In this document: positions 1-64,000 of the stretch, piece after piece
Position numbering within the stretch: position 1 is the first letter of the stretch
How the letters are laid out: each line of letters opens with the position of its first letter
From: Solirubrobacter pauli
Lineage (GTDB): Bacteria; Actinomycetota; Thermoleophilia; Solirubrobacterales; Solirubrobacteraceae
Reading direction: 5' to 3'
Length of the DNA: 64,000 nt
NCBI RefSeq assembly: GCF_003633755.1
Contig: NZ_RBIL01000002.1
Coordinates: forward strand, 1,240,001-1,304,000
The notes under the pieces: model-generated
Told to the model about the DNA's origin: nothing
Database searches by the model: none
Seen by the model: the letters and a program-made list of their open reading frames with translations, nothing else
Made by a program: the position numbers and the translations under genes

Positions 1-513
1 GTCAGCATCCTCCTGCGCGCCGCGACGCTCCCGGGTGCGGAGTACGTCCTGCCGGTGCTCTCGGGCCGGCCGGTGCGGGACGTCACCGCGGCGTCGCTGC
101 GGGCCCTGGGCAAGCTCGGGCTGCGCCCGAACGCCGACGGCATCGGCATCGGCGAGGGCTTCGGGTCGCTCGGAGACGTCGAGGCGCGGCGCGCGTTCCT
201 GCACACGGCGCGCTCGATCATCGAGCCGTCGGGCCAGCGGGTGAGCGCCGCCGACCGCCTCTATCTCGCGGCCTGGCTGCCGACGCTGATCGTCTGGGGC
301 GAGCGCGACCGCATGATCCCGGTCGCCCACGGCCGCGCGGCCGCCGAGGCGATGCCCGAGAGCCGCCTGGAGATCTTCGAGGACGCGGGCCACTTCCCGT
401 TCAACGACGACCCGGAGCGGTTCGCGCGCGTCGTGACCGACTTCATGGGCACGACGCAGCCGCCGCCGTTCGACGCGGACCGCCTGCGCGACCTGCTGCG
501 TCCGCCGTCCTAG
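1..513 (+). CDS. Alpha/beta fold hydrolase, C-terminal part (5' truncated by window)
   Basis: The reading frame is open from base 1, so the gene starts upstream; about 170 residues are visible. The end carries the usual alpha/beta hydrolase C-terminal pattern: a strand reading TLIVWGERDRMIP, which places the acid-loop Asp, and then EDAGHFPFNDDPERF, whose His is the expected catalytic histidine. The nucleophile elbow lies outside the window, so the substrate cannot be named. Its TAG stop overlaps the stop of the convergent carbonic anhydrase gene by a few bases, so any terminator would have to lie inside coding sequence. The fold call is firm; the reaction is unknown. Confidence 0.85.
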   Translation, partial: VSILLRAATLPGAEYVLPVLSGRPVRDVTAASLRALGKLGLRPNADGIGIGEGFGSLGDVEARRAFLHTARSIIEPSGQRVSAADRLYLAAWLPTLIVWGERDRMIPVAHGRAAAEAMPESRLEIFEDAGHFPFNDDPERFARVVTDFMGTTQPPPFDADRLRDLLRPPS

Positions 514-1001
514 GAGACTTCGCGCAGCCTGCCGGTCTCGACCGCGTAGACGAACCCGCGGATCGCGTCCTTCTTGGGCACGAACGGGCTCGCCCGGATG
601 CGCGCGACGCTCTGGCGGACGTCCTCATCGAGGTCCGGGAACGACTCCGCCGCCCACTCGGGCTTCACGCCGGTCTCGTCCTGGATCGAGCGCTTGAACT
701 CGTCGTCCGTGAACGTGAGCATGCCGCAGTCGGTGTGGTGGATGAGGATGATCTCCTCGGTGCCGAGCAGGCGCTGGGAGATCGCGAGGCTGCGGATCTC
801 GTCGTCGGTCACGACCCCGCCGGCGTTGCGGATGACGTGCGCTTCGCCCGGCGCGAGGCCGAGGATCGCGTGGACGTCCAGCCGCGCGTCCATGCACGCG
901 ACGACGGCGAGCTTCTTGGCCGGAGGCAACGGCAGCTCGCCGTGTTCGAAGGAGGCGGCGTAGGCCTCGTTGTTGCGCAGGAGCTCGTCGGTGACGGTCA
1001 T
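510..1001 (-). CDS. Beta-class carbonic anhydrase
   Basis: This encodes about 163 residues, a typical length for short actinobacterial beta-carbonic anhydrases, which interconvert CO2 and bicarbonate in the cytoplasm. The zinc site is visible as CMDARLD (Cys, then the Asp-Arg dyad) and HTDCGM (His and second Cys). The GGVVTDDEIRSL segment between them is also typical of the family. I chose the ATG at 1001; a TTG three codons upstream is possible. A GGAG lies about 14 bases before the ATG. It is convergent with the hydrolase, with the stops overlapping. The upstream 290 bases to the next gene hold no recognisable gene and probably carry two divergent promoters. Confidence 0.93.
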   Translation of the reverse strand: MTVTDELLRNNEAYAASFEHGELPLPPAKKLAVVACMDARLDVHAILGLAPGEAHVIRNAGGVVTDDEIRSLAISQRLLGTEEIILIHHTDCGMLTFTDDEFKRSIQDETGVKPEWAAESFPDLDEDVRQSVARIRASPFVPKKDAIRGFVYAVETGRLREVS

Positions 1002-1288
1002 GCCTCGCAAAATACTCCAAAGCGGGTCGGAATTGCGATGGTTGACTGAAGTTGGGTGGACGAACCCATAGCCGTCTCACCACCGAACCGCGAACCTGTG
1101 TGACGTGTTCCAAATCCCGCGAGCGGCCCTGACCGTCCCGTCACCGCCGCCCGCCTGACGCCGGCGGGGATCGCCTCCGAGCTGGGGAGCTGCGAAGCCG
1201 GTCCCCGCCGCGCGTCTTCTGCGCGTGTCTCGGCACGGTTTCGTCGGAGCTGCGTCTTGTTCCGTGCCCGTAGTCGGCTGGAAGCTGT

Positions 1289-1337
1289 GGGGTATGCCCG
1301 CTCAGTCGCCTCACAGGAAGCTGGCGGGGCATACCCC
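1289..1337. repeat. 11-bp perfect inverted repeat across the DUF559 gene start
   Basis: GGGGTATGCCC at 1289-1299 and its exact complement GGGCATACCCC at 1327-1337 are separated by 27 bases. The left arm contains the ATG I chose for the downstream gene, so the pair could act as an operator or as an mRNA hairpin that hides the start codon. This is seen directly; the function is inference. Confidence 0.5.
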
Positions 1338-2181
1338 TCGCCAGATCGCCGCTCGACAGCGCGATCTCATCACCTACGAGCAGCTCATCGCGCTCGGCCT
1401 CACCCGCGGCGCGATCTCCAAGGGGGCGCAGCGCGGCGAGCTTCGGCGGGTCTTTCGCTGCGTCTACACGACCGCGCAGGCGCCGCTCTCGCGCGAGGCG
1501 CTGTGGCTCGCGGCCGTCCTGGCCTGCGGGGAGGGCGCGGGGCTCAGCCACTACGCCGCCGGGACCCTGCTCGACGTCTCGCGCTTCCGCTCGCCTCTCA
1601 TCGATGTCGTCTCCCCGCGCAAGCGCACCCTCGACGGCGCCCGCGTCCACTACTGCCGAACGCTCGACGCTCGGGACATCACGACGGTCAAGGGCATTCC
1701 CGTGACCCGGATCTCGCGCCTCTACGCGGACTTCGCCGACGTCCTCACGCCCTTCCAGCTCGCGAACGTCGTCCACCGAGCCGCGTTCAAGGGCCTCCCG
1801 ACGTGGCTTCCGGAAGCCCCCGGCCGTCACGGCGTGGCGACCCTCAAGAAGGCGTTCGACCTGCATGCGGGCGGCAGCGCCGGCACGCGTTCGACCGCCG
1901 AAGACGTGTTCCTGACCTTCGCGCTGCCCGAGCCGCTCGTCAACGTCGTCCATCTCGGGTTCGAGGTCGACTTTCGCTGGCCGGACCGGCTCGTGGCCGT
2001 CGAGATCGACGGCCCGCACCACGGGCGCCCGTGGAACCGCAACGCCGACCTCCACCGCGACCAAGCGCTGCGCCAGGCGGGCTACGTGGTCCTCCACTTC
2101 TCGGCGGACGACGTCCAGTCCCGCGGTGGGTACGTCGAGCGCGCGGTCCTCGATGCGCTTTCCGTCCGACCGGGTCCGTAG
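1294..2181 (+). CDS. AbiEi-like winged-helix plus DUF559 (PD-(D/E)XK-type) protein
   Basis: The protein has 295 residues. The N-terminal third (ITYEQLIALGLTRGAISKGAQRGELRRVFRCVY) resembles the winged-helix domain of AbiEi-type antitoxin proteins. The C-terminus is a DUF559 domain related to Vsr/PD-(D/E)XK nucleases: EVDFRWPDRLVAVEIDG, then HHGRPWNRNADLHRDQALRQAGYVVLHF. The catalytic Lys of PD-(D/E)XK enzymes is replaced by Asp in EID, as is common in DUF559. Such proteins are frequent in high-GC actinobacteria and usually lack an AbiEii toxin partner; none is seen here. I chose the ATG at 1294 because the region before it (to an upstream GTG) is not protein-like. Biological role is unknown. 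Confidence 0.75.
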   Translation: MPAQSPHRKLAGHTPRQIAARQRDLITYEQLIALGLTRGAISKGAQRGELRRVFRCVYTTAQAPLSREALWLAAVLACGEGAGLSHYAAGTLLDVSRFRSPLIDVVSPRKRTLDGARVHYCRTLDARDITTVKGIPVTRISRLYADFADVLTPFQLANVVHRAAFKGLPTWLPEAPGRHGVATLKKAFDLHAGGSAGTRSTAEDVFLTFALPEPLVNVVHLGFEVDFRWPDRLVAVEIDGPHHGRPWNRNADLHRDQALRQAGYVVLHFSADDVQSRGGYVERAVLDALSVRPGP

Positions 2182-2204
2182 CTTCCTCGACCCGAACATA
2201 CGGC

Positions 2205-2293
2205 CCACAGTCAAGGGGAAGTCCGGTGAGAGTCCGGCGCTGTCCCGCAACGGTATTGGCATCTCGACGCCTAAGCCCGATCACCTGCTGTGG
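2205..2293 (+). promoter_or_regulatory. Cobalamin (adenosylcobalamin) riboswitch aptamer
   Basis: The leader of nrdB carries the conserved cobalamin-aptamer core. GGGAAGTCCGGTGAGAGTC starts near 2216, the B12 box CTGTCCCGCAACGGT follows at 2240-2254, and AAGCCCGATCACCTGC lies at 2273-2288. A closing P1 helix can be drawn between CCACAG (2205-2210) and CTGTGG (2288-2293). The element sits about 110 bases upstream of the nrdB start, on the same strand. In Streptomyces a B12 riboswitch is known to repress class I ribonucleotide reductase when cobalamin is available for the class II enzyme; the same logic is expected here. Confidence 0.93.
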
Positions 2294-2363
2294 AGCCCGT
2301 TGGATCGTCCCTCGGTAGAAGGGCAGCCGACGCGAGCGCGCGTGTGCACAGCACGTGCGTCCT

Positions 2364-2398
2364 CGAGGCCTCCTCCCACCGATCGACAGGAGGCCTCG
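2364..2398 (+). promoter_or_regulatory. Riboswitch expression platform: hairpin sequestering the nrdB Shine-Dalgarno
   Basis: CGAGGCCTCCT (2364-2374) is perfectly complementary to AGGAGGCCTCG (2388-2398), giving an 11-bp hairpin with a 13-base loop. The 3' arm contains the complete AGGAGG ribosome-binding site (2388-2393), six bases before the nrdB ATG at 2400. The stem therefore hides the ribosome-binding site. This is the form expected for translational control by the riboswitch just upstream. Confidence 0.8.
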
Positions 2399-2399
2399 C

Positions 2400-3497
2400 A
2401 TGCAGACCACATACACACTCGGCTCACGCACGTTCGTGCTCGACCGCGCGAAGGCGGAGGCGGCACTGGCGGCCAAGCGCGTCGTCGGCGGCCGTGAGAC
2501 GCTGAGCTTCAACCTGCTCCCGCTCCGCTACGGCTGGGCGTACGAGCTCTATCGGACGATGAAGGCCAACCACTGGGAGCCGGAAGACGTCCAGATGGGC
2601 AAGGACATCGAGCAGTGGCGCGGGGTGGGCGGGAGCGGAGCCCTGAGCGACATCGATCGCTGGATCGTCCGGATGGGCATCGGCTACTTCAGCGCGGCCG
2701 AGGGCATCGTCGGCGACAACGTGATCGGCGTGGTCCGGGAGCTGGTGACGGCCTCGGAGCTCAAGCTGGTGCTCGGCCGCCACGCGCACGAGGAGAACAT
2801 CCACGCGGACTCGCTGCTGTACATGATCGCCTCGCTCGGGATCGACCCGCACGAGTGCGAGGCGATGTTCGACGACATCCCGACCATCGTGGCCAAGAAC
2901 CGCTTCGTCACCGACGTCTCGCACGCGCTGCGGCGGGACCTGGACATGACGGATCCCGAGGCGCTGCGGCTCCTGGCGCGCAACGTCTTCGTGTTCGGCC
3001 AGTGCATGGAGGGCACGCAGTTCTACGGCCTGTTCGGGATGATCCTGTCGCTCTACCGGCAGGGCAAGCTGCCCGGCATCGGGACGATGTTCCGCTACAC
3101 GCTGCGGGACGAGTCCAACCACATCGAGCTGTTCCGTCGCCTGCTGCTCGAGCTGGTGGCCGAGAACCCGGGCATCTGGACGCCCGCCTTCCGGGAGGAG
3201 CTGCGCGAGCTGATGCGCGAGGCGGTCGCGCTCGAGCAGCGCTTCATCGCCGACTGCCTGCCGGTCGCGGGCGTCGGCCTCGACGCAGAGGACTTCTCCA
3301 CCTACATCGACTACGTCGCCGACCGTCGCCTGGCGGGCGTCGGGCTGGAGCCGCTGCGGGACGTCGCGTTGGAGAACCCGCTGCCGTGGCTCGCCGAGCT
3401 GATGGACGTGCGTCGCGAGCAGAACTTCTTCGAGGGACGCGTCACCGAGTACCAGAAGGCGTCGTCGTTGGCGGTCGTCGCGGACGAGGAGCTCTAG
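2400..3497 (+). CDS. nrdB: Ribonucleotide reductase class I beta subunit (class Ic-like)
   Basis: A 365-residue radical-generating subunit, which with NrdA reduces ribonucleotides to deoxyribonucleotides. The diiron-fold ligands are all visible: Glu101 (FSAAEGIVGDN), Glu132 and His135 (EENIHADSL), Glu204 (CMEGTQFYG), Glu238 and His241 (RDESNHIEL). The first ligand is Glu rather than the Asp of E. coli NrdB, and the position of the E. coli radical Tyr122 (four after the His) is Leu139; Tyr is absent there. Both features match the chlamydial class Ic group (Glu89, Phe127), where a Mn/Fe cofactor replaces the tyrosyl radical. A C-terminal Tyr (VTEYQK) for radical transfer is kept. The start is fixed by AGGAGG six bases upstream. 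nrdA follows after 4 bases. Confidence 0.93.
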   Translation: MQTTYTLGSRTFVLDRAKAEAALAAKRVVGGRETLSFNLLPLRYGWAYELYRTMKANHWEPEDVQMGKDIEQWRGVGGSGALSDIDRWIVRMGIGYFSAAEGIVGDNVIGVVRELVTASELKLVLGRHAHEENIHADSLLYMIASLGIDPHECEAMFDDIPTIVAKNRFVTDVSHALRRDLDMTDPEALRLLARNVFVFGQCMEGTQFYGLFGMILSLYRQGKLPGIGTMFRYTLRDESNHIELFRRLLLELVAENPGIWTPAFREELRELMREAVALEQRFIADCLPVAGVGLDAEDFSTYIDYVADRRLAGVGLEPLRDVALENPLPWLAELMDVRREQNFFEGRVTEYQKASSLAVVADEEL

Positions 3498-3501
3498 GGC
3501 C

Positions 3502-6500
3502 ATGCTGATCGAGTTCGAGGAGATCATCCGCGACCTGGACCTCAAGCGCGCGGCCGCGGTCGAGTCGCTGCCGGCGATCGGCCTGCCCGAGCTGGATGCG
3601 CCGCCGGTGCGCGTGGTCGGCGAGGACGGGGGAGCGGCGCCCCTGAGCGCGGTCCTCCCCGCCGGCATGGTGGCCGACGCGCTCGCGGTGCTCGCCGCCG
3701 CCGACGGCGAGGAGGCCGACACGACCGCGGCGCGCGCGATCGTCCGCGCGATCACGGCGGACGTCCTCTCGCGCCTCGAAGGCGCCGCGACGGTCACCGT
3801 CCACGACGTCTCCACGCTCGTCGAGGCCGCGCTGATCGCGGCCGGCTACGTGGACGTCGCGAAGGCGCTCGTGCTGCGCCGAGCGCTCCCGTCCGCGCCC
3901 GGGGTGGAGCATGCCGGCACGGCCACCGTGCGGCTGATCCGCCGCTCGGGCGAGATCGCACCGTGGGACACCACGAAGATCGAGCGCGCCATCCGCAAGG
4001 CGTTCCTGTCGCTGGCGCTCGAGTCCGAGCCGGCGGTGGCGCTCGCCGCGCGCGTCGAGGAGCGGGCGCACGGGCTCGGCACCGCGTACGTGCCGATGGA
4101 GACGGTGCAGGACATCGTCCAGGAGGAGCTCGTGCTCGCGGGCCACATGCGGGTGGCCGAGCGCTACATCGTCTACCGCGCCGAGCGGGCGATGCTGCGG
4201 GCCCGCGAGCAGGACGCGCCGGCGGCCCCGCCGGCGATGCCCGTCCTCGAGGCGGACGGCCGGGAGACGCAGTGGACCGGCGCCGACCTGCGCGAGCGGA
4301 TCGCGTTCGCGTCGATCGGGCTCGAGCTGCCGCTGGACGCCGCCGCGCTGGAGCGCGAGCTGCGGCGCGCCGTGCGGCCCGGCATCCCGCGGGCGGACCT
4401 GCGGCGGCTGGTGGTGCTCAACGCCAAGGCGCTGATGGAGCGTGACTCGGAGTTCTCGCGCTTCGCCGGCCGCATCCTGCTCTCGTACATCTACGAGGAG
4501 ACGCTGGGGTGGGACATCGTCCGCGACGGCGTCGGCGCGCTCAAGGGCGCGCACGAGCGGGCGCTGGCCGCGACGCTGCGCCACGGCGTGAAGATCGGCC
4601 GGATCGACCCGCGGCTGCTCGAGTACGACCTGCGCCGGCTCGCCGCGGGCCTGGACCCGACGGCCGACCTGGACTTCGACTTCCTCGGCCTGCAGACGCT
4701 CTATGACCGGTACCTGATCGTCGACAAGACCGGCGCCGCGCCGCGCCGGCTGGAGGCGCCGCAGCTGTTCTGGCTGCGCGTGGCGATGGGTGTCTGCCTC
4801 GGCGAGCGCGAGGAGGAGCGCGACACCCGCGCGCTGGACCTGTACGGGCTCTACCGCCAACGCCGGTTCTGCTCGTCGACGCCGACGCTGTTCAACGCGG
4901 GCACCGCCCACTCCCAGCTGAGCTCGTGCTACGTCTACAAGATCGAGGACACGCTGTCGTCGATCGTGGGGCGCGGCATCGCCGAGAACGCGATGTGCTC
5001 GAAGTGGGCGGGCGGCCTCGGCGGCTCGTGGACGGCGGTGCGCGGCACGGGCAGCCACATCGAGTCGACGAACGGCGAGTCGCAGGGCGTCGTGCCGTTC
5101 CTGAAGATGCACAACGACCAGCTCGTGGCCGTCAACCAGGGCGGCAAGCGGGCGGGGTCGGGCTGCGCCTACCTCGAGGTCTGGCACAACGACATCCGCG
5201 AGTTCCTCGAGCTGCGACGCAACACGGGGGACGAGCGCCGGCGCACGCACGACATGAGCACCGCGTGCTGGATCCCCGACCTGTTCATGCAGCGCGTGGA
5301 GGCGCGCGGGCAGTGGACGCTGTTCCGCTCCAACGACGTCCCCGACCTGCACGAGACGTACGGCGCCGAGTTCGAGCGCCGCTACGTCGAGTACGAGCGC
5401 CGCGTCGCGGCGGGGGAGCTTCACGGCGAGACGATCCCCGCGCTCGAGCTGTGGAAGCAGATGCTCAAGATGCTGTTCGAGACCGGGCACCCGTGGCTGA
5501 CGTTCAAGGACCCGTGCAACGTCCGCAGCCCGCAGGACCACGCGGGCGTGATCCACTCGAGCAACCTCTGCACCGAGATCACGCTCAACACGGGCCCGGA
5601 CGAGACGGCGGTGTGCAACCTCGGCTCGGTCGTGCTGGATCAGCACCTGACGCCGTCGGGCGAGATCGACCACGCGAAGCTGCGGGAGACGGTGCGGGTC
5701 GCGGTCCGGGCGCTGGACTGCGTGATCGACGTCAACTTCTACCCGACGGAGCCGGCCAAGACCGCCAACGGGCGCCATCGGCCGGTCGGGCTCGGCGTCA
5801 TGGGCCTGCAGCACGCGCTGTACCGCCGCGGCGAGGCGTTCGCGTCGCCGGAGGGCGTCGCGTTCTCGGACGAGATGATGGAGGCCGTCGCCTACTACGC
5901 CTACGAGGCATCGTCCGACCTGGCGGCCGAACGCGGCACCTACCCGTCCTACAGCGGTTCGAAGTGGCACCGCGGCCTGCTGCCGCAGGACACCGTGGAG
6001 CTGCTCGAGCAGGAGCGCGGCGAGGCGGTCGACGTGCCGCGCGGCGGGAAGCTGGACTGGGCGCCGGTGCGGGCCAAGATCGCCGCGCAGGGCATGCGCA
6101 ACTCCAACGTGCTCGCGATCGCGCCGACCGCGACGATCGCCAACATCATGGGCACGTCGCCGTGCATCGAGCCGACGTACAAGAACCTGTTCGCCAAGTC
6201 GAACCTCTCCGGGGACTTCGTGGTCGTCAACCCGTTCCTGGTGCGTGACCTGAAGGCCGCCGGGCTGTGGGACGCCGACATGGCGGAGCAGCTCAAGGCG
6301 CGCGAGGGCGACGTGAGCCAGATCGCCGGGGTGCCGGCCGAGCTGCGCGAGCGCTACCGCACGGCGTTCCAGATCGAGCCCGAGTGGCTCATCGACGCGG
6401 CGGCGCGGCGGCAGAAGTGGATCGACCAGTCGCAGTCGGTGAACCTGTTCCTCGCGGCACCCGACATGAAGGCGATGAGCCACATGTACCGCCGGGCGTG

Positions 6501-6678
6501 GCGTGCGGGGCTCAAGACCACGTACTACCTGCGCACGCTCGGGGCGTCGTCGATCGAGAAGGCGACCGTGGGCCGTCCGGCGGCGGTCGCCGAGCCGGTG
6601 CCGGTCACGGACGCGGCCGCGCTCGCGTGCTCGATCGAGGCGATGCGCAACGGGGAGGAGTGCGAAGCCTGCCAGTAG
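3502..6678 (+). CDS. nrdA: Ribonucleotide reductase class I alpha (catalytic) subunit
   Basis: A 1058-residue catalytic subunit, longer than E. coli NrdA (about 760) because of its N-terminal regulatory part. An ATP-cone lies at about residues 135-235 (VRLIRRSGEIAPWDTTKIERAI to MRVAERYIVYRAER), preceded at about 55-130 by a weaker, partly degenerate cone. The catalytic barrel shows CSSTPTLFNAGT, the first active-site Cys in QLSSCYV, the catalytic SNLCTEITL segment with its Asn, Cys and Glu, the second redox Cys in ETAVCNLGS, and the Tyr-Tyr pair in KTTYYLRTL. The C-terminal tail ends in CEACQ, the swinging CxxC reduced by thioredoxin or glutaredoxin. It is co-transcribed with nrdB under the riboswitch. 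Confidence 0.95.
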   Translation: MLIEFEEIIRDLDLKRAAAVESLPAIGLPELDAPPVRVVGEDGGAAPLSAVLPAGMVADALAVLAAADGEEADTTAARAIVRAITADVLSRLEGAATVTVHDVSTLVEAALIAAGYVDVAKALVLRRALPSAPGVEHAGTATVRLIRRSGEIAPWDTTKIERAIRKAFLSLALESEPAVALAARVEERAHGLGTAYVPMETVQDIVQEELVLAGHMRVAERYIVYRAERAMLRAREQDAPAAPPAMPVLEADGRETQWTGADLRERIAFASIGLELPLDAAALERELRRAVRPGIPRADLRRLVVLNAKALMERDSEFSRFAGRILLSYIYEETLGWDIVRDGVGALKGAHERALAATLRHGVKIGRIDPRLLEYDLRRLAAGLDPTADLDFDFLGLQTLYDRYLIVDKTGAAPRRLEAPQLFWLRVAMGVCLGEREEERDTRALDLYGLYRQRRFCSSTPTLFNAGTAHSQLSSCYVYKIEDTLSSIVGRGIAENAMCSKWAGGLGGSWTAVRGTGSHIESTNGESQGVVPFLKMHNDQLVAVNQGGKRAGSGCAYLEVWHNDIREFLELRRNTGDERRRTHDMSTACWIPDLFMQRVEARGQWTLFRSNDVPDLHETYGAEFERRYVEYERRVAAGELHGETIPALELWKQMLKMLFETGHPWLTFKDPCNVRSPQDHAGVIHSSNLCTEITLNTGPDETAVCNLGSVVLDQHLTPSGEIDHAKLRETVRVAVRALDCVIDVNFYPTEPAKTANGRHRPVGLGVMGLQHALYRRGEAFASPEGVAFSDEMMEAVAYYAYEASSDLAAERGTYPSYSGSKWHRGLLPQDTVELLEQERGEAVDVPRGGKLDWAPVRAKIAAQGMRNSNVLAIAPTATIANIMGTSPCIEPTYKNLFAKSNLSGDFVVVNPFLVRDLKAAGLWDADMAEQLKAREGDVSQIAGVPAELRERYRTAFQIEPEWLIDAAARRQKWIDQSQSVNLFLAAPDMKAMSHMYRRAWRAGLKTTYYLRTLGASSIEKATVGRPAAVAEPVPVTDAAALACSIEAMRNGEECEACQ

Positions 6679-6759
6679 CGCACCGGCGACAGAGGACGTG
6701 ACCGCGCCGCGTTCGCGGGCGATGAGAAGTTGCTCATGTTCGGCGGGTACGAATGACGT

Positions 6760-7767
6760 GTGCTCGAAGTCACCGCTGCCGGCTGGGCCATCACCCTCGG
6801 CCTGATCGCCGCCCTGTTCGTCCTCGACCTCATGATCTCCGGAGGCCGGCGCGCCCACGTCGTCGGCTTCCGGGAAGCGGTGGGCTGGTCGGTCTTCTAC
6901 ATCGGCGTGGCCGTCGGCTTCGGCATCGTGTTCGGCATCGTCGCCGGCTGGGAGTACGGCGCCGAGTACTTCGCGGGCTACGTCGTCGAGAAGAGCCTGT
7001 CCGTCGACAACCTGTTCGTGTTCGTCGTGATCATGAGCACGTTCGCGGTGCCGGCGGTCCACCAGCAGAAGGTGCTCACGATCGGGATCCTGCTGGCGCT
7101 GGTCCTGCGTGCGATCTTCATCGCGCTCGGGGCGGCGCTGCTCGCCGCGTTCAGCTTCATGTTCCTGATCTTCGGCGCGCTGCTGATCTTCACGGCCGTG
7201 CAGCTGTTCCGGCACCGCGAGCAGGACCCGAGCGTCGAGGACAACGCGCTGGTGACGTTCGCTCGCCGGCGGCTGCCGTTCACCGACCAGTACGACGAGG
7301 GCAAGCTGCGCACGCGGATCGACGGCCGGAAGGTGTTCACGCCGCTGTTCCTGGTCCTGCTGGCGATCGGCAGCACCGACATCCTGTTCGCGCTGGACTC
7401 GATCCCGGCGATCTTCGGCATCACCGAGGAGGCGTTCATCGTGTTCGCCGCGAACGCGTTCGCGCTGCTCGGGCTGCGCGCGCTGTTCTTCCTGGTGTCC
7501 GGGCTGCTGGACCGGCTCGTCTACCTCTCGACCGGCCTGTCGCTGATCCTGGCGTTCATCGGCGCGAAGCTGATCCTGCACTTCGGTCACTTGCAGAGCG
7601 ACGACATCCCCGAGATCGAGACGTCCACGAGCCTGGTCGTGATCGTCGTCATCCTCGTCATCACGACCGTGGCGAGCCTGGTCAAGTCGCGGCGGGACCC
7701 GGACGCGCGCGCCCACGCCGGCTCGGTCCGCGATCAGTCCAAGCGCAACGAGACGCGCGGCTCCTGA
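6760..7767 (+). CDS. TerC/Alx family integral membrane protein
   Basis: A 335-residue membrane protein with about nine hydrophobic segments. The family signatures are clear: EYFAGYVVEKSLSVDNLFVFVVI in the second to third helix, and the repeat GSTDILFALDSIPAIFGIT, each with the buried acidic residues that define TerC/Alx proteins. Relatives are linked to tellurite resistance, pH response and manganese export (Alx, MeeF/MeeY types), so metal efflux is likely but not proven. I chose the GTG at 6760; no strong ribosome-binding site is visible. The 80-base gap after nrdA suggests its own promoter. No yybP-ykoY riboswitch motif was found upstream. The 3' end overlaps the next, convergent gene by 34 bases. 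Confidence 0.88.
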   Translation: MLEVTAAGWAITLGLIAALFVLDLMISGGRRAHVVGFREAVGWSVFYIGVAVGFGIVFGIVAGWEYGAEYFAGYVVEKSLSVDNLFVFVVIMSTFAVPAVHQQKVLTIGILLALVLRAIFIALGAALLAAFSFMFLIFGALLIFTAVQLFRHREQDPSVEDNALVTFARRRLPFTDQYDEGKLRTRIDGRKVFTPLFLVLLAIGSTDILFALDSIPAIFGITEEAFIVFAANAFALLGLRALFFLVSGLLDRLVYLSTGLSLILAFIGAKLILHFGHLQSDDIPEIETSTSLVVIVVILVITTVASLVKSRRDPDARAHAGSVRDQSKRNETRGS

Positions 7768-8048
7768 CCGTCCTCGAGCACCGTGGCGCTGCCGGTGCGG
7801 CGGGACCCGCCGATCCAGACGCCCACCGCTGCGCCGCCGCGGAGGTTGCGCCACCACGTCCGGCCGGGGCGGCTGCGGATCACCAGCGCGCCTGAGCCGT
7901 CCTCACGTGCGCTGACCGGCACGCGGAACACGCGCCCGGTGCCGCGACCACGCACCTCCAGCAGCACCGTGTGGCGCCCCGCGAGCGCGTGGCAGCGCGA
8001 CCGCAGCAGCCGGTCGACGACCGGGTTCACGCAGCGTCGCATCAACAT
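7734..8048 (-). CDS. Deazaflavin-dependent nitroreductase-like (DDN/DUF385) small protein
   Basis: A 104-residue protein that fits the split-barrel family of F420/FAD-binding oxidoreductases related to mycobacterial Ddn: LLEVRGRGTGRVFRVPVSAREDG, then LVIRSRPGRTWWRNLRGGAAVGVWIGG. The usual family members are about 130-150 residues, so this one is short at the C-terminus. The start is ATG at 8048. It is convergent with terC (34-base overlap) and divergent from the dsbA-like gene. In Mycobacterium some Ddn/acg relatives belong to the DosR regulon, which is interesting given the DevRS-like genes nearby, but no function can be assigned here. Confidence 0.7.
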   Translation of the reverse strand: MLMRRCVNPVVDRLLRSRCHALAGRHTVLLEVRGRGTGRVFRVPVSAREDGSGALVIRSRPGRTWWRNLRGGAAVGVWIGGSRRTGSATVLEDGQEPRVSLRLD

Positions 8049-8153
8049 GTGCCGAGCGTACGCGGACCCACGCGTCCAGAACTGCGGGAAAGCCGCAGCC
8101 GGCCGCGGGGAGCTGCGGATTCCCGCCGGTCCGTGGGCGGCGATGTTCCTCCC

Positions 8154-8903
8154 ATGAGCTCACGGGTGCAGCAGAAGGAGGCCGCGCGCAAGCGGCGGGA
8201 GGCGATCGAGGCCGAGGAACGGCGCGCCACGCAGCGGCGAGGCGCGCGCCGGCGGGTGGGGATCGTCGCGGCCGCCGCGATCGTGTTGACGGCGGGCGTC
8301 GTGACCGTGTCGCGCGTGTCCCAGGACGACGCGGTCGCGCAGCCGCAGGCGATCAGCGAGCGGTTCGCGGGCATCCCGCAGGACGGCATCCGGCTCGGAT
8401 CGCCGTCGGCGCCCGTCACGCTCGTCGAGTTCGCCGACCTGCAGTGCCCGTTCTGCGGCGCCTACGCCCGCGACGTGCTGCCGACGGTCATCGAGCGCTA
8501 CGTCCGTCCGGGCAAGCTCAAGCTGGAGCTGAACCTGCTCACGTTCGTCGGCGAGGACTCGGTCAAGGCCGGCCGGCTCGCGGCCGCGACCACCGACCAG
8601 GACCGCTTCTGGGGGTTCACCGACGCGTTCTTCGCCGCGCAGGGCCAGGAGAACACGGGCTACGTCAGCGACGACTTCCTGAAGGCGGCGGCAGCCGCCG
8701 CGGGCGCCGACCACGACGCCGCGGCGGACGACGACGCCACCGCCGACCGCGTGCTCAAGCAGGCGCAGACCGCGGCCGACCGGCTCGGGGTGAGCTCCAC
8801 GCCCACGTTCTTCCTCCGCCGCGGCCACGACGAGACCCCGTTGAAGATCGACGACCTGGAGCCGGAGGCGTTCACGGCCGCGCTCGACGAGGCCCTGCGA
8901 TGA
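8154..8903 (+). CDS. Membrane-anchored DsbA-family thiol-disulfide oxidoreductase
   Basis: A 249-residue protein. An Arg/Lys-rich cytoplasmic start (to about residue 35) is followed by one transmembrane helix (VGIVAAAAIVLTAGVVTV) and an extracytoplasmic thioredoxin-fold domain of the DsbA type. FADLQCPFCGAYARDVLP holds the CxxC active site, and the cis-Pro loop is VSSTPTFFL. The role is disulfide bond formation in secreted proteins. The ATG at 8154 begins the charged N-terminus. The stop overlaps the start of the VKOR gene in ATGA, so the two are co-translated; VKOR reoxidises DsbA in actinobacteria. The upstream 105 bases are shared with the divergent DDN-like gene and contain a 6-bp hairpin (8082-8098). 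Confidence 0.88.
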   Translation: MSSRVQQKEAARKRREAIEAEERRATQRRGARRRVGIVAAAAIVLTAGVVTVSRVSQDDAVAQPQAISERFAGIPQDGIRLGSPSAPVTLVEFADLQCPFCGAYARDVLPTVIERYVRPGKLKLELNLLTFVGEDSVKAGRLAAATTDQDRFWGFTDAFFAAQGQENTGYVSDDFLKAAAAAAGADHDAAADDDATADRVLKQAQTAADRLGVSSTPTFFLRRGHDETPLKIDDLEPEAFTAALDEALR

Positions 8904-9304
8904 GGATCGCGACCGCGGTGCTCGCCACGATCGGCGTGGCCGTCGCGGGCTACCTCACGTGGGTGCACTACGCGGGCCTGGAGCCGTTCTGCGTCGGCGG
9001 CGGTGGCGGCTGCGAGCGCGTGCAGAGCTCCGAGTACGCCGCGCTGTTCGGCATCCCGGTCGCGGTGCTCGGCCTCGGCGGCTATCTGGCGCTGCTCGCC
9101 ACGCTGGCGCTGCCGGAGGAGCTCTCACGGATGGCGGCCGGCTTCGTCGCGCTCACGGGCGCGGCGTTCAGCCTCTATCTCACGTACGTCGAGATCGCCG
9201 AGATCCAGGCGATCTGCCAGTGGTGCGTCGTCAGCGCGGTGCTGATGCTCGCGCTGGCGGGCGTCAGCGGCGCGCGGCTCAGTAGCCCCGCGCCTTCGGC
9301 ATGA
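8900..9304 (+). CDS. Vitamin K epoxide reductase (VKOR) family protein
   Basis: A 134-residue, four-helix membrane protein. It has the VKOR pattern of a first Cys pair (FCVGGGGGCERVQSSEYAALFGIP) and a CxxC in the last helix (AICQWCVVSAV). The extracellular Ser/Thr-Tyr-Gly-Pro surroundings also fit. The known role is passing electrons from DsbA-like proteins to menaquinone to regenerate the disulfide donor. Its start is inside the stop of the DsbA-like gene (ATGA), indicating one operon and a working pair. The 3' end overlaps the convergent PspC gene by 26 bases. Confidence 0.9.
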   Translation: MRIATAVLATIGVAVAGYLTWVHYAGLEPFCVGGGGGCERVQSSEYAALFGIPVAVLGLGGYLALLATLALPEELSRMAAGFVALTGAAFSLYLTYVEIAEIQAICQWCVVSAVLMLALAGVSGARLSSPAPSA

Positions 9305-9473
9305 TGATCCAGAGCGCGATGTAGAGCAGGATCTGCGGTCCGGGCAGCAGGCACGAGAGCACGAACAGCGTGCGGACCTGCCACGGCTTCATGCCGAAGC
9401 GGCGGGCCAGCCCGGCGCAGACGCCGGCGATCATGCGGCCCCGGGAGGGGCGGACGAGCGCGGTGGAAGCCAT
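9279..9473 (-). CDS. PspC domain protein
   Basis: A 64-residue protein consisting of only a PspC domain: RMIAGVCAGLARRFGMKPWQVRTLFVL, then GPQILLYIALWIIMP, one amphipathic segment and a transmembrane helix. PspC proteins sense or respond to membrane stress with PspA in Proteobacteria. Stand-alone short PspC proteins are common in actinobacteria and their role is not settled. No pspA is seen in the window. The start is ATG at 9473. Confidence 0.85.
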   Translation of the reverse strand: MASTALVRPSRGRMIAGVCAGLARRFGMKPWQVRTLFVLSCLLPGPQILLYIALWIIMPKARGY

Positions 9474-9549
9474 GCCCCAAGGCTAGGCAGCGCGCCTGAT
9501 TACAGGTTAAGTGTCGAAACGGGCCAAGCGGTCCGATAGGTTTGCCGCC

Positions 9550-11229
9550 ATGGCAGCACGGCAGGGCGTGCTGGCGCTCGTCATCGCCTTCGCGATGACC
9601 GCAGCGCCGGCGGAAGCGACGACACGGACGGGCAGCGGCAACGACCCGGCCGGAGACAGCGTTGTCAATGGCGGCAACAACGGCCACGACATCCTTCAGG
9701 CGGCCGCGGCGGCCAACGACGCCGGCACCGCGGCGATCGCCATGCGCCTCGCGGCCACACCCGCGGCGAACGGCTATCCGTACGGGGTCCTCGGCACGCG
9801 TTCGGCGGACGGCACGTGCAGCGAGCCGGCGGCGTACTTCTTCGGCGAGATGAGCAGCGGGGCCGCGGTCTACGTCGTCGGCAGCGCCGCCAAGTCGGCA
9901 ACGCTCACGCGGGAGGGGACGACGGTGACGCTCAGCGCGACCGGCGACCCGAACCTCGCGCTCCCGTTCGACTGCGCTCATGCTGGGATCGCGAAGAGCC
10001 GCGACTACGACGCGTACTTCGACCAGCTGGAGACGCCGTTCCCGATGGCCGCCGAGGCGCCGCCGGCCGCCACGCCCACGCCGACCCCCACGGCCACACC
10101 GGCTCCGCCCGCGGCCACACCCGTCCCGCAGCCGCCCGTCGTCGCCAACACGCCGCCGGTGAAGGTGCCGGCCGCCGCGAAGCTCACCGTGTCCCTGACC
10201 GGGGCGCCGTCGACGATCAAGCGCAACAAGACGATGCGGCTGAAGCTCAAGATCGCCAACGACGGCTCGAAGCGGTCGTCGAAGGTGACGGTCTCGGCCG
10301 GCAAGGCCCGTGGGCTCTCGGTGAGCAGGGTCAAGCCGCTGGCCGCGCTCAAGCCGGCGCAGAAGCGGACGGTCACGCTGAAGGTCAAGCTCGGCAAGAC
10401 GGCCAAGAAGGCGACCTCGCTGAAGGTCACGGTCAAGGCCGGCAAGCTCAAGACGTCGAGCACGGTGCTGCTGCGGATCGGCAAGGCGAAGAAGCTCGCG
10501 CCGAAGCCGACGCCGCAGGCGGAGGCCAAGAAGAGCCCGATCGTGGGCACCTACTGGTGGCGCACGGTCAACCACGTCGACTGGGCGTGGGACAACCGCG
10601 GCTTGTACTTCGTCGACGGCGGCACGGTCTACAGCGGCTTCCCGGCCGGCGGCCTGCCGACCGCGTGCACGACGCCGCCCGCCGAGCCCGGTGACGAGTT
10701 CGACACGCGCGACGGCTGCCTCACCTACAGCTACGACGAGAAGACCGGTGCCGTGGTCATCGGGGACAAGACCGGCACCTTCCAGGACGGCAAGCTGACG
10801 ATCGACGGCGAGACGTACGCGCCGCTCGCGCTGGCTGCGCCGGGGCAGCGGTTCACGATCAACGAGCACCGGCACTACTCGTTCCAGGGCCTGTGCGGCC
10901 TGATCACCGGCTGCACGGTGACGAAGGAGTTCCTGTCGCTCTCGCCCGACGGCCAGTTCATCAAGAGCCGCAGCACGACGTCGACCATGGGTGACCCGGG
11001 CCTGGGTCCGTGGACCGCGATCGGCAGCTACCCGCCCGACCAGCACGGCACCTACGAGGTTCAGGCCGGCGGCAGGATCCAGCTGACCTACGCGGACGGG
11101 ACGGTCAAGGTCGAGACGTTCGCGATCGACACCAACCGCGACACGCGCCAGCCGGACCCGGTCGGGGAGGGCGTCCTGATCGGCGAGGACAACTTCTACC
11201 CCGACCCGTTCCCCGACATCGACGGCTAG
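9550..11229 (+). CDS. Secreted protein with CARDB-like domain, function unknown
   Basis: About 559 residues beginning with a signal peptide (MAARQGVLALVIAFAMTAAPAEA). A first domain of about 150 residues has two Cys and no family I recognise. A Pro/Thr-rich linker follows near residues 170-200. The Lys-rich beta-sandwich at about 205-310 (KLTVSLTGAPSTIKRNKTMRLKLKIANDG) resembles CARDB/NEW3-type domains that end in secreted actinobacterial proteins. The last 240 residues are rich in Gly, Tyr and Trp, have paired Cys and look like a beta-structured domain. A GTG at 9511 in the same frame would give a longer, more basic start and cannot be excluded. The role is unknown; it is likely an envelope or extracellular protein. 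Confidence 0.7.
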   Translation: MAARQGVLALVIAFAMTAAPAEATTRTGSGNDPAGDSVVNGGNNGHDILQAAAAANDAGTAAIAMRLAATPAANGYPYGVLGTRSADGTCSEPAAYFFGEMSSGAAVYVVGSAAKSATLTREGTTVTLSATGDPNLALPFDCAHAGIAKSRDYDAYFDQLETPFPMAAEAPPAATPTPTPTATPAPPAATPVPQPPVVANTPPVKVPAAAKLTVSLTGAPSTIKRNKTMRLKLKIANDGSKRSSKVTVSAGKARGLSVSRVKPLAALKPAQKRTVTLKVKLGKTAKKATSLKVTVKAGKLKTSSTVLLRIGKAKKLAPKPTPQAEAKKSPIVGTYWWRTVNHVDWAWDNRGLYFVDGGTVYSGFPAGGLPTACTTPPAEPGDEFDTRDGCLTYSYDEKTGAVVIGDKTGTFQDGKLTIDGETYAPLALAAPGQRFTINEHRHYSFQGLCGLITGCTVTKEFLSLSPDGQFIKSRSTTSTMGDPGLGPWTAIGSYPPDQHGTYEVQAGGRIQLTYADGTVKVETFAIDTNRDTRQPDPVGEGVLIGEDNFYPDPFPDIDG

Positions 11230-11237
11230 CTAGCCGT
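11222..11237. repeat. 16-bp palindrome joining two convergent stop codons
   Basis: ACGGCTAGCTAGCCGT is a perfect palindrome that contains the TAG stops of both convergent secreted-protein genes. It could form a short bidirectional terminator hairpin, but there is no loop and no T-run, so this may be only a consequence of the similar ends of the two genes. Confidence 0.4.
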
Positions 11238-11598
11238 TGGGGACGACGTAGTCGAACGTGACCGTCGTCTTGCCCTTGGCGCCGCGCAGGCGGTAGGTCT
11301 GCGCGGCCTTGGGCGGCAGCTGCTTCCAGCGGAACCCGCCGGCGGTCTTGGGCACCTCGAGCTCGCCCTCGCCACGCAGTGAGGCCTCGAACTTCGCCAT
11401 CCACGCGTGCGCCGCGTGGTGGCCGGTCATGCAGGACGCGCCGCTGACCTTGAGCTTGAAGACGCCGAACGTCTTCGCCCCACCGGGCTCGAACGGGTAG
11501 CGCAGGTCGGCGGACGCGCAACTGCGCGGCTTGGCCTCGGCCGCCGGGGCGACGACGAGGACGGCGAGGATGGCGAGAGCGGGGAGGAGGAAGCGCAT
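11230..11598 (-). CDS. Small secreted protein, unknown function
   Basis: 122 residues. A clean signal peptide (MRFLLPALAILAVLVVAPAAEA) precedes a mature part of about 100 residues with two Cys (RSCASADL and GASCMTGHHAAH) that could form a disulfide, and a beta-rich C-terminus. I recognise no family. The start at the ATG 11598 was chosen because it begins the signal peptide; a purine-rich GGAGGAGGAAG lies directly upstream on the coding strand. It is convergent with the previous secreted protein. Upstream lies a 270-base gene-free stretch with a long inverted repeat. Confidence 0.7.
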   Translation of the reverse strand: MRFLLPALAILAVLVVAPAAEAKPRSCASADLRYPFEPGGAKTFGVFKLKVSGASCMTGHHAAHAWMAKFEASLRGEGELEVPKTAGGFRWKQLPPKAAQTYRLRGAKGKTTVTFDYVVPNG

Positions 11599-11684
11599 GA
11601 GCCGCCCGAGCCTACGGCCGCGCCCCCGCTCGCCGCGATGGGGATGCCCGTACGCGCGTGCGGGAGCTGGCACGCGTGGGTCCA

Positions 11685-11778
11685 CGTCTGCGTGCCGGTC
11701 GGAAAGCGAGTGGGTCAGACTCGACGGGGAGCCCGTTCGCAGAGGCGGAGACGGGAAAGCACCGCCGGCACGCAGACG
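11685..11778. ncRNA. Possible structured RNA or long inverted repeat in a 270-base gene-free stretch
   Basis: CGTCTGCGTGCCGG (11685-11698) and its exact complement CCGGCACGCAGACG (11765-11778) enclose 66 bases. Inside are two smaller complementary pairs: CGAGT with ACTCG around GGGTCAG, and CCCGT with ACGGG. On either strand this folds as a three-way junction. On the minus strand it would lie in the leader of the small secreted protein gene, or downstream of the GAF-ANTAR gene. It fits no riboswitch consensus that I recognise. Seen in sequence; the RNA role is inference. Confidence 0.35.
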
Positions 11779-11867
11779 CGCGCTCGTCTTGCCCGAGATG
11801 TCGGCTGAGCAAACATCCGTACCTCAGCGGTGTCGGGCGTGTGCGCGTTCGGCGGCCGACGCGCCGG

Positions 11868-12563
11868 TCAGCCGCCGGCGCCGGCGAGGATCTCGCCGGC
11901 GATGTCGGCCGCGCGCCGCCGCGACCGGCGGGCATCGCCGCGCAACCGCTCGAAGGCGTCCAACGCGGTCAGGCCGTGCCGCTCCATCAGCATGCCGACG
12001 GCGCGCTCGATCACCACGCGGTGCTCGAGCGCGTGCTCGAGCTGGCGGACGGTCTCCTCGTTGCGCTGGGCCTGCAGCGCGGTGAGCAGGAAGCGCTCGA
12101 TCAGCTTCGCGTAGGCCTGCAGGCCGTTCATCTCGTCCTCGGACCAGTGGTGGTGCTTGTCGCAGTAGGCGTCGAGCGAGCCGACGACGGTCCCGCCGAC
12201 GTGGATCGGCACGCCGAGCACGCTTCGGACCTTCGTCTCGCGCATCTCGGCGTGGATCTCCGGCCAGCGCTCGTCCGTCGTGACGTCCTCGGTCCTGACG
12301 ACCTCGTTGGTGACCAGCGCCTGCACGCACGGCCCCGTGCCCGCCCGGACCTGCGCCCGCTCGAGCTCGCGGCCGTGGCCGTCGCTCGCGGCCGCGTAGT
12401 GGAGCACCTGGGCGTCGTCGATGAACATCACGCCGCTGCCGGTGACGTTGAACAGCGCGGCGGCCGAGCGGACGGCGTGCTGGATCGCTTCCAGCAGCGG
12501 TGTCGCTTCGTTGCGCGTTTCCAGCTCGCGCAGCGCGCGATGGAGGTCGTCGGCCGTGTGCAC
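11868..12563 (-). CDS. GAF and ANTAR domain transcription antitermination regulator
   Basis: 231 residues from a GTG start (VHTADDLHRALRELETRN). A GAF domain occupies about residues 20-150 (SAAALFNVTGSGVMFIDD to VRSVLGVPIHVGGTVVGSLDAYC) and would bind a small ligand. An ANTAR RNA-binding domain follows at about 165-225 (QLEHALEHRVVIERAVGMLMERHGLTALDAFERL). ANTAR proteins bind paired hairpins in leader RNAs and prevent termination. The gene follows the Crp-like gene on the same strand after 10 bases, so it is probably co-transcribed. The longer upstream frame reads through antisense of the Crp gene and is rejected. Target RNAs are not known; a structured leader lies just downstream. Confidence 0.85.
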   Translation of the reverse strand: MHTADDLHRALRELETRNEATPLLEAIQHAVRSAAALFNVTGSGVMFIDDAQVLHYAAASDGHGRELERAQVRAGTGPCVQALVTNEVVRTEDVTTDERWPEIHAEMRETKVRSVLGVPIHVGGTVVGSLDAYCDKHHHWSEDEMNGLQAYAKLIERFLLTALQAQRNEETVRQLEHALEHRVVIERAVGMLMERHGLTALDAFERLRGDARRSRRRAADIAGEILAGAGG

Positions 12564-12573
12564 GGCCCCGAGT

Positions 12574-13350
12574 CTAGGTGGGCACGAGCCGACGGCGCTG
12601 CGCGACGGACTCCGGCGCGCGGCGCGGCGCGCTGCTGGAGTCCCGCAGCAGCCACGTGCCGTCCGCACGCCGGACGAGCCGCCCCGAGCGCTCGAGGGCG
12701 GCCGCGGCGGTCGAAACCGACGGCCGTCGTGCCCCGACGAGCTCTCCCAGCATGCGGTGGGACAGGCACAGCGGCAGCGCGAGGCCGTCACCGGTGACGC
12801 GCCCCCAGCGCTCGCAGTAATGGCGCACGAGCGCTACGAGCCGCTCGTCCACGCGGGTCAGCTGAGCGATCGCCTTGACCGTCGCGAGCCGGCGCGCCCG
12901 GGCCTCGATCCGCTCCATCAGCATCGCCGCGATCCCCGGGTAGGCCGCCGCGCGGCTCATCAAACCCGTATCGAGCATGGCCACCCGGCCGCTGCCGATG
13001 ACGTTCCAACGTACGGTCGCATCGAGGATCTGCGCCTCGTCGCCGATCCCGAACGGGCGGATCAGGTCACCGGCGCCGAGCAGCTCGGTGCTGACGTCGC
13101 CGGCCAGCACGACCTCGCGCGCGACGACGCCGCTGAGCACGAGCAGCCCTGCGTTCCCGATCGAGGCGCCGCGCAGGCGCGCGACGTCCCACGGCCCCGT
13201 GTCCAACGGAGCCCAGCTGACGCTCAGCTCGGACCGGGCACGCTGCAGCGCAGCCGGATCGAGCAGGTTGCCGAGGTCGGCGTCTGCCTCCAGCAGCAGG
13301 ATGCGGGGGCGCTGCCGCGCGCCCCCGACGGATGTTGCGGGTTGAAGCAC
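12574..13350 (-). CDS. Crp/Fnr family transcriptional regulator
   Basis: 258 residues. The N-terminal half is a divergent cyclic-nucleotide-type beta-barrel (GLLVLSGVVAREVVLAGDVSTELLGAGDLIRPF). A long dimerisation helix and a C-terminal winged helix follow (LSHRMLGELVGARRPSVSTAAAALERSGRLVRR). No Cys cluster for an Fe-S centre of the FNR type is seen. The start is a GTG preceded by AGGGAGCAGGGCAA. A perfect 9-bp inverted repeat lies 35 bases upstream of the start, suggesting autoregulation. The ligand is unknown. It forms a unit with the GAF-ANTAR gene. Confidence 0.85.
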   Translation of the reverse strand: MLQPATSVGGARQRPRILLLEADADLGNLLDPAALQRARSELSVSWAPLDTGPWDVARLRGASIGNAGLLVLSGVVAREVVLAGDVSTELLGAGDLIRPFGIGDEAQILDATVRWNVIGSGRVAMLDTGLMSRAAAYPGIAAMLMERIEARARRLATVKAIAQLTRVDERLVALVRHYCERWGRVTGDGLALPLCLSHRMLGELVGARRPSVSTAAAALERSGRLVRRADGTWLLRDSSSAPRRAPESVAQRRRLVPT

Positions 13351-13372
13351 TTGCCCTGCTCCCTACGTGACT

Positions 13373-13397
13373 CGAACGTGATGCGATTTCACGTTCG
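13373..13397. promoter_or_regulatory. Palindromic operator upstream of the Crp-like gene
   Basis: CGAACGTGA (13373-13381), seven bases, and TCACGTTCG (13389-13397) form a perfect inverted repeat centred 35 bases before the GTG start. The GTGA-N7-TCAC core resembles CRP-family sites (GTGA-N6-TCAC). Autoregulation by the encoded protein is a reasonable inference. The shared half GAACGTGA also occurs upstream of phoX. Confidence 0.6.
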
Positions 13398-13536
13398 CGG
13401 GGTCAGGGCGAACCGAGTTCAGACTAGCGTCATCCCCAGACCTCGACGCTGACCCGGCGCCTGAAGACCGCCACGACCGCGAACGCGGCCGGCGTGAGCC
13501 GTCTCGCTAGGGTGACGGTTCAGCCGGTGAGGACGT

Positions 13537-14376
13537 TCATCGCGCGACGGCCACCGGCTCGAGCAGGCCGGCGAGCGGATGCTCGACGCCGCGCGGCAGC
13601 ACGACCACGGGGCAGTGCGCGTGGTGCAGCAGCGGCCCACTGGTCCCACCGGTGATCACGGCCCGCACGGGGCCGTAGCCGCGCGACCCGACGAGCAGCA
13701 GGTCCAGCTGCTCGCTGTAGGCGGCGAGCGCGGCCCAGGGACGGCCGTCGAGCACCACGCCCTCGGCGTCCGGCACGTCCTCGATCGCCCGCGCGAGCGC
13801 CCCACGGAGCGCCGCGTCGATCTCCGCGTATCCGGACGCGTAGGTCCCGTAGACCTCGAGCGGGATCACGGTCAACGCCTGCAGGCGGGCGGCGGTCGCG
13901 CGCGCGACCGCGTGGGCGGCGCCGAACGCCGCCGTCGCCTCGGGCGACCCGTCGTAGGCCACGCCGACGCGCGTGAGCACGCCGTCCAGCCGGGTGCGGT
14001 AGCCGTGGGGCGCGATCGCGACCGCGCACGGGGCCCCGAGCAGCAGCCGCTCGCCGGTGGCGCCGGGCCGTGCGCGCCCGAGCCGTCCCGTGTGGGTGGA
14101 GCCGACGACGATCAGCGCCGCGTCCTCGGCCAGCGCCAGGTCGTGCAGGCCACGCGCGGCGGAGCGACCGGGGACGATCGCGGTGCGGATGCGCTCGGGC
14201 TCGATGCCGGCGAGGAGGCCGCGCATCCGCCGGACGGTGGCGTGGCCCTCGTCACGGTCGGCCGTGACGGTGGCGAGGACGACATCACCGGCGCCGAGCC
14301 GCGCGAGGCGGCGGGCCAGCGCGACTGCGTCCTCGGAGCGCGCGGTGGCGTCGACGCCGATCAGGATTGTGCTCAT
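13537..14376 (-). CDS. Universal stress protein with two USP domains
   Basis: 279 residues with two tandem USP domains. The first begins MSTILIGVDATARSEDAVALARRLA and ends with the ATP-loop-type GSTHTGRLGRARPGATGERLLLGAPCAVAIAP. The second begins VGVAYDGSPEATAAF and ends with VGSRGYGPVRAVITGGTSGPLLHHAHCPVVVLP, a G-2x-G-9x-G-S/T type nucleotide motif. Such proteins accumulate under hypoxia and starvation, and in Mycobacterium are DosR targets. The ATG at 14376 begins the domain; upstream sequence is not protein-like. It lies downstream of the NarL-type regulator on the same strand, with a palindrome 75 bases upstream. It is one of three such proteins in the window. Confidence 0.92.
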   Translation of the reverse strand: MSTILIGVDATARSEDAVALARRLARLGAGDVVLATVTADRDEGHATVRRMRGLLAGIEPERIRTAIVPGRSAARGLHDLALAEDAALIVVGSTHTGRLGRARPGATGERLLLGAPCAVAIAPHGYRTRLDGVLTRVGVAYDGSPEATAAFGAAHAVARATAARLQALTVIPLEVYGTYASGYAEIDAALRGALARAIEDVPDAEGVVLDGRPWAALAAYSEQLDLLLVGSRGYGPVRAVITGGTSGPLLHHAHCPVVVLPRGVEHPLAGLLEPVAVAR

Positions 14377-14444
14377 GCCCGAAGCCTCGCGGGCGCGCGC
14401 GTCTGCGGAAACCGCGGTCCGCCGCGGCCTGAGTACGTGGTTTC

Positions 14445-14458
14445 CCGTAGTCCTACAG
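14445..14458. promoter_or_regulatory. CCGTAG-type palindrome upstream of USP gene
   Basis: CCGTAG-TC-CTACAG is an inverted repeat with one mismatch, centred about 75 bases upstream of the universal stress protein start and overlapping the TAG stop of the upstream response regulator gene. Similar palindromes occur at 15168-15182 and 49176-49190. It may be a binding site for the NarL-type regulator encoded beside it. Confidence 0.45.
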
Positions 14459-15109
14459 GTCGACGAGCTTGTGCTCGAGCGCGTAGCGCACGAGCTCCGC
14501 ACGCGTGGTGCGGCGCAGCTTCTGCTGGATGTGCGCGCGGTGCGTCTCGACCGTGCGGGTGGAGAGGAAGAGCTGGCTCGCGATCTCGGCGTTGGTGTGG
14601 CCGAGCGCGATCAGGCGCAGCACCTCGACCTCACGCTCGGAGAGGTCGTCGGGCGGGCCCGCAGGCTCCGCGGGCGTGGTGGCGAGGCGGGCGCCGAGCC
14701 GCGGGTTCAGGTAGGTGTCGCCGGCGGCCGCGAGCTTGATCGCCTCCAGCAGCTCCTCGTCGGCGGCCTCCTTGAGGACGAAGCCGAGCGCGCCGGCCTG
14801 GAGCGCCTGGCGGGCGAACGCCGGGTCGTCCTGCATCGTCAGCACGACGATCGCGGTGTCGGCCGCGTGCTCGCGCAGGCGCGGGATCGCCTCGAGGCTG
14901 GAGCCGCCGGGCATGTTGAGGTCGAGCACGAGCACGCTCGGGCGGTGCGCACGGGCCATCCGCTCGGCGTCGGGCACGGTTCCGGCCTCCGCGATCACCT
15001 GGAGGCCGTCCTCGTTGTCGATCAGCATCCGCAGGCCTTGGCGGACGACCGTGTGGTCGTCGGCGATCACGACGGTGGTCTGGGTGCGGTCGGCTCGTTC
15101 TGCGCTCAC
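14453..15109 (-). CDS. NarL/LuxR-family response regulator (DevR-like)
   Basis: 218 residues: a receiver domain at about 12-128 (VVIADDHTVVRQGLRMLI, phosphoacceptor Asp in VLVLDLNMPGGS, Thr/Lys in VLTMQDD and VLKEA) and a LuxR-type helix-turn-helix at about 150-215 (LSEREVEVLRLIALGHTNAEIASQLFLSTRTVETHRAHIQQKL). It is probably the partner of the DevS-like GAF kinase divergently encoded at 16.1 kb, with a universal stress protein gene between. The start is a GTG at 15109. A perfect palindrome lies 66 bases upstream, suggesting autoregulation. Confidence 0.92.
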   Translation of the reverse strand: MSAERADRTQTTVVIADDHTVVRQGLRMLIDNEDGLQVIAEAGTVPDAERMARAHRPSVLVLDLNMPGGSSLEAIPRLREHAADTAIVVLTMQDDPAFARQALQAGALGFVLKEAADEELLEAIKLAAAGDTYLNPRLGARLATTPAEPAGPPDDLSEREVEVLRLIALGHTNAEIASQLFLSTRTVETHRAHIQQKLRRTTRAELVRYALEHKLVDL

Positions 15110-15167
15110 CCGATGAAGCTTGCCAACTACCCGCGTCCGCGGCTGCGTGACGCGCCGCGGACGCGGT

Positions 15168-15182
15168 CCGTAGGAACTACGG
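15168..15182. promoter_or_regulatory. Perfect CCGTAG/CTACGG palindrome upstream of the response regulator
   Basis: CCGTAG-GAA-CTACGG is a perfect inverted repeat (6-bp arms, 3-base spacer) centred 66 bases upstream of the response-regulator start. It overlaps the TAG stop of the universal stress protein gene. It is the best copy of a motif found at several stress-gene promoters in the window. Confidence 0.55.
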
Positions 15183-16028
15183 AACCACCAGCACCGGACG
15201 CGCGGCGGCGTGGACGAGGCCCGACGCGACCGAGCCGAGCACGGTCGAGGCGACCGCGCCGCGTCCGCGGGAGCCGACGACGATCGCGGCCGCGTCCTGC
15301 TCCACGGCGGCCGCGAGCAACGCGCGCCACTGACCGCCGGTGCCGTCGACGGTGAGCGCGCTCGCTTCCTGGCCGGCCTCGCGGGCGATGGCGGCGCCTT
15401 CGTCGGCGAGCTCGCTCAGCGGCAGCGACGGCGCGCCGACGAGCGTCGGCACCGCCCACGCGTGCGCGACGAGCAGCTCGCGCCCCGGCAGGTGCCGCGC
15501 GGCGAACGCGAGCGCGGACCGGGCGTGGTCGGAGCCGTCGTAGCCGACGACGATCGGGCCGGACGGGTCGCTGTCACCCGGCACCACGAGCAGCGGCCGC
15601 TCGGCATGGTGCACGAGGCTGGACGCGGTGCTGCCGAGGATCATCCGCTCGACCGGGTGCGGGCCGTGGGTGCCGGCGACGAGCACGTCGGCGTCGACCT
15701 CCTCGGCCAGCGCGCGCAGTTCCCGCCACGGGGTCAGCGCGAAGCGCAGCTCCGACTCCGCCGGCAGCCCGGCGACGCCGGCGATCGCCACACCCTCGTC
15801 GACCGTGCGGCGCCCGGCCGCCTCCGCGTCCGCGCGCATGCGCTTGAGGCCTTCGCTGAGCATCGCGTCCGACAGGGCGACGCGCGCCAGCGCACCCGCC
15901 TCGTCCGAGGGCGGCGGTGGGTGGACGTGGGCGACGACGGCCGACGCGCCGTCGAAGAGCGAACCCGCGAAGGCGATCGCCGCCTTCGCGGAGGGAGAGC
16001 CGTCGTAGGCGATCAGCAGCCGGGTCAT
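15177..16028 (-). CDS. Universal stress protein with two USP domains
   Basis: 283 residues with two USP domains. The first begins MTRLLIAYDGSPSAKAAIAFAG and carries VAGTHGPHPVERMILGSTASSLVHHAERPLLVVP. The second begins VVGYDGSDHARSALAFAA and carries VGSRGRGAVASTVLGSVASGLVHAAARPVLVVP. Both keep an ATP-binding-type glycine motif. The ATG at 16028 matches the domain start. It is divergent from the GAF kinase gene with 100 bases between, and followed by the response regulator on the same strand. The arrangement kinase / USP / regulator resembles the DevRS-associated stress modules of actinobacteria. Confidence 0.92.
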   Translation of the reverse strand: MTRLLIAYDGSPSAKAAIAFAGSLFDGASAVVAHVHPPPPSDEAGALARVALSDAMLSEGLKRMRADAEAAGRRTVDEGVAIAGVAGLPAESELRFALTPWRELRALAEEVDADVLVAGTHGPHPVERMILGSTASSLVHHAERPLLVVPGDSDPSGPIVVGYDGSDHARSALAFAARHLPGRELLVAHAWAVPTLVGAPSLPLSELADEGAAIAREAGQEASALTVDGTGGQWRALLAAAVEQDAAAIVVGSRGRGAVASTVLGSVASGLVHAAARPVLVVP

Positions 16029-16128
16029 GGGGGAGATCGTGCCAACCGCGGGCCGTCTTCGCATCCCGACGGGTCCGCGCCAAGTACGGGGATAACTACT
16101 GGCACGCTTGAGCTAGCCTCCGCCTCGC

Positions 16129-17661
16129 ATGGATCAGCACCGCTTGACACGCCTGGTGGAGGTCGGTCGGTCGCTCGTCACCGAGCTCGACCCGGACGCC
16201 GTGCTGCACCGCCTGCTCGAGGTGGCGCGCGAGCTGACCGGCGCCCGCTACGCCGCGATCGGCGTGCTCGACGAGCGCCGGGAGCGGCTCGAGCGCTTCC
16301 TCACCGCGGGCATCGACGAGGAGACCCACCGCACGATCGGCGACCTGCCGCGCGGCCGCGGCGTGCTCGGCGTGCTGATCAGCGACCCGCGGCCCCTCCG
16401 GCTGGCCGACGTCGGCTCGCATCCGCAGTCCTACGGCTTCCCGCTCGCGCACCCGTCGATGACGACGTTCCTCGGCGTGCCGCTGATCATCGACGGCCAG
16501 GCGTGGGGGAACCTGTACCTGACCGAGAAGGCGGACGGCGAGGAGTTCACGCTCGAGGACGAGCAGTCGGCCATCGTCCTGTCGGACTGGGCGGCGATCG
16601 CGATCCGCAACGCGCGCCTGTACCGGACGGTCCGCGAGCGCCGGGACGAGCTCGAGCGGACGATGCGCGGGCTGGAGACGACGACCGAGATCAGCCGCGC
16701 GCTAGGCGGCATGACGGACCTGGGCCGCGTGCTGGAGCTGGTCGTCAAGCGCTCGCGGGCGCTGATCGACGCCCGCGCCGCCGAGATCGCGCTGCGCGAC
16801 GGTGAGGACTACGTGCTGGCCGCCGTGGCCGGCGATCACGGCGAGGACGGCGGCGACCGGATCGTCGCGCCGATGGTGTTCCGCAACCGCGAGGTCGGCA
16901 CGCTGACGGTGATCGACCGCATGCACGGCGACCGCCCGTTCAACGAGGAGGACGAGCGGCTCCTGCAGGCGTTCGCGGCCAGCGCGGCGACCGCCGTGGC
17001 GACCGCGCAGAACGCGAGCGAGGAGGCGCTCCGCCGCTCGATCGAGGCGTCGGAGGCCGAGCGCACGCGGTGGGCGCGCGAGCTGCACGACGACACGCTC
17101 CAGCAGCTCGCCGGCCTGCGCATGCTGCTCTCGGGCGCGCGCCGCAGCGGCGACGCCGAGCGGATGAGCGGCGCGATCGAGCAGGCGCTCGAGCAGATCA
17201 CCACCGCCGTCGGCGACCTGCGCTCGCTGATCACCGAGCTGCGCCCGGCCGCGCTGGACGAGCTGGGGATCACGCCCGCGCTGGAGTCGCTCGTTGCGCG
17301 CTTCGCCCGCCAGACCGACCTCGAGGTCCAGCTCGACGTGGACTTCGCCGAGCCGCGGTTCGCGCCGGAGATCGAGTCGACGGTCTACCGGCTCGTCCAG
17401 GAGGCGCTGACCAACATCGCCAAGCACGCCCGGGCGGCCACCGTCTCCGTGCACCTGCGCGACGGCGACGGCGACATCGACCTGACGGTCCGCGACGACG
17501 GCGCCGGGTTCGACCCACAGCACCAGTCCAGCGGCTTCGGCCTGATCGGCATGCGCGAACGGGTCGCGCTCGTGAACGGGACCGTGCAGGTCGAGTCCTC
17601 GCCCGGCGCCGGCACCGTGCTGCGGGCGTCGATCCCGGCGCGCCGAGGTGCGCCGGTGTAG
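16129..17661 (+). CDS. GAF-domain sensor histidine kinase (DevS/DosS-like)
   Basis: 510 residues, soluble. GAF domain 1 at about 15-165 has the DevS-type signature HPSMTTFLGVPLIIDGQAWGNLYLTEK. GAF domain 2 is at about 185-305. The HisKA_3 dimerisation helix has the phospho-His in RWARELHDDTLQQLAGLRMLL (about 315-335), and an HATPase_c domain ends at 505 (EALTNIAKHARAATVSV, DDGAGFD, GFGLIGMRERV). DevS/DosS GAF-A domains bind haem and sense O2, NO or CO; whether this one binds haem cannot be read with certainty. The likely partner is the NarL-type regulator at 14.4-15.1 kb. The next small gene starts 2 bases after the stop. Confidence 0.9.
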   Translation: MDQHRLTRLVEVGRSLVTELDPDAVLHRLLEVARELTGARYAAIGVLDERRERLERFLTAGIDEETHRTIGDLPRGRGVLGVLISDPRPLRLADVGSHPQSYGFPLAHPSMTTFLGVPLIIDGQAWGNLYLTEKADGEEFTLEDEQSAIVLSDWAAIAIRNARLYRTVRERRDELERTMRGLETTTEISRALGGMTDLGRVLELVVKRSRALIDARAAEIALRDGEDYVLAAVAGDHGEDGGDRIVAPMVFRNREVGTLTVIDRMHGDRPFNEEDERLLQAFAASAATAVATAQNASEEALRRSIEASEAERTRWARELHDDTLQQLAGLRMLLSGARRSGDAERMSGAIEQALEQITTAVGDLRSLITELRPAALDELGITPALESLVARFARQTDLEVQLDVDFAEPRFAPEIESTVYRLVQEALTNIAKHARAATVSVHLRDGDGDIDLTVRDDGAGFDPQHQSSGFGLIGMRERVALVNGTVQVESSPGAGTVLRASIPARRGAPV

Positions 17662-17663
17662 CC

Positions 17664-17861
17664 ATGCCGCCGCTCCCTCGTGAAGGCGCGGACGTGACCA
17701 TCGTCTGGCTCGGCGGGACCGAGCAGGGGGTGATCGAGCGGTTGGAGGACGGGGGACGCGCGGCGGTGGTGGTCACCGAGGCGGGCGAGGTGCTGCGGTT
17801 CGTGCTGATGGCGAGCGCGGACTACCTGACCGTGGACCGGTCCGCGCGCCTGCGGCTGTGA
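17664..17861 (+). CDS. Small protein of unknown function, co-transcribed with GAF kinase
   Basis: 65 residues from an ATG two bases after the kinase stop; a GTG ten codons on is an alternative. The sequence VTIVWLGGTEQGVIERLEDGGRAAVVVTEAGEVLRFVLM reads as a compact beta-barrel-like protein with alternating hydrophobic residues and no Cys. I recognise no family. Its position suggests a role tied to the kinase. It ends 3 bases before the end of the convergent hybrid kinase gene. Confidence 0.6.
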   Translation: MPPLPREGADVTIVWLGGTEQGVIERLEDGGRAAVVVTEAGEVLRFVLMASADYLTVDRSARLRL

Positions 17862-17864
17862 CCG

Positions 17865-20183
<2,319 letters not shown>

Positions 20184-20199
20184 TGCTGCTCAGATCGGC

Positions 20200-20216
20200 A
20201 GCCCCGCGGAGGGGCT
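20200..20216 (-). terminator. Short hairpin between the two hybrid kinase genes
   Basis: AGCCCC-GCGGA-GGGGCT forms a 6-bp GC-rich stem with a 5-base loop just after the stop of the PAS hybrid kinase gene and just before the start of the MASE1 kinase. There is no T-run, so it may attenuate rather than end transcription. Confidence 0.45.
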
Positions 20217-20223
20217 TGATGGA

Positions 20224-21741
20224 TCAGGATCCGGTTCTGACGTGCGGGCTGAGCGGCTCGACCAGATGCCGGTCCAACGTCTCGAGCAGCCGGCTGACCT
20301 CGATCGGCTTCGTCAGGTACGCGGCGGCGCCCGCCGCGAGCAGCCGCTTCGTCTGGACGTCGGTGGCGTCGGCGCTGAGGATCACGACCGGGATGTCCAG
20401 CGTGTACGGGTCGTCCTTGAGGCGCGCGAGCACCTCGTCGCCGTCCAGGTCGGGCAGGTGGATGTCCAGCAGGATCAGGTCCGGCGCGTGCTCGCGCGCG
20501 AGCTCGAGGCCGAGCCGGCCCTGCATCGCGGGCAGCAGCTCGACGTCCGGCCGCGCCTGCAGGATCGCCTCGATCAGGCGGATGTTCGCGAGCGTGTCCT
20601 CGACGTAGAGCACCCGCCGCAGACCGCCGTACGTGCGCACGGCCAGCGCCGCACGCGGGCCGCCGTCGTCGTGGGCGACCGTGACCGCGTCCCCGCGCTC
20701 GAGCTCGATCCAGAACGTGCTCCCGGTGCCGACCGCGCTCCTGACGCCGATCGTGCCGCGCATCGCCTCCACGAGGTTGCGCGAGAGGGCCAGCCCCAGC
20801 CCCACGCCGTCGATGCCCGAGTCGGCCGCGTCCAGGCGCTCGAACGGGACGAACAGCTTGGCCTGCGCCGCCTCGGAGAGCCCGTGGCCGGTGTCCGTGA
20901 CCTCGATCCGCACGAGCTCGTCCGTCACGGCGCCCGGGCCGATCGCGATCGTCACCGTGCCGCCACGGCGGTTGTACTTGATGGCGTTGACGACCAGGTT
21001 GATCATCACCTGCTTGAGCCGGCGGCTGTCGGCGAAGGCGTAGCCGTGCCCGGCCGGCGACGTGACCGGCGCGAGCGTGACGTCGTGGCGCGCGGCCAGC
21101 GGGCGCAGGAGCTCGAGCACGTCATGCAGCAGCGGGCCGAGGGCGACGGGCTCGAGCGACATCGACATCCGCCCGGCGGCGATCCGCGAGATGTCGAGCA
21201 CGTCGTCGATCAACCGCCCGAGGTGCTGCGAGGCCGAGCGGATCAGCCCCGCCCACTCGCGCGGCTGCTCCGGGAGGTCGGTCAGCGTCAGCAGCTCGCT
21301 GAACCCGCTCACCGCGGTCAGCGGCGTGCGCAGCTCGTGGCTCATGCGGGAGAGGAACTCGTCCTTGGCGGTGCTCGCCTTGCGCAGCGCCTCGTTGGCC
21401 GCCACCAGCGCCGACACGTCCTCGACCCGGTGCACGATGTACGCCAGCTCGCCGTCCGGCCCGAGCACGGGGGAGTTGACCGGCTCCCAGTAGCGCGCCT
21501 CGAACGTCCCGTCGGGGCGGCGGATGTCGTACTTCTGCACCGCCATCGTGTCCGGCCGGCGCAGCTCGAGGACGCGCCGCAGGGAGGCGCCGAGGTTGTC
21601 CTCGCCGGTCGCGCCGGCGTCGTCCGGGTTGTCCGGGAACGCGTCGAACAGCAGGCGGCCGACGAGCGCTTCGCGGCTCGTCATCGTCGCGTCCAGGTAC
21701 GCCTGCGTGACGGCGACGATCCGCAGCGCGGGGTCGAGCAC
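20224..21741 (-). CDS. PAS hybrid histidine kinase with C-terminal receiver
   Basis: At least 505 residues. A PAS domain (to about 115) is followed by HisKA with the phospho-His in FLSRMSHELRTPLTAVSGFSELL (about 130-155), HATPase_c (VNAIKYNRRG, DTGHGLSE, GVGLGLALSRNLV) and a receiver domain at about 375-495 (VLYVEDTLANIRLIEAIL, Asp in LILLDIHLPDLDGDEV, Lys in YLTKPI). The listed GTG start at 21741 cuts the PAS domain: the frame stays open upstream and reads DFRAIFEQSPAPLLV, which is PAS-like, but no ATG, GTG or TTG is available there. A CTG at 21813 would give a full domain. A non-standard start or a frameshift near the 5' end is possible. Confidence 0.85.
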   Translation of the reverse strand: MLDPALRIVAVTQAYLDATMTSREALVGRLLFDAFPDNPDDAGATGEDNLGASLRRVLELRRPDTMAVQKYDIRRPDGTFEARYWEPVNSPVLGPDGELAYIVHRVEDVSALVAANEALRKASTAKDEFLSRMSHELRTPLTAVSGFSELLTLTDLPEQPREWAGLIRSASQHLGRLIDDVLDISRIAAGRMSMSLEPVALGPLLHDVLELLRPLAARHDVTLAPVTSPAGHGYAFADSRRLKQVMINLVVNAIKYNRRGGTVTIAIGPGAVTDELVRIEVTDTGHGLSEAAQAKLFVPFERLDAADSGIDGVGLGLALSRNLVEAMRGTIGVRSAVGTGSTFWIELERGDAVTVAHDDGGPRAALAVRTYGGLRRVLYVEDTLANIRLIEAILQARPDVELLPAMQGRLGLELAREHAPDLILLDIHLPDLDGDEVLARLKDDPYTLDIPVVILSADATDVQTKRLLAAGAAAYLTKPIEVSRLLETLDRHLVEPLSPHVRTGS

Positions 21742-21857
21742 GAGCAGCGGGGCCGGCGACTGCTCGAAGATCGCGCGGAAGTCCGGCTCGCCGTTGTCAA
21801 CGACCTGGCTCAGATCGGCGCGCAGACTAGCGCGGATCGGTGGGTAGGCTCGCGCTC

Positions 21858-22676
21858 GTGCGCCGCTTGCTGCTCGTCATGGCCGTCGCGCTCGCCGTCG
21901 GCGGGTGCGGCTCCGAGGACACCGACCGCCTCCGCGACCGCGTCACCGCCCTGGAGACGCAGGCCCGCGAGAAGGGCAAGGAGCTGCGCGAGCGGTTCCA
22001 GGAGATCCTCGCGGAGATCGAGCGCTCGATCCCCGAGGCGCGCGAGACCAGCCCGGAGGTCCGCCGGCGCGAGCAGGACATGGACGCGTTCCTCACGCAG
22101 CTGATCGGCAACGTCGACGCGTACTGGACCGAGACGCTGCGGGCCAACGAGCTGCCCGAGCCCTCCGTGTTCTACTTCTGGGTCCCGGCCGGCCGTCAGG
22201 CGAGCACCGCGTGCGGGCCGGCGGGCGACCGCGCGGCGTTCTACTGCAGCGCCGACGACACGATCTACGTCTCGCAGCGGTTCGCGGCCGAGCTCTACGA
22301 CGGCGTCCTGCGCGGGCTTCCCGGCACCGGTCGCGCGGCGGGCGACTTCGGCGTCGCGTACGTGCTCGCCCACGAATACGCGCACAACCTCCAGCACGAG
22401 TTCGGCATCTTCGACCAGTTCCAGGGCGCGACCGTGCGTCCGCTGGAGCTGCAGGCCGACTGCCTCGCCGGAACGTGGGGCAACTCCGTGTACCGAAAGG
22501 GCCTGCTGAAGCCGGGGGACGTCGAGGAGGCGATCGGCACCGCGCTCGCCGTCGGGGACTTCGACACCAACAACGCCCAGCACCACGGCACGCCCGAGGA
22601 GCGCCGCGCAGCGTGGCTGCTCGGCTTCGAAGGCGGCCGGCCGTCGGACTGCAACCGCTACCTGCAGGGCACCTGA
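21858..22676 (+). CDS. Neutral zinc metallopeptidase lipoprotein (YpfJ-like)
   Basis: 272 residues. A lipoprotein signal peptide ends in the lipobox-like AVGGC, followed by a predicted coiled coil (about 25-75). The peptidase domain shows the zinc motif YVLAHEYAHNLQHEFG and a downstream ELQADCLAG, where the Glu or Asp is the expected third ligand region; this matches the putative neutral zinc metallopeptidase family. Two GTG starts are possible (21840 and 21858); the second gives a standard signal peptide. The protein should sit on the outer face of the membrane. The substrate is unknown. It is convergent with the FG-GAP gene, only 1 base apart. Confidence 0.85.
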   Translation: MRRLLLVMAVALAVGGCGSEDTDRLRDRVTALETQAREKGKELRERFQEILAEIERSIPEARETSPEVRRREQDMDAFLTQLIGNVDAYWTETLRANELPEPSVFYFWVPAGRQASTACGPAGDRAAFYCSADDTIYVSQRFAAELYDGVLRGLPGTGRAAGDFGVAYVLAHEYAHNLQHEFGIFDQFQGATVRPLELQADCLAGTWGNSVYRKGLLKPGDVEEAIGTALAVGDFDTNNAQHHGTPEERRAAWLLGFEGGRPSDCNRYLQGT

Positions 22677-22677
22677 G

Positions 22678-24525
22678 CTACCGGCGCAGCCGCAGCACGC
22701 CCGCGCCGAACGCGCCGCGGCTGCGGCGGATGCCCGTCCCGACGCGCTGCTCGGCCGTGACCCCGATCGTCACCTCGGGGTGCTCGCGCAGGATGGCGAG
22801 CACCTTGCGCGGGAGGCGGATCCGCGCCCGTCGTGTGGCGGCGCCCGGCAGGCGAAGCACGCGCTCACGCTCCTCGTAGCCGTCGCGGTCGCCGAGCGCG
22901 ACCAGCTCCAGGACCACCTCGTGCCGGCGGCCGTCGCCCGCGTTCGAGCGCACGCGCACGTCCAGCACCGGGTCGCGCAGCAGCTGGGCACGCGTGCGGC
23001 GGCGCACCGTCACCTTCAGGCAGTCGTCAGCCGCGGGCAGGGCCCGCGAAGGCGTTGCGAAGGCCTCGAATCCGACGCGCCACAGGCGGAGCCGCGCGGA
23101 GCGCTCGAACGGCACCGTGGCCACCAGCAGCTCGCTCGGGGCGAGCGCCAGCGTCCGGCCGAGCCGGCCGCCGGTGACGGCGCCGTCGAGGCGCGGCGTG
23201 GTCCGCGTCATGCGCACCGTTCCCGGCGTGCGCCGGCCGGGCACGAGCGCGACCGCTCCGGCGGCGGCGCGGCAGCGCGGGCTGGCCTGGGGGAGGCCGA
23301 TCAGCAGGTCAGGCACCCCGTCCCCGGTCTGGTCCGGAACCCCCGCGACCGAGTGCCCGGCTCGGTCGCCGAACCCGCGCGTGTCGACCCGCACCAGCGG
23401 TTGATCGGGCTCACCCGTCCTGATCGTGCCGCGCGCGGTGGAGAAGACCATGACCGCGCCGCCGAGCAGCAGCTCGCCGTCATCGCCGACCGCGAACGTC
23501 CCGTCGGGCGCGGCCGAGCCGACCAGCCATTCCGGCCGGCCGTCACCGTCGCTGTCGGGCACCGCCGCGACCGCGCCGCCGAAGCCGCTCTGGAACTTCG
23601 GCGCGACGAGCCGCGCGAGGGCCGCACCGGCGTCGATCGTCCCGCCGGCCGCGACCCCGCGCAGCACGAAGCCTCGCCCGACACCGGCCAGCGAGTCCCG
23701 CGCCGGGACGCCGGCGAGCAGCTCGCCGCGGCCGTCCCGGTCGACGTCGCCCACGCCGACGAAGCGCGCCGGCTCCTGCGGCTCCAAGTCGTCGCGGCCC
23801 CGCGCCGGCGTGCGGTCCTGCAGTCCGCGGATCGGGATCGTCGCGTCCGCGGGCGGCCGCGCGAGGTCGATCACGGTGCCCGCCGCCTGGCCGCCGCGGA
23901 CGACCACGGCGTCCCCGTCCGCGCCGCCGATCACCAGGTCCGGGAGGCCATCGCCGTCCACGTCGCCCGCGGGGGCGAGGACGCGGCCGATCCCGGCGTC
24001 GCGCGCGGGTCCGTCGATCCGGATCACGCCCGCGTCGCTGCGCAGGTCGATCGTGCCCGAGGTCGCCCGGCCGAGCACGACGTAGACGCTGCCCGAGTCC
24101 TGCCGGCCGTTGGCCGCCGTGCCCGCCGCGCCGACCGCGACGTCGGCGAGCCCGTCGCCGTTGAAGTCACCGACGCCGGTGATGTCGCCGCCCCCGGCGA
24201 AGCCGGGGCTGTCAGGCAGCTGCGGCTCGTCGAGGTGGGTGATCCGCCAACCCGCGAAGCCCGGCCGCGACGGGTCCGCCGGGCCACCCGCGAACGCCAC
24301 CACGGCGACCTCCGAGAGGCTCGTCGAGTGCGGATCGGTCAGGTCGCTCTGCAGGCTCGAGCCCACGTCGGGGCGACCGTCGCCGTTGACGTCACCGACG
24401 ACCGCGACGGACGCGCTGTCGCTGCCGATCACGCCGACCGGCGGGACGGTCTTCAGGTCCACGGACGCGAGCGCCGGCGCCGGCCCCGCGAGCAGCATCA
24501 GGGCCACGACGGCATACGCTCTCAT
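22678..24525 (-). CDS. Secreted FG-GAP (integrin-alpha-like) repeat protein
   Basis: 615 residues with a signal peptide (MRAYAVVALMLLAGPAPALA). Then come about seven FG-GAP blades with calcium-binding loops such as DVNGDGRPDVG, DFNGDGLADVAVGA, DVDGDGLPDLVIGG, DVDRDGRGELLAG and DSDGDGRPEWLVG, forming an integrin-type beta-propeller. The last 130 residues have a basic beta-domain (VTVRRRTRAQLLRDPVLDVRV) often found at the ends of such actinobacterial proteins. The probable role is surface binding or structural; no enzyme motif is visible. Confidence 0.85.
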   Translation of the reverse strand: MRAYAVVALMLLAGPAPALASVDLKTVPPVGVIGSDSASVAVVGDVNGDGRPDVGSSLQSDLTDPHSTSLSEVAVVAFAGGPADPSRPGFAGWRITHLDEPQLPDSPGFAGGGDITGVGDFNGDGLADVAVGAAGTAANGRQDSGSVYVVLGRATSGTIDLRSDAGVIRIDGPARDAGIGRVLAPAGDVDGDGLPDLVIGGADGDAVVVRGGQAAGTVIDLARPPADATIPIRGLQDRTPARGRDDLEPQEPARFVGVGDVDRDGRGELLAGVPARDSLAGVGRGFVLRGVAAGGTIDAGAALARLVAPKFQSGFGGAVAAVPDSDGDGRPEWLVGSAAPDGTFAVGDDGELLLGGAVMVFSTARGTIRTGEPDQPLVRVDTRGFGDRAGHSVAGVPDQTGDGVPDLLIGLPQASPRCRAAAGAVALVPGRRTPGTVRMTRTTPRLDGAVTGGRLGRTLALAPSELLVATVPFERSARLRLWRVGFEAFATPSRALPAADDCLKVTVRRRTRAQLLRDPVLDVRVRSNAGDGRRHEVVLELVALGDRDGYEERERVLRLPGAATRRARIRLPRKVLAILREHPEVTIGVTAEQRVGTGIRRSRGAFGAGVLRLRR

Positions 24526-24537
24526 CCGCGGTGCAGC

Positions 24538-25107
24538 TTAGGCGAGCAGTGCCTGGAGCTGACGACGCACCGCCGTGCGCAGCCGGTCCGGCTCGACCTC
24601 GCCGGACGCGAGGGCGCTCATGCGCAGGCCGTCGAGCGCGGAGATGATCAGCCGCACGTCGACCTCGGAGGCGCCGCCCAGGACCTGGTCGCCCAGCGCC
24701 CGCAGGCCGCGTCCCCACTGGCGGTGCACGGCCAGCGCACCGGGCGAGCCGAGCAGCTCGGCCTGCAGCCGGTAGAGCGCGATGGTCGCCTCGCGCTCGG
24801 GACCGAGCTGCTCGAGCAGCCAGTCGGTGAGCTCGTCCGCCCAGGCGGTCACGTCGAACGTGCCGACCCGGTCGGCGATGGCGGCGATCCGCGAGACCTC
24901 GTGGTCGGCGCACCAGTGCAGGGCGGCCTCGAGGATGTCGCCCTTGGTCGCGTAGTGCCAGGTGGTGGAGCTGAGCGACACGCCCGCCTCGGCGGCGACC
25001 CCGCGGTGCGTGACGGCGGCGACGCCCTCGCGCGCGACGATCCGCACCGTCGCCTCGACGATCGAATCGCGCACGCGCTGTGAGGCCTCGGCACGGGTGG
25101 CGGGCAT
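24538..25107 (-). CDS. TetR family transcriptional regulator
   Basis: 189 residues. The N-terminal helix-turn-helix is RDSIVEATVRIVAREGVAAVTHRGVAAEAGVSLSSTTWHYATKGDILEAAL, a typical TetR_N domain. The C-terminal half is helical (TetR_C-like). I chose the ATG at 25107 over a TTG three codons upstream. It is divergent from the multicopper oxidase operon, and the intergenic region carries two copies of a GTACG-NN-CGTAC palindrome, so it probably controls itself and that operon. The ligand is unknown. Confidence 0.88.
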   Translation of the reverse strand: MPATRAEASQRVRDSIVEATVRIVAREGVAAVTHRGVAAEAGVSLSSTTWHYATKGDILEAALHWCADHEVSRIAAIADRVGTFDVTAWADELTDWLLEQLGPEREATIALYRLQAELLGSPGALAVHRQWGRGLRALGDQVLGGASEVDVRLIISALDGLRMSALASGEVEPDRLRTAVRRQLQALLA

Positions 25108-25117
25108 CGCGCCCAAC

Positions 25118-25160
25118 AGTACCGGTACGTTCGTACTTGCGCGGGGAGTACGCCCGTACT
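25118..25160. promoter_or_regulatory. Duplicated TetR operator between tetR and multicopper oxidase
   Basis: GTACG-TT-CGTAC (25125-25136) and GTACG-CC-CGTAC (25148-25159) are two perfect 12-bp inverted repeats with centres 23 bp apart, about two helical turns. A further partial palindrome GTACCGGTAC overlaps the first. The second copy ends 17 bases before the multicopper oxidase start. The spacing suggests two regulator dimers on one face of the DNA. Confidence 0.75.
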
Positions 25161-25176
25161 AGATTCCGCGCGGTCC

Positions 25177-26232
25177 ATGCGCGAAACGGCACAAAGTACG
25201 CGGCGGTCGTTCTTCGGGATCGCCGGCGGAGTGGCGCTGCTGTGCACGATCGGCGGCGAGGAGATCGACGTCTCGGCGCCCGACGGGCTCGCCAAGGCCG
25301 ACCGCGCCGCGGCGCGCGTGAAGCGCCCGCTCGGCGCGTCGCTCAAGCAGAACCTGCCCCAGATCCAGCCGCAGCCCGGAGGCATCCGGCGCGAGTACTG
25401 GATCCAGGCCGAGACGGCGCGCTGGGCGATCACGCCGACCGGCAAGGACGAGTGGCACGGCCGCGCGACCGGCGGGCGCAACGTGTTCACCGCGTTCGTC
25501 TACCGCGCGATGACCGCCGGCTTCGCGGACTACCTGGTCGACCACCCGACGATCCCTGGGCCGATGCTCACGGCCGAGGTCGGCGACGTGCTCGTCGTGC
25601 ACTTCCGCAACGCGGACACCAAGCTCGACCAGCCCGTCACGATGCACCCGCACGGCGTCAAGTACAACCCGGAGTACGACGGCGCCTACATGGGGGAGTT
25701 CACCCGCGACGGCGGCTTCGTCGCGCCCGGCGAGAGCTTCACCTACCAGTGGGAGTGCACGCCGGACTCGGTCGGCGCGTGGCCGTACCACGACCACGGG
25801 CCCAACCACACGCTCAACTCGTTCCGCGGCCTGTTCGGAGCGATCATCGTCCGCGCCAAGGGCGAGAAGCACCCCGACCGGGTGCACAACCTGTTCGCGC
25901 ACCAGCTCGCGCCGCCGGTCACGCGCCTGGAGCGCAACTTCCACTGCTTCAACGGCCGCGCGTACGCGGGCAACACGCCGACGCTGACCGCCCGGCCGGG
26001 CGAGGACGTCGAGGTCAACGTCTTCGGCCAGGACTCGAACTTCCACACGTTCCACATCCATGGCCACCGCTGGAAGGACGCGGCGGGGGCCTTCACCGAC
26101 AACCCGGGCTTCGGGGCGAACGAGTGCGTCCGCGCTCGCTTCACCGAGGACAACCCCGGCCGCTGGCTCTACCACTGCCACGTCTTCTCGCATCAGGACG
26201 TCGGCATGGCGGGCTGGTACCTCGTCGAATGA
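25177..26232 (+). CDS. Two-domain multicopper oxidase with Tat signal
   Basis: 351 residues. The N-terminus has a twin-arginine motif (TRRSFFGIAGGVALL), so it is exported folded. Two cupredoxin domains follow. All four copper motifs are present: MHPHGVKYN, WPYHDHG, HTFHIHGHRW, and the T1/T3 motif YHCHVFSHQDVGMAGW with a Met axial ligand. Such two-domain enzymes work as trimers with copper centres between subunits and couple oxidation of phenols or metals to O2 reduction. The gene opens an operon with a beta-helix protein and a cupredoxin and is divergent from tetR with duplicated operators upstream. Confidence 0.9.
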   Translation: MRETAQSTRRSFFGIAGGVALLCTIGGEEIDVSAPDGLAKADRAAARVKRPLGASLKQNLPQIQPQPGGIRREYWIQAETARWAITPTGKDEWHGRATGGRNVFTAFVYRAMTAGFADYLVDHPTIPGPMLTAEVGDVLVVHFRNADTKLDQPVTMHPHGVKYNPEYDGAYMGEFTRDGGFVAPGESFTYQWECTPDSVGAWPYHDHGPNHTLNSFRGLFGAIIVRAKGEKHPDRVHNLFAHQLAPPVTRLERNFHCFNGRAYAGNTPTLTARPGEDVEVNVFGQDSNFHTFHIHGHRWKDAAGAFTDNPGFGANECVRARFTEDNPGRWLYHCHVFSHQDVGMAGWYLVE

Positions 26233-26243
26233 GAGGAGCTCAG

Positions 26244-27518
26244 ATGCACCGCATCTTTGCCGCCGCCGTTGCCGCCGTGCTGCTCACACCCGCCGTCGCG
26301 GGCGCCCAGACCTACCCGGAGCCGAGCGAGCCCGGGCCGGTCGCCGCCAAGCCCAAGGGTCCCTTCAAGACGCACACCGTCTGCAAGCAGAAGCGCAAGT
26401 GCGACTTCACCACCATCCAGAAGGCGGTCGACAAGGCCAAGGCCGGCGACACGATCCGGGTCCGCAACGGCACCTACCGCGAGGCGGTGCGGATCACCGG
26501 CTCCAAGAAGCGCTACCTGAAGCTGATCGGCAACCCCAAGAGCCCGGACAAGGTGCTGCTGCTCGCGCGCGGGAACATGCAGAACGCCGTCGCCGTCAAC
26601 CAGGCCGACGAAGTCACGGTCGAGGGCTTCATGGCCCGCGGCTACAAGGCCAACGGGTTCTTCTTCACGAACCTCCACGGCTACTCGATGAACCACCTGA
26701 TCGCGCGCCAGACGGGCGTTTACGGCCTCTACGCCTTCAACACGATCGGCGGCGAGATCCTCAACTCCGAGGCCTACTACGTCAACGACGGCGCGTTCTA
26801 CATCGGCCAGACGCCGCCGCAGACCTCGCCCGTGCGGACGATGGTCCGCAACGTCAAGGGCTGGGGGAGCCCGCTCGGCTTCAGCGCGACGAACATGCGC
26901 TACGTGACGATCACGAAGTCGAAGTTCTTCAACAACGCCCTCGGGATCGCGCCCAACGCCCTCGACAGCGAGAAGTTCCCGCCCGCCGAGGACAACGTGA
27001 TCATCGACAACGACATCTTCTGGAACAACTTCAACTTCCACGAGGGCACCCCGCCGTTCCCCAAGCGTGACTCGGGCGTGCCCGCGCTGGCGCCGGTCGG
27101 CACCGGGGTCATCCTGCTCGGCGGTCGCGGCAACCGGATCGAGAACAACCGGATCTTCGGCAACTACCTGGCGGGCGTCGTCGCCGTCGAGAGCATCCTG
27201 CTGGAGAAGGGCCCGGCCGAGGCCCGTGTCCTGCGCAACAACGTCATCTCCGGCAACCATTGGGGACTGAACGGCACGGACGTCAACGGCCGCGACGTCG
27301 TCTACGACGGCAGCGGCACCAACAACTGCTTCAGCGGCATGACGTCCACGTTCCCGGCCGACGGCTCGACGTTCGCGGGCTGCGGCGGCACCAACGCGTT
27401 CAGCGCCGACGTGCGCAACGCGATGCTCGCGTGGACCGGCCCGGGCGCCCTGAACGGCTGGGTCAAGCATCCGCATCCCCCGATGAGCGGCTACACGCCC
27501 CTCGAGGTCTTCAAGTGA
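26244..27518 (+). CDS. Secreted right-handed parallel beta-helix protein
   Basis: 424 residues with a signal peptide (MHRIFAAAVAAVLLTPAVAGA). The mature part shows FTTIQKAVDKAKAGDTIRVRNGTYREAVRI, the usual entry of NosD/pectate-lyase-like beta-helices, followed by repeated short strands with Asn ladders (NRIENNRIFGNYLAG, VLRNNVISGNHWGLNG). A Cys pair near the start (CKQKRKC) and one near the end could close disulfides. A strong GAGAGGAG precedes the ATG, 12 bases after the oxidase stop. NosD-type proteins assist copper loading in N2O reductase clusters, so a role with the flanking copper proteins is attractive but unproven; a carbohydrate-binding or lyase role is the alternative. Confidence 0.85.
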   Translation: MHRIFAAAVAAVLLTPAVAGAQTYPEPSEPGPVAAKPKGPFKTHTVCKQKRKCDFTTIQKAVDKAKAGDTIRVRNGTYREAVRITGSKKRYLKLIGNPKSPDKVLLLARGNMQNAVAVNQADEVTVEGFMARGYKANGFFFTNLHGYSMNHLIARQTGVYGLYAFNTIGGEILNSEAYYVNDGAFYIGQTPPQTSPVRTMVRNVKGWGSPLGFSATNMRYVTITKSKFFNNALGIAPNALDSEKFPPAEDNVIIDNDIFWNNFNFHEGTPPFPKRDSGVPALAPVGTGVILLGGRGNRIENNRIFGNYLAGVVAVESILLEKGPAEARVLRNNVISGNHWGLNGTDVNGRDVVYDGSGTNNCFSGMTSTFPADGSTFAGCGGTNAFSADVRNAMLAWTGPGALNGWVKHPHPPMSGYTPLEVFK

Positions 27519-27865
27519 TCAAGCGCAGCATCGCCGCCGCGGTCGGCGTCGCGGTCCTGGCCGCGACGCCGGGCGTGGACGGCGCGACGAAGAAGACGAT
27601 CACGCTCGGCGACAACTACTACTCGCCCAAACGCGTCACCGTGGCCAAGGGGACGACGGTGACGTGGCGCTGGCCGGGCTTCGAGGAGGCCGGGGACGTG
27701 CACGACGTCAAGCTCAAGAGCGGCCCCAAGGGCGTGAAGAAGTTCCACTCCGAAGGGGCGGCGACGGACTACGAGTTCAAGCGCAAGCTGACCGTTCCGG
27801 GCACCTACAAGATCGTCTGCACGCTGCACGAGGAGATGACGATGACGGTCAAGGTGCGAAAGTAG
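27515..27865 (+). CDS. Secreted cupredoxin (plastocyanin/amicyanin-like)
   Basis: 116 residues from a GTG start overlapping the previous stop (GTGA). A signal peptide precedes a type 1 copper domain: KTITLGDNYYSPKRVTVAKGTTVTWRWPG, first ligand His in DVHDVKL, then CTLHEEMTMTV giving Cys, His and Met. It is a likely electron carrier or copper donor for the multicopper oxidase two genes upstream. It is the last gene of the operon, followed by a hairpin terminator. Confidence 0.88.
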   Translation: MIKRSIAAAVGVAVLAATPGVDGATKKTITLGDNYYSPKRVTVAKGTTVTWRWPGFEEAGDVHDVKLKSGPKGVKKFHSEGAATDYEFKRKLTVPGTYKIVCTLHEEMTMTVKVRK

Positions 27866-27873
27866 GCGCTCCT

Positions 27874-27891
27874 GCGCGGTTTTGACCGCGC
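27874..27891 (+). terminator. Hairpin terminator after the copper operon
   Basis: GCGCGGT-TTTG-ACCGCGC gives a 7-bp stem with a TTTG loop nine bases after the cupredoxin stop, followed by only two Ts. It also covers an alternative TTG start of the next gene, which supports the GTG at 27915 for that gene. Confidence 0.6.
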
Positions 27892-27914
27892 TTACATCGG
27901 CAACCTTCTTCACA

Positions 27915-30599
27915 GTGACCCGCGGACTCACCGCTCGGCTTCTCTTGGTGGGAGGCATCGTCTTCCTCCTCTGCGCGGCGATGTTCGCGGTCGTCCTGTC
28001 ACTGGTCAACGACGCGCGGGACGCCTCCGACAGCCTGCAGGTGTCCAATGAGCGCACGACGGCCGCCGACCGCACGCTCGCGCTCATCGTCGACCTCGAG
28101 ACGGGCCTGCGGGGCTACGTCGTGACGCAGGACCCCGCGTTCCTGCGTCCGCACGAGCACGCGATCGCCGCCCTGCCGGCCGCGCAGCGCGAGCTGCTCG
28201 CCGCGACGGCGGGCGACGCCCGGCAGGCGGGGACGGCCCGAGCGCTCGTCGAGCGCAGCAACGCTTATCTGAGCTGGCAGCGCGATCAGCGGGTACGGGC
28301 CGAGCGCGATCCGGCGGACGCGGTGCGGATGATCGGCACGGGCGCCGGCCGGCGCCAGGTGGACGCCATGCGTGTGCTGGTCCGCGACCTGGTCCGTCGC
28401 GAGGAGCAGGTCTCGCGTGCCGAGCGCGAGCACCTGGACGCGGTCACGTCGCGTGCGATCACGCTCGCCACGCTGGGGCTGCTGGGCATTCCGCTGCTGC
28501 TCGCGGGGGTCGTGTACGCGAGCGCGACACGCGTCTCGCGTCCGCTTCAGCGCCTCTCCCGCGCGGCCCGGCGGGTGAGCGAGGGCGACCTGGAGGTGCG
28601 CGTGGAGGAGCGCGGAGAGGGCGAGATCGCGGACCTCAGCCGCGCGTTCAACGCGATGGCGCAGTCGCTCGCCACGGCGCGCGAGGAGCTGGAGGTGCAC
28701 AACGCCGAGCTCGAGGCCCAGGGCGGCGAGCTGGCCGCGACCGTCGAGGAGCTCGAGGTCGAGCAGGCACGCATCCAGACGTTCCACGACGTCGTCTCCG
28801 CGTTCTCGTCCGAGGTCGAGCTCGACCGCCTCGCGCCGCTGCTGCTGAGCAAGCTGCGGGCGGCGGCGGGCGCGCGCGGCGGTGCGCTCTACGTCGCCGA
28901 CCCGGTCACGCCCGAGCGTGGGCTCCGGTTGCAGGAGACCAACGCGCTGGACCCCGCGGCGCTGCCCGAGCGGTTGACGCCGGAAGCGGTCGAGCTCCAC
29001 CTCGAGCGGCACCTGCTGCTGCCGCTCGCGAGCCTGGGCCGCCCGCTCGGCGCGGTCACCCTGCTCGATCCGATCTCCAAGGACCTCGCGGCGCTGCAGC
29101 GGATGGCCGACGCCGCCGGGGTCGCGCTCTCGAACGCGCTCGCGCTCGAGTCGGCGCGGCACGCGGCGGACGTCAACCGCGCGGTGCTGGAGACCGCGCA
29201 CGACGCGTTCGTCGCCGTGGACGCCGACCGCCGGATCACCGCCTGGACGCCGCAGGCCGAGGCGCTGTTCGGCTACGCGGAGTGGGAGGCGCGCGGCCGG
29301 CTCGTCGACGAGCTGCTGGTCCCGGAGCGCTGGCGCGCCGGCTACCGCGCGCAGCACGCCGCGCTGCTCGACGGGGGCACGGAGACGCGTCGCTTCGAGA
29401 TCCCGGCGCTGCACCGCGACGGCCGCCGGATGACCATCGAGGTGTCGGTCTCGCCGCTGCGGGTTGGCGACACGTGGCAGGTGAACGGGTTCGTGCGCGA
29501 CATCGGCGAGCGCGTCGCCCACGAACGCGCGCGGGAGGCGCAGCGGGCGGTCAGCCAGGCGCTGGCCGAGACTGGCAGCGAGGAGGACGTGGTCCCGCGG
29601 ATCCTCGAGGCGCTCGGACGCACGCTGCACTGGCCGGTCGCCGTGCACTGGCTGCCCGATCCCATGGCCGACAGCGGCTTCCGCCGCGCGGTGGAGTGGC
29701 GCGACCCCGGTCTCGAGGGCGACGCGCTGCCCGTGTCGATCAGGATCCCGTTGTCGGCCGGGCCGACCGGGTTCGGCGCGTTCGAGTTCTGGCAGCGGCG
29801 CCGTGTGGCGGTCGACCCCGACCTCGAGGAGGCGCTGGCCTCGATCGGCAAGCTCGTCACCGAGGTGCTCGAGCGCCGGCGCGCCCGGGCCGAGGCGGAG
29901 CGGCTCAAGAACGAGTTCTTCGCGCTCGTCTCGCACGAGCTGCGCACCCCGCTGACGTCGATCATCGGCTACCTCGAGCTGATCCTCGAGGAGGAGGTCG
30001 GCGAGGTGGCGGAGGACCAGCGGCAGTTCCTGAGCATCATCGAGCGCAACGCCCGCCGCCTGCAGCGGCTCGTCGGCGACCTGCTGTTCGTCGCCCAGGT
30101 CGAGGCCGGCACGCTCAGCCTCGAGCGGTCCGGCGTCAACCTGGAGACGATCGTGCTCGAGGCCGTCGAGGCCGCGCGCCCGCGCGCCGATCAGGCCGGC
30201 GTCGAGCTCGTCGCGGACACCGACCCCCTGCTCGCCCTCGACGGCGACGCCGACCGGCTGTCCCAGGTGGTCGACAATCTCGTGATCAACGCGATCAAGT
30301 TCACGCCGGCGGGCGGCAAGGTCACGGTCACCGCCAAGCGCCGCGACGGCGCGGCCGTGATCACGGTGACCGATACGGGCATAGGCATTCCTGAGGATGA
30401 GCAGGACCGGTTGTTCGAGCGCTTCTATCGAGCCCGCAGCGCGACCGACGGCGAGGTGCAGGGCATCGGCCTGGGGCTCTCGATCGTCCGCGCGATCGCG
30501 CACGGGCACGGCGGCGAGGTCAGCCTTCGCAGCGCGCCCGGAACGGGTACGACTTTCACGGTGGAGCTCCCCATTCCGATCCACGAGGTGACGCGATGA
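27915..30599 (+). CDS. Membrane sensor histidine kinase: CHASE3-HAMP-GAF-PAS-GAF-HisKA-HATPase
   Basis: 894 residues. A first membrane helix is followed by a CHASE3-type extracellular domain (DLETGLRGYVVTQDPAFLRPHEHAIAA is the hallmark), then a second helix and HAMP (about 195-250), and a short coiled coil. A GAF-like region, a PAS domain (VLETAHDAFVAVDADRRITAWTPQAEALFGYAEWE), another GAF-like region, HisKA (FFALVSHELRTPLTSIIGYLELIL) and HATPase (NAIKFTPAGGKV, DTGIGIPEDEQDRLFERFYRA, GIGLGLSIVRAIA) complete it. The stop overlaps the receiver gene in ATGA. It heads a four-gene operon with a receiver, a HEAT protein and a processive glycosyltransferase, so it may control exopolysaccharide synthesis. 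An upstream TTG is rejected because it lies in a terminator hairpin. Confidence 0.9.
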   Translation: MTRGLTARLLLVGGIVFLLCAAMFAVVLSLVNDARDASDSLQVSNERTTAADRTLALIVDLETGLRGYVVTQDPAFLRPHEHAIAALPAAQRELLAATAGDARQAGTARALVERSNAYLSWQRDQRVRAERDPADAVRMIGTGAGRRQVDAMRVLVRDLVRREEQVSRAEREHLDAVTSRAITLATLGLLGIPLLLAGVVYASATRVSRPLQRLSRAARRVSEGDLEVRVEERGEGEIADLSRAFNAMAQSLATAREELEVHNAELEAQGGELAATVEELEVEQARIQTFHDVVSAFSSEVELDRLAPLLLSKLRAAAGARGGALYVADPVTPERGLRLQETNALDPAALPERLTPEAVELHLERHLLLPLASLGRPLGAVTLLDPISKDLAALQRMADAAGVALSNALALESARHAADVNRAVLETAHDAFVAVDADRRITAWTPQAEALFGYAEWEARGRLVDELLVPERWRAGYRAQHAALLDGGTETRRFEIPALHRDGRRMTIEVSVSPLRVGDTWQVNGFVRDIGERVAHERAREAQRAVSQALAETGSEEDVVPRILEALGRTLHWPVAVHWLPDPMADSGFRRAVEWRDPGLEGDALPVSIRIPLSAGPTGFGAFEFWQRRRVAVDPDLEEALASIGKLVTEVLERRRARAEAERLKNEFFALVSHELRTPLTSIIGYLELILEEEVGEVAEDQRQFLSIIERNARRLQRLVGDLLFVAQVEAGTLSLERSGVNLETIVLEAVEAARPRADQAGVELVADTDPLLALDGDADRLSQVVDNLVINAIKFTPAGGKVTVTAKRRDGAAVITVTDTGIGIPEDEQDRLFERFYRARSATDGEVQGIGLGLSIVRAIAHGHGGEVSLRSAPGTGTTFTVELPIPIHEVTR

Positions 30600-30988
30600 G
30601 CGATGATCCGCGCACGGTGCTGGTGGCCGACGACGACGAGGACATCCTCCAGCTCGTCTCGTTCCGCCTCCAGCGCGCCGGCTACACGGTGGTGACCGCG
30701 GCCGACGGGCCGCAGGCGCTGGCGGCGGCCCGTGAGCACCAGCCCGACCTGGCGGTGCTGGACGTGATGATGCCCGGCCTCAACGGCTACGAGGTCACGC
30801 GCCAGCTGCGGGCGGACGCGGCGACGGCCCAGATCCCGGTGATCCTGCTGACCGCGCGGGTCCAGGAGGCGGACGTGAGCCGCGGGTTCGAGGCCGGTGC
30901 TGACGACTACCTACGCAAGCCGTTCAGCCCACAAGAGCTGCGCTCGCGCGTGCAGGCGATCCTCGCGAGACGTTCGAGCGTCAGGTGA
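30596..30988 (+). CDS. Single-domain response regulator
   Basis: 130 residues forming only a receiver domain: VLVADDDEDILQLVSFRLQRAGY with the acidic pocket, the phosphoacceptor Asp in LAVLDVMMPGLNGYEV, Thr in ILLTARVQ and Lys in DDYLRKPFSP. No output domain is present, so it must act by protein contact, possibly on the HEAT or glycosyltransferase proteins encoded next. It overlaps the kinase stop (ATGA) and the next start (GTGA). Confidence 0.92.
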   Translation: MSDDPRTVLVADDDEDILQLVSFRLQRAGYTVVTAADGPQALAAAREHQPDLAVLDVMMPGLNGYEVTRQLRADAATAQIPVILLTARVQEADVSRGFEAGADDYLRKPFSPQELRSRVQAILARRSSVR

Positions 30989-32031
30989 TCGCGCTCCTCC
31001 AGCTGTTCGGCGCCGCGCTCTCGCTGCTGGCGCTGCTGACGACGTTCGTGCTGATCTTCCGCCGCATCGCCCTCAGCCGCCGGGAACGCCGGCGCGCCAA
31101 GCTCGAAGCGGAGCTGCGCCCACTTGCGCTGGAGCTCGTCGACGGCGAGGAGCCTGAGCTCCCGAACCTGGGCGCGGCCGAGGCACGGGCGCTCGCCGCC
31201 ATCCTCGGCCGCTACGCGCGCAAGCTGCGCGGCGAGCCGCGGGAGCGGATCGCGGCGTTCTTCGAGGAACGCGGGGACGTTCAGACCGAGCTCGGTCGCC
31301 TCCGCGCGCGGCGCGCGTCACGTCGTGCGGCCGCGGCGTTCGCGCTCGGCGACATGGGCTCGGAGACCGCCGTAGAACCGTTGATCCGCGCGCTGGACGA
31401 CCGCTCGCGCGACGTGCGGTCGGCGGCGGCGCGCAGCCTCGGGATGCTCGAGGCGGAGGCGGCCGTGCCGCGCCTCGTAGGGTCGCTGGCGGGCAGCGAG
31501 GTGCCGCGGGCGATCGCCGGCGGGGCGCTGCTGGCCATGGGCGCGAAGGCCGCGCCGAACCTGCGCTCGCTGCTCGACTCCGAGGAGCCCGGGGTGCGCG
31601 CGAACGCGATCGAGCTGCTCGGGTTCACCGGCGATGCCAGCGACGCCGAGCGGCTGGACGCGGCGCTGCGCGAGGACCACGCGATCGCCGCGAGCCGGTG
31701 GCGCGAGCTCGCCGAGGTCCGCGCCGCCGCCGCGCGGGCGCAGGGCCGGATCGGCACGCAGCGCGCCGCGGCGGGGCTGCGCGCGGCGCTCGAGGACCCG
31801 GCGCCGTTCGTCCGCACCGCCGCCGCCCACGCGCTCGGGCGGATCGGCGACCGTGACGCGTTCGACGCGCTCGCCCGGCAGGCCGCCGAGGACGAGTACG
31901 ACCCCGCGCAAGCCGCGGCGCAGGCGCTCGCCGCGATCGACCCGATCCGCGCGATGCGGTTGGGCGGCGGCGAGCAGGCCAGCGCGCACCTCGCCGAGGC
32001 GGCCGCGCTGGCCGAGCTGGAGCCGGCGTAG
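30985..32031 (+). CDS. Membrane-anchored HEAT-repeat protein
   Basis: 348 residues from a GTG start. One N-terminal transmembrane helix (LLQLFGAALSLLALLTTFVLIF), a basic linker, then a cytoplasmic array of HEAT or PBS-lyase-type helical repeats: ASRRAAAAFALGDMGSETAVEPLIRALDDRSRDVRSAAARSLGMLEAEAAVPRLV, repeated to the end. No catalytic residues are visible, and the repeats suggest a scaffold. Being between a receiver protein and a glycosyltransferase, it may transmit the kinase signal to the enzyme. That is inference from position. Confidence 0.85.
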   Translation: MIALLQLFGAALSLLALLTTFVLIFRRIALSRRERRRAKLEAELRPLALELVDGEEPELPNLGAAEARALAAILGRYARKLRGEPRERIAAFFEERGDVQTELGRLRARRASRRAAAAFALGDMGSETAVEPLIRALDDRSRDVRSAAARSLGMLEAEAAVPRLVGSLAGSEVPRAIAGGALLAMGAKAAPNLRSLLDSEEPGVRANAIELLGFTGDASDAERLDAALREDHAIAASRWRELAEVRAAAARAQGRIGTQRAAAGLRAALEDPAPFVRTAAAHALGRIGDRDAFDALARQAAEDEYDPAQAAAQALAAIDPIRAMRLGGGEQASAHLAEAAALAELEPA

Positions 32032-32034
32032 GCG

Positions 32035-33462
32035 ATGCGCGAGATCATCGAGGTCTTCGGCGTCATCGTCATCAGCTACTTCGCCGTCCTGAACGTCATC
32101 TACATCGCCTTCACCGCGCTCGCGTGGCGGAGCATCACGACCTACCTGCACTCGCTCGAGTACGCGGCGATCGACGAGGCGCTGGCGTCTCCGCTGACGC
32201 CGCCGATCTCGATCCTGCTGCCCGGCTACAACGAGGAAGCGGGCATCGTGCAGAGCGTCAACGCGCTGCTGCAGCTGCGCTACCCGGAGTTCGAGGTGAT
32301 CGTCATCAACGACGGCTCCAAGGACTCGACGATGCAGCAGCTGCAGGACGCGTTCGACCTGGTCGAGGCGCCGCGCGCGCTGCGCGGGACCGTCGCGCAC
32401 GCGCCGATCCTCGGCACCTACCGGGCGCCGCGCCACCAGGAGCTGCTGGTGGTCGACAAGGAGAACGGCGGCAAGGCCGACGCGCTCAACGCGGGCGTCG
32501 ACGCCGCCCGCTACCCGTACGTGTGCGCCGTCGACGCGGACGCGATCATCGAGCCCGAGGCGCTGCTGCGCGTCGCCAAGCCGCTGCTCGACGATCCGGA
32601 CCTCGTCGTCGCGACCGGCGGCATCGTCCGGATCGCGAACGGCTGCACGGTCGAGGACGGCCGCGTCACCGAGGTCCGGTTGCCGAAGAATCGGCTGGCG
32701 ACGCTGCAGGTGGTCGAGTACTTCCGCGCGTTCCTCGTCGGCCGCGTGGGGTGGAGCCAGCTGCACGCGCTGCTGATCATCTCCGGCGCGTTCGGCCTGT
32801 TCCGGCGGTCGACGGTCGAGGCCGTCGGGGGCTGGGACCACACGACGGTCGGCGAGGACATGGAGCTCGTGGTGCGCATGCACCGGCACATGCGCGAGAG
32901 CGGCCAGGACTACCGGGTGCAGTTCGTGCCCGACCCCGTGTGCTGGACGGAGGCGCCGGAGACGCTCAAGGTCCTCTCGCGTCAGCGCCGGCGCTGGCAG
33001 CGCGGGCTGTTCGAGACGCTGTGGCGGCACAAGCGGATGACGCTGAACCCGAAGTACGGCGCGCTCGGGATGCTGGCGATGCCGTACTTCATCGTGTTCG
33101 AGCTGCTCGGGCCGCCGCTCGCGCTGCTCGGCTACCTCGTGCTGCCGATCTCGTGGGCGATCGGGCTGCTGTCGTGGCCGTTCGTGCTGGCGTTCTTCGT
33201 GTTCGCCGTGATGCTCGGCCAGCTGCTGTCGATCTCCGCGCTCGCGCTGGAGGAGTTCTCGTTCCGCCGGCACCCGCGCGGGCGCGAGATCCTGCGCATG
33301 TCGGCCTACGCCGCGATCGAGAACCTGGGCTACCGGCAGCTCACGGATCTCTGGCGCGGCGTGGCCTTCTGGGACCTCCTGCGGGGCAAGAAGTCCTGGG
33401 GCGACATGCAACGGCGCGGCTTCCAGACCGCGCCGTCGGATCAGCTGTCGAAGAGCAGCTGA
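32035..33462 (+). CDS. Processive GT2 family membrane glycosyltransferase
   Basis: 475 residues. One N-terminal helix, a GT-A domain (ISILLPGYNEEAGIVQSVNALLQLRYPEFEVIVINDGSKD), the DxD-like VDADA, the TVGEDMELVVR acceptor motif and the QxxRW motif of processive enzymes (RQRRRWQRG), then three to four C-terminal helices. The family includes cellulose, hyaluronan and poly-GlcNAc synthases. The sugar cannot be read. It is the last gene of the kinase operon, 3 bases after the HEAT gene, and its end overlaps the convergent toroid-like gene by 22 bases. Confidence 0.9.
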   Translation: MREIIEVFGVIVISYFAVLNVIYIAFTALAWRSITTYLHSLEYAAIDEALASPLTPPISILLPGYNEEAGIVQSVNALLQLRYPEFEVIVINDGSKDSTMQQLQDAFDLVEAPRALRGTVAHAPILGTYRAPRHQELLVVDKENGGKADALNAGVDAARYPYVCAVDADAIIEPEALLRVAKPLLDDPDLVVATGGIVRIANGCTVEDGRVTEVRLPKNRLATLQVVEYFRAFLVGRVGWSQLHALLIISGAFGLFRRSTVEAVGGWDHTTVGEDMELVVRMHRHMRESGQDYRVQFVPDPVCWTEAPETLKVLSRQRRRWQRGLFETLWRHKRMTLNPKYGALGMLAMPYFIVFELLGPPLALLGYLVLPISWAIGLLSWPFVLAFFVFAVMLGQLLSISALALEEFSFRRHPRGREILRMSAYAAIENLGYRQLTDLWRGVAFWDLLRGKKSWGDMQRRGFQTAPSDQLSKSS

Positions 33463-34727
33463 CGCGCCGCGGCGCGGATCAGGAGCCAGGACCCGGCGGC
33501 CGAGGTGCCCCACGTGTGGTACTCGCCCCACTCCTCGGAGCTGGAGTCACGATCCGCGCCGACCGGCCCGGTGCTGGACCGGAACGTGGCCGCGATCTGC
33601 GTGGCCGCCGTGTTGGCGGCGACGGCGCTCAGGCCGAGCAGGCTGGTGCGGTCGAGCGCGAGCGACGCCTGGATCGTGCCTTCGGACCAGATCACGTCCG
33701 GGGCGCCGGTCCCGGAGTACGGGCGGAAGCCGGACAGGATGCCGATGCCGGGCACGCTGCGCGGCGCGACGTAGAAGCGCTGCTGTAGGTAGGCGGCGAC
33801 CTGCGCGGCGCGCCCGTCGCCGCGGTCCTGCAGGTACATCGCGCCGAGCGCCTGCACGTCGGCGGGGATCTTCGGGTCGCCGACGCCCTGGCGGAAGTAG
33901 GCGAGCGGTCCCTCCTGCACGATCAGGTTGGCGAGGATGGCGTTGCCGAGGGTGTTCGCCGCGTTGTTGACCTCGGTGTAGGACAGGCCGGTGCCGAGCG
34001 TCCCGCGCGTGCCGAGCTTGGCGGCCAGGTCACGCAGGAAGCCGGCCGCGAGCAGGTTGTGCTGCGTCGAGACCCAGCTGACGTCCGGGCCGCCCTTGAT
34101 CAGGCCGGCGGCGTTGCGCAGCGTCAGCAGGTATCGGGCGACGCCCGCGATCACCGTGTCGTACTTCGTCGAGTCGTAGACCTTCTTGTACGCGAGCGCC
34201 GCGTACCCGACCCACGCCAGCGCGCCGGCGCGGACCTGCGCGGCGCTCGTGCCGGTCTTGACGTTGAACGCGTACTCGATCGACCCGTCGGTGCGCTGCA
34301 GCGCCTTCAGCTGGTCGAGCAGCTGCTCGGCCTGCGACTTCGCGGCGACGCTCAGGAACGCGAACGTCGCCAGCGCGTTGTCGTACGTGTAGCTCGCGTC
34401 CGCGAGCCGCCCGTACGCGGCGTCGCTCGTCGGGATGTCGAACGAGCGGATCAGCAGCAGCGGGTTCCCGCCCGCGCTCTGCGCGGCGAAGGCGACGTTC
34501 GCCTTGCGGGTCTTGCGCTTCGCCGCGGTGGTCGTCGGCCCGACCTGGCGCGCGAGCCAGCGCACGAGCGGCGTGCTGGGCGCCTTGCGCTCAGCGTTCG
34601 CGGGCCACGCCTCGCGCACCGCTCCGCCGCGCCGCTTGGCTTTCTGCGCGTGTGCGGCGTCGGCACCCGGGACGAGCGCGACGCCGAGGACGAGGGGCAC
34701 GATGCAGCCACGACGGATCCTGAACAT
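33441..34727 (-). CDS. Secreted alpha/alpha-toroid (six-hairpin glycosidase-like) protein
   Basis: 428 residues with a signal peptide (MFRIRRGCIVPLVLGVALVPGADAAHA). The mature part shows helical-hairpin repeats such as SYTYDNALATFAFLSVAAKSQAEQLLDQLKALQRTDGSI and WVSTQHNLLAAGFLRDLAAKLG, with conserved aromatic/Asp loops (GAPDVIWSEGTIQASLAL). These resemble six-hairpin glycosidases and related polysaccharide-processing enzymes. I do not recognise the exact family and cannot place catalytic acids with confidence. Its convergent overlap with the processive glycosyltransferase gene suggests a link to the same polymer. The ATG at 34727 begins the signal peptide; the long upstream frame is antisense of phoX and rejected. 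Confidence 0.7.
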   Translation of the reverse strand: MFRIRRGCIVPLVLGVALVPGADAAHAQKAKRRGGAVREAWPANAERKAPSTPLVRWLARQVGPTTTAAKRKTRKANVAFAAQSAGGNPLLLIRSFDIPTSDAAYGRLADASYTYDNALATFAFLSVAAKSQAEQLLDQLKALQRTDGSIEYAFNVKTGTSAAQVRAGALAWVGYAALAYKKVYDSTKYDTVIAGVARYLLTLRNAAGLIKGGPDVSWVSTQHNLLAAGFLRDLAAKLGTRGTLGTGLSYTEVNNAANTLGNAILANLIVQEGPLAYFRQGVGDPKIPADVQALGAMYLQDRGDGRAAQVAAYLQQRFYVAPRSVPGIGILSGFRPYSGTGAPDVIWSEGTIQASLALDRTSLLGLSAVAANTAATQIAATFRSSTGPVGADRDSSSEEWGEYHTWGTSAAGSWLLIRAAARQLLFDS

Positions 34728-34785
34728 ACGGCCCGTGTGCCCGGGGTCAGGTGCCGTCAACACGGTGAGACAGCGGCGCCGCGCC

Positions 34786-34814
34786 ACCTCGAGGGTGCCA
34801 GGCACCCTCGAGGT
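34786..34814 (-). terminator. Long perfect hairpin after phoX
   Basis: ACCTCGAGGGTGCC and its exact complement are separated by a single base, giving a 14-bp near-loopless stem 20 bases beyond the phoX stop and 59 bases before the start of the next minus-strand gene. It lacks a T-run but is the most stable simple hairpin in the window and probably ends phoX transcription. Confidence 0.6.
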
Positions 34815-34834
34815 TCGCACGCGGACGAATGCGG

Positions 34835-37054
34835 CTACGAGCGGCGGAAGCTCAGCCGCTTGGTGCGGGTTGCCTTGTTGCCGGCGGCGTCGGTCGCGGT
34901 GACCGCGAGCGTGGCCGGGACGACGCGCTCGCGGCGCAGCAGGACGCGCAGGGTGGCCGCCGGGCGCAGGCGGACGGTGACGTCGCCGGAGACGTTCACG
35001 CGCTGGGTGACGCGGGCGAGCCGGCGGGGCTTGCCGCGGCGGCCCGTGCGGGTCGTGAGCTGGCCGTAGAGGGTCACGGTCAGGGTCGCCGGCTCGTCGA
35101 TCCGGAGCTTGAAGTCCAGGCCGCCGCCGGTCAGCGAGGCGAGGTTCTGGCGTGCGGCCGAGACGAAGGACAGGCGTGCGGGTGTCCCGTCCTTGCCGGG
35201 TGCGGGCGTGCCCGTCGGCGGCGCCGGGATGACGTTGCTGGGCGGCGGGGTGCCGCCGTCGCCGTCCGGGTCGGGCTCGACGTCCGGTAGCTTGGTGATG
35301 GCGACCAGGGACGGGATCGGGGCGCTCGGGTTCTGGCCGGTCGTCTTGCTGCCCTTGGGCCAGTAGGACGTGTACGTCTGCGGGTTGCCGTAGACGCCGC
35401 CCTTGTTCGGCGTCTCCTCGCCGGGGTGCTGGACGTTGATGAACAGGGTCTGCTCGTCCGGCGTGAAGTACGGGCCCGTCGCCTCGGCCTCGACGGGCAT
35501 GTTCGCGAAGCGGAAGGCGACGCCCGCGTTCGGGCCCGACCGCGGGAGCATGAACACCGCGTTGTTGCGGTGGTAGGCGTTCGGGTTGGCCGGGTTGTTG
35601 AGGACGCTGGACGAGATGTCCGTGACCACCCACAGGTTCCCGGCCTTGTCGAACACGAGGTTGTCGGGGGAGGAGAAGCCCTGCTCGCCCTCGTCGGCGC
35701 GACCGGACGGGCCGCCCGGTGCGTAGTCCTCCCAGGTGAACTGCGCGCTCTGTCCGACCGACGTCGGGTCGTTGGCCGCCTCGCGCAGACGGCGGATCGA
35801 GCCGTGGGTGTCGTTCGCGGTGCTGTTGTTGGTCAGCGCGACGTAGACCGTGCCGTCCTCGTCGACCTCGACGTCCTCGGGACGGTTGGTGGCGTAGTGG
35901 AGCTGGAACTCGGCCGCGCCGACGTTGGCGGCGATCCGCGCGTTGGTGTCGACGAGCTCGGACTCGGCCACTTCCCGCCAGTAGCCCGTGCCGCTCGTCG
36001 GGCTGGTGAGGGTGCCGCCGGGCGCGTCGAACGTGCGCCGGCTCTGCGGGTCCCAGTGGGCGATGTAGAGCTTGCCGCTGGACAGGATCCGCAGGTTCTC
36101 CTCACGCCGGCCGGGACGGTACGGCAGCTCGGAGACGAACTTGTAGACGCCGCCGTTGGCGATGTCGTCGCCCATGTAGAGCACGAACGGCTTGTTCGCG
36201 AGCGCGCGGAACGCGGTGTTCTCGTGCCGGAAGCGGCCCGGCGCGGTGTGCTTGCGGCCGACGAAGCTCGGGTCGTACGGGTCGTGCTCGACGACCCAGC
36301 CGTACTTGGCGGGCTGGGTGGTGGCGTCGCTGCCGTTGCCGTTGATGTAGTCCGGCGTGCCGGTGCGCGCGGCGGTCCAGCCGTAGCCGATGTAGTCCTG
36401 GTAGTTCTCCTCGCAGCTCAACGCCGTGCCCCAGGGCGTGATGCCGCCCGAGCAGTTCGCGAGGGACCCGGCGGCGGTCTCGCCGATGCCGGGGTACGCG
36501 GGGTTGTCGGCGAGCGGGCCGGTGAACCGGTGGACCGGGCCGGCGCCCGTGATCCGGCGGTTGTACCGCGAGGGGGACACGACCGCCCAGGCGCCGTCGG
36601 CGCCGCGCTTGACGTGGAGGATCGAGTTGCCGACCGACTCCTGCTCGAGCGCCACCTGCGCCGCGGTCTTGCTCGCCGCCGCGGTCACGCCGTGCTGGAA
36701 GAACGGCGCCGGGTACTCGTGGTTGATGAACAGCAGGCCCTCGTCGGACCCATTCAGCGGGAAGTACGCCAGGAAGTCGTTGTTGAACCCGTAGGTGAGG
36801 ACGGTGCCGTCCTCGTTGGCGAACTGGTCGCCGTAGCCGATGATCACCTTCGCGGCGTAGCCCTCGGGCACCTCGAAGGCGTCGGCGGAGGAGGCGGCGA
36901 TCGCGCGGAACGCGGAGAAGTCGCTCGGCTCGGCGGTGTTGGCGAGGGCCGTCGCGGTGTCGAGGTAGCCGGTGCGTTCCAAGGCCACCGCGGCGACCGT
37001 CGAAGCGCCCGCGGAGGCGATGCCCCGGATGAAGGAGCGGCGAGTCGAGTCCAT
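34835..37054 (-). CDS. phoX: PhoX-family (DUF839) secreted phosphatase
   Basis: 739 residues. The Tat signal (STRRSFIRGIASAGASTVAAVALERTGYL) is followed by a PhoX/DUF839 beta-propeller: VPEGYAAKVIIGYGDQF, LLFINHEYP, GSLANCSGGITPWGTALSCEENY, VEHDPYD, GRFRHENTAF, VYMGDD-type VLYMGDDIANG, FSSPDNLVFDKAGNLWVVTD. Characterised PhoX enzymes are Ca/Fe-dependent alkaline phosphatases exported by Tat. The C-terminal 130 residues form an extra basic beta domain (ARLSFVSAARQNLASLTGGGLDFKLRIDEPATLTVTL) not needed for catalysis. PHO-box-like repeats lie just upstream, consistent with phosphate control. An AraC-type regulator gene precedes it on the same strand. Confidence 0.9.
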   Translation of the reverse strand: MDSTRRSFIRGIASAGASTVAAVALERTGYLDTATALANTAEPSDFSAFRAIAASSADAFEVPEGYAAKVIIGYGDQFANEDGTVLTYGFNNDFLAYFPLNGSDEGLLFINHEYPAPFFQHGVTAAASKTAAQVALEQESVGNSILHVKRGADGAWAVVSPSRYNRRITGAGPVHRFTGPLADNPAYPGIGETAAGSLANCSGGITPWGTALSCEENYQDYIGYGWTAARTGTPDYINGNGSDATTQPAKYGWVVEHDPYDPSFVGRKHTAPGRFRHENTAFRALANKPFVLYMGDDIANGGVYKFVSELPYRPGRREENLRILSSGKLYIAHWDPQSRRTFDAPGGTLTSPTSGTGYWREVAESELVDTNARIAANVGAAEFQLHYATNRPEDVEVDEDGTVYVALTNNSTANDTHGSIRRLREAANDPTSVGQSAQFTWEDYAPGGPSGRADEGEQGFSSPDNLVFDKAGNLWVVTDISSSVLNNPANPNAYHRNNAVFMLPRSGPNAGVAFRFANMPVEAEATGPYFTPDEQTLFINVQHPGEETPNKGGVYGNPQTYTSYWPKGSKTTGQNPSAPIPSLVAITKLPDVEPDPDGDGGTPPPSNVIPAPPTGTPAPGKDGTPARLSFVSAARQNLASLTGGGLDFKLRIDEPATLTVTLYGQLTTRTGRRGKPRRLARVTQRVNVSGDVTVRLRPAATLRVLLRRERVVPATLAVTATDAAGNKATRTKRLSFRRS

Positions 37055-37084
37055 GCGCAGGGAAACTGATCTCCTCGCACAGGC

Positions 37085-37106
37085 GGAACGTGAATGGTTC
37101 GTGAAC
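37085..37106 (-). promoter_or_regulatory. PHO-box-like tandem repeats upstream of phoX
   Basis: Read on the coding strand, GTTCACGAACC is followed directly by ATTCACGTTCC, two 11-nt direct repeats sharing TTCACG. Actinobacterial PhoP boxes are tandem 11-nt units with a GTTCAC core. They end about 30 bases before the phoX ATG. The match to the Streptomyces unit consensus is partial, so this is a candidate site. Confidence 0.5.
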
Positions 37107-37117
37107 GTTCGCTGAGA

Positions 37118-38038
37118 CTACGAACCGTAGTTGGCGGCCGCCGCTCGCCAACGACCGGGCGCGACGCCGTGGTGGCGTTTGAAGGCGGCGGCGAAGCTGA
37201 ACTCGGACGCGTAGCCGAGCGCCGTCGCGACCGCGGCGATCTGGTCCCCGGAGTCGCGCAGCTGCTCACGGGCCAGCGCCATCCGCCAGTCCGTCACGTA
37301 CGCCAGCGGCGCCACGCCGAGGGCCGCGGTGAAGCGGCGCGCGAACGCCGCCCGCGACAGCGCCGCCTCGGCGGCCATCGACTCGACCGTCCACGGCCGC
37401 GCCGGATCCGCGTGCACGGCCCGGAGCACGGGCCCGAGCTGCGGGTCGCCGGAGGCGCGGTACCACCCCGGCGTGTCTTCGGCGGTCATGAAGTGCTCGC
37501 GCAACATCTGCACGAGCGCGATGTCCAGCAGCCGGTCGAGCAGCGTCTGCTGGCCCGGGAGGTCGGCCTCCATCTCGCGCGCGAGCAGGTCCAGCGTCGT
37601 GCGCAGCGCGCTGCCGGCCGCCGGGCGCAGGCGGATCGTGTCCGGCAGCAGGCTCAGGAGCTCGGAGCAGATGTCGCCCTCGAAGAGGTAGGCGCCGCAG
37701 AAGAACACCGACGGGTCGCCGCCCGCGCCGCTGACGAAGCGGCGGTCGGAGACCCGCGAGGTGGCCATGAAGTCGGCGAGCGAGCCGCAGGCGGCGCCCG
37801 CGTGGGTGGCGAGGTGGTGGTCGAGCCCGCCGCGGACGAGGACGATGTCGCCGCCGATCAACCGCAGCGCCTCCTCGCGATCGTCGAGCCAGAGCTGCAG
37901 CTCACCCGCGACGATCGCGTGCACGGCCAGCCCCGGCACCGACGGGAAGGCGAGCCCGAACGGCCCGTTCACCGTCGAGTGGGAGAACGCGGCACCCCGG
38001 GCGCGGGCGCGCTCGAGCAGATCCGTCAACACGTCCAT
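37118..38038 (-). CDS. AraC family transcriptional regulator (cupin_6 type)
   Basis: 306 residues. The N-terminal cupin-type sensor runs to about 180 (HAIVAGELQLWLDDREEALRLIGGDIVLVRGGLDHHL). The C-terminal double helix-turn-helix is AEAALSRAAFARRFTAALGVAPLAYVTDWRMALAREQLRDSGDQIAAVATALGYASEFSFAAAFKRHHGVAPGRWR, a standard AraC domain. ATGs at 38038 and 38056 are both possible; the first gives the usual short start of the family. It is divergent from the NmrA-like gene with a 12-bp palindrome between, so that gene is a likely target. phoX follows on the same strand after 63 bases. Confidence 0.9.
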   Translation of the reverse strand: MDVLTDLLERARARGAAFSHSTVNGPFGLAFPSVPGLAVHAIVAGELQLWLDDREEALRLIGGDIVLVRGGLDHHLATHAGAACGSLADFMATSRVSDRRFVSGAGGDPSVFFCGAYLFEGDICSELLSLLPDTIRLRPAAGSALRTTLDLLAREMEADLPGQQTLLDRLLDIALVQMLREHFMTAEDTPGWYRASGDPQLGPVLRAVHADPARPWTVESMAAEAALSRAAFARRFTAALGVAPLAYVTDWRMALAREQLRDSGDQIAAVATALGYASEFSFAAAFKRHHGVAPGRWRAAAANYGS

Positions 38039-38050
38039 CGCGAGAGACGA

Positions 38051-38062
38051 TCGCATATGCGA
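38051..38062. promoter_or_regulatory. 12-bp palindrome between araC-type and NmrA-like genes
   Basis: TCGCATATGCGA is a perfect palindrome just upstream of the AraC-type start and about 45 bases before the NmrA-like start. It stands out by its AT-rich centre in a GC-rich region and may be a regulatory site; it also contains the alternative ATG at 38056. Confidence 0.4.
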
Positions 38063-38105
38063 ACGCGACTTTCCAGCATGGATCCGGACGTCGAGGCGCG
38101 ATGCA

Positions 38106-38978
38106 ATGCACAGCATGAGCACGATCCTGATCCTCGGCGGCACCGGCAAGACCGGTCGCCGCATCGCGCCGCGCCTCCGGTCCGCCGGCGCCACCGTCCG
38201 GACCGCGTCCCGCAACGGGGCCGACGTGCGGTTCGACTGGGACGACGCCGGCACGTACGACGCGGCGCTGTCGGGCGTCGACGTCGTCTACCTCGTCCCG
38301 CCGGCGCTGGACCTCGGCTATGTGCCGCGTGCGCTCGCGTTCCTCGACCGGGCCGAGGCCGCGGGCGTCCGCCACGTCACGTTCCTGAGCGCGCGCGGCG
38401 TCGACCACGCCCCGCCGGAGGCCGCGCACCGCGCCGTCGAGCTCGAGCTCGGCCGCCGTACGGCGCTCACGCACTCGATCCTGCGGCCCGGCTGGTTCAT
38501 GCAGGACTTCGACGAGTACTTCTTCGCGCCCGCGATCGTCGCCGAGGGCGTGATCCAGATGCCGGTCGGCGACGGTCGCGAGGCGTTCATCCACGCCGAC
38601 GACATCGCCGAGGTCGCGGTCGCGACGCTGCTGGACCCCGACGCGCACGCGGGCGCCGAGTACGAGCTCACCGGTCCGGAGGCGCTGTCGCTCACGCAGG
38701 TGGCGGAGCGGCTCTCGACGGCGACCGGCCGCGCGATCCGCCACGACGACCTCCCGCGCGCCGACTGGATCGCCGGGCTCGAGGCCGGCGGCGTGCCCGC
38801 CGACTACGCGGCGATGCTCGGCGTGCTCGCCGACGCGCTGCGGGCGAGCGCGACCGCCGGGGTCACGCGGGACGTCGAGCGCGTGACCGGCCACGCGCCG
38901 CGCTCCTTCGACGCGTACCTCGCCGACCCCGCAGTCGTCTCGGCGCTCACGGCGCCGAGCGCGGTCAGCGCCGCGTAG
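38106..38978 (+). CDS. NmrA-like NAD(P)-binding protein
   Basis: 290 residues. A Rossmann start ILILGGTGKTGRRIAPRLRSAGATVRTASRNG is followed by short-chain-reductase-like strands (VVYLVPPAL, HVTFLSARGV) and the NmrA-type middle (TALTHSILRPGWFMQDF, GREAFIHADDIAEVAVATLL). The Tyr-x-x-x-Lys catalytic pair of classical reductases is absent, as in NmrA/azoreductase-type relatives that bind NAD(P) as sensors or act on quinones. I chose the ATG at 38106 because GAGG lies nine bases before it; 38115 is the alternative. It is divergent from the AraC-type gene. Its 3' end overlaps the next, convergent gene by 175 bases. Confidence 0.85.
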   Translation: MHSMSTILILGGTGKTGRRIAPRLRSAGATVRTASRNGADVRFDWDDAGTYDAALSGVDVVYLVPPALDLGYVPRALAFLDRAEAAGVRHVTFLSARGVDHAPPEAAHRAVELELGRRTALTHSILRPGWFMQDFDEYFFAPAIVAEGVIQMPVGDGREAFIHADDIAEVAVATLLDPDAHAGAEYELTGPEALSLTQVAERLSTATGRAIRHDDLPRADWIAGLEAGGVPADYAAMLGVLADALRASATAGVTRDVERVTGHAPRSFDAYLADPAVVSALTAPSAVSAA

Positions 38979-39694
38979 AAGCACTGCTCGGCCTCGGTGC
39001 GCGCGTTGCCGAGCGCGACCAGGTGCAGCTCGCCCGTGTCCGCGAGCGTCTCGAGGCCGTAGGCGACGACGCCCGCGCGGGCGATCGGGTTGTACGCCGT
39101 CCCGGTCTCCCGCAGCGTGGCCACGACCTGCCGCCAGTCCTCGTCGACGCCCACCGCGAACCCGGCCCGGAACGCGTTCGCGCGCAGCGCCAGCAGCGTC
39201 GCGTGCGCGTGCTCCTCGGGCGCGGTGCTGGCGCCCAGCGCGGTGGCGTGGCCCTCGTCGTCGAGCGCGAAGTCGACGGCGAACGAGCCCCGCCGGCCGT
39301 CGGCCGCGAGGCGTGCGCCGGTGCGGGCGCCGTAGCGGTAGAGCTCGTCGACGTACCCGGAGCCGGAGGAGAGGCGCGTGCCGCCGTCCGGCAGGCGGTC
39401 GTGGGCGGAGAGCACCTGCACGGAGTGGTCGTCGCGGACGCGGACGCGCACGGTGGCGGCGGGCCGCGCGTCCTCGTCGGCGAGCGGCACCCGCGCAGCC
39501 CGCAGGTCGTTGAGGGAGACGACCGCGGGCGTAGGCCCGACATCGCCGCCTGAGACGATGCCGACCCGGTCTCCGGCGCCCACCCCGATCAGCTCGAGGT
39601 AGTAGGAGACGAGCGCAGGCTCGACCGGCCCGGGCACCACGACGCGAGCTGAGGGGGTGCGGAGCTCGAGGAGACGGTGCATCGGGAAGGCCAT
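38804..39694 (-). CDS. Degenerate PGM1-type peptide ligase (ATP-grasp relative lacking its core)
   Basis: About 296 residues. The N-terminus (RVVVPGPVEPALVSYYLELIGVGAGDRVGIVSGGD) matches the pre-ATP-grasp part of PGM1-related peptide ligases. The later segments VQVLSAHDRLPDGG, RLAADGRRGSFAVDFALDD and ARAGVVAYGLETLADTGELHLVALGNARTEAEQCFYAAL match their C-terminal half. The middle third carrying the ATP-binding lysines is missing and the metal-binding EINLR motif is replaced by LGAST, so ligase activity is unlikely. The last 50 residues are antisense to the NmrA gene and low in complexity. ATG choices are 39730, 39694 and 39682. It may be a decaying gene or a repurposed substrate-binding protein. 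Confidence 0.65.
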   Translation of the reverse strand: MAFPMHRLLELRTPSARVVVPGPVEPALVSYYLELIGVGAGDRVGIVSGGDVGPTPAVVSLNDLRAARVPLADEDARPAATVRVRVRDDHSVQVLSAHDRLPDGGTRLSSGSGYVDELYRYGARTGARLAADGRRGSFAVDFALDDEGHATALGASTAPEEHAHATLLALRANAFRAGFAVGVDEDWRQVVATLRETGTAYNPIARAGVVAYGLETLADTGELHLVALGNARTEAEQCFYAALTALGAVSAETTAGSARYASKERGAWPVTRSTSRVTPAVALARSASASTPSIAA

Positions 39695-39709
39695 ATGCGT
39701 AGAGTATTC

Positions 39710-39727
39710 GAAACCCGACCGGGTTTC
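39710..39727. promoter_or_regulatory. 18-bp palindrome upstream of the CDF exporter gene
   Basis: GAAACCCG-AC-CGGGTTTC is a perfect inverted repeat with 8-bp arms, 53-70 bases upstream of the CDF start and beside the 5' end of the PGM1-like gene. It has the form of a dimeric repressor site, for instance for a metal sensor; no metalloregulator gene is adjacent. Confidence 0.55.
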
Positions 39728-39779
39728 CATGAATTACGAAGTCCGGCCTGGACGAACGGCGTCTCTAGCATCGACGGGG

Positions 39780-40709
39780 ATGGCGCACGGGCACGATCAC
39801 GGCGACGGGCACGGCCACAGCCATGCCCCGTCGGCCGACGCCGACCGGCGCTGGCTGAGCATCGCCCTCGCGCTGATCGCGGGGTTCATGCTCGTCGAGG
39901 TCGTCGTCGGCATCATCGCGTCCTCGCTCGCGCTGCTGTCGGACGCGGCGCACATGCTCACGGACGCGGGGGCGATCGGCCTGGCGCTGGTGGCGGCGAG
40001 CCTCGCGCGGCGCCCGCCCTCGCGACGGTTCACGTTCGGCCTCGGCCGGGCGGAGATCCTCGCGGCGCAGGCCAACGGCGCGACCCTGCTCGTCCTGGCC
40101 GGAGTGCTCGGGATCGAGGCCGTGCAGCGGTTCTTCGACCCGCCCGAGGTCGAGGGCGGGCTCGTGATCGTCGTCGGCGTGCTGGGCGCGATCGTCAACG
40201 TCGCCGCCGCCTGGGCGCTCAGCCGCTCCGAGCGGCGCGGGCTCAACGTCGAAGGCGCGATGGCGCACGTGATCACGGACCTGTACGGGTCGCTCGCCGC
40301 GGTGGTCGCCGGCGTGCTGATCGTCACCACCGGCTTCGGCGAGGCGGACGGCATCGCGGCGCTGACCGTGTCCGCGCTGATGGTGCGGTCGGGGTGGAGC
40401 CTGCTGCGCGACTCGAGCGCGATCCTGCTCGAGGGCTCGCCGGCCGAGATCGACACGGACGAGGTCGGCAACGCGCTGGCGCGGGCCGACGGCGTGATCG
40501 AGGTCCACGACCTGCACGTGTGGGAGGTGACGTCGGGGTTCCCCGCGCTCGCCGCGCACGTGCTCGTGCGCGAGGGCGACGACTGCCACGGGCGCCGGCG
40601 CGAGCTGGAGCTGCTGCTCGACGACCGCTTCGGCATCCACCACACCACGCTGCAGGTCGACCATGAGCATCCGGAGCAGCTCTTGAAGCTGGACAGCGCG
40701 TCGGCGTGA
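39780..40709 (+). CDS. Cation diffusion facilitator (CzcD-like) metal exporter
   Basis: 309 residues. The start MAHGHDHGDGHGHSH is a His-rich metal-binding tail. Six transmembrane helices follow, with the CDF signature SLALLSDAAHMLTDAGAIGLAL (HxxxD zinc site) and its partner in helix V (HVITDLYGSLAAVVAG). The C-terminal domain carries VHDLHVWEVTSG and LDDRFGIHHTTLQVDHE, the usual metal-sensing ferredoxin-like fold. It exports Zn, Co or Cd from the cytoplasm by proton exchange. The MFS gene downstream overlaps by GTGA, so the two are co-expressed. Confidence 0.93.
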   Translation: MAHGHDHGDGHGHSHAPSADADRRWLSIALALIAGFMLVEVVVGIIASSLALLSDAAHMLTDAGAIGLALVAASLARRPPSRRFTFGLGRAEILAAQANGATLLVLAGVLGIEAVQRFFDPPEVEGGLVIVVGVLGAIVNVAAAWALSRSERRGLNVEGAMAHVITDLYGSLAAVVAGVLIVTTGFGEADGIAALTVSALMVRSGWSLLRDSSAILLEGSPAEIDTDEVGNALARADGVIEVHDLHVWEVTSGFPALAAHVLVREGDDCHGRRRELELLLDDRFGIHHTTLQVDHEHPEQLLKLDSASA

Positions 40710-41875
40710 GCGCGGAACGCGCCGCCGTGCGCGCGGTCTACGCGGCGTTCGTCGTCAACGGGTTCGCATTCGCGAGCTGGGCGTCGCGGATCCCGCAGGT
40801 CAAGGAGCAGCTCGACCTGAGCCCGGCGGAGCTCGGGGTCGTGCTCTTCGGGATCGCGGTCGGGTCGGTCGTCGGCCTGCCGCTGTCAGGACCGCTGATC
40901 CATCGCTTCGGCTCGCGCCGGGTCGTGATGGTCGGGAGCGGGGTCGGTGGGCTGGGGCTGATCGCAGTGGCCATCGGCCTGCCGGTCGGCGTGGCCCCGG
41001 TGGTGGCCGCGCTGATGGTCGCCGGGTACGCGATGGCCAGCTGGGACGTCGGCATGAACGTCCAGGGCGCGCTCGTCGAGCAGCGGATCGGCCGGGCGAT
41101 CATGCCGCGCTTCCACGCGGGATTCAGCCTCGGCACGGTGGCGGGCGCGCTCGGCGGCGTCGCGATGGTCGCGCTTGACGTGTCCGTGTCCGCACATCTG
41201 GCGGTGGTCGGCGCGGCCGTGGCGCTCGGCCTCCCGCTCGCCGTGCGCGCGTTCCTGCCCGACCGCGAGGAGCACGAGGAGCCGACCAACCACGGCATGC
41301 GCGCGTGGACGGAGCGGCGCACGCTGCTCGTCGGTGTGTTCGTGCTGGCGTTCGCGTTCGCGGAGGGGGCGGGCAACGACTGGATCGGGGTCGCGCTGAT
41401 CGAGGACTACGGCGCGCCCGAGGCAGTCGGCACGCTCGGGCTCGCCGCGTTCCTGACCGCGATGACGATCGTGCGCTGGACCGGCCCGGCGCTGCTCGCC
41501 CGCCACGGACGCGTGAAGGTCGTGCGCGGGCTCGCGGTGATCTCGGTCGCGGGCCTCGCGCTGTTCGTCTTCGGCCCGACCACGGAGACGGCGATCACCG
41601 GCGCCGTCCTGTGGGGCACCGGGATCGCGCTCGGGTTCCCGGTCGGGATGAGCGCCGGAGCGGATGACCCGGCGCTCGCCGCTCCGCGCGTGAGCGTCGT
41701 CTCGTCGGTCGCCTACTGCGCGTTCCTCGCCGGTCCGCCCGGGATCGGCTTCATCGGCGAGCACTCGTCGGTCACGCGCGCGCTGATCGCGGTGATCGTG
41801 CTGCTCGGGCTCGCCGCGCTGATCGCGGGCGCGGTCCGGCCGCTCGCTAGTTCGACGACGCCGCGGCCGCGATGA
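40706..41875 (+). CDS. MFS transporter
   Basis: 389 residues from a GTG start overlapping the CDF stop, with about twelve transmembrane helices. The early motif is FASWASRIPQVKEQLDLSPAELGVVLFGIAVGSVVGLPLSGPLIHRFGSRRVV, typical of the MFS group that includes the fucose-permease-like and YbjJ-type transporters. The loop between the halves is DREEHEEPTNHGMRAWTERR. Its substrate cannot be read. Coupling to the metal exporter could be chance or a shared stress response. The 3' end overlaps the convergent DUF4234 gene by 29 bases. Confidence 0.88.
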   Translation: MSAERAAVRAVYAAFVVNGFAFASWASRIPQVKEQLDLSPAELGVVLFGIAVGSVVGLPLSGPLIHRFGSRRVVMVGSGVGGLGLIAVAIGLPVGVAPVVAALMVAGYAMASWDVGMNVQGALVEQRIGRAIMPRFHAGFSLGTVAGALGGVAMVALDVSVSAHLAVVGAAVALGLPLAVRAFLPDREEHEEPTNHGMRAWTERRTLLVGVFVLAFAFAEGAGNDWIGVALIEDYGAPEAVGTLGLAAFLTAMTIVRWTGPALLARHGRVKVVRGLAVISVAGLALFVFGPTTETAITGAVLWGTGIALGFPVGMSAGADDPALAAPRVSVVSSVAYCAFLAGPPGIGFIGEHSSVTRALIAVIVLLGLAALIAGAVRPLASSTTPRPR

Positions 41876-42365
41876 TGACGATCCAGATCACGGCCCAGAA
41901 CGCGATCCCGAGCGCGATCATCGCCCAGTCGATGCCCTGCATCTTCGCGTTCGTGGCCTGACCGCCCGTCGCCGCGCGGTGCGCGTCGTTGAGCTTGGAC
42001 TGGATCATCGGGAACGTGATCAGGTTGGCGATGCTGAACACGATCGCCAGCACGAGGAACAGCACCACCGGGATGCCTTCGGTCCGCACGCGCTTGCAGT
42101 ACTGGTCGATGTCGTTCCAGGCCCAGTAGTAGGTGAAGTACTGGACGATCGGGATGACCGACAGGAACGCGCGGAGCCCGGCGGACGGCGGCGGAGAAGC
42201 GACGCGTGAGGAGACCTCCTTGGTCGTGTGGTACATCCACGCGATGCTCCAGAAGCCGCTGCTGACGATCAGCAGCAGGACGCAGCGCCCGATGCTGCGG
42301 ATCACGGCGAGGTTCTCGGCGTGCTGGGGCTGCTGCGCGTAGTTGCCAGGCATGGCGGTTGTCAT
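41847..42365 (-). CDS. DUF4234-type membrane protein
   Basis: 172 residues with three to four membrane helices. The pattern FWSIAWMYHTTKEVSSRV followed by LSVIPIVQYFTYYWAWNDIDQYCKRV matches the DUF4234 family, whose function is unknown. The start ATG overlaps the stop of the upstream glycosyltransferase-like gene, indicating one operon that also contains the sugar transferases to its right. Confidence 0.75.
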   Translation of the reverse strand: MTTAMPGNYAQQPQHAENLAVIRSIGRCVLLLIVSSGFWSIAWMYHTTKEVSSRVASPPPSAGLRAFLSVIPIVQYFTYYWAWNDIDQYCKRVRTEGIPVVLFLVLAIVFSIANLITFPMIQSKLNDAHRAATGGQATNAKMQGIDWAMIALGIAFWAVIWIVIIAAAASSN

Positions 42366-43093
42366 GACCGCATTGCTACAGCGCGCGCATGCTGGTCGTC
42401 AAGCGCCCTTGCGAACGGAACGGCGGTGTGGCGGTCGCGATAGGGCGCCGTCTCCTGCACGGCGTTGAACCCCGCGCCGGTGATGATGCGCGTCGCGTGC
42501 GCGAGGTGCGGCTCGACGGGATAGACGTCGCGGTGCTTCGGGTGGACCACGATCGTCTTCCCGCGGGCCAACGCGAGCAGCTGCTGGAGCTCGGCCTCCG
42601 GCCCGGCGTGGACGATGAGCGTGTGCGGCTCATCGGCCAGCGGCTCGCCGGGCGCAGCGTGGGGAAGGGTCAGCGGCTCGACCGGACCGGGCGGCGCGTA
42701 GCCCAGCGGTTCGAGCGCGTGCACGACGTCGTAGCGCGGCAGCGGACCGTCGAGCCGGCGCGCGTAGACGTCCCAGCGCACGCGGCGCCCGACCAGCCGC
42801 GCGGGCGGGAGCTCCAGGCCGCACAGCTCGCCCAGGACGCCGCCCGGGAACGCGTCGACGAGCAGCTCGTCAGGCTGGAGCTCGTCGAGCAGGGCCGCGA
42901 TCCAGGCCCGGAACGCGGCCCGGTCGCGGCCGAGCCGGCGCGGCACCGGGATCACGGGCCGCCCGGCGGTGACGCGCGGATCACGGGCGTGCCCGGACGC
43001 GGTCAGCAACACGGCGTCCTCGCGCTCGCCGAGCACCTTGCGCGCCCGCGAGAGATGGCCGAGCCCACCACCAAGGGCGTAGTAGAGGATCAC
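42362..43093 (-). CDS. GT1/GT28-like glycosyltransferase (MurG-type fold)
   Basis: 243 residues from a GTG start. MILYYALGGGLGHLSRARKVL is the N-terminal glycine loop of MurG/UDP-sugar transferases. The C-terminal part RIITGAGFNAVQETAPYRDRHTAVPF has the GAGFN-Q/E sugar-nucleotide signature. At 243 residues it is much shorter than typical members (about 350), with a reduced first domain. Its donor and acceptor are unknown. It lies downstream of a GT4 gene with a 12-bp inverted repeat in the gap. Confidence 0.7.
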   Translation of the reverse strand: MILYYALGGGLGHLSRARKVLGEREDAVLLTASGHARDPRVTAGRPVIPVPRRLGRDRAAFRAWIAALLDELQPDELLVDAFPGGVLGELCGLELPPARLVGRRVRWDVYARRLDGPLPRYDVVHALEPLGYAPPGPVEPLTLPHAAPGEPLADEPHTLIVHAGPEAELQQLLALARGKTIVVHPKHRDVYPVEPHLAHATRIITGAGFNAVQETAPYRDRHTAVPFARALDDQHARAVAMRS

Positions 43094-43098
43094 GGCGC

Positions 43099-43127
43099 GA
43101 ACTTAAACGTTGAGGACGTTCAAGTTC
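43099..43127. promoter_or_regulatory. 12-bp AT-rich inverted repeat before the MurG-like gene
   Basis: GAACTTAAACGT and ACGTTCAAGTTC pair at 11 of 12 positions around a TGAGG loop, starting six bases upstream of the GTG. It is unusually AT-rich for this DNA. It may be a repressor site at the promoter or a terminator hairpin for the upstream GT4 gene. Confidence 0.5.
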
Positions 43128-43161
43128 GACACGCGTGCGCGCCGAGCGGCTCGGGCGGGCG

Positions 43162-44337
43162 TCATCGCACCGCCGCGAGGCGCTCGTCGCGGGTCTGCTC
43201 GAGCGCGTCGACGTAGGCGTCGATCTCGCGGTCGCCGCTCAGCGTGGAGCGCGCCAGGGCGCGGCACGCGTCCGCCATCCGCTCGCGCTCGCCGGGGTCC
43301 AGGCGTGCGGCGCGCTGGAGCGCCCAGGCCGCGCGGGCCTCGTCGCCGGGCTCGAACAGGAACGCGGTCTCGCCGTCCTCGAGCACGTCGGCCATGCCGT
43401 CCACGCGTGAGGCCAGCATCGGCACGCCGAGCGCGGCCGCTTCGACCAGCACGTTCGGCAGGCCGTCGTAGAAGCTCGGGATCGCGAGCCAGTCGCACGC
43501 GGCGTACCAAGGCAGCAGCTCGTAGCGGTCCAGGAACGGCAGCGTCGTGACCTGCAGCTCGCCGTCGCGCGCGGCGAGCCAGGCCTCCATGTCCGGTGCC
43601 ATCCAGCCGGCGAGCAGCAGGTGGAAGCGGTCGGCGACGCCGGAGCGCAGCAGCGCGTCGAGCAGGAAGACGCCGCCCTTCTTGGCCTTGAGCTGCCCGA
43701 ACAGGCCGAGCGTGAGCCGGTCGTGCGTGGCGCGGAACGCGTTGGCCTGCGCGCGGTCGGACGGCGCGAGCGTCCAGTCGCTCTCGATCCCGTTCGCGAT
43801 CCAGCGGACGCGCGTGTGCGGGTGCATGGCGGCGATCCGCTGCACCTTCGAGCGCGAGTTCGCCACCACGAGCGCGGACCGGTGCAGCGCGTCGTCGAGG
43901 ATCGGCCGGCGGCGCGTGGAGAAGACCGCCGCGTCGAAGTCGTTGCCGCGGATCAGGGTGATCAACGGCACGCCCAGCCACGCCGCGAGCACCGGGCCGG
44001 CCATGATCGGCCGCGAGCCGCCGAACGCGACCACGTGCGTGTAGTCGACGGGCTGGGACTGCAGCGTGCTCCACGCCCGGTTGAGCGCGTGGGCCGGATC
44101 GTCGTCGACCGGGCACACGAGGTAGCGCCCGCCGGCCTGCTCCTCGATCACCCACGTGCGCCCGCGCGCCGACGGCACGACGTGCAGCACGTCCACCAGC
44201 ACCCCGCGCCGGCGCAGCCCACGCACGATCCGGTCGCACGACTGCGCCATCCCGCCACGGCTCGGGGGATAGGTCTCGGTCAGCCAGAGGGCCCGAAGGG
44301 GCGGATCAGCTGTCGCCGAAGCCGCCGCCGTCGTCAT
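43162..44337 (-). CDS. GT4 family glycosyltransferase
   Basis: 391 residues. The N-terminal domain opens LRALWLTETYPPSRGGMAQSCDRIVRGLRRRGV and has the acceptor-side HVVAFGGSRPIMAG. The C-terminal domain has LGLFGQLKAKKGGVFLLDALL and the retaining-enzyme EX7E-type segment FYDGLPNVLVEAAALGVPMLAS. These are the GT4 hallmarks. It is probably part of a glycan assembly pathway with the two other transferases. Its 5' end overlaps the cysteine-rich gene by 32 bases, so it is translated in the same transcript. Confidence 0.9.
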   Translation of the reverse strand: MTTAAASATADPPLRALWLTETYPPSRGGMAQSCDRIVRGLRRRGVLVDVLHVVPSARGRTWVIEEQAGGRYLVCPVDDDPAHALNRAWSTLQSQPVDYTHVVAFGGSRPIMAGPVLAAWLGVPLITLIRGNDFDAAVFSTRRRPILDDALHRSALVVANSRSKVQRIAAMHPHTRVRWIANGIESDWTLAPSDRAQANAFRATHDRLTLGLFGQLKAKKGGVFLLDALLRSGVADRFHLLLAGWMAPDMEAWLAARDGELQVTTLPFLDRYELLPWYAACDWLAIPSFYDGLPNVLVEAAALGVPMLASRVDGMADVLEDGETAFLFEPGDEARAAWALQRAARLDPGERERMADACRALARSTLSGDREIDAYVDALEQTRDERLAAVR

Positions 44338-44665
44338 CCTGGTCGCCGGGATCGTCGTACCAGCGGTAGTCGGTGTCGCTCCAGTACGGGTCGGACGTGC
44401 CCCACCAGACCGGCGAGTAGTTGCCCGAGTCGTACCAGCGGTGGCGCGAGCGGATCGCGTAACCCGTCGTGTCGTCCTCGAGGGCGGCGTCCTCCTGGCG
44501 CTTGGCGGCGCACTCGACGCAGATCCCGGCCTGGGTCATGTGCTCGGCGCAGATCCGCCGCGAGCACGCGCCGCAGGTGGCGACCGCGCCGTTCGCGCAG
44601 TCGCGCAGCGTGAAGAACCCGCGCTTGCACGAGCACAGGTCGAGCCCGCCGAAGACCGCGCTCAC
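44306..44665 (-). CDS. Cysteine-rich putative zinc-binding protein with W/Y/D-rich tail
   Basis: 119 residues from a GTG overlapping the previous stop. The first half has eight Cys and one His in a zinc-finger-like order (LCSCKRG, RDCANG, CGACSRRICAEHMTQAGICVECAAK), enough for two zinc sites of a treble-clef or B-box-like fold. The second half is a low-complexity tail rich in Trp, Tyr and Asp (SPVWWGTSDPYWSDTDYRWYDD) ending in acidic and glycine residues. I know no family for it. It is translationally coupled to a second unknown protein (44662-45423) and flanked by GT4 genes on both sides. Confidence 0.7.
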   Translation of the reverse strand: MSAVFGGLDLCSCKRGFFTLRDCANGAVATCGACSRRICAEHMTQAGICVECAAKRQEDAALEDDTTGYAIRSRHRWYDSGNYSPVWWGTSDPYWSDTDYRWYDDPGDQDDDGGGFGDS

Positions 44666-45423
44666 AGCTTCTTCCTCCGCGCCGGCGCCACGCGCTCGTA
44701 GGCGCCGGAGATCAGCTCGATCAGCGACTCGAGCCGCGGCAGCTGGTCCATGTTCGCGGCGACCAGCGTCCCGCCGACCGTGACCTTGGTGTGCTTCTCG
44801 CTCGGCTTGAGCTTGTGCTTGGGCAGGTCCCGGGCCCCGCCGGCGGGGGCATAGAGCCGGTTCTGGACGGTCAGCGTGACCGTCATCTCGATCTTCTTCT
44901 TGTTCTTCGTCTTGCGCTTGATCTTCCCGCGCGGGTTCCGCTTCTCCTTGAAGGTGGAGCGCACGTGGTCGATCACCGCGAACTGCAGCTGCGAGCCGTC
45001 GGCGAAGCGCGTGCGGGATTGAAACCACGGGTCGTCGTAGAAGGTGTCGACGACCTTGCGGTAGGCGCCCTTCTTGTAGGGCTCGGAGTGGCGGACGGCC
45101 TTGGGCGACTGCAGTGGGCCGGTGAGGTCGACCCACAGCTCGAGCGGGGCGTCGGCCTCCATGTCCTCGCGCAGGATCGGCAGCAGCGGCAGCGCGAACT
45201 TGCGCAGGCTGTTCGGGATGTCCGTCTTGCGCGCGTACCGGCGTTCGAAGAAGCCGCCGCCCTCGGTGCGGAGCTTGTCGGCCTGGCGGTCGTACTCGGC
45301 GACCGGCCCGAGCAGCGCGAGCCACTCGTCAGGGGTACGCGCGCCGGAGAAGCGACGGGCGCGGACGATGTCCTGCTGCTCCGGGCTGAGGGCGTTGAAC
45401 GCCTGCTTCACGCGGTTGGCCAC
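44662..45423 (-). CDS. Unknown protein coupled to the cysteine-rich protein
   Basis: 253 residues, soluble, no signal peptide. The start has a helical segment (RVKQAFNALSPEQQDIVRARRFSGARTPDEWLALLGPVAEYDRQ). The middle has beta-like stretches (LPLLPILREDMEADAPLELWVDLTGPLQ). A very basic loop (NPRGKIKRKTKNKKKIEM) is followed by TVTLTVQNRLYAP. No catalytic motif is evident. The start overlaps the upstream GT4 gene and the end overlaps the cysteine-rich gene (GTGA), so all are made together. Partner function with the Zn protein is inferred from coupling only. Confidence 0.7.
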   Translation of the reverse strand: MANRVKQAFNALSPEQQDIVRARRFSGARTPDEWLALLGPVAEYDRQADKLRTEGGGFFERRYARKTDIPNSLRKFALPLLPILREDMEADAPLELWVDLTGPLQSPKAVRHSEPYKKGAYRKVVDTFYDDPWFQSRTRFADGSQLQFAVIDHVRSTFKEKRNPRGKIKRKTKNKKKIEMTVTLTVQNRLYAPAGGARDLPKHKLKPSEKHTKVTVGGTLVAANMDQLPRLESLIELISGAYERVAPARRKKL

Positions 45424-46550
45424 GCGGGCATCCTCTCACCGTAGAGCGACTGAAGTCGTGTCACGCTCGCCTCCCAGGTCAGCTCGGCCTGCACGCGGGC
45501 GCGCGCGGCGGCTCCCATCCGCGCCCGCTCCTCCGGGTAGTCGAGCAGGACGCGGATCGCGCGCGCCAGCTCACCCGGCCGGTCGGGCGCCACCAGCCGG
45601 CCGTGCACGCCGTCCGTGACCAGCTCGCGCACCGCGGGCATGTCGGACGCGACGACCGGCACGCCGGCGGCCATCGACTCGAGGATCTTCAGCGGGGCGC
45701 AGCCCTGGTGGGCGTTGCGGGAGCAGTCGCGCAGCGGCGCCAGCGAGAGCAGCGCGTGATCGCGCCAGCGGGCGAGCTCCTCCTCCGGCAGCGCGAAGTG
45801 CCAGTGCACGCGGTCCTCGATCCCGAGCTTCTCCGCGAGCTTGCGGTACGGCTTCGCGCGGCGCGCGTGGACCGACGCGCAGATCACGAGGTCGAGCTCC
45901 AGCCGGGCGACCGCACGCAGGGCGGTGTCCACGCCCTGCCACGGCTGCAGCGCACCGAAGTACAGGAGGTACGGCCGGTCGAGCGCCGGGCGCGGCGCGG
46001 GCGGCCGCACGTCGGCGCCGTTCGGCACGACCACCGCGTCGACCGGCAGGCGGTCGGCGGTGACCTGCGAGGGCGTGATCACCAGGTCGGCGGCCTGCAG
46101 GCAGCGCAGCTCCACCTCGGCGATCCGGTCGAGCAGCCCGCGCGGGATCGCGGGGTACAGGAACGCCAGCTCGATCGACGGCAGCCCGTTGACCTCGTAG
46201 ACGCGCAGGAAGTCACCGGGATGGTCGACGATCGGCAGCCCGCTCCACGGGTCGCGGAAGTGCGCGACCTCCAGCTCGGGCAGCTCGTCGAGCAGGGCGC
46301 TCAGCCGCGTGCCGAACCCCGCGGCGCGCTCGAGCACGTGCGCCGCCGGGCGCATGTAGCGGACGACCTCGACGTCGCCCTCGTGCTGGTAGGCCGGCAG
46401 GTCCTCGCCGCCGAGCACGTACAGCAGCCCACCGCCGCTGCGCTCGAACAGGGCCCGGGCGAAGCGGTCGATGTGGACGGCGCTGCCCTTGCGGGACGGG
46501 AAGCGGTCGAAGGCGGCGTAGAGCGCGCGATGGGGGAGCGCCGGCGGCAA
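45408..46550 (-). CDS. GT4 family glycosyltransferase
   Basis: 380 residues. It begins RALYAAFDRFPSRKGSAVHIDRFARALFERSGG and carries a Rossmann C-domain (YLLYFGALQPWQGVDTALRAVARL) with the GT4 signature NAHQGCAPLKILESMAAGVPVVASDMPAVRELV. It is a retaining transferase of unknown donor, distinct in sequence from the other GT4 of the cluster. The stop lies inside the start of the unknown gene, so it opens or continues the operon. It is followed upstream by the oxidoreductase gene after 12 bases. Confidence 0.9.
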   Translation of the reverse strand: MPPALPHRALYAAFDRFPSRKGSAVHIDRFARALFERSGGGLLYVLGGEDLPAYQHEGDVEVVRYMRPAAHVLERAAGFGTRLSALLDELPELEVAHFRDPWSGLPIVDHPGDFLRVYEVNGLPSIELAFLYPAIPRGLLDRIAEVELRCLQAADLVITPSQVTADRLPVDAVVVPNGADVRPPAPRPALDRPYLLYFGALQPWQGVDTALRAVARLELDLVICASVHARRAKPYRKLAEKLGIEDRVHWHFALPEEELARWRDHALLSLAPLRDCSRNAHQGCAPLKILESMAAGVPVVASDMPAVRELVTDGVHGRLVAPDRPGELARAIRVLLDYPEERARMGAAARARVQAELTWEASVTRLQSLYGERMPAWPTA

Positions 46551-46562
46551 GGCCGCCGCACG

Positions 46563-48044
46563 CTACCCCTTGAGCGCGGCGCGTGCGGCGGCGTCGCCGG
46601 GCACGCCGTGGACCGCGCCGCCCGGGAAGGTCGCGGCGCTGCCGATGTACAGGCCCTTCAGCGGCGTCGCGTACGGCGTCAGCTTGGGCAGCGGCCGGAA
46701 GACGAGCTGGCTGATCCGGTACGAACCGCCGCCGACGTCGCCGCCGACCAGGTTCGCGTTGCGCGCCTCCAGGCCACCCGGGCTGAGGATGTGGCGGGCG
46801 AGGATGCGGTCGCGGAAGCCGGGCGCGAAGCGCTCCACCTGGGTCTCCATCCGCTCGACGACCTCGGGCGTGACCTGCTCCCAGGCGACGCCCTCCTGTG
46901 GGCCGTGCGTGTACGCCCAGGCCGTGTGCTTGCCCTCGGGGGCGCGCGTCGGGTCGGCGATGCTCTGCTGGCCGAGCAGCAGGAACGGCAGGTCGGCGAT
47001 GCCGTCGTGCGCCTGCTTGACCGAGTGCATGAACTCCGCCTCGGTGCCGGCGACGTGGACCGTGCCGGCGCCGTGGACGTCCGGGTTCTCCCACGGGATC
47101 GGCCCGTCGAGCGCCCAGTCGACCTTGACCGTCGACGCGCCCTGCACGTAGCGGTTGAGCGCGACGCGGTACCAGCCGGGCAGCTCGGCCATGCGCGTGA
47201 GCGCGGAGGGCATGACGTCGGCGACCACGAGCTTGGCGGGGAAGTGCTCGTCCGCGGTCTCGACGCCGGTGACGCGGCCACCCGCGCTCGTGATCTTGCG
47301 GACGCGGGCGTTGACCCTCAGCTCGCCGCCGAGCGACTTGAAGTAGCCGACGAGCGCGTCCGTGAGCCGCTCGGCACCGCCCTTGGGCGACGGCCAGCCG
47401 ACCGCGTGCCCGACGAGGTTGAGGTAGAAGGCGGCGATCGCGGAGCCGGTGCCGTCCGGCGGCGTGTCGCCGTGCATGGCGGCGCCGTAGAGCCACGCGC
47501 GCGAGCCCTGGTCCTGGAACAGGCGGGCGCCGAGGCCGGTCGCCTTGCCGGGCAGCAGGCGGGTGAAGCCGAGCGTGCGCAGCGGGCCGGCCTGCGTGAG
47601 CAGCTTCAACGGGCCGCCGATCGGCGGGAAGCCCGACAGCATCGTCGCGCGCACGGCCTCGAAGTTGTCCAGGAACGGCTTGGCGAACCGCTCCCAGGCC
47701 GGGCCGTCTGCACCCAGGTTCGCGACCGTGCGGTCCAGGTCCCGGTACAGCAGGCGGGCGTCGCCGCCGGGCAGCGGGTGCGCGTACGCGGCCTCGGGAT
47801 GGACCCACTCGAGCCCGTGCTCGGCCAGCGGCATGCGACCGAACACGGGGGACGCGGCGGCCGCCGGGTAGACGGAGCTGAACGTGTCGTGTCGGAACCC
47901 CGGCAGCGTCAGCTCCTCGGTGCGGACGGCGCCGCCCGGCGCGTCCGCGGCTTCGAGGATGAGCACCTGGCGGCCGGCTTCGGCGAGCCGGATCGCTGCG
48001 GCCAGGCCGTTCGGCCCGGCGCCGATGACGACCGCGTCGCTCAC
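46563..48044 (-). CDS. FAD-dependent oxidoreductase, phytoene-desaturase-like
   Basis: 493 residues from a GTG overlapping the preceding stop. The N-terminal dinucleotide-binding motif is AVVIGAGPNGLAAAIRLAEAGRQVLILEAADAPGGAVRT. The body resembles the CrtI / NAD(P)/FAD oxidoreductase family, and the C-terminal FAD contact is GLYIGSAATFPGGAVHGVPGDAAARAAL. It is likely to dehydrogenate or isomerise a lipid or isoprenoid substrate. No other carotenoid gene is in the window, so carotenoid work is not shown. It is coupled to the unknown 358-residue protein. Confidence 0.85.
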   Translation of the reverse strand: MSDAVVIGAGPNGLAAAIRLAEAGRQVLILEAADAPGGAVRTEELTLPGFRHDTFSSVYPAAAASPVFGRMPLAEHGLEWVHPEAAYAHPLPGGDARLLYRDLDRTVANLGADGPAWERFAKPFLDNFEAVRATMLSGFPPIGGPLKLLTQAGPLRTLGFTRLLPGKATGLGARLFQDQGSRAWLYGAAMHGDTPPDGTGSAIAAFYLNLVGHAVGWPSPKGGAERLTDALVGYFKSLGGELRVNARVRKITSAGGRVTGVETADEHFPAKLVVADVMPSALTRMAELPGWYRVALNRYVQGASTVKVDWALDGPIPWENPDVHGAGTVHVAGTEAEFMHSVKQAHDGIADLPFLLLGQQSIADPTRAPEGKHTAWAYTHGPQEGVAWEQVTPEVVERMETQVERFAPGFRDRILARHILSPGGLEARNANLVGGDVGGGSYRISQLVFRPLPKLTPYATPLKGLYIGSAATFPGGAVHGVPGDAAARAALKG

Positions 48045-49117
48045 TTGGTCGTGCCGCCGAGGGCGATGGCGATCTGGTGCAGCATGCTCACCTCGGGGTC
48101 GTTGCCGACGCCCCAGAACGCGTGCTGCGCCTCCTTGCCCTGGCTCTCGTAGGCCTTGTTGAGGTGCCAGCTCATCGGGTCCCACGTGCCGGCGGCACGC
48201 ACGTAGGCCTTGCCGTCGAGCGTGTACAGCACGAGGCGGTTGTGGCCCGAGCCCATGAAGTGGCCGGCGTGCGTGGTCAGGTCGAAGCCGACGAGCGGCT
48301 CGCCGCCCTCGGGCACGATCGACGGCTCCCCGTGCTCCTTCATGCCCACCTCGAGCGCCTCGAACCAGTTGCGCAGGGCCTTCGGGTCGTCCGGCGTCAC
48401 GAGCGTCGTGATCGTCACGTAGCCGCGCGTCCACACGGGCAGCGCCTTGTCGGTGCCCGCGGCGACCTCGATCTCGAACGTCTGGTCGAGCAGCCCACCG
48501 GGGCGCAGCGGCGTGAAGCGGCCGAGCGCGCTCGCGTACTCGGGCCACGTCTCGGGCTGCGTGATCGCGGCGATCAGGCCCTCCGCGGACGGCACCTCGA
48601 CGGGGTCGTAGGTGTGCCAGACCTGCTGGTCGAGCGGCGCGCTCTCGGCGGTCAGCTCGCCCACCTTGGCCAGCTTCAGGCGGTAGTCGTGGTTGTAGGC
48701 GGCCTTGTCCTCAGGCGTCTCGAAGGCGATGCCCCAGCCCTTGCGGGCGGGGTCGGCGTAGGCGGCCGGGAACCAGTCGCCGAGGAGGGTGACCGCGCCG
48801 CGCTCGAGCGCCTCGCGGGTCAGGCGGCCGTTGCCGGCGAAGCGCTCGGCGCCGAAGGCCTTGTGGAAGGCGGGGAGGTCGGTGACGCGCAGGCGGCGGG
48901 ACGGGTCCTTCCGGTACCAGTAGGTCGTCAGGACGCTGAACGCGAAGCGCAGGTCGTCGACGTTGCGCTCCTGCGGGTCGCGCCGGAAGTAGGCGGCGTT
49001 CAGGAAGTCGGTGACCCAAGGAGCGGCGTCACGGCCCGCGATCGAGGAGCCGGCCATGCGCGCGAAGCCGAGCGGGCCGGGCTGAGTGGCGGTGCTGGTC
49101 TCGGAAGTCGTCGTCAT
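48041..49117 (-). CDS. Unknown protein translationally coupled to the oxidoreductase
   Basis: 358 residues with no signal peptide or clear membrane helix. Residues from about 165 to 330 (VEVPSAEGLIAAITQPETWPEYASALGRFTPL, then LLDQTFEIEVAAG, then GYVTITTLVTPDDPKALRNWFEALEVGM) could be an SRPBCC/START-like lipid-binding fold, but I am not certain. The N-terminal part (AAPWVTDFLNAAYFRRDPQERNVDDLRFAFSVLTTYW) is helical. Its stop overlaps the oxidoreductase start (GTGA), so they probably act on the same substrate. A CCGTGG-type palindrome is centred 66 bases upstream. Confidence 0.65.
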   Translation of the reverse strand: MTTTSETSTATQPGPLGFARMAGSSIAGRDAAPWVTDFLNAAYFRRDPQERNVDDLRFAFSVLTTYWYRKDPSRRLRVTDLPAFHKAFGAERFAGNGRLTREALERGAVTLLGDWFPAAYADPARKGWGIAFETPEDKAAYNHDYRLKLAKVGELTAESAPLDQQVWHTYDPVEVPSAEGLIAAITQPETWPEYASALGRFTPLRPGGLLDQTFEIEVAAGTDKALPVWTRGYVTITTLVTPDDPKALRNWFEALEVGMKEHGEPSIVPEGGEPLVGFDLTTHAGHFMGSGHNRLVLYTLDGKAYVRAAGTWDPMSWHLNKAYESQGKEAQHAFWGVGNDPEVSMLHQIAIALGGTTK

Positions 49118-49175
49118 GTCCTAGATGGTCGTCGGCGATTGGGCCTTCCCCGTCAGGGTCTGCCGCAATGTTGCT

Positions 49176-49190
49176 CCGTGGAAACTACGG
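49176..49190. promoter_or_regulatory. CCGTGG/CTACGG palindrome upstream of the oxidoreductase operon
   Basis: CCGTGG-AAA-CTACGG (one mismatch) is centred 66 bases upstream of the start at 49117, the same spacing as the perfect copy ahead of the response regulator gene. It overlaps the TAG stop of the universal stress protein gene. Confidence 0.45.
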
Positions 49191-49889
49191 TGTCGGCGCG
49201 CCGACCGTCCGGGGCACGACGATCACCGGGCAGTGGGCCGTGCGGATCAGCCGTCCGCTGACGCCGCCGACGATCACCGAGCGCAGCGGACCGTAGCCGC
49301 GGGAGCCGGTGACGAGCAGGTCCAGCGAGGCGCTGCGTGCTGCGAGCGCCTCGGCGGGCTCGCCGTGCAGGCGCACGATCGAGCCGTCGACGTCGAACGG
49401 CAGCGCACGGAGGGCGCGCTCGAGGTGGACCTGGACGCCGTGGGTGCTCTCGTCCGCCTCGTACGGGTCGGGCGACACGACGCCGATCAGCTCGAGCGGG
49501 GCGTGCAGGCGACGGGCGAGCGTGACGGCATGCTCGAGCGCGGCCTGCGCCTCGGGCGAGGCGTCGTAGGCGACGCCGATGCCGGCGATGGCGCCGCCGG
49601 AGTGCGCGCGCGGGACGACCGCGACGGCGCAGGGGGCGCCGTGCAGGAGGCGCTCGCCGGTGGCGCCGGGCACGACGCGGCCGAAGCGGCCGGTGTGGCT
49701 GGACCCCAGGACGACGAGGTGCGCGTCCGATTCCTCGGCGCGCTCGTGGAGCAGCTGGGCCGCCGACTCGCCGCGGCGGGCGGACACCTGCTGGAGGTCC
49801 GCGCCCTCGGCGTCGGCGAGGGCGCGGGCGAAGGCGATCGCCTCCCGGGCCGGCGCCGCAGGGTCGACGCCGACGAGGATCGTGGTCAT
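49185..49889 (-). CDS. Universal stress protein, first domain shortened
   Basis: 234 residues. The first USP domain is cut to about 90 residues (MTTILVGVDPAAPAREAIAFARALADAEG, then LVVLGSSHTGRFGRVVPGATGERLLHGAPCAVAVVP), lacking its central strands. The second is complete (IGVAYDASPEAQAALEHAVTLARRLHAPLELIGVV, VTGSRGYGPLRSVIVGGVSGRLIRTAHCPVIVVP). It is close in sequence to the USP at 13.5-14.4 kb, so a duplication is likely. The start overlaps the stop of the small membrane protein gene (ATGA). Confidence 0.9.
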   Translation of the reverse strand: MTTILVGVDPAAPAREAIAFARALADAEGADLQQVSARRGESAAQLLHERAEESDAHLVVLGSSHTGRFGRVVPGATGERLLHGAPCAVAVVPRAHSGGAIAGIGVAYDASPEAQAALEHAVTLARRLHAPLELIGVVSPDPYEADESTHGVQVHLERALRALPFDVDGSIVRLHGEPAEALAARSASLDLLVTGSRGYGPLRSVIVGGVSGRLIRTAHCPVIVVPRTVGAPTP

Positions 49890-50113
49890 CCCTGCTCGTG
49901 ATCCTCCGGGCCGATGGTCCGCATGACCGCGAAGATCACGCCGCCGGTGACGGCGAGGGCCAGGAGGATCGTGGCCACCATGGCCACCATGCCACCGAAG
50001 GCGACGAACGCGGCTTCAGCGACGACGACGCCGAACACGGCGAGGGCGATGAGGCCGAGCAGGCTCTCGCCGGCGACCTCGGGAGCGGGGGTGTGATGGG
50101 TCTCGGAGATCAT
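49886..50113 (-). CDS. Small membrane protein coupled to universal stress protein
   Basis: 75 residues with two membrane helices (LLGLIALAVFGVVVAEAAFVAFGGMVAM and VATILLALAVTGGVIFAVMR), a short N-terminal tail with His residues and an acidic end (GPEDHEQG). I recognise no family. Its ATGA overlap with the universal stress protein suggests a membrane anchor or partner. An 8-bp inverted repeat covers its start codon. Confidence 0.65.
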   Translation of the reverse strand: MISETHHTPAPEVAGESLLGLIALAVFGVVVAEAAFVAFGGMVAMVATILLALAVTGGVIFAVMRTIGPEDHEQG

Positions 50114-50135
50114 GGCGCCAACGTATGGGCGCCAT
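50112..50135 (-). promoter_or_regulatory. Inverted repeat covering the start codon of the small membrane protein
   Basis: ATGGCGCC (50112-50119) and GGCGCCAT (50128-50135) are perfect complements around 8 bases. In the minus-strand mRNA the stem would pair the start region with sequence just upstream of it, possibly limiting translation, or the DNA may be an operator. Confidence 0.45.
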
Positions 50136-50170
50136 GAGCCCCGGACTTCCGGCGGTTCTGCGGATTCGCG

Positions 50171-51658
50171 CTACGTAGTTGCCCGCATGCCGATCGCGTC
50201 GCCGTGCGGCGCCTCGCTGCGCTCGTACGGCCGGCCGAGCAGCATGTACGCCAGGCCGACGCCCGCGACGATCGCGCAGCCGAGGACCACGATCCACTTG
50301 TCGTACCAGGCGGCGTCCCCGCGTGGCCAGGCGAGGTTGAGCGCGCCGCCCACGCCGTACACGAGCGCGCAGATGTTCACCACGAAGCCGTAGCGGCCGA
50401 GCGTGAACTTGCCGCTCGGCTGCCAGCCGCGGCTGCGGGCGATCAGCGCGGCCAGCACCACGAGCTGGAAGGCGATGTAGATGCCCGCCGAGGCGAACGA
50501 GATCACGCGCAGCAGTGCGCTGTCGCTGATGATCTCGGCGATCGCGACCACCCCGGCCGGCACGAGGCAAGCGACCGTCAGCGCGATCGGCGGGACGTGC
50601 CGCTCGCGGCTGAACCGGGACAGCGCGCCCGAGGCGAAGATCATCCGGTCACGCGCGTACGAGTAGATGAGCCGGCTCGCCGCGGCCTGCAGGCTGAGGA
50701 TGCAGGAGACGAACGAGATCAGCACGATGACCGTGATCACCTTCGAGCCGACCGTGCCGAAGACGTCCTTGAAGACGTTGCCGACGGGGTCGGCGTTCTC
50801 GCCGCTGAGGATCGCGTTGAAGTCGGGCTGGGCGAGGATCAGCGCGGCCGTGATCAGCAGGGCGGCGGCGCCGCCGACGTAGATCGTGCGGCGCATCGCC
50901 TTCGGGATCGTCTTGCCCGGGTCCGGGACCTCTTCGGCCACGTCGCCGCACGCCTCGAAGCCGTAGAACAGGTAGAGGCCGAGCAGGCTCGCCGCCAGGA
51001 ACGCGCCGAGGTAGCTGCCGTCGCCCTGGGTGCCGAGGCCGTCGAAGAGCACGCTGAAGTCCTGGTTGCGCTCGAAGATCAGCAGCCACAGGCCGACGAA
51101 CAGCGCGCCGACCAGCTCCGCCGCGAAGCCCGCCATGGCGACGCGCCCGAGCGTCCGCGTGCCGCTGAGGTTGATCAGCAGGCACAGCACCATCAGGCCG
51201 CCGGCGATCAGCACGGTCGTGAAGCGGGTGGGGGTGAAGCCGAACAGGCTGCCGACGAACAGCACCGCGCCGGTCGAGACCGACGCGATGGTGGCGATCA
51301 GCGCCCAGCCGTAGATCCAGCCGGTGATCCACGCCCAGCGCCGGCCGATCAGCCTGCGGGCCCACGGGTAGATGCCGCCCGCGACCGGGAACTGGGCGAC
51401 GACCTCCGCGAACACGAGCGCGACGAGCAGCTGCCCGATGCCCGCGATCACGATGCTCCAGATCATCGGTGGGCCGCCCGCCACGAACCCGAGCGCGAAC
51501 ACGGAGTAGATCCCGACCACCGGCGACAGGTACGTGAAGCCGAGCGCGAAGTTCTCCCACAAGCCCATCCGGCGCTCGAAGTGGCTCTCGTAGCCGAGCT
51601 CGGCCAGCCGGGCCGCGTCGTCCGTGGTCGCTGGCGTGGACCGATCCGTCTTCGTCAC
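50171..51658 (-). CDS. APC family amino-acid permease
   Basis: 495 residues with about twelve transmembrane helices. It starts GTG with GGAG about eight bases before. The family signature is seen in FALGFTYLSPVVGIYSVFALGF, GGIYPWARRLIGRRWAWITGWIYGWALI, and the helix VI-like FYGFEACGDVAEEVPDPGKTIPKAMRRTI, as in GABA, choline or amine permeases of the APC superfamily. The substrate cannot be set from sequence. It appears as a single gene, divergent from the GT39-type gene. Confidence 0.92.
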   Translation of the reverse strand: MTKTDRSTPATTDDAARLAELGYESHFERRMGLWENFALGFTYLSPVVGIYSVFALGFVAGGPPMIWSIVIAGIGQLLVALVFAEVVAQFPVAGGIYPWARRLIGRRWAWITGWIYGWALIATIASVSTGAVLFVGSLFGFTPTRFTTVLIAGGLMVLCLLINLSGTRTLGRVAMAGFAAELVGALFVGLWLLIFERNQDFSVLFDGLGTQGDGSYLGAFLAASLLGLYLFYGFEACGDVAEEVPDPGKTIPKAMRRTIYVGGAAALLITAALILAQPDFNAILSGENADPVGNVFKDVFGTVGSKVITVIVLISFVSCILSLQAAASRLIYSYARDRMIFASGALSRFSRERHVPPIALTVACLVPAGVVAIAEIISDSALLRVISFASAGIYIAFQLVVLAALIARSRGWQPSGKFTLGRYGFVVNICALVYGVGGALNLAWPRGDAAWYDKWIVVLGCAIVAGVGLAYMLLGRPYERSEAPHGDAIGMRATT

Positions 51659-51776
51659 CGCGTCTCCTCTCAGACCCTTGTGCGGAACGAAACGATCTCA
51701 CTTCGCGAGGACGGAAGGCAAGCGGCTCCCAGGAAGCTCTGAGCGAACGCCCAGCGCGCTCCCGGGGGCGGCGTCG

Positions 51777-53753
51777 ATGGTGATCCCCATGTCGACCCTC
51801 GCCATCCCTGCGCCGCGCCGTCGCGCCGGTTCTCTCTCCGCGCTGCGTGCGCTCGCGTCCAGGCCCGAGCTGGTGCTGCTGCTGGCGTTGGCCGGCGGCC
51901 TCAACCTGTGGGCGCTGGACCTCAACGGCTTCGCCAACGACTACTACGCGGCGACCGTGCGGTCGATGACGCAATCCTGGCACGCGTTCCTGTACGGCTC
52001 GTTCGACGCGGCCGGGCTGCAGACGGTGGACAAGCCGCCGCTGGCGCTGTGGGTGCAGGCGCTGTCGGCGCGCGCGTTCGGGTTCAACTCGTGGGCGCTG
52101 CTCGTCCCGCAGGCGCTGATGGGCGTCGCGACCGTGGGGTTGACGTACGACCTCGCGCGGTCGCGCTTCGGCCGCTCGGCCGGGCTCGTGGCCGGGCTGA
52201 CGCTGGCCCTCACGCCGATCACGGTCGCGATGTCGCGCCACAACAACCCGGACGCGCTGCTCGTGCTGTGCCTGGTGGCCGCCGTCTGGGCGCTCGACCG
52301 CGGGCTCCAGCGCGGCGGATCGGCGAAGTGGCTCGTGTGGGCCGGCGTGTTCGTCGGGCTCGGGTTCGAGACGAAGATGGCGGCCGCGCTGCTGGTCGTC
52401 CCCGGCATGGCGCTCGCATGGTTCTGGGTGGCGCCGCGCGGCCGGATGGTGGCCGCCCGGCAGCTGCTGGCGGGCGGCGCCGCGATGGCGGCGGTGGGCC
52501 TGGCGTGGCCGGTCCTGATGTGGCTCACGCCCGCGGGTGACCGTCCGTACATCAGCGGCACCGACGACAACTCGATCTGGTCGCTGATCCTCGGCTACAA
52601 CGGCCTCGGCCGGCTGCTCGGGCAGGACGGAGGACCGGGCGGCGGCATGGGCGGTGGCGGCGCGACGTTCGGCGGGGAAGCCGGCGCCGCCCGCGTGCTC
52701 AACGCCGCGCTCGGCGGCCAGGCCGGCTGGGTGATCGGCTTCGCGCTCGTCGCGGGCCTCGCGCTCGTGCTGACGAGCCGGCTGCGCCGCACCGACCCCC
52801 GCACGGGCTACGTGATCGCCGTCGGCGGAGCGTTCGCGGTCACCGCGGTCGCGTTCAGCCGCGCGCAGGGCATCTTCCACCCGTACTACGTCTCGGCGCT
52901 GGCGCCGTTCACCGCGCTGCTCGTCGGCGCGGGCTGGACCCTGCTGCGCCACCGCGCCTGGGGCCCGCTGCTGCTCGCGGGCGGGATCGCGACCGAGCTG
53001 GTCGTGATCGCCGACGCCGCGACCGACCTCGACTGGTTCACCGCCGTCCTCCTCGTCGGCGGCGCCGTCGCGGCGGCGGGCATCGCGTTCGCGCCGAAGC
53101 TGCGCACGGCGGCCGCGACCGCCGGCGTGGCGCTGCTGCTGTTCGCGCCGGCCTCGTGGGCGGTGCAGACGCTCGGGCACGCGACGAGCTCGACGTTCCC
53201 GGCGGGTGGCCCGACCACGTCGATGGGCATGGGCGGTCCGGGCGGTGGCCGCGGCGGGTTCGGTGGCGGGCAGCCGCCGGCAGGCATGACGCCGCCGGGC
53301 GGGAGCACGCCGGGCGCGACCGGCGGCGGGTTCGCGCCCGGCGCGGGCGGCGCGGCGGGCGGCGCCCGCGGCGGCTTCGGCGGCATGTTCGGCGGCGACA
53401 CCAGCGCGCTGACCGAGGCCGTCGCGTACGCCAAGGCCAACGGCGGCGGCACCGTCGTCGTCTCCAGCCAGTCGGGCGCCGCGCAGTCGATCATCCGGTC
53501 GGGCGCCGACGTGGCCGCGATCGGTGGGTTCTCCGGGCGCGAGACCGTGGTGACCGCCGAGTGGCTGGCGGACGCGGTCGAGGACGGGCGGATCCGCTGG
53601 GTCGTCGCGTCCTCCGACAACGGCGGCATGCGTGACGGCCGCACGGGGGCGAGCGACGCCATGACGATCGCGGCGCAGGTCGGCAAGGCGACGAGCGTCG
53701 ACGGGCTCTACGACCTGCGGGGCACCGCCGACGCGATCCGGGCGGCGGCCTGA
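51777..53753 (+). CDS. GT39/ArnT-like membrane glycosyltransferase with glycine-rich insertions
   Basis: 658 residues. About twelve helices follow a basic start. The GT-C N-terminus has NGFANDYYAATVRSMTQSWHAFLYGSFDAAGLQTVDKPPLALW, with the catalytic Asp in NDYY-like position and the family DKPP motif, as in YkcB and ArnT relatives that use polyprenyl-phosphate sugars. Two glycine-rich stretches are notable: near residues 285-305 and 480-545, both predicted to be outside the membrane. The soluble end (LTEAVAYAKANGGGTVVVSSQSGAAQSIIRSGADVAAIGGFSG) is also typical. The ATG at 51777 follows a GGGGG; the ATG at 51789 is the alternative. Confidence 0.88.
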   Translation: MVIPMSTLAIPAPRRRAGSLSALRALASRPELVLLLALAGGLNLWALDLNGFANDYYAATVRSMTQSWHAFLYGSFDAAGLQTVDKPPLALWVQALSARAFGFNSWALLVPQALMGVATVGLTYDLARSRFGRSAGLVAGLTLALTPITVAMSRHNNPDALLVLCLVAAVWALDRGLQRGGSAKWLVWAGVFVGLGFETKMAAALLVVPGMALAWFWVAPRGRMVAARQLLAGGAAMAAVGLAWPVLMWLTPAGDRPYISGTDDNSIWSLILGYNGLGRLLGQDGGPGGGMGGGGATFGGEAGAARVLNAALGGQAGWVIGFALVAGLALVLTSRLRRTDPRTGYVIAVGGAFAVTAVAFSRAQGIFHPYYVSALAPFTALLVGAGWTLLRHRAWGPLLLAGGIATELVVIADAATDLDWFTAVLLVGGAVAAAGIAFAPKLRTAAATAGVALLLFAPASWAVQTLGHATSSTFPAGGPTTSMGMGGPGGGRGGFGGGQPPAGMTPPGGSTPGATGGGFAPGAGGAAGGARGGFGGMFGGDTSALTEAVAYAKANGGGTVVVSSQSGAAQSIIRSGADVAAIGGFSGRETVVTAEWLADAVEDGRIRWVVASSDNGGMRDGRTGASDAMTIAAQVGKATSVDGLYDLRGTADAIRAAA

Positions 53754-53845
53754 CCGCGCGCCGATGAGTTTCGCGGCGGCGCGTAGTCTCTGCGTCTAGA
53801 GGGGTGGCACCGGGGCGTGCTTCCTTCTCTCACTGGATACCGGTA

Positions 53846-56263
53846 GTGCGCCCGCTCTCCACCCCTCTCCTTGCCTTGATGGTCCGTCGCCGGCGGCTCG
53901 TGTTCCTCGAGCCCGGCGACGGGCCGGATGCGCGCACGGACGAGGTGATCGAGCGCACCGAGGCGCGCGCCGCCGAGCTCGGCTGCGTCTTCAGCGCCGG
54001 GTTGCGGGGCGCGCTCCGCGTCATCCCGTCGGTCGAGCTGGCGGGCCACGCCGACACGCTCCTCGCCCTGCTGGCCGCCGAGCGCGGCGCGCACGTGGCG
54101 CACGTCCCGCTGTTCCGCCGGTTCCCGGACACGGTGCCCGACGACACGCAGGCGCTGTACGTCGAGCGCACGCTCGCGCATGTGTTCGCCAGCCCGGAGC
54201 AGCCGTGCCTGAACTGCACGCGGATCGACGACGTGTACGTGCTCGACCCGTGCGGGCACCTGGTGTGCGCCGGCTGCTGGGACGCCACCGACTACAGCGC
54301 CTGCCCGATCTGCCACCGGCGGATCGCGCACGACAGCCCGTTCCTGCAGCCCGCCCCGCCGCGCGAGCCGCTCTGGGACCCGCGGCCGCTGACGCTGCTG
54401 GACATCGGCCGCGACCTCGACGCGACCGCCGGCGCCGAGCTCGACGTGCTCGTCCAGCGGACGAGCACGCTCGGCCCGCAGGACCGCGAGGACCTGGTGA
54501 CGCTCGTGCGCCACTGCGGCGTCGAGCGCGTCCCGGACCACATCCCCGTGCGCGAGACGATGGCGCTCGTCTTCGGGAGCTGGCTCGAGTTCGACCTCGC
54601 GCGTCCCCATCTGCGGACCGCGACCGACGTGTTGCGCGTGCTGCTCGTCGCGCTCGGCGGGGACGCGGACCTGGTGCGGGTGCCCAAGCCGCTGCCGTCG
54701 ATCCCGCGGCCGCTCCGGCGCTTCGTCCTGCAGACGCTCGAGGGCATCCCGCAGGACCAGCTCTCCGAGGACGTCCGGCGCCACGCGCGCCTGTGGAAGC
54801 GCGTGGGGGAGAAGCTGCACCCGTACGAGTTCCAGGTCCGCTACCCGAACACCGCGCTGGCCTTCGCCGCGATCCGCCGCACGCGCGTGGACGACGACTT
54901 CACCGCCGGCAGCACCGCCACCGTCAGCCGCGAGCGCGTCCGGCTGCGCACCTGGGCGACGCAGCTCGAGGAGGCGCTCGTCGCGCAGGACCTCGAGCTC
55001 GCGCTGGAGCTCGCCGCCCGGCGGCCCGGCGAGCTCGTGCGCCGCTTCGATCACCTGCTGCGCGCCGGAGCTGACCCGGCCGCCGCGCTCGACGCGCTGC
55101 GGACCGCCGCGCCGCACGTCCCCGCACCGCTGCTGCTGACCGCGATGGCCTCGCTCCGGGCGCGCACCCGGCGCCTGCCGAAGCGCGTCTTCTTCCCGCG
55201 CGGGGAGGTGACGAAGGCGTTCGCCACCGACGACGAGCGCCCGCTGCTGGACGCCGCCGTGGTCGGGCCGGCCGTCGAGGCGATCCAGGCCGAGCTGCTC
55301 GCCCGCGCGGGACGGCTGCCGCGCCACGCGGTCGCGCTGCTCGACGACGGCCTGCGCGACGTGACCGTCCCGTTCCGCGAGCGCCACAGCGCCCGCGCGC
55401 TGGTGCGCGTCCCGCGCGGCAGCCGCCTCCCGCTCCCGGACGGCGACGCGCTGCGCCTGTTCCTGCACTGGACCGAGCCGGCCGAGCAGCGCGTCGACCT
55501 CGACCTCAGCGTCGCGCTCTACGACGCCGGTTGGCGGATGCAGGGCCAGTGCGATTACACGCAGCTCAAGTTCGAGAACGGCGCCGCGCAGCACTCGGGC
55601 GACCTCACGTCCGCGCCCGCCCCGCTCGGCGCCTCGGAGTTCATCGACCTCGACCTGCCTGCCCTCCGGCGCGCCGGCGTCCGGCACGTCGTGCTGCTCG
55701 TGTTCGCCTACAACGACGTCCCGTTCGAGGCGATGACCGACGCCTTCGCCGGCTTCATGTCCCGCCGCGACGGTCGCGGCGACGTGTTCGACCCGCGCAC
55801 GGTCGAGCAGCGCTTCGACCTCCAGGGCTCCGCGAAGATCGCCGTCCCCGCCGTGCTCGACCTCGACGCCCGCACGCTGCTGTGGGCGGACGTGAACGTC
55901 CCGGCCGCGCTGCGCTTCCACAGCGTCGGCGGCTACCGCGCCGCGCTGGCCCACATCGGCCACGACCTGCACGCGTACTTCGGCGCGGGCGCGCGCCCGA
56001 CGCTGTTCGAGCTGGCCGCCATCCACGCCGCCGCGCGGGCCGACCGGGTGCTCGTCCGCGGCGCCGACGGGTCGCTGCGTGGGTTCGAGGCGGAGCCCTC
56101 ACCCGCGTTCCTGGCCGCGCTCGCCGGCCCCGGCGAGCCGGCGACGCTGCCCGACGCCGTGGGCTTCGCCGCGCTGGTCCGCGCCGACGTCCCCTTCGAC
56201 GACGGCTACGCGCTCACCGTCCCGGGGCATAGCGGCGCGGACCTCGCGGCCCGGTTGATCTAG
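53846..56263 (+). CDS. RING-finger plus TerD-domain protein (MXAN_6230/SCO0854 type)
   Basis: About 805 residues. At about 119-161 lies a bacterial RING-type finger: CLNC, then CGHLVCAGC and CPIC, giving the C-x2-C, C-x-H-x2-C-x2-C, C-x2-C spacing. The middle 350 residues are helical and unannotated. At about 530-640 is a TerD-like domain (LHWTEPAEQRVDLDLSVALYDAGWRMQGQCDYTQ, then AAQHSGDLTSAPAPLGASEFIDLDLPAL), the calcium-binding fold of tellurite and stress proteins. The combination matches the family named after MXAN_6230 and SCO0854, whose function is unknown. Starts at 53804 (GTG) or 53879 (ATG) are possible. No ubiquitin-like gene is seen nearby. Confidence 0.85.
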   Translation: MRPLSTPLLALMVRRRRLVFLEPGDGPDARTDEVIERTEARAAELGCVFSAGLRGALRVIPSVELAGHADTLLALLAAERGAHVAHVPLFRRFPDTVPDDTQALYVERTLAHVFASPEQPCLNCTRIDDVYVLDPCGHLVCAGCWDATDYSACPICHRRIAHDSPFLQPAPPREPLWDPRPLTLLDIGRDLDATAGAELDVLVQRTSTLGPQDREDLVTLVRHCGVERVPDHIPVRETMALVFGSWLEFDLARPHLRTATDVLRVLLVALGGDADLVRVPKPLPSIPRPLRRFVLQTLEGIPQDQLSEDVRRHARLWKRVGEKLHPYEFQVRYPNTALAFAAIRRTRVDDDFTAGSTATVSRERVRLRTWATQLEEALVAQDLELALELAARRPGELVRRFDHLLRAGADPAAALDALRTAAPHVPAPLLLTAMASLRARTRRLPKRVFFPRGEVTKAFATDDERPLLDAAVVGPAVEAIQAELLARAGRLPRHAVALLDDGLRDVTVPFRERHSARALVRVPRGSRLPLPDGDALRLFLHWTEPAEQRVDLDLSVALYDAGWRMQGQCDYTQLKFENGAAQHSGDLTSAPAPLGASEFIDLDLPALRRAGVRHVVLLVFAYNDVPFEAMTDAFAGFMSRRDGRGDVFDPRTVEQRFDLQGSAKIAVPAVLDLDARTLLWADVNVPAALRFHSVGGYRAALAHIGHDLHAYFGAGARPTLFELAAIHAAARADRVLVRGADGSLRGFEAEPSPAFLAALAGPGEPATLPDAVGFAALVRADVPFDDGYALTVPGHSGADLAARLI

Positions 56264-56406
56264 GCGTCCGCGGACGAGTGCTGGTCGGTGTCGCCCAGCG
56301 GCGAGTCGTCGTCCTCGGCGGGGGCGGCCGGCGGGCGGTCCTTGGCGTCGGAGTCGCCCTTGGTGCCCGGCGTGTTCGGGTCCTGCTTCTCGTCGTCGTC
56401 GTTCAT
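56260..56406 (-). CDS. Acidic 48-residue protein
   Basis: A short frame reads MNDDDEKQDPNTPGTKGD at the start and ends DTDQHSSADA. It is very acidic, Pro/Gly-rich and disordered-looking, with no hydrophobic core. AAGG lies about ten bases before the ATG. Its stop overlaps that of the RING/TerD gene on the other strand. Similar short acidic proteins are common in actinobacteria, but I cannot assign this one. It could also be a chance frame in GC-rich DNA, though its composition and start context favour a gene. Confidence 0.5.
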   Translation of the reverse strand: MNDDDEKQDPNTPGTKGDSDAKDRPPAAPAEDDDSPLGDTDQHSSADA

Positions 56407-56472
56407 ACGGGTGGCCTTACCCGGAACGCGCCTCGGATAGGGTCGTAGCTTCCACGGGTCGACGAGGAGCCA

Positions 56473-57336
56473 ATGAGCGGAGAAGTTTCAGTGATCGAGG
56501 GCGTGCTCCGCGAGCAGCGGGAGACGTTGCTCGCGGCGTGGGTCCAGGCGCAGCTGGCGGCGCCCGGCGTGCGCACGGACCTGATCAGCGAGAGCGAGCT
56601 GCGGGTCGAGAGCGAGCGGTTCCTGACCGCGCTCGTCGAGGGCGTGACGAACGACCCGGGCTCGGCCGACCTCATGAGCCCGCACTGGGACACCATCCGC
56701 GACCAGCTCACCGCGCTCTCGCGGTCCCGGGCGACGCGCGGGTTCTCGCCGACCGAGACGGCCACGTTCGTGTTCTCGCTCAAGAAGCCGCTGTTCGAGG
56801 CGCTCACGGAGGCGGACGGCGACACCGCCGCCACGATCTGGTCCGCGACGCAGCTGATCGACAGCCTCGGCCTGTACACGGCGGACGCGTACCTGCGCAC
56901 GCGCGAGGAGGTCATCCGCCGTCAGCAGGACGAGCTGATCGAGCTCTCGACGCCGGTCGTCAAGCTCTGGCAGGGCGTCGTGGCGCTGCCGCTGATCGGC
57001 ACGCTGGACTCGGCGCGCACGCAGGTCGTGATGGAGAGCCTGCTGCAGCGGATCGTCGAGACCGACTCCGCGATCGCGATCATCGACATCACCGGCGTCC
57101 CGACCGTGGACACGATGGTCGCCCAGCACCTGCTCAAGGCCGTCACCGCGGCGCGGCTGATGGGCGCCGACTGCATCATCAGCGGCATCCGGCCCCTGAT
57201 CGCGCAGACGATCGTGCACCTCGGGCTGGACCTGAGCGAGGTCACGACGAAGTCCAGCCTCGCCGACGCGGTGACCGTCGCCCTCGAGCGGACGGGCCAC
57301 CAGATCGTGCGGCGCAAGACGCCGGCGGCGGAGTAG
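56473..57336 (+). CDS. rsbR: RsbR-type stressosome protein (RsbRD-N + STAS)
   Basis: 287 residues. The N-terminal 150 residues are a helical RsbRD-type domain (LREQRETLLAAWVQAQLAAPGV). The C-terminal STAS domain (LSTPVVKLWQGVVALPLIGTLDSARTQVVMESLLQRI) carries the phosphorylation loops DITGVPTVDTMVAQHLLKAV and GIRPLIAQTIVHLGLDLS, with Thr at the two sites phosphorylated by RsbT in Bacillus. It is the outer sensory subunit of a stressosome. GACGAGGAGCC precedes the ATG. It is the first gene of a seven-gene operon. Confidence 0.92.
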   Translation: MSGEVSVIEGVLREQRETLLAAWVQAQLAAPGVRTDLISESELRVESERFLTALVEGVTNDPGSADLMSPHWDTIRDQLTALSRSRATRGFSPTETATFVFSLKKPLFEALTEADGDTAATIWSATQLIDSLGLYTADAYLRTREEVIRRQQDELIELSTPVVKLWQGVVALPLIGTLDSARTQVVMESLLQRIVETDSAIAIIDITGVPTVDTMVAQHLLKAVTAARLMGADCIISGIRPLIAQTIVHLGLDLSEVTTKSSLADAVTVALERTGHQIVRRKTPAAE

Positions 57337-57338
57337 CC

Positions 57339-57752
57339 GTGGACCGCGTGAACCGGATCCCGATCCTCAAGCTGGGCCACCTGCTGCTGGTGAGCATCCA
57401 GGTCGACATGCACGACCGGATGGCGCTCGCGCTGCAGGAGGACCTCGCGGAGCGGATCTCGCAGACCGGCGCCCGCGGCGTGCTGATCGACATCTCCGGC
57501 CTCGAGTTCATCGACTCGTTCATCGGCCGCATGCTGTCCGACATCGCCGGGATCGCCCGCGTGCTGGACGCCGAGACCGTCGTCGTCGGGATGCGGCCGG
57601 TCGTGGCGATCACGCTGGTGGACCTCGGCCTGACGCTTCCCGGCGTGCGCACCGCGTTGACCGTGGAGCGCGGCATGGCCATGCTCCCGCCGCCGACCGC
57701 CGACGAGGACCTCGGCGACGATGAGGAGGCGGAGGACGCTGGCGGCCGATGA
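57339..57752 (+). CDS. rsbS: RsbS-type STAS protein
   Basis: 137 residues from a GTG two bases after rsbR. The STAS domain reads IPILKLGHLLLVSIQVDMHDRMALALQEDLAERI, and the phospho-site is DISGLEFIDSFIGRML, in which the Ser of DSF corresponds to the RsbT target. A 30-residue acidic tail (PPPTADEDLGDDEEAEDAGG) is longer than in Bacillus RsbS. It forms the stressosome core with RsbR and holds RsbT. Its end overlaps rsbT by 32 bases. Confidence 0.92.
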   Translation: MDRVNRIPILKLGHLLLVSIQVDMHDRMALALQEDLAERISQTGARGVLIDISGLEFIDSFIGRMLSDIAGIARVLDAETVVVGMRPVVAITLVDLGLTLPGVRTALTVERGMAMLPPPTADEDLGDDEEAEDAGGR

Positions 57753-58137
57753 GGGCCTGCCGCTGCGCAACGACGAGGACGTCGTCCGCGCGCGTCACCG
57801 GGTCCGGGAGCTGGCGCAGCACGCCGGGCTGAGGCTCGTCGATCAGACGAAGTTCGTCACCGCGGTCTCCGAGCTGGCCCGCAACACGATCATCCATGGC
57901 GGCGGTGGCCGCCTCCACGCGGGCCTGCTCCAGGACGGGGCCCGCCAGGGCGTCTACGCGCGGTTCGAGGACGACGGACCGGGCATCCCCGACATCCAGA
58001 TGGCGCTCACCGACGGGTTCAGCACGGGCACGGGCCTCGGCCTCGGCTTCGGCGGGGCACGACGACTCGTGAACGAGTTCGAGGCTAAGCCGAACCCGAC
58101 CGGCGGCACGATCGTGCGCGTGGCCACATGGCGCTGA
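57721..58137 (+). CDS. rsbT: RsbT-type switch kinase
   Basis: 138 residues of the GHKL ATPase fold: FVTAVSELARNTIIHGGGGRLHAGL (N box with Glu and Asn), FEDDGPGIPDIQMAL (G1 box) and GFSTGTGLGLGFGGARRLVNEFE (G2). In the known system RsbT phosphorylates RsbS and RsbR and, once free, activates a phosphatase of the RsbU type. The start lies inside rsbS, in a different frame, which fits translational coupling. The next gene overlaps by 10 bases. Confidence 0.92.
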   Translation: MRRRRTLAADEGLPLRNDEDVVRARHRVRELAQHAGLRLVDQTKFVTAVSELARNTIIHGGGGRLHAGLLQDGARQGVYARFEDDGPGIPDIQMALTDGFSTGTGLGLGFGGARRLVNEFEAKPNPTGGTIVRVATWR

Positions 58138-59105
58138 CCACCCCGGTCCGCCTTCGTGTCGACGACCCCTCAGGTGTGGCTCCCGTCCGCCGCGCGGTCG
58201 AGGAGATCGCCGACGCGCTCGGCCTCGACGAGGTGCGTAGGGGCGAGGCGTCGATCGTCGTCACCGAGCTCGCGACCAACCTCATCCGCCACGCTCGCGG
58301 CGGCGAGATCGTGCTGCGCATCAACCGCGTCGGAGACGCGTCGATCGACGTGATCGCGACCGACCGCGGCCCCGGCATCCCGAACTTCGCCCGCGCCCGC
58401 GGCGACGGCTTCTCCACCGGCGGCGGCCCGGGCAACGGGCTCGGAGCGATCGGCCGGATGTCGGCCGCCATGGACGTCCACTCCGGTGCCGGGCAGGGCG
58501 CGGTCGTGCTCGCGCGGCTGGGGACCCCGGAGCCCGAGCCGCCCGTCGACGGCATCGCGCTGGCGATGGAGGGGGAGACCTCGTGTGGCGACGCGTGGGG
58601 CCACGTGGTGGACGGTGAGCAGGTCACGATCCTGCTGATGGACGGGCTCGGCCACGGCGACGACGCCGCCACCGCGGCCAACGCCGCCGTCCGCGAGCTG
58701 CGCCCCGGGCTCGATCCCAACGGGCTGCTGATGCGCATCCACGGCGCGCTGCGCGCCACGCGCGGCGCGGCCGGCGCGGTCGCCTACTGGAACCGCCGCA
58801 CGGGTGCGCTCCAGTACGCGGGCATCGGCAACATCGCGGCGTCGATCGTCGTCGCGGGCGAGTCCCGCTCGCTCGTCTCGATGCCGGGCATCCTCGGCCA
58901 CGGGATCCAGCGCCCGCGCGTGTTCGACTACGAGCTGCCGCCCGGCGGCCTGCTCGTCATGCACTCGGACGGCCTGCGCAGCGGCTGGGACCTCGCGGCC
59001 TATCCGGGCATCGTCCGCCGCGATCCGCTCGCCACCGCCGCGGTCCTCATCCGTGACTTCGAGCGCGGGCGCGATGATGTGAGCGTGGTGGTGGCGCGGG
59101 CATGA
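58128..59105 (+). CDS. ATPase plus PP2C phosphatase fusion (RsbX/RsbW-like)
   Basis: 325 residues. The N-terminal 125 residues are a GHKL ATPase (EASIVVTELATNLIRHARGGEIVL, DRGPGIPNFARAR, GGGPGNGLGAIGRM). The C-terminal 190 residues are a SpoIIE/PP2C-type phosphatase: GDAWGHVVDGEQVTILLMDGLGHGDDAATAANAAV, then MHSDGLRSGWDL, then GRDDVSVVVAR, supplying the metal-binding Asp residues. It therefore combines a kinase-like and a phosphatase domain in one chain. RsbX resets the stressosome by removing phosphates from RsbS and RsbR; this protein is placed where RsbX would be. The next gene starts in its stop (ATGA). Confidence 0.88.
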   Translation: MALTTPVRLRVDDPSGVAPVRRAVEEIADALGLDEVRRGEASIVVTELATNLIRHARGGEIVLRINRVGDASIDVIATDRGPGIPNFARARGDGFSTGGGPGNGLGAIGRMSAAMDVHSGAGQGAVVLARLGTPEPEPPVDGIALAMEGETSCGDAWGHVVDGEQVTILLMDGLGHGDDAATAANAAVRELRPGLDPNGLLMRIHGALRATRGAAGAVAYWNRRTGALQYAGIGNIAASIVVAGESRSLVSMPGILGHGIQRPRVFDYELPPGGLLVMHSDGLRSGWDLAAYPGIVRRDPLATAAVLIRDFERGRDDVSVVVARA

Positions 59106-60826
59106 ACGCCCCGATCGGCGACGAGGTCGCGCGAGTGGAGCTCGAGCACGACGAAGGGGTCGTGACCGCGCGTCAGCGCGCCCGTGACGTCGCCGAGCTG
59201 CTCGGGTTCGACCGGCTCGAGCAGACGCGGATCGCCACCGCGGTGTCCGAGCTGGCCCGCAACGCCCATCGCTACGCGGGCGGCGGCGAGGTGCGGATCC
59301 TGGCCGGGCGCGACCGGATCCGGGTGGAGGTCAGCGACGCCGGCCCGGGCATCCCGAACCTCGACGAGGTCCTGCGCGGCGAGTACACGTCGTCGACCGG
59401 CCTCGGCCGCGGGCTCGTCGGCGTGCGCCAGCTGATGGACGAGTTCGAGATCGTCGCGCCTGAGGGCCGGGGCACGCGGGTGACGGTGGTCAAGCGCCTG
59501 CCCGCGTCCGTGATCGGCCCGGACGTGCGGACGGTCCGCGCCGGCCTCGCCCGCCTCGGCGCGACGAGCCCGTTCGACGAGGTCACGCGCCAGAACGAGG
59601 AGCTGCTGCAGGCGCTGGGGGAGGTGCGGGCGCGGCAGAAGGCGATGCTCGCGCTCAACCGCGAGCTGGAGGAGACCAATACGGGCGTGGTCGCGCTGTA
59701 CGCGGAGCTCGACGAGCGCGCGGACCGCCTGCGCGACGCCGACCAGCGCAAGTCGCGCTTCCTCGCGGACATGAGCCACGAGCTGCGCACGCCGCTGAAC
59801 TCGATCATCGCGCTGGCCGAGCTCCTGCTCAGCGGCGAGCCGCCGCTGGCGCCCGAGCAGGCGACGCAGGTCGGGTTCATCCGGCGCGTCGCCCAGGACC
59901 AGCTGCAGCTCGTCGGCGATCTCCTCGACATCGCCAAGATCGAGGCCGGCCGGCTGGAGCTGGAGCTGACCGACGTCGCGCTCTCCGAGCTGCTCGTGAT
60001 CCTGCGTGGCCAGCTGCGTCCGCTGCTGCAGAGCGCGGAGGCGCAGCTGCGCTTCGACTTCCCGCGCACCGAGGTCACGCTCCGCACGGACGAGGGCAAG
60101 CTGATCCAGGTCCTGCGCAACCTGATCTCCAATGCGGTCAAGTTCACGCCGCAGGGGGAGGTGCTCGTCGGCGCGGAGCTGGAGGGCGAGCGCGTGCGCT
60201 TCACGGTCGCCGACACCGGCATCGGCATCGCCGAGAACGACCTGCCGCGGATCTTCGACGAGTTCGTGCAGGTCTCGAGCGAGCGCCAGAAGTCGCACCC
60301 GGGAACGGGCCTCGGCCTGCCGCTCGCACGCAACCTCGTCGCGCTGCTCGGGGGCGAGATGACGGTCAAGAGCACCGTCGGCGTCGGTACCGTCTTCAAC
60401 GTCGTGCTGCCGCTCGAGCGGACGGTGGCGACCCCCGACGTGGGCGACCTCGGCGGTGCGGTGCTCGTCGTCGACGACGACGCCACGTCGCGCTACGTCG
60501 TGGAGGCGCACCTGCGCGACACCGCGTGGCGGACCGTGCCGGTCGCCGGCGGCGAGGCGGCGCTGGCCGCGGTGGCGCAGAGCCTGCCGACGGCGGTCAT
60601 CCTGGACCTCTCGATGCCGGACCTCGACGGGCTGGAAGTGCTGCGGCGGATGCGGGCGGATGCCAGGATGGCGGGGGTGCCGGTGGTCATCCACACCTCA
60701 CGCCTGCTGGAGCGCTGGGAACATGAGCGCCTGCAGGCGCTGGGCGCGCACGTGCTCGACAAGTCCAGCACGTCGCGGTCGCAGCTGCTCGAGGTGCTGT
60801 CGGTGGCCACGCGGGCGCGGGCATGA
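59102..60826 (+). CDS. RsbT-like ATPase fused to histidine kinase and receiver
   Basis: 574 residues. An RsbT-like GHKL domain at about 15-135 (TAVSELARNAHRYAGGGEVRIL, VSDAGPGIPNLDEVL, GLGRGLVGVRQLMDEFE) is followed by a helical linker. HisKA carries the phospho-His in FLADMSHELRTPLNSIIALAELLL (about 220-245), then a second HATPase (NLISNAVKFTPQGEVLV, DTGIGIAENDLPRIFDEF, GTGLGLPLARNLV), and a receiver at about 455-570 (VLVVDDDATSRYVVEA, Asp in VILDLSMPDLDGLEV). It could link a two-component phosphorelay to the Ser/Thr partner switch. Both neighbours overlap by 4 bases. Confidence 0.9.
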   Translation: MNAPIGDEVARVELEHDEGVVTARQRARDVAELLGFDRLEQTRIATAVSELARNAHRYAGGGEVRILAGRDRIRVEVSDAGPGIPNLDEVLRGEYTSSTGLGRGLVGVRQLMDEFEIVAPEGRGTRVTVVKRLPASVIGPDVRTVRAGLARLGATSPFDEVTRQNEELLQALGEVRARQKAMLALNRELEETNTGVVALYAELDERADRLRDADQRKSRFLADMSHELRTPLNSIIALAELLLSGEPPLAPEQATQVGFIRRVAQDQLQLVGDLLDIAKIEAGRLELELTDVALSELLVILRGQLRPLLQSAEAQLRFDFPRTEVTLRTDEGKLIQVLRNLISNAVKFTPQGEVLVGAELEGERVRFTVADTGIGIAENDLPRIFDEFVQVSSERQKSHPGTGLGLPLARNLVALLGGEMTVKSTVGVGTVFNVVLPLERTVATPDVGDLGGAVLVVDDDATSRYVVEAHLRDTAWRTVPVAGGEAALAAVAQSLPTAVILDLSMPDLDGLEVLRRMRADARMAGVPVVIHTSRLLERWEHERLQALGAHVLDKSSTSRSQLLEVLSVATRARA

Positions 60827-62247
60827 CGCTCGAGCCCTCGATCCTGCTCGCCGACGACGACGAGGTCGGCCGTTACGTCGTGGCCACGATGCTGCGCCGG
60901 GCAGGCTTCGCGGTCACCGAGGTCGCCGACGGGCTGTCGGCGGTGTCCGCGGCGCTCGAGTCGCCGCCGGACCTGGCCGTGCTCGACGTCAAGATGCCCG
61001 GCCTGGACGGGTTCGAGGCCTGCCGGCGGATCAAGTCGCACGACGACACGCGGCACATCCCGGTGCTGATGCTGTCGGCGACGTTCATGGAGACCGAGGC
61101 CCAGGTCGAGGGCCTGGAGACCGGCGCGGACGTATACCTCACGCAGCCCGTTGAAGCGCCCGTGCTGGCGGCGACGATCCGCTCGCTGCTCCGGGCGCGC
61201 AGCCTGGAGACCGAGGTGCGGCTCGCGGCCGCCGAGTGGCGGACGACGTTCGACGCGATCTCCGACGCGGTCGCGGTGCTCGACGGCGACGGCGTGGTCG
61301 TGCGAGCGAACCGCGCGTTCCACGCCACGTTCGGCGAGGACGTCGTCGGCGCCCGCGTGCCGGCGCTGGACATCGCCCGCGACAGCGGCGAGCTCGAGCT
61401 CGAGCTCGGGGACCGGACGCACAGCCTGCGGATCGACCTCGTCCCGGACGAGATCGGCGCGGCCCCGCGCATGGTCGTGACGCTGAGCGACATCACGGCG
61501 GCCAAGCGGAGCGAGCGTGAGCGCGCCGCGGCGTTCGCGCGCGAGCAGACGATCTCCCGCACGCTGCAGCAGTCGCTGCTGCCGGAGCGGCTGCCGTCGG
61601 ACGAGCGCCTCGCGCTGCACGCGTGGCACCTCGCCGCAGAGCAGGAGCTGATCGTCGGCGGCGACTGGTACGACGTGATCGAGACGCATGACGGCCTCTG
61701 GCTCGTGATCGGCGACGTGGCCGGGCACGGCGTCGCGGCCGCCGCGCAGGCCGGCCAGCTGCGTCACTCCCTGCGCGTCTACGCGCACGAGGGCTTCGGC
61801 CTGGCCGAGTCGGTCACGCGCCTGAACGAGCTCGTCACCGGCACCGAGCTGACCGACATGGCGACGATGTGCATCCTCGCGCTGTCAACCGACGCTGACG
61901 ACGTGCGGATCGTCTCGGCGGGCCACCCGCCGCCCGTCCTGCTCCCGGCCGACGGGCCGCCACGGCTGGCGGTGACCGGGCACGGCGTCGTGCTCGGCGT
62001 GCTCGGCGCCACGTACGAGGAGCTGACGTTCACGTTCGCGCCGGGAGACCGGCTCGTGCTCTACACCGACGGGCTCGTCGAGCGGCCGGGGGAGATGATC
62101 GACGACGCGCTCCAGCGGCTCGTGGACGCCTGCGCGGACACCGCCGGCCTGGAGCCGCTGCGTGCGCATCTGTTCGCCACGCTGGTCGGGAACGAGCATC
62201 CCCGCGACGACGTCGCACTGCTGCTGGCGCAGCGGCAGGTCCTCTAA
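60823..62247 (+). CDS. Receiver-PAS-PP2C phosphatase (RsbU/RsbP-like)
   Basis: 474 residues. The receiver domain at about 5-120 has ILLADDDEVGRYVVATML and Asp in LAVLDVKMPGLDGFEA. A PAS domain (WRTTFDAISDAVAVLDGDGVVVRANRAFHATFGE) is followed by a SpoIIE-type phosphatase (LQQSLLPERLPSDERLALHAWHLAAEQELIVGGDWYDVIE, GDVAGHGVAAAAQAGQLR, LYTDGLVERPGE, RDDVALLLAQ). It is placed as the output phosphatase that would dephosphorylate an anti-sigma-factor antagonist such as the STAS protein encoded next. The upstream kinase-receiver fusion may phosphorylate its receiver. Confidence 0.92.
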   Translation: MTLEPSILLADDDEVGRYVVATMLRRAGFAVTEVADGLSAVSAALESPPDLAVLDVKMPGLDGFEACRRIKSHDDTRHIPVLMLSATFMETEAQVEGLETGADVYLTQPVEAPVLAATIRSLLRARSLETEVRLAAAEWRTTFDAISDAVAVLDGDGVVVRANRAFHATFGEDVVGARVPALDIARDSGELELELGDRTHSLRIDLVPDEIGAAPRMVVTLSDITAAKRSERERAAAFAREQTISRTLQQSLLPERLPSDERLALHAWHLAAEQELIVGGDWYDVIETHDGLWLVIGDVAGHGVAAAAQAGQLRHSLRVYAHEGFGLAESVTRLNELVTGTELTDMATMCILALSTDADDVRIVSAGHPPPVLLPADGPPRLAVTGHGVVLGVLGATYEELTFTFAPGDRLVLYTDGLVERPGEMIDDALQRLVDACADTAGLEPLRAHLFATLVGNEHPRDDVALLLAQRQVL

Positions 62248-62258
62248 GGTGGTCCGCG

Positions 62259-62582
62259 ATGAAGCCGCCGGTGTTCGAGATCGAGTCCCGCGAAGCTGAC
62301 GGCACCGTGCTTCTTGCGCTGTCCGGCGAGCTCGACCTGGCGGGCGCTCCAGAGCTCGACGCGGCGCTGTCCAGCGTCCGTGAAGCGGGCAAAGGGCTGA
62401 CGATCGACTTGTCCGAGCTCGACTTCATCGACTCCTCGGGCCTTGGCGTGCTGGTGCGCTTCCACAACGCCGCGGGCACCGCGGGCTACGAGTACTCCGT
62501 GATCGCCGGTCCGCCACCGGTCCACCGCGCGTTCGTGTTGTCGGGCCTGGATCAGGCCCTGCCGTTCGCGGCGCGCTCGTAA
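62259..62582 (+). CDS. STAS-domain anti-sigma factor antagonist
   Basis: 107 residues, a single STAS domain: LALSGELDLAGAPELDAALSSVREAGKGLTIDLSELDFIDSSGLGVLVRFHNAAG. The Ser of DSSGLG is the site phosphorylated in RsbV and SpoIIAA. It is the probable end point of the switch in this operon, releasing a sigma factor from its anti-sigma when dephosphorylated. Neither an anti-sigma protein of the simple RsbW kind nor a sigma gene is visible in the window, so its partner is elsewhere. It lies 11 bases after the phosphatase gene. Confidence 0.92.
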   Translation: MKPPVFEIESREADGTVLLALSGELDLAGAPELDAALSSVREAGKGLTIDLSELDFIDSSGLGVLVRFHNAAGTAGYEYSVIAGPPPVHRAFVLSGLDQALPFAARS

Positions 62583-62687
62583 CGGTCAGCACAAGAACCT
62601 TCGCAGAGGCGCATCCCCAGCGCCCCTGGACGATCGAGGGGGCCGTGGCCTTGCGTCGCGCCCCGATCGGCGGGAGGCTCGCGACGG

Positions 62688-64000
62688 ATGAGCACGCTGG
62701 CACGTTGGACCGCCGTAGTCGGCGGAGTCGTCGCAGTCGCCGCCACCGCCGCCCCGGCCCACGCCTCGTTCCTCCAGGAGCTCGGCTCGCCGTTCCCCGT
62801 CGGCACGGCGCCGTACGGGGTGGTCGCGGGGGACTTCAACCGCGACGGCCTGCCGGACCTGGTGGCGCTGAACGGCACGACCAGCTCGATCACCACGATC
62901 CTGCGCCGGTCCACCGGCAGCTTCCAGGTCGAGGGGCCGACCGGCGCGGTCGCCGGGCCGAGCGGCGGCGCGGTCGCCGACTTCAACCGCGACGGCAACC
63001 CTGACGTCGCCGTCTCCGGCTACACCGGTAGTGGGGTGTCGGTGCATCTGCGCGTCCCGGGCGGGTTCATGGCCGCCAACGGGTCGCCATACCCGGTCGC
63101 CAAGGCCGGCGCGGTGGCCGTTGCCAACTTCAACGGCGACGAGTACCTCGACATCATCGCCTCACGCTACGACGCCGGCGGGTTGACGGTCCTGCTCGGG
63201 CAGGCCAACGGCAGCTTCGTCGCCGAGGGCAACGCGCCGTCCACCGGCGCCGAGCCGCGCGCGATCGCCGTCGGGGACTTCAACGGCGACAAGCGGCCCG
63301 ACGTCGCCGTGACCAACCGCGGGAGCGACACCGTCACCGTGCTGCTGCGCCGTGCGGCCACGCCCGGCTTCGACGCCGCGCCGGGCTCGCCGTTCGCGGT
63401 CGGGGACCAGCCGATCGGCATCGTGGCCACCGACCTCACCGGCGACAGCCAGCTCGACCTGGCGGTCGGCAACTACGGGACCGACAACGTCACCGTGCTC
63501 GCCGGGCAGTCCAACGGCGCCTTCGCGCCGCTCAGCGGGTCGCCGTTCGCGGCCGGTGATGGCGCCGCGGGCATCGTCTCGGCGGACTTCAACGGCGACG
63601 GCGCGGCCGACCTCGCGGTGTCCAACAACGTGGCCAACACCGTGTCGGTACTTCTGCGCACGGCCACCGGGTTCGCCCCCGAGCCGGGCTCTCCCTACCC
63701 GACCGGGCAACAGCCCGGCCAGCTCGCGACCGCGGACTTCAACGGCGACAAGAAGGCCGACCTGGCGATCCCGAACGGGTCCGACAACAACGTGACCGTG
63801 CTGCTGAACACGACGCCCGACCCGACGCCGCCGCCGGGGCCGGGTCCCGGCCCGGGCCCGGGACCTGGGCCGACGCCGCCACCTCCGACGCCGTCGATCA
63901 ACGCGCGGCTCGTGCTCACCTGGACGATCACCAAGCGCGACGTGCGCCTGAACTCGGCCACGCTCCACGACCTGCCCGCAGGCGGCGCGACGGTGAAGAT
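62688..64000 (+). CDS. Secreted FG-GAP/VCBS repeat protein (3' truncated by window)
   Basis: At least 437 residues; the frame runs off the end. GGGAGG lies ten bases before the ATG. A signal peptide (MSTLARWTAVVGGVVAVAATAAPAHA) precedes seven or eight repeats of the type VVAGDFNRDGLPDLVALN and IAVGDFNGDKRPDVAVTN, each with a Dx(D/N)xDG calcium loop, building a beta-propeller. From about residue 380 comes a Pro/Gly-rich linker (PPGPGPGPGPGPGPTPPPP), then the start of another domain (ARLVLTWTITKRDVRL). It is probably a surface or extracellular protein. It is not related in function to the stressosome operon that ends 105 bases upstream. Confidence 0.85.
   Translation, partial: MSTLARWTAVVGGVVAVAATAAPAHASFLQELGSPFPVGTAPYGVVAGDFNRDGLPDLVALNGTTSSITTILRRSTGSFQVEGPTGAVAGPSGGAVADFNRDGNPDVAVSGYTGSGVSVHLRVPGGFMAANGSPYPVAKAGAVAVANFNGDEYLDIIASRYDAGGLTVLLGQANGSFVAEGNAPSTGAEPRAIAVGDFNGDKRPDVAVTNRGSDTVTVLLRRAATPGFDAAPGSPFAVGDQPIGIVATDLTGDSQLDLAVGNYGTDNVTVLAGQSNGAFAPLSGSPFAAGDGAAGIVSADFNGDGAADLAVSNNVANTVSVLLRTATGFAPEPGSPYPTGQQPGQLATADFNGDKKADLAIPNGSDNNVTVLLNTTPDPTPPPGPGPGPGPGPGPTPPPPTPSINARLVLTWTITKRDVRLNSATLHDLPAGGATVK

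What the first reader, a model, noticed from the sequence alone, without database searches (positions are those of the whole stretch)
53846..56263. Bacterial RING finger fused to a TerD domain
RING domains are usually ubiquitin-ligase parts and are rare in bacteria. Here one sits in an 805-residue protein with a TerD-like domain and a long unannotated helical middle. It matches the uncharacterised MXAN_6230/SCO0854 family. The role could be protein tagging, metal stress or phage defence.
Basis: partly seen in the sequence, partly recalled or inferred. Interest (0 to 1): 0.6.

Follow-up and report, generated by a model that had tools for sequence, protein, structure and literature searches.

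The report
RING–Ro60–TerD protein, probable RNA-handling scaffold
A bacterial protein carries a real RING zinc finger, but its long unexplained middle looks like the RNA-binding ring of Ro60, and some of its relatives sit beside RNA-repair genes, so it is more likely part of an RNA-care machine than a protein-tagging enzyme.

Summary
The 805-residue protein at 53846-56263 (+) passes NCBIfam NF041916 (936 bits, cut-off 600) and has a complete C3HC4 RING; the eight ligands are kept in all 80 homologues examined. Its C-terminal part is a TerD domain (Z 17.0; profile E 9e-12) that Pfam misses. The "unannotated middle" is, by AlphaFold2 comparison, a Ro60/TROVE-like toroid: Ro60 entries are the only matches over Z 6 besides TerD-type ones that cover 300 or more residues, for the window protein (Z up to 8.4) and for a RING-less phage relative (up to 11.7). 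Sequence profiles do not see it.

Neighbours of some relatives point to RNA repair: one RING-bearing gene abuts an RlaP gene; a half-RING relative in Variovorax is divergent from rtcR behind a sigma-54 site; phage relatives sit by RlaP, RtcB or tRNA arrays. This is rare among RING-bearing loci and absent around the window gene.

Ubiquitin ligase is not supported: UQ_con E2 in 2 of 34 carriers, linchpin Arg/Lys in 3 of 80.

Most likely an RNA-binding scaffold for RNA repair or decay, the RING a zinc-stabilised docking module. The family is known; my searches listed no experiment on it.

The parts
53846..56263 (+). RING–TROVE-like–TerD gene (805 aa, GTG start; a GTG start at 53804 gives 819 aa)
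   Evidence: NF041916 936 bits
53861..54184 (+). N-terminal helical region, residues 6-113, shared with RING-less relatives
   Evidence: AF2 model; alignment
54206..54343 (+). C3HC4 RING, residues 121-166; ligands C121 C124 C136 H138 C141 C144 C153 C156
   Evidence: Pfam PF14447; 80 of 80 examined homologues; pLDDT about 62-84 over residues 111-180
54413..55315 (+). helical toroid, residues 190-490, Ro60/TROVE-like
   Evidence: VIA-align Z up to 8.4 over 194-805; phage relative Z up to 11.7; 12 of 33 positions conserved at 90% or more are basic
55400..55969 (+). TerD domain, residues 519-708
   Evidence: Z 17.0 with 3ibz; hhalign E 9.2e-12
55970..56260 (+). C-terminal alpha/beta tail, residues 709-805; inside the range aligned to the end of Ro60; no position conserved at 90% after residue 700

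Best explanation
The protein is a remote, RING-bearing relative of the Ro60/TROVE RNA-binding proteins with a TerD domain fused in. Its helical toroid holds a structured or damaged RNA (tRNA or a tRNA-like small RNA is the best guess), the TerD domain adds a ligand- or partner-binding face, and the RING is a zinc-stabilised protein-docking module that brings a processing enzyme (nucleotidyltransferase, ligase or 3'-5' exonuclease) to the RNA. Shown here: the RING ligands, the TerD fold and profile, the Ro60-like fold in two predicted models, and the RNA-repair neighbours of some relatives. Inferred: RNA binding, the kind of RNA, the role of the RING and the role of TerD.
For: Fold: for the window model (pLDDT 90.6, pTM 0.90), after the TerD-type rows come six Ro60/TROVE entries, Z 6.3-8.4 over 347-366 residues; the next row has Z 5.8 over 53 residues. 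For a RING-less phage relative folded with its own alignment (pLDDT 89.2), three Ro60 entries have Z 10.8-11.7 over 302-335 residues; the next row has Z 6.5 over 56. Context: in Nonomuraea dietziae (L098) a GTG that can start a gene matching PF10127 RlaP, 'RNA repair pathway' (E 8.5e-31), overlaps the stop of the RING gene (start codon chosen by me). RlaP genes also lie 288, 505 and 1408 bp from the relatives in phages RpAliso, RcXuper and XacN1. Variovorax plasmid relative: divergent from a four-gene stretch that includes rtcR, with sigma-54 type site TGGCACGGGCATTGC 57 nt before its ATG (0.08 expected in the locus, 15 of 200 shuffles had one), the layout described for rsr-yrlBA-rtcBA in Salmonella (PMC9879122 passages; PMC7790460 passages). 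Weasels2 relative: RtcB 3.2 kb away. In RcXuper, RpAliso and Weasels2, 25 of 28, 26 of 30 and 9 of 10 tRNAs lie within 10 kb of the gene. In 33 of 80 RING loci, all Streptomyces, an exonuclease gene was found downstream (first downstream gene in 23 by my gene calls; RNase_T plus BRCT by Pfam in the one tested). TROVE and TerD genes lie within 4 kb of each other in 6 of 7 genomes of one unnamed genus (g85, taken to be Streptomyces) found with TROVE and checked by position.
Against: No sequence-level link to TROVE: Pfam TROVE matched 0 of 40 members, hhalign against 7 TROVE proteins gave 0.0-0.1%, and Foldseek's first 50 rows show no Ro60. The aligner warns that Z under about 13 can be a common arrangement for helical repeats. 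RlaP was found in 1 of 80 RING loci; RtcB, RtcR and RNA-ligase seeds in 0 of 80; the canonical-TROVE seed in 0 of 80. The RtcB seed was a 210-residue piece, and flanks are at most 8 kb. In the window the neighbours are a YkcB-like mannosyltransferase and an RsbR/SpoIIE signalling set, not RNA genes. In Mycobacterium phage WXIN 0 of 2 tRNAs lie within 10 kb, and 13 of 31 non-redundant viral loci have no tRNA. RtcB was found in 2 of 37 viral and phage records. No Rfam match lies near the gene.
Confidence: 0.57

Rival explanations
1. It is a bacterial ubiquitin-like E3 ligase: the RING recruits an E2 and the rest selects substrates.
For: All eight zinc ligands are kept in 80 of 80; best sequence relatives are CBL and IAP RINGs; the residue before the second Cys is Leu in 64 of 80, as an E2-contacting RING would have (the E2-contact rule is recalled). 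Two ThiF/E1-like proteins over the cut-off and one weak match exist in the genome, a common finding in bacteria (12 of 14 control genomes rang).
Against: UQ_con E2 not found in the own genome; partial matches over the cut-off in 2 of 34 carriers, neither at the RING gene's position (0 of 14 controls rang). Linchpin Arg/Lys in 3 of 80; the window itself has Asn at the E2-contact position and His at the linchpin. Flanks were not searched with ubiquitin-system models; among the annotated regions read the one such gene I saw is a Mov34/MPN/PAD-1 gene about 6 kb from the Hymenobacter relative. RING-less relatives are common. The Prok-E2_B search was silent in the own genome and in all controls, so it tells nothing.
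Confidence: 0.1
2. It is a Ter-type stress protein: TerD senses a metal or small ligand and the RING is an oligomerisation clip; RNA is not involved.
For: TerD fold and profile are clear; a TerB-family gene lies 1.8 kb from the Deinococcus KNUC1210 relative; an RsbR/SpoIIE stress-signalling set follows the gene here.
Against: Pfam TerD finds nothing in this genome (it does not see the window's own TerD part, so divergent ones would be missed); the acidic GDGDDE loop of TerD reads G-A-S-E here; it leaves the Ro60-like toroid and RNA-repair neighbours unexplained.
Confidence: 0.17
3. It is an anti-phage or phage-conflict protein acting on tRNA breakage, host and phage using versions of one protein against each other.
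For: 41 viral contigs and 14 phage records (some are duplicates and some match over the TerD part only) hold relatives; phage copies sit by tRNA arrays, RlaP or RNA ligases in part of the cases; published work reads such phage genes as repair of RNAs cut by host RNases (PMC7824862 passages).
Against: No defence-family match; the window was not searched for a defence island beyond this gene's neighbours.
Confidence: 0.15

Closest known systems
NCBIfam NF041916 (MXAN_6230/SCO0854 family RING domain-containing protein)
   Same: Passes the curated cut-off over residues 10-791.
   Different: Nothing defining; a full member. The family has no tested function that I could find (MXAN_6230 and SCO0854: 0 papers each).
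Prok-RING_4 (PF14447), Burroughs, Iyer and Aravind 2011
   Same: RING matched end to end. From memory, the Pfam text already describes RING fused to ROT/TROVE-like repeats and TerD and suggests an RNA-processing complex; the 2011 paper is not held, so this is recalled, not checked.
   Different: Added here: fold evidence, RNA-repair neighbours of some relatives, phage and one-zinc relatives, an E2 survey.
Ro60/Rsr (TROVE) RNA-binding proteins
   Same: Helical toroid and C-terminal end align over 302-366 residues in two models; one relative sits opposite rtcR, as rsr does in Salmonella.
   Different: No TROVE profile match; no vWA MIDAS (D-x-S-x-S), which this genome's own canonical TROVE has; extra RING and TerD; no Y RNA found in the window.
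TerD (PF02342)
   Same: Fold Z 17.0 and profile E 9e-12.
   Different: Below Pfam's reach in the window protein; acidic loop altered; fused into a large protein.
CBL/IAP-type RING E3 ligases
   Same: C3HC4 order and PCGH-type signature.
   Different: Linchpin Arg/Lys in 3 of 80; UQ_con E2 match in 2 of 34 carriers.

Membership tests
NF041916 | score over 600 bits | tested here: met
   936 bits
RING finger (C3HC4) | eight zinc ligands in order and spacing | tested here: met
   80 of 80 examined homologues
RING finger (C3HC4) | binds two zinc ions | not testable with these tools
   needs metal analysis or a structure
RING E3 ubiquitin ligase | hydrophobic E2-contact residue before the second Cys (recalled) | tested here: not met
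   Asn in the window; Leu in 64 of 80, Asn in 9 of 80
RING E3 ubiquitin ligase | linchpin Arg/Lys after the last Cys (recalled) | tested here: not met
   His in the window; Arg in 3 of 80, Lys in 0
RING E3 ubiquitin ligase | an E2 in the genome | tested here: inconclusive
   UQ_con not found in the own genome, 2 of 34 carriers; Prok-E2_B search silent in all controls; other E2 families not searched
RING E3 ubiquitin ligase | transfers a ubiquitin-like protein | not testable with these tools
   biochemistry
TerD | TerD beta-sandwich fold | tested here: met
   Z 17.0, rmsd 2.5, 157 residues
TerD | sequence profile relationship | tested here: met
   hhalign 97.4%, E 9.2e-12; no Pfam TerD match in the window protein
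TerD | calcium-binding acidic loop (recalled) | tested here: inconclusive
   GDGDDE of TerD against GASE here; D551, D553, D586 and E598 kept
TROVE/Ro60 | HEAT-like toroid fold | tested here: met
   Z 8.4 (window) and 11.7 (phage relative), over 300 residues and more; still below the aligner's caution level of about 13 for helical repeats
TROVE/Ro60 | Pfam TROVE match | tested here: not met
   0 of 40 members; hhalign not significant
TROVE/Ro60 | vWA MIDAS D-x-S-x-S | tested here: not met
   not seen in the window protein after residue 480 (read from the sequence); 12 of 113 rows of A2 hold such a string somewhere after that point; canonical TROVE of this genome has DVSGS
TROVE/Ro60 | partner Y RNA | tested here: inconclusive
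   no Rfam Y RNA in the window; bacterial Y RNAs may be poorly covered

The most novel reading that the evidence does not exclude
RING–Ro60–TerD is a second, uncharacterised lineage of Ro60-type ribonucleoprotein used by bacteria and large phages for broken tRNA. Phages carry the bare toroid–TerD form, in part inside tRNA arrays next to RlaP or RtcB. Some bacteria place it under RtcR/sigma-54 in the position of rsr or couple it to RlaP. One clade has a full two-zinc RING as an enzyme-docking module, other branches a one-zinc half of it.
Probability: 0.4. Interest if true: 0.72.

Novelty: new member of a known kind. Interest (0 to 1): 0.5.

Why it matters
Ro60 proteins are a long-standing puzzle of RNA quality control, and bacterial ones have been studied in few species. 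A sister lineage that reaches from soil actinobacteria and myxobacteria to large phages, with ties to RtcR, RtcB and RlaP in some members, would make the question 'what does Ro60 do in RNA repair' testable in new hosts. It would also explain a set of bacterial RING proteins without calling on ubiquitin.

Tried and rejected
Ubiquitin context: ThiF gave two strong hits and one weak; Prok-E2_B was silent also in all controls, so it tells nothing; UQ_con gave partial matches in 2 of 34 carriers and 0 of 14 controls. Conserved operon: none seen across genera in 80 loci with my own rough gene calls; only local ones (a mannosyltransferase-like gene upstream and an RsbR set in Solirubrobacter, an exonuclease in Streptomyces, a large glutamate-synthase-like gene, named by eye, in some deltaproteobacterial MAGs). 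TROVE by sequence: not found. TROVE co-occurrence: 18 of 30 RING carriers have a canonical TROVE, against 8 of 198 in a phylum sample that itself holds carriers; confounded by relatedness, so not used. CCA-adding enzyme close to phage relatives: 15 of 37 records have one; combined p 0.0035, but the contigs are related, the genes lie from 0.7 to 283 kb away, and in RcXuper and RpAliso the adjacent gene is RlaP while the CCA gene is about 97-99 kb away; weak. Sigma-54 pattern elsewhere: present in 22 of 278 loci at scattered places, so the Variovorax site rests on its position and rtcR, not on rarity. An RtcR-model hit in L254 was set aside as a probable other sigma-54 activator, untested. One RING plasmid locus has an RNB ribonuclease about 1 kb away on the other strand; of four other Streptomycetaceae plasmid loci read, one (L183) names a nuclease-related-domain gene about 1.9 kb away and three (L280-L282) name no RNA gene. 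MoxR or AAA ATPase and vWA genes recur near relatives and were not followed. The viral structure library gave four full-length phage proteins with no Ro60 or RING name, PHROGs gave families of unknown function, and Rfam with ARAGORN found no small RNA beside the Variovorax or Vibrio relatives. The 10 paper searches listed no experiment on this family, as far as titles and abstract beginnings show.
Full report
What is there. The window lies in what is most likely a Solirubrobacter genome: the nearest named homologues are Solirubrobacter phytolaccae (84% identity) and relatives (position). The frame 53846-56263 (+) codes for 805 residues. It passes NCBIfam NF041916 with 936 bits against 600. Pfam sees only the RING (PF14447, E 8.7e-17, residues 121-166, and weaker RING models).

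RING. The eight ligands C121, C124, C136, H138, C141, C144, C153 and C156 are kept in 80 of 80 named homologues, the best 80 of 514 from a capped genome scan. The best solved relatives by sequence are CBL RINGs (E 4.3e-5; profile search: 1.4e-5). The features recalled for E2 engagement are weaker: the residue before the second Cys is Leu in 64, Asn in 9 (the residue of the window protein), Trp in 4, Val in 2 and Met in 1 of 80; the residue after the last Cys is His in 55, Leu in 15, Glu in 5, Arg in 3, Met in 1 and Gln in 1. The RING zone is among the least confident parts of the model (pLDDT about 62-84).

TerD. Pfam does not call it in the window protein, and in 40 members TerD appears weakly in 4. 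Profile-profile comparison with eight TerD sequences gives 97.4%, E 9.2e-12 over residues 517-673. The model matches TerD 3ibz with Z 17.0, rmsd 2.5 over 157 residues.

The middle. AlphaFold2 on 113 sequences gave pLDDT 90.6 and pTM 0.90. Among 951 chains aligned, after the TerD-type rows come six Ro60/TROVE entries (2nvo 8.4, 9kop 8.4, 9l5y 8.1, 9nep 7.6, 9nen 7.2, 9nf8 6.3), each over 347-366 residues spanning the model from residue 178-194 to its end; the next row has Z 5.8 over 53 residues. A phage relative without RING (L127), folded from a 41-sequence alignment (pLDDT 89.2), gives Ro60 entries at Z 11.7, 10.9 and 10.8 over 302-335 residues, the next being 6.5 over 56. Against this: no TROVE match by Pfam in 40 members, no hhalign signal, no Ro60 in Foldseek's first 50 rows, and the aligner's own caution about helical repeats. 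I take the fold as likely and the homology as remote. TerD lies inside the stretch aligned to Ro60, before its end, so it may be an insertion in the C-terminal domain (inference); the vWA metal motif of Ro60 is missing. Of 33 toroid positions conserved at 90% or more, 12 are basic and 5 acidic, as an RNA-binding surface could be.

With and without RING. Relatives without a full RING are widespread: 41 of 41 viral contigs, and four actinobacterial and four further genomes, the latter from the phylum of a Myxococcales MAG (13 of 21 stretches with a relative have the full RING, 8 do not). In a tree of 67 sequences of my choice with the RING columns masked, the 27 full-RING proteins form one clade with support 0.988. 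Variovorax, Vibrio, Hymenobacter and two viral proteins keep only the C-x-H/C...C-x-x-C half, the second zinc site, and Deinococcus KNUC1210 looks similar by eye. Four of these form a clade (0.969). So in this sample the full RING belongs to one bacterial branch, and a one-zinc form exists elsewhere; which came first is not settled. The E2-facing features are thus not what the wider family keeps.

Neighbours of relatives. In Nonomuraea dietziae, a RING-bearing member, a GTG that can start an RlaP gene overlaps the stop of the RING gene (GTGA; PF10127 E 8.5e-31; other starts were not excluded). RlaP is described as an RNA-ligase-associated nucleotidyltransferase that works beside RNA ligases (PMC7824862, passage read). 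In phages RpAliso, RcXuper and XacN1 the relative lies 288, 505 and 1408 bp from an RlaP gene; the first two group closely in the tree, so they are not independent. In Rhodococcus phage Weasels2 RtcB is 3.2 kb away; RtcB was found in 2 of 37 viral and phage records. In RcXuper, RpAliso and Weasels2 the gene lies in or beside the tRNA array (25 of 28, 26 of 30 and 9 of 10 tRNAs within 10 kb), but not in WXIN (0 of 2). Of 31 non-redundant viral loci, 18 have a tRNA within the 8-14 kb held (counted without the duplicates dropped), 4 an RNA ligase within 5 kb and 3 a CCA-adding enzyme within 2.5 kb (the seeds came partly from these loci). No control count of tRNAs in the rest of those contigs was made. 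On four nearly identical Variovorax plasmids (one was read) the half-RING relative is divergent from a gene set that includes rtcR, and TGGCACGGGCATTGC, a sigma-54 type site, ends 57 nt before its ATG. That is the layout of the Salmonella rsr-yrlBA-rtcBA operon, whose first gene is the Ro60 homologue (PMC9879122 and PMC7790460, passages read). In 33 of 80 RING loci, all Streptomyces, an exonuclease gene was found downstream (RNase_T plus BRCT by Pfam in the one tested); this may be one inherited arrangement.

Limits of the context argument. RlaP was found in 1 of 80 RING-bearing named loci and in 0 of 21 further stretches that hold a relative; RtcB, RtcR and RNA-ligase seeds in 0 of 80, the TROVE seed in 0 of 80. 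In this genome the neighbours are a YkcB-like mannosyltransferase upstream and an RsbR-type, SpoIIE and histidine-kinase set downstream. The RNA link for the window protein therefore comes through its fold and its relatives, not its own neighbourhood.

Ubiquitin question. A UQ_con E2 was not found in the own genome; 2 of 34 carriers have a partial match over the cut-off, and none of 14 control genomes rang. Two ThiF proteins are present, as in most bacteria. Other E2 families were not settled.

Distribution. NF041916 over its cut-off: 5 of 101 genomes among the relatives, the own genome included and all in its genus; 4 of 396 in a phylum sample, the own genome included; 10 of 282 in the phylum of a Myxococcales carrier, that carrier included. 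It is rare and patchy.

Verdict. An ordinary, full member of a known but, as far as I found, untested family. From memory, the Pfam text for PF14447 already names ROT/TROVE-like repeats, TerD and an RNA-processing role; I could not check it, so I do not claim the architecture as new.

Noticed in passing
window 56473-62579: A run of stress-signalling genes follows: RsbRD-type STAS protein, HATPase, HATPase-SpoIIE, hybrid histidine kinase, receiver-PAS-SpoIIE phosphatase and a STAS protein.
   Followed up: partly
window 2191-2306: Cobalamin riboswitch, 38 bits.
   Followed up: no
L277 6724-6974 (own genome, contig C1): Two tRNA genes (Arg gcg, Asp gtc) lie just upstream of this genome's canonical TROVE gene; the open frame of the TROVE gene runs back over them.
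   Followed up: partly
   Followed up: partly
G036 C1 about 1004025-1005945 (L006, L011): A RING-less relative in the same family as the window's genome is split over two frames, 443 and 679 aa; a broken gene or a sequencing error.
   Followed up: no
G005 C11 286576-287058 (L007): A genome of the same genus matches only over profile positions 289-458, in a 351-aa frame.
   Followed up: no
L191 15891-17627 (Hymenobacter volaticus plasmid): A Mov34/MPN/PAD-1 family gene lies about 6 kb from the half-RING relative.
   Followed up: no
L193, L279, L280: vWA protein genes, with MoxR or AAA ATPase genes in two of the three, lie within about 1-5 kb of relatives in Deinococcus QL22 and two Streptomyces plasmids.
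   Followed up: no
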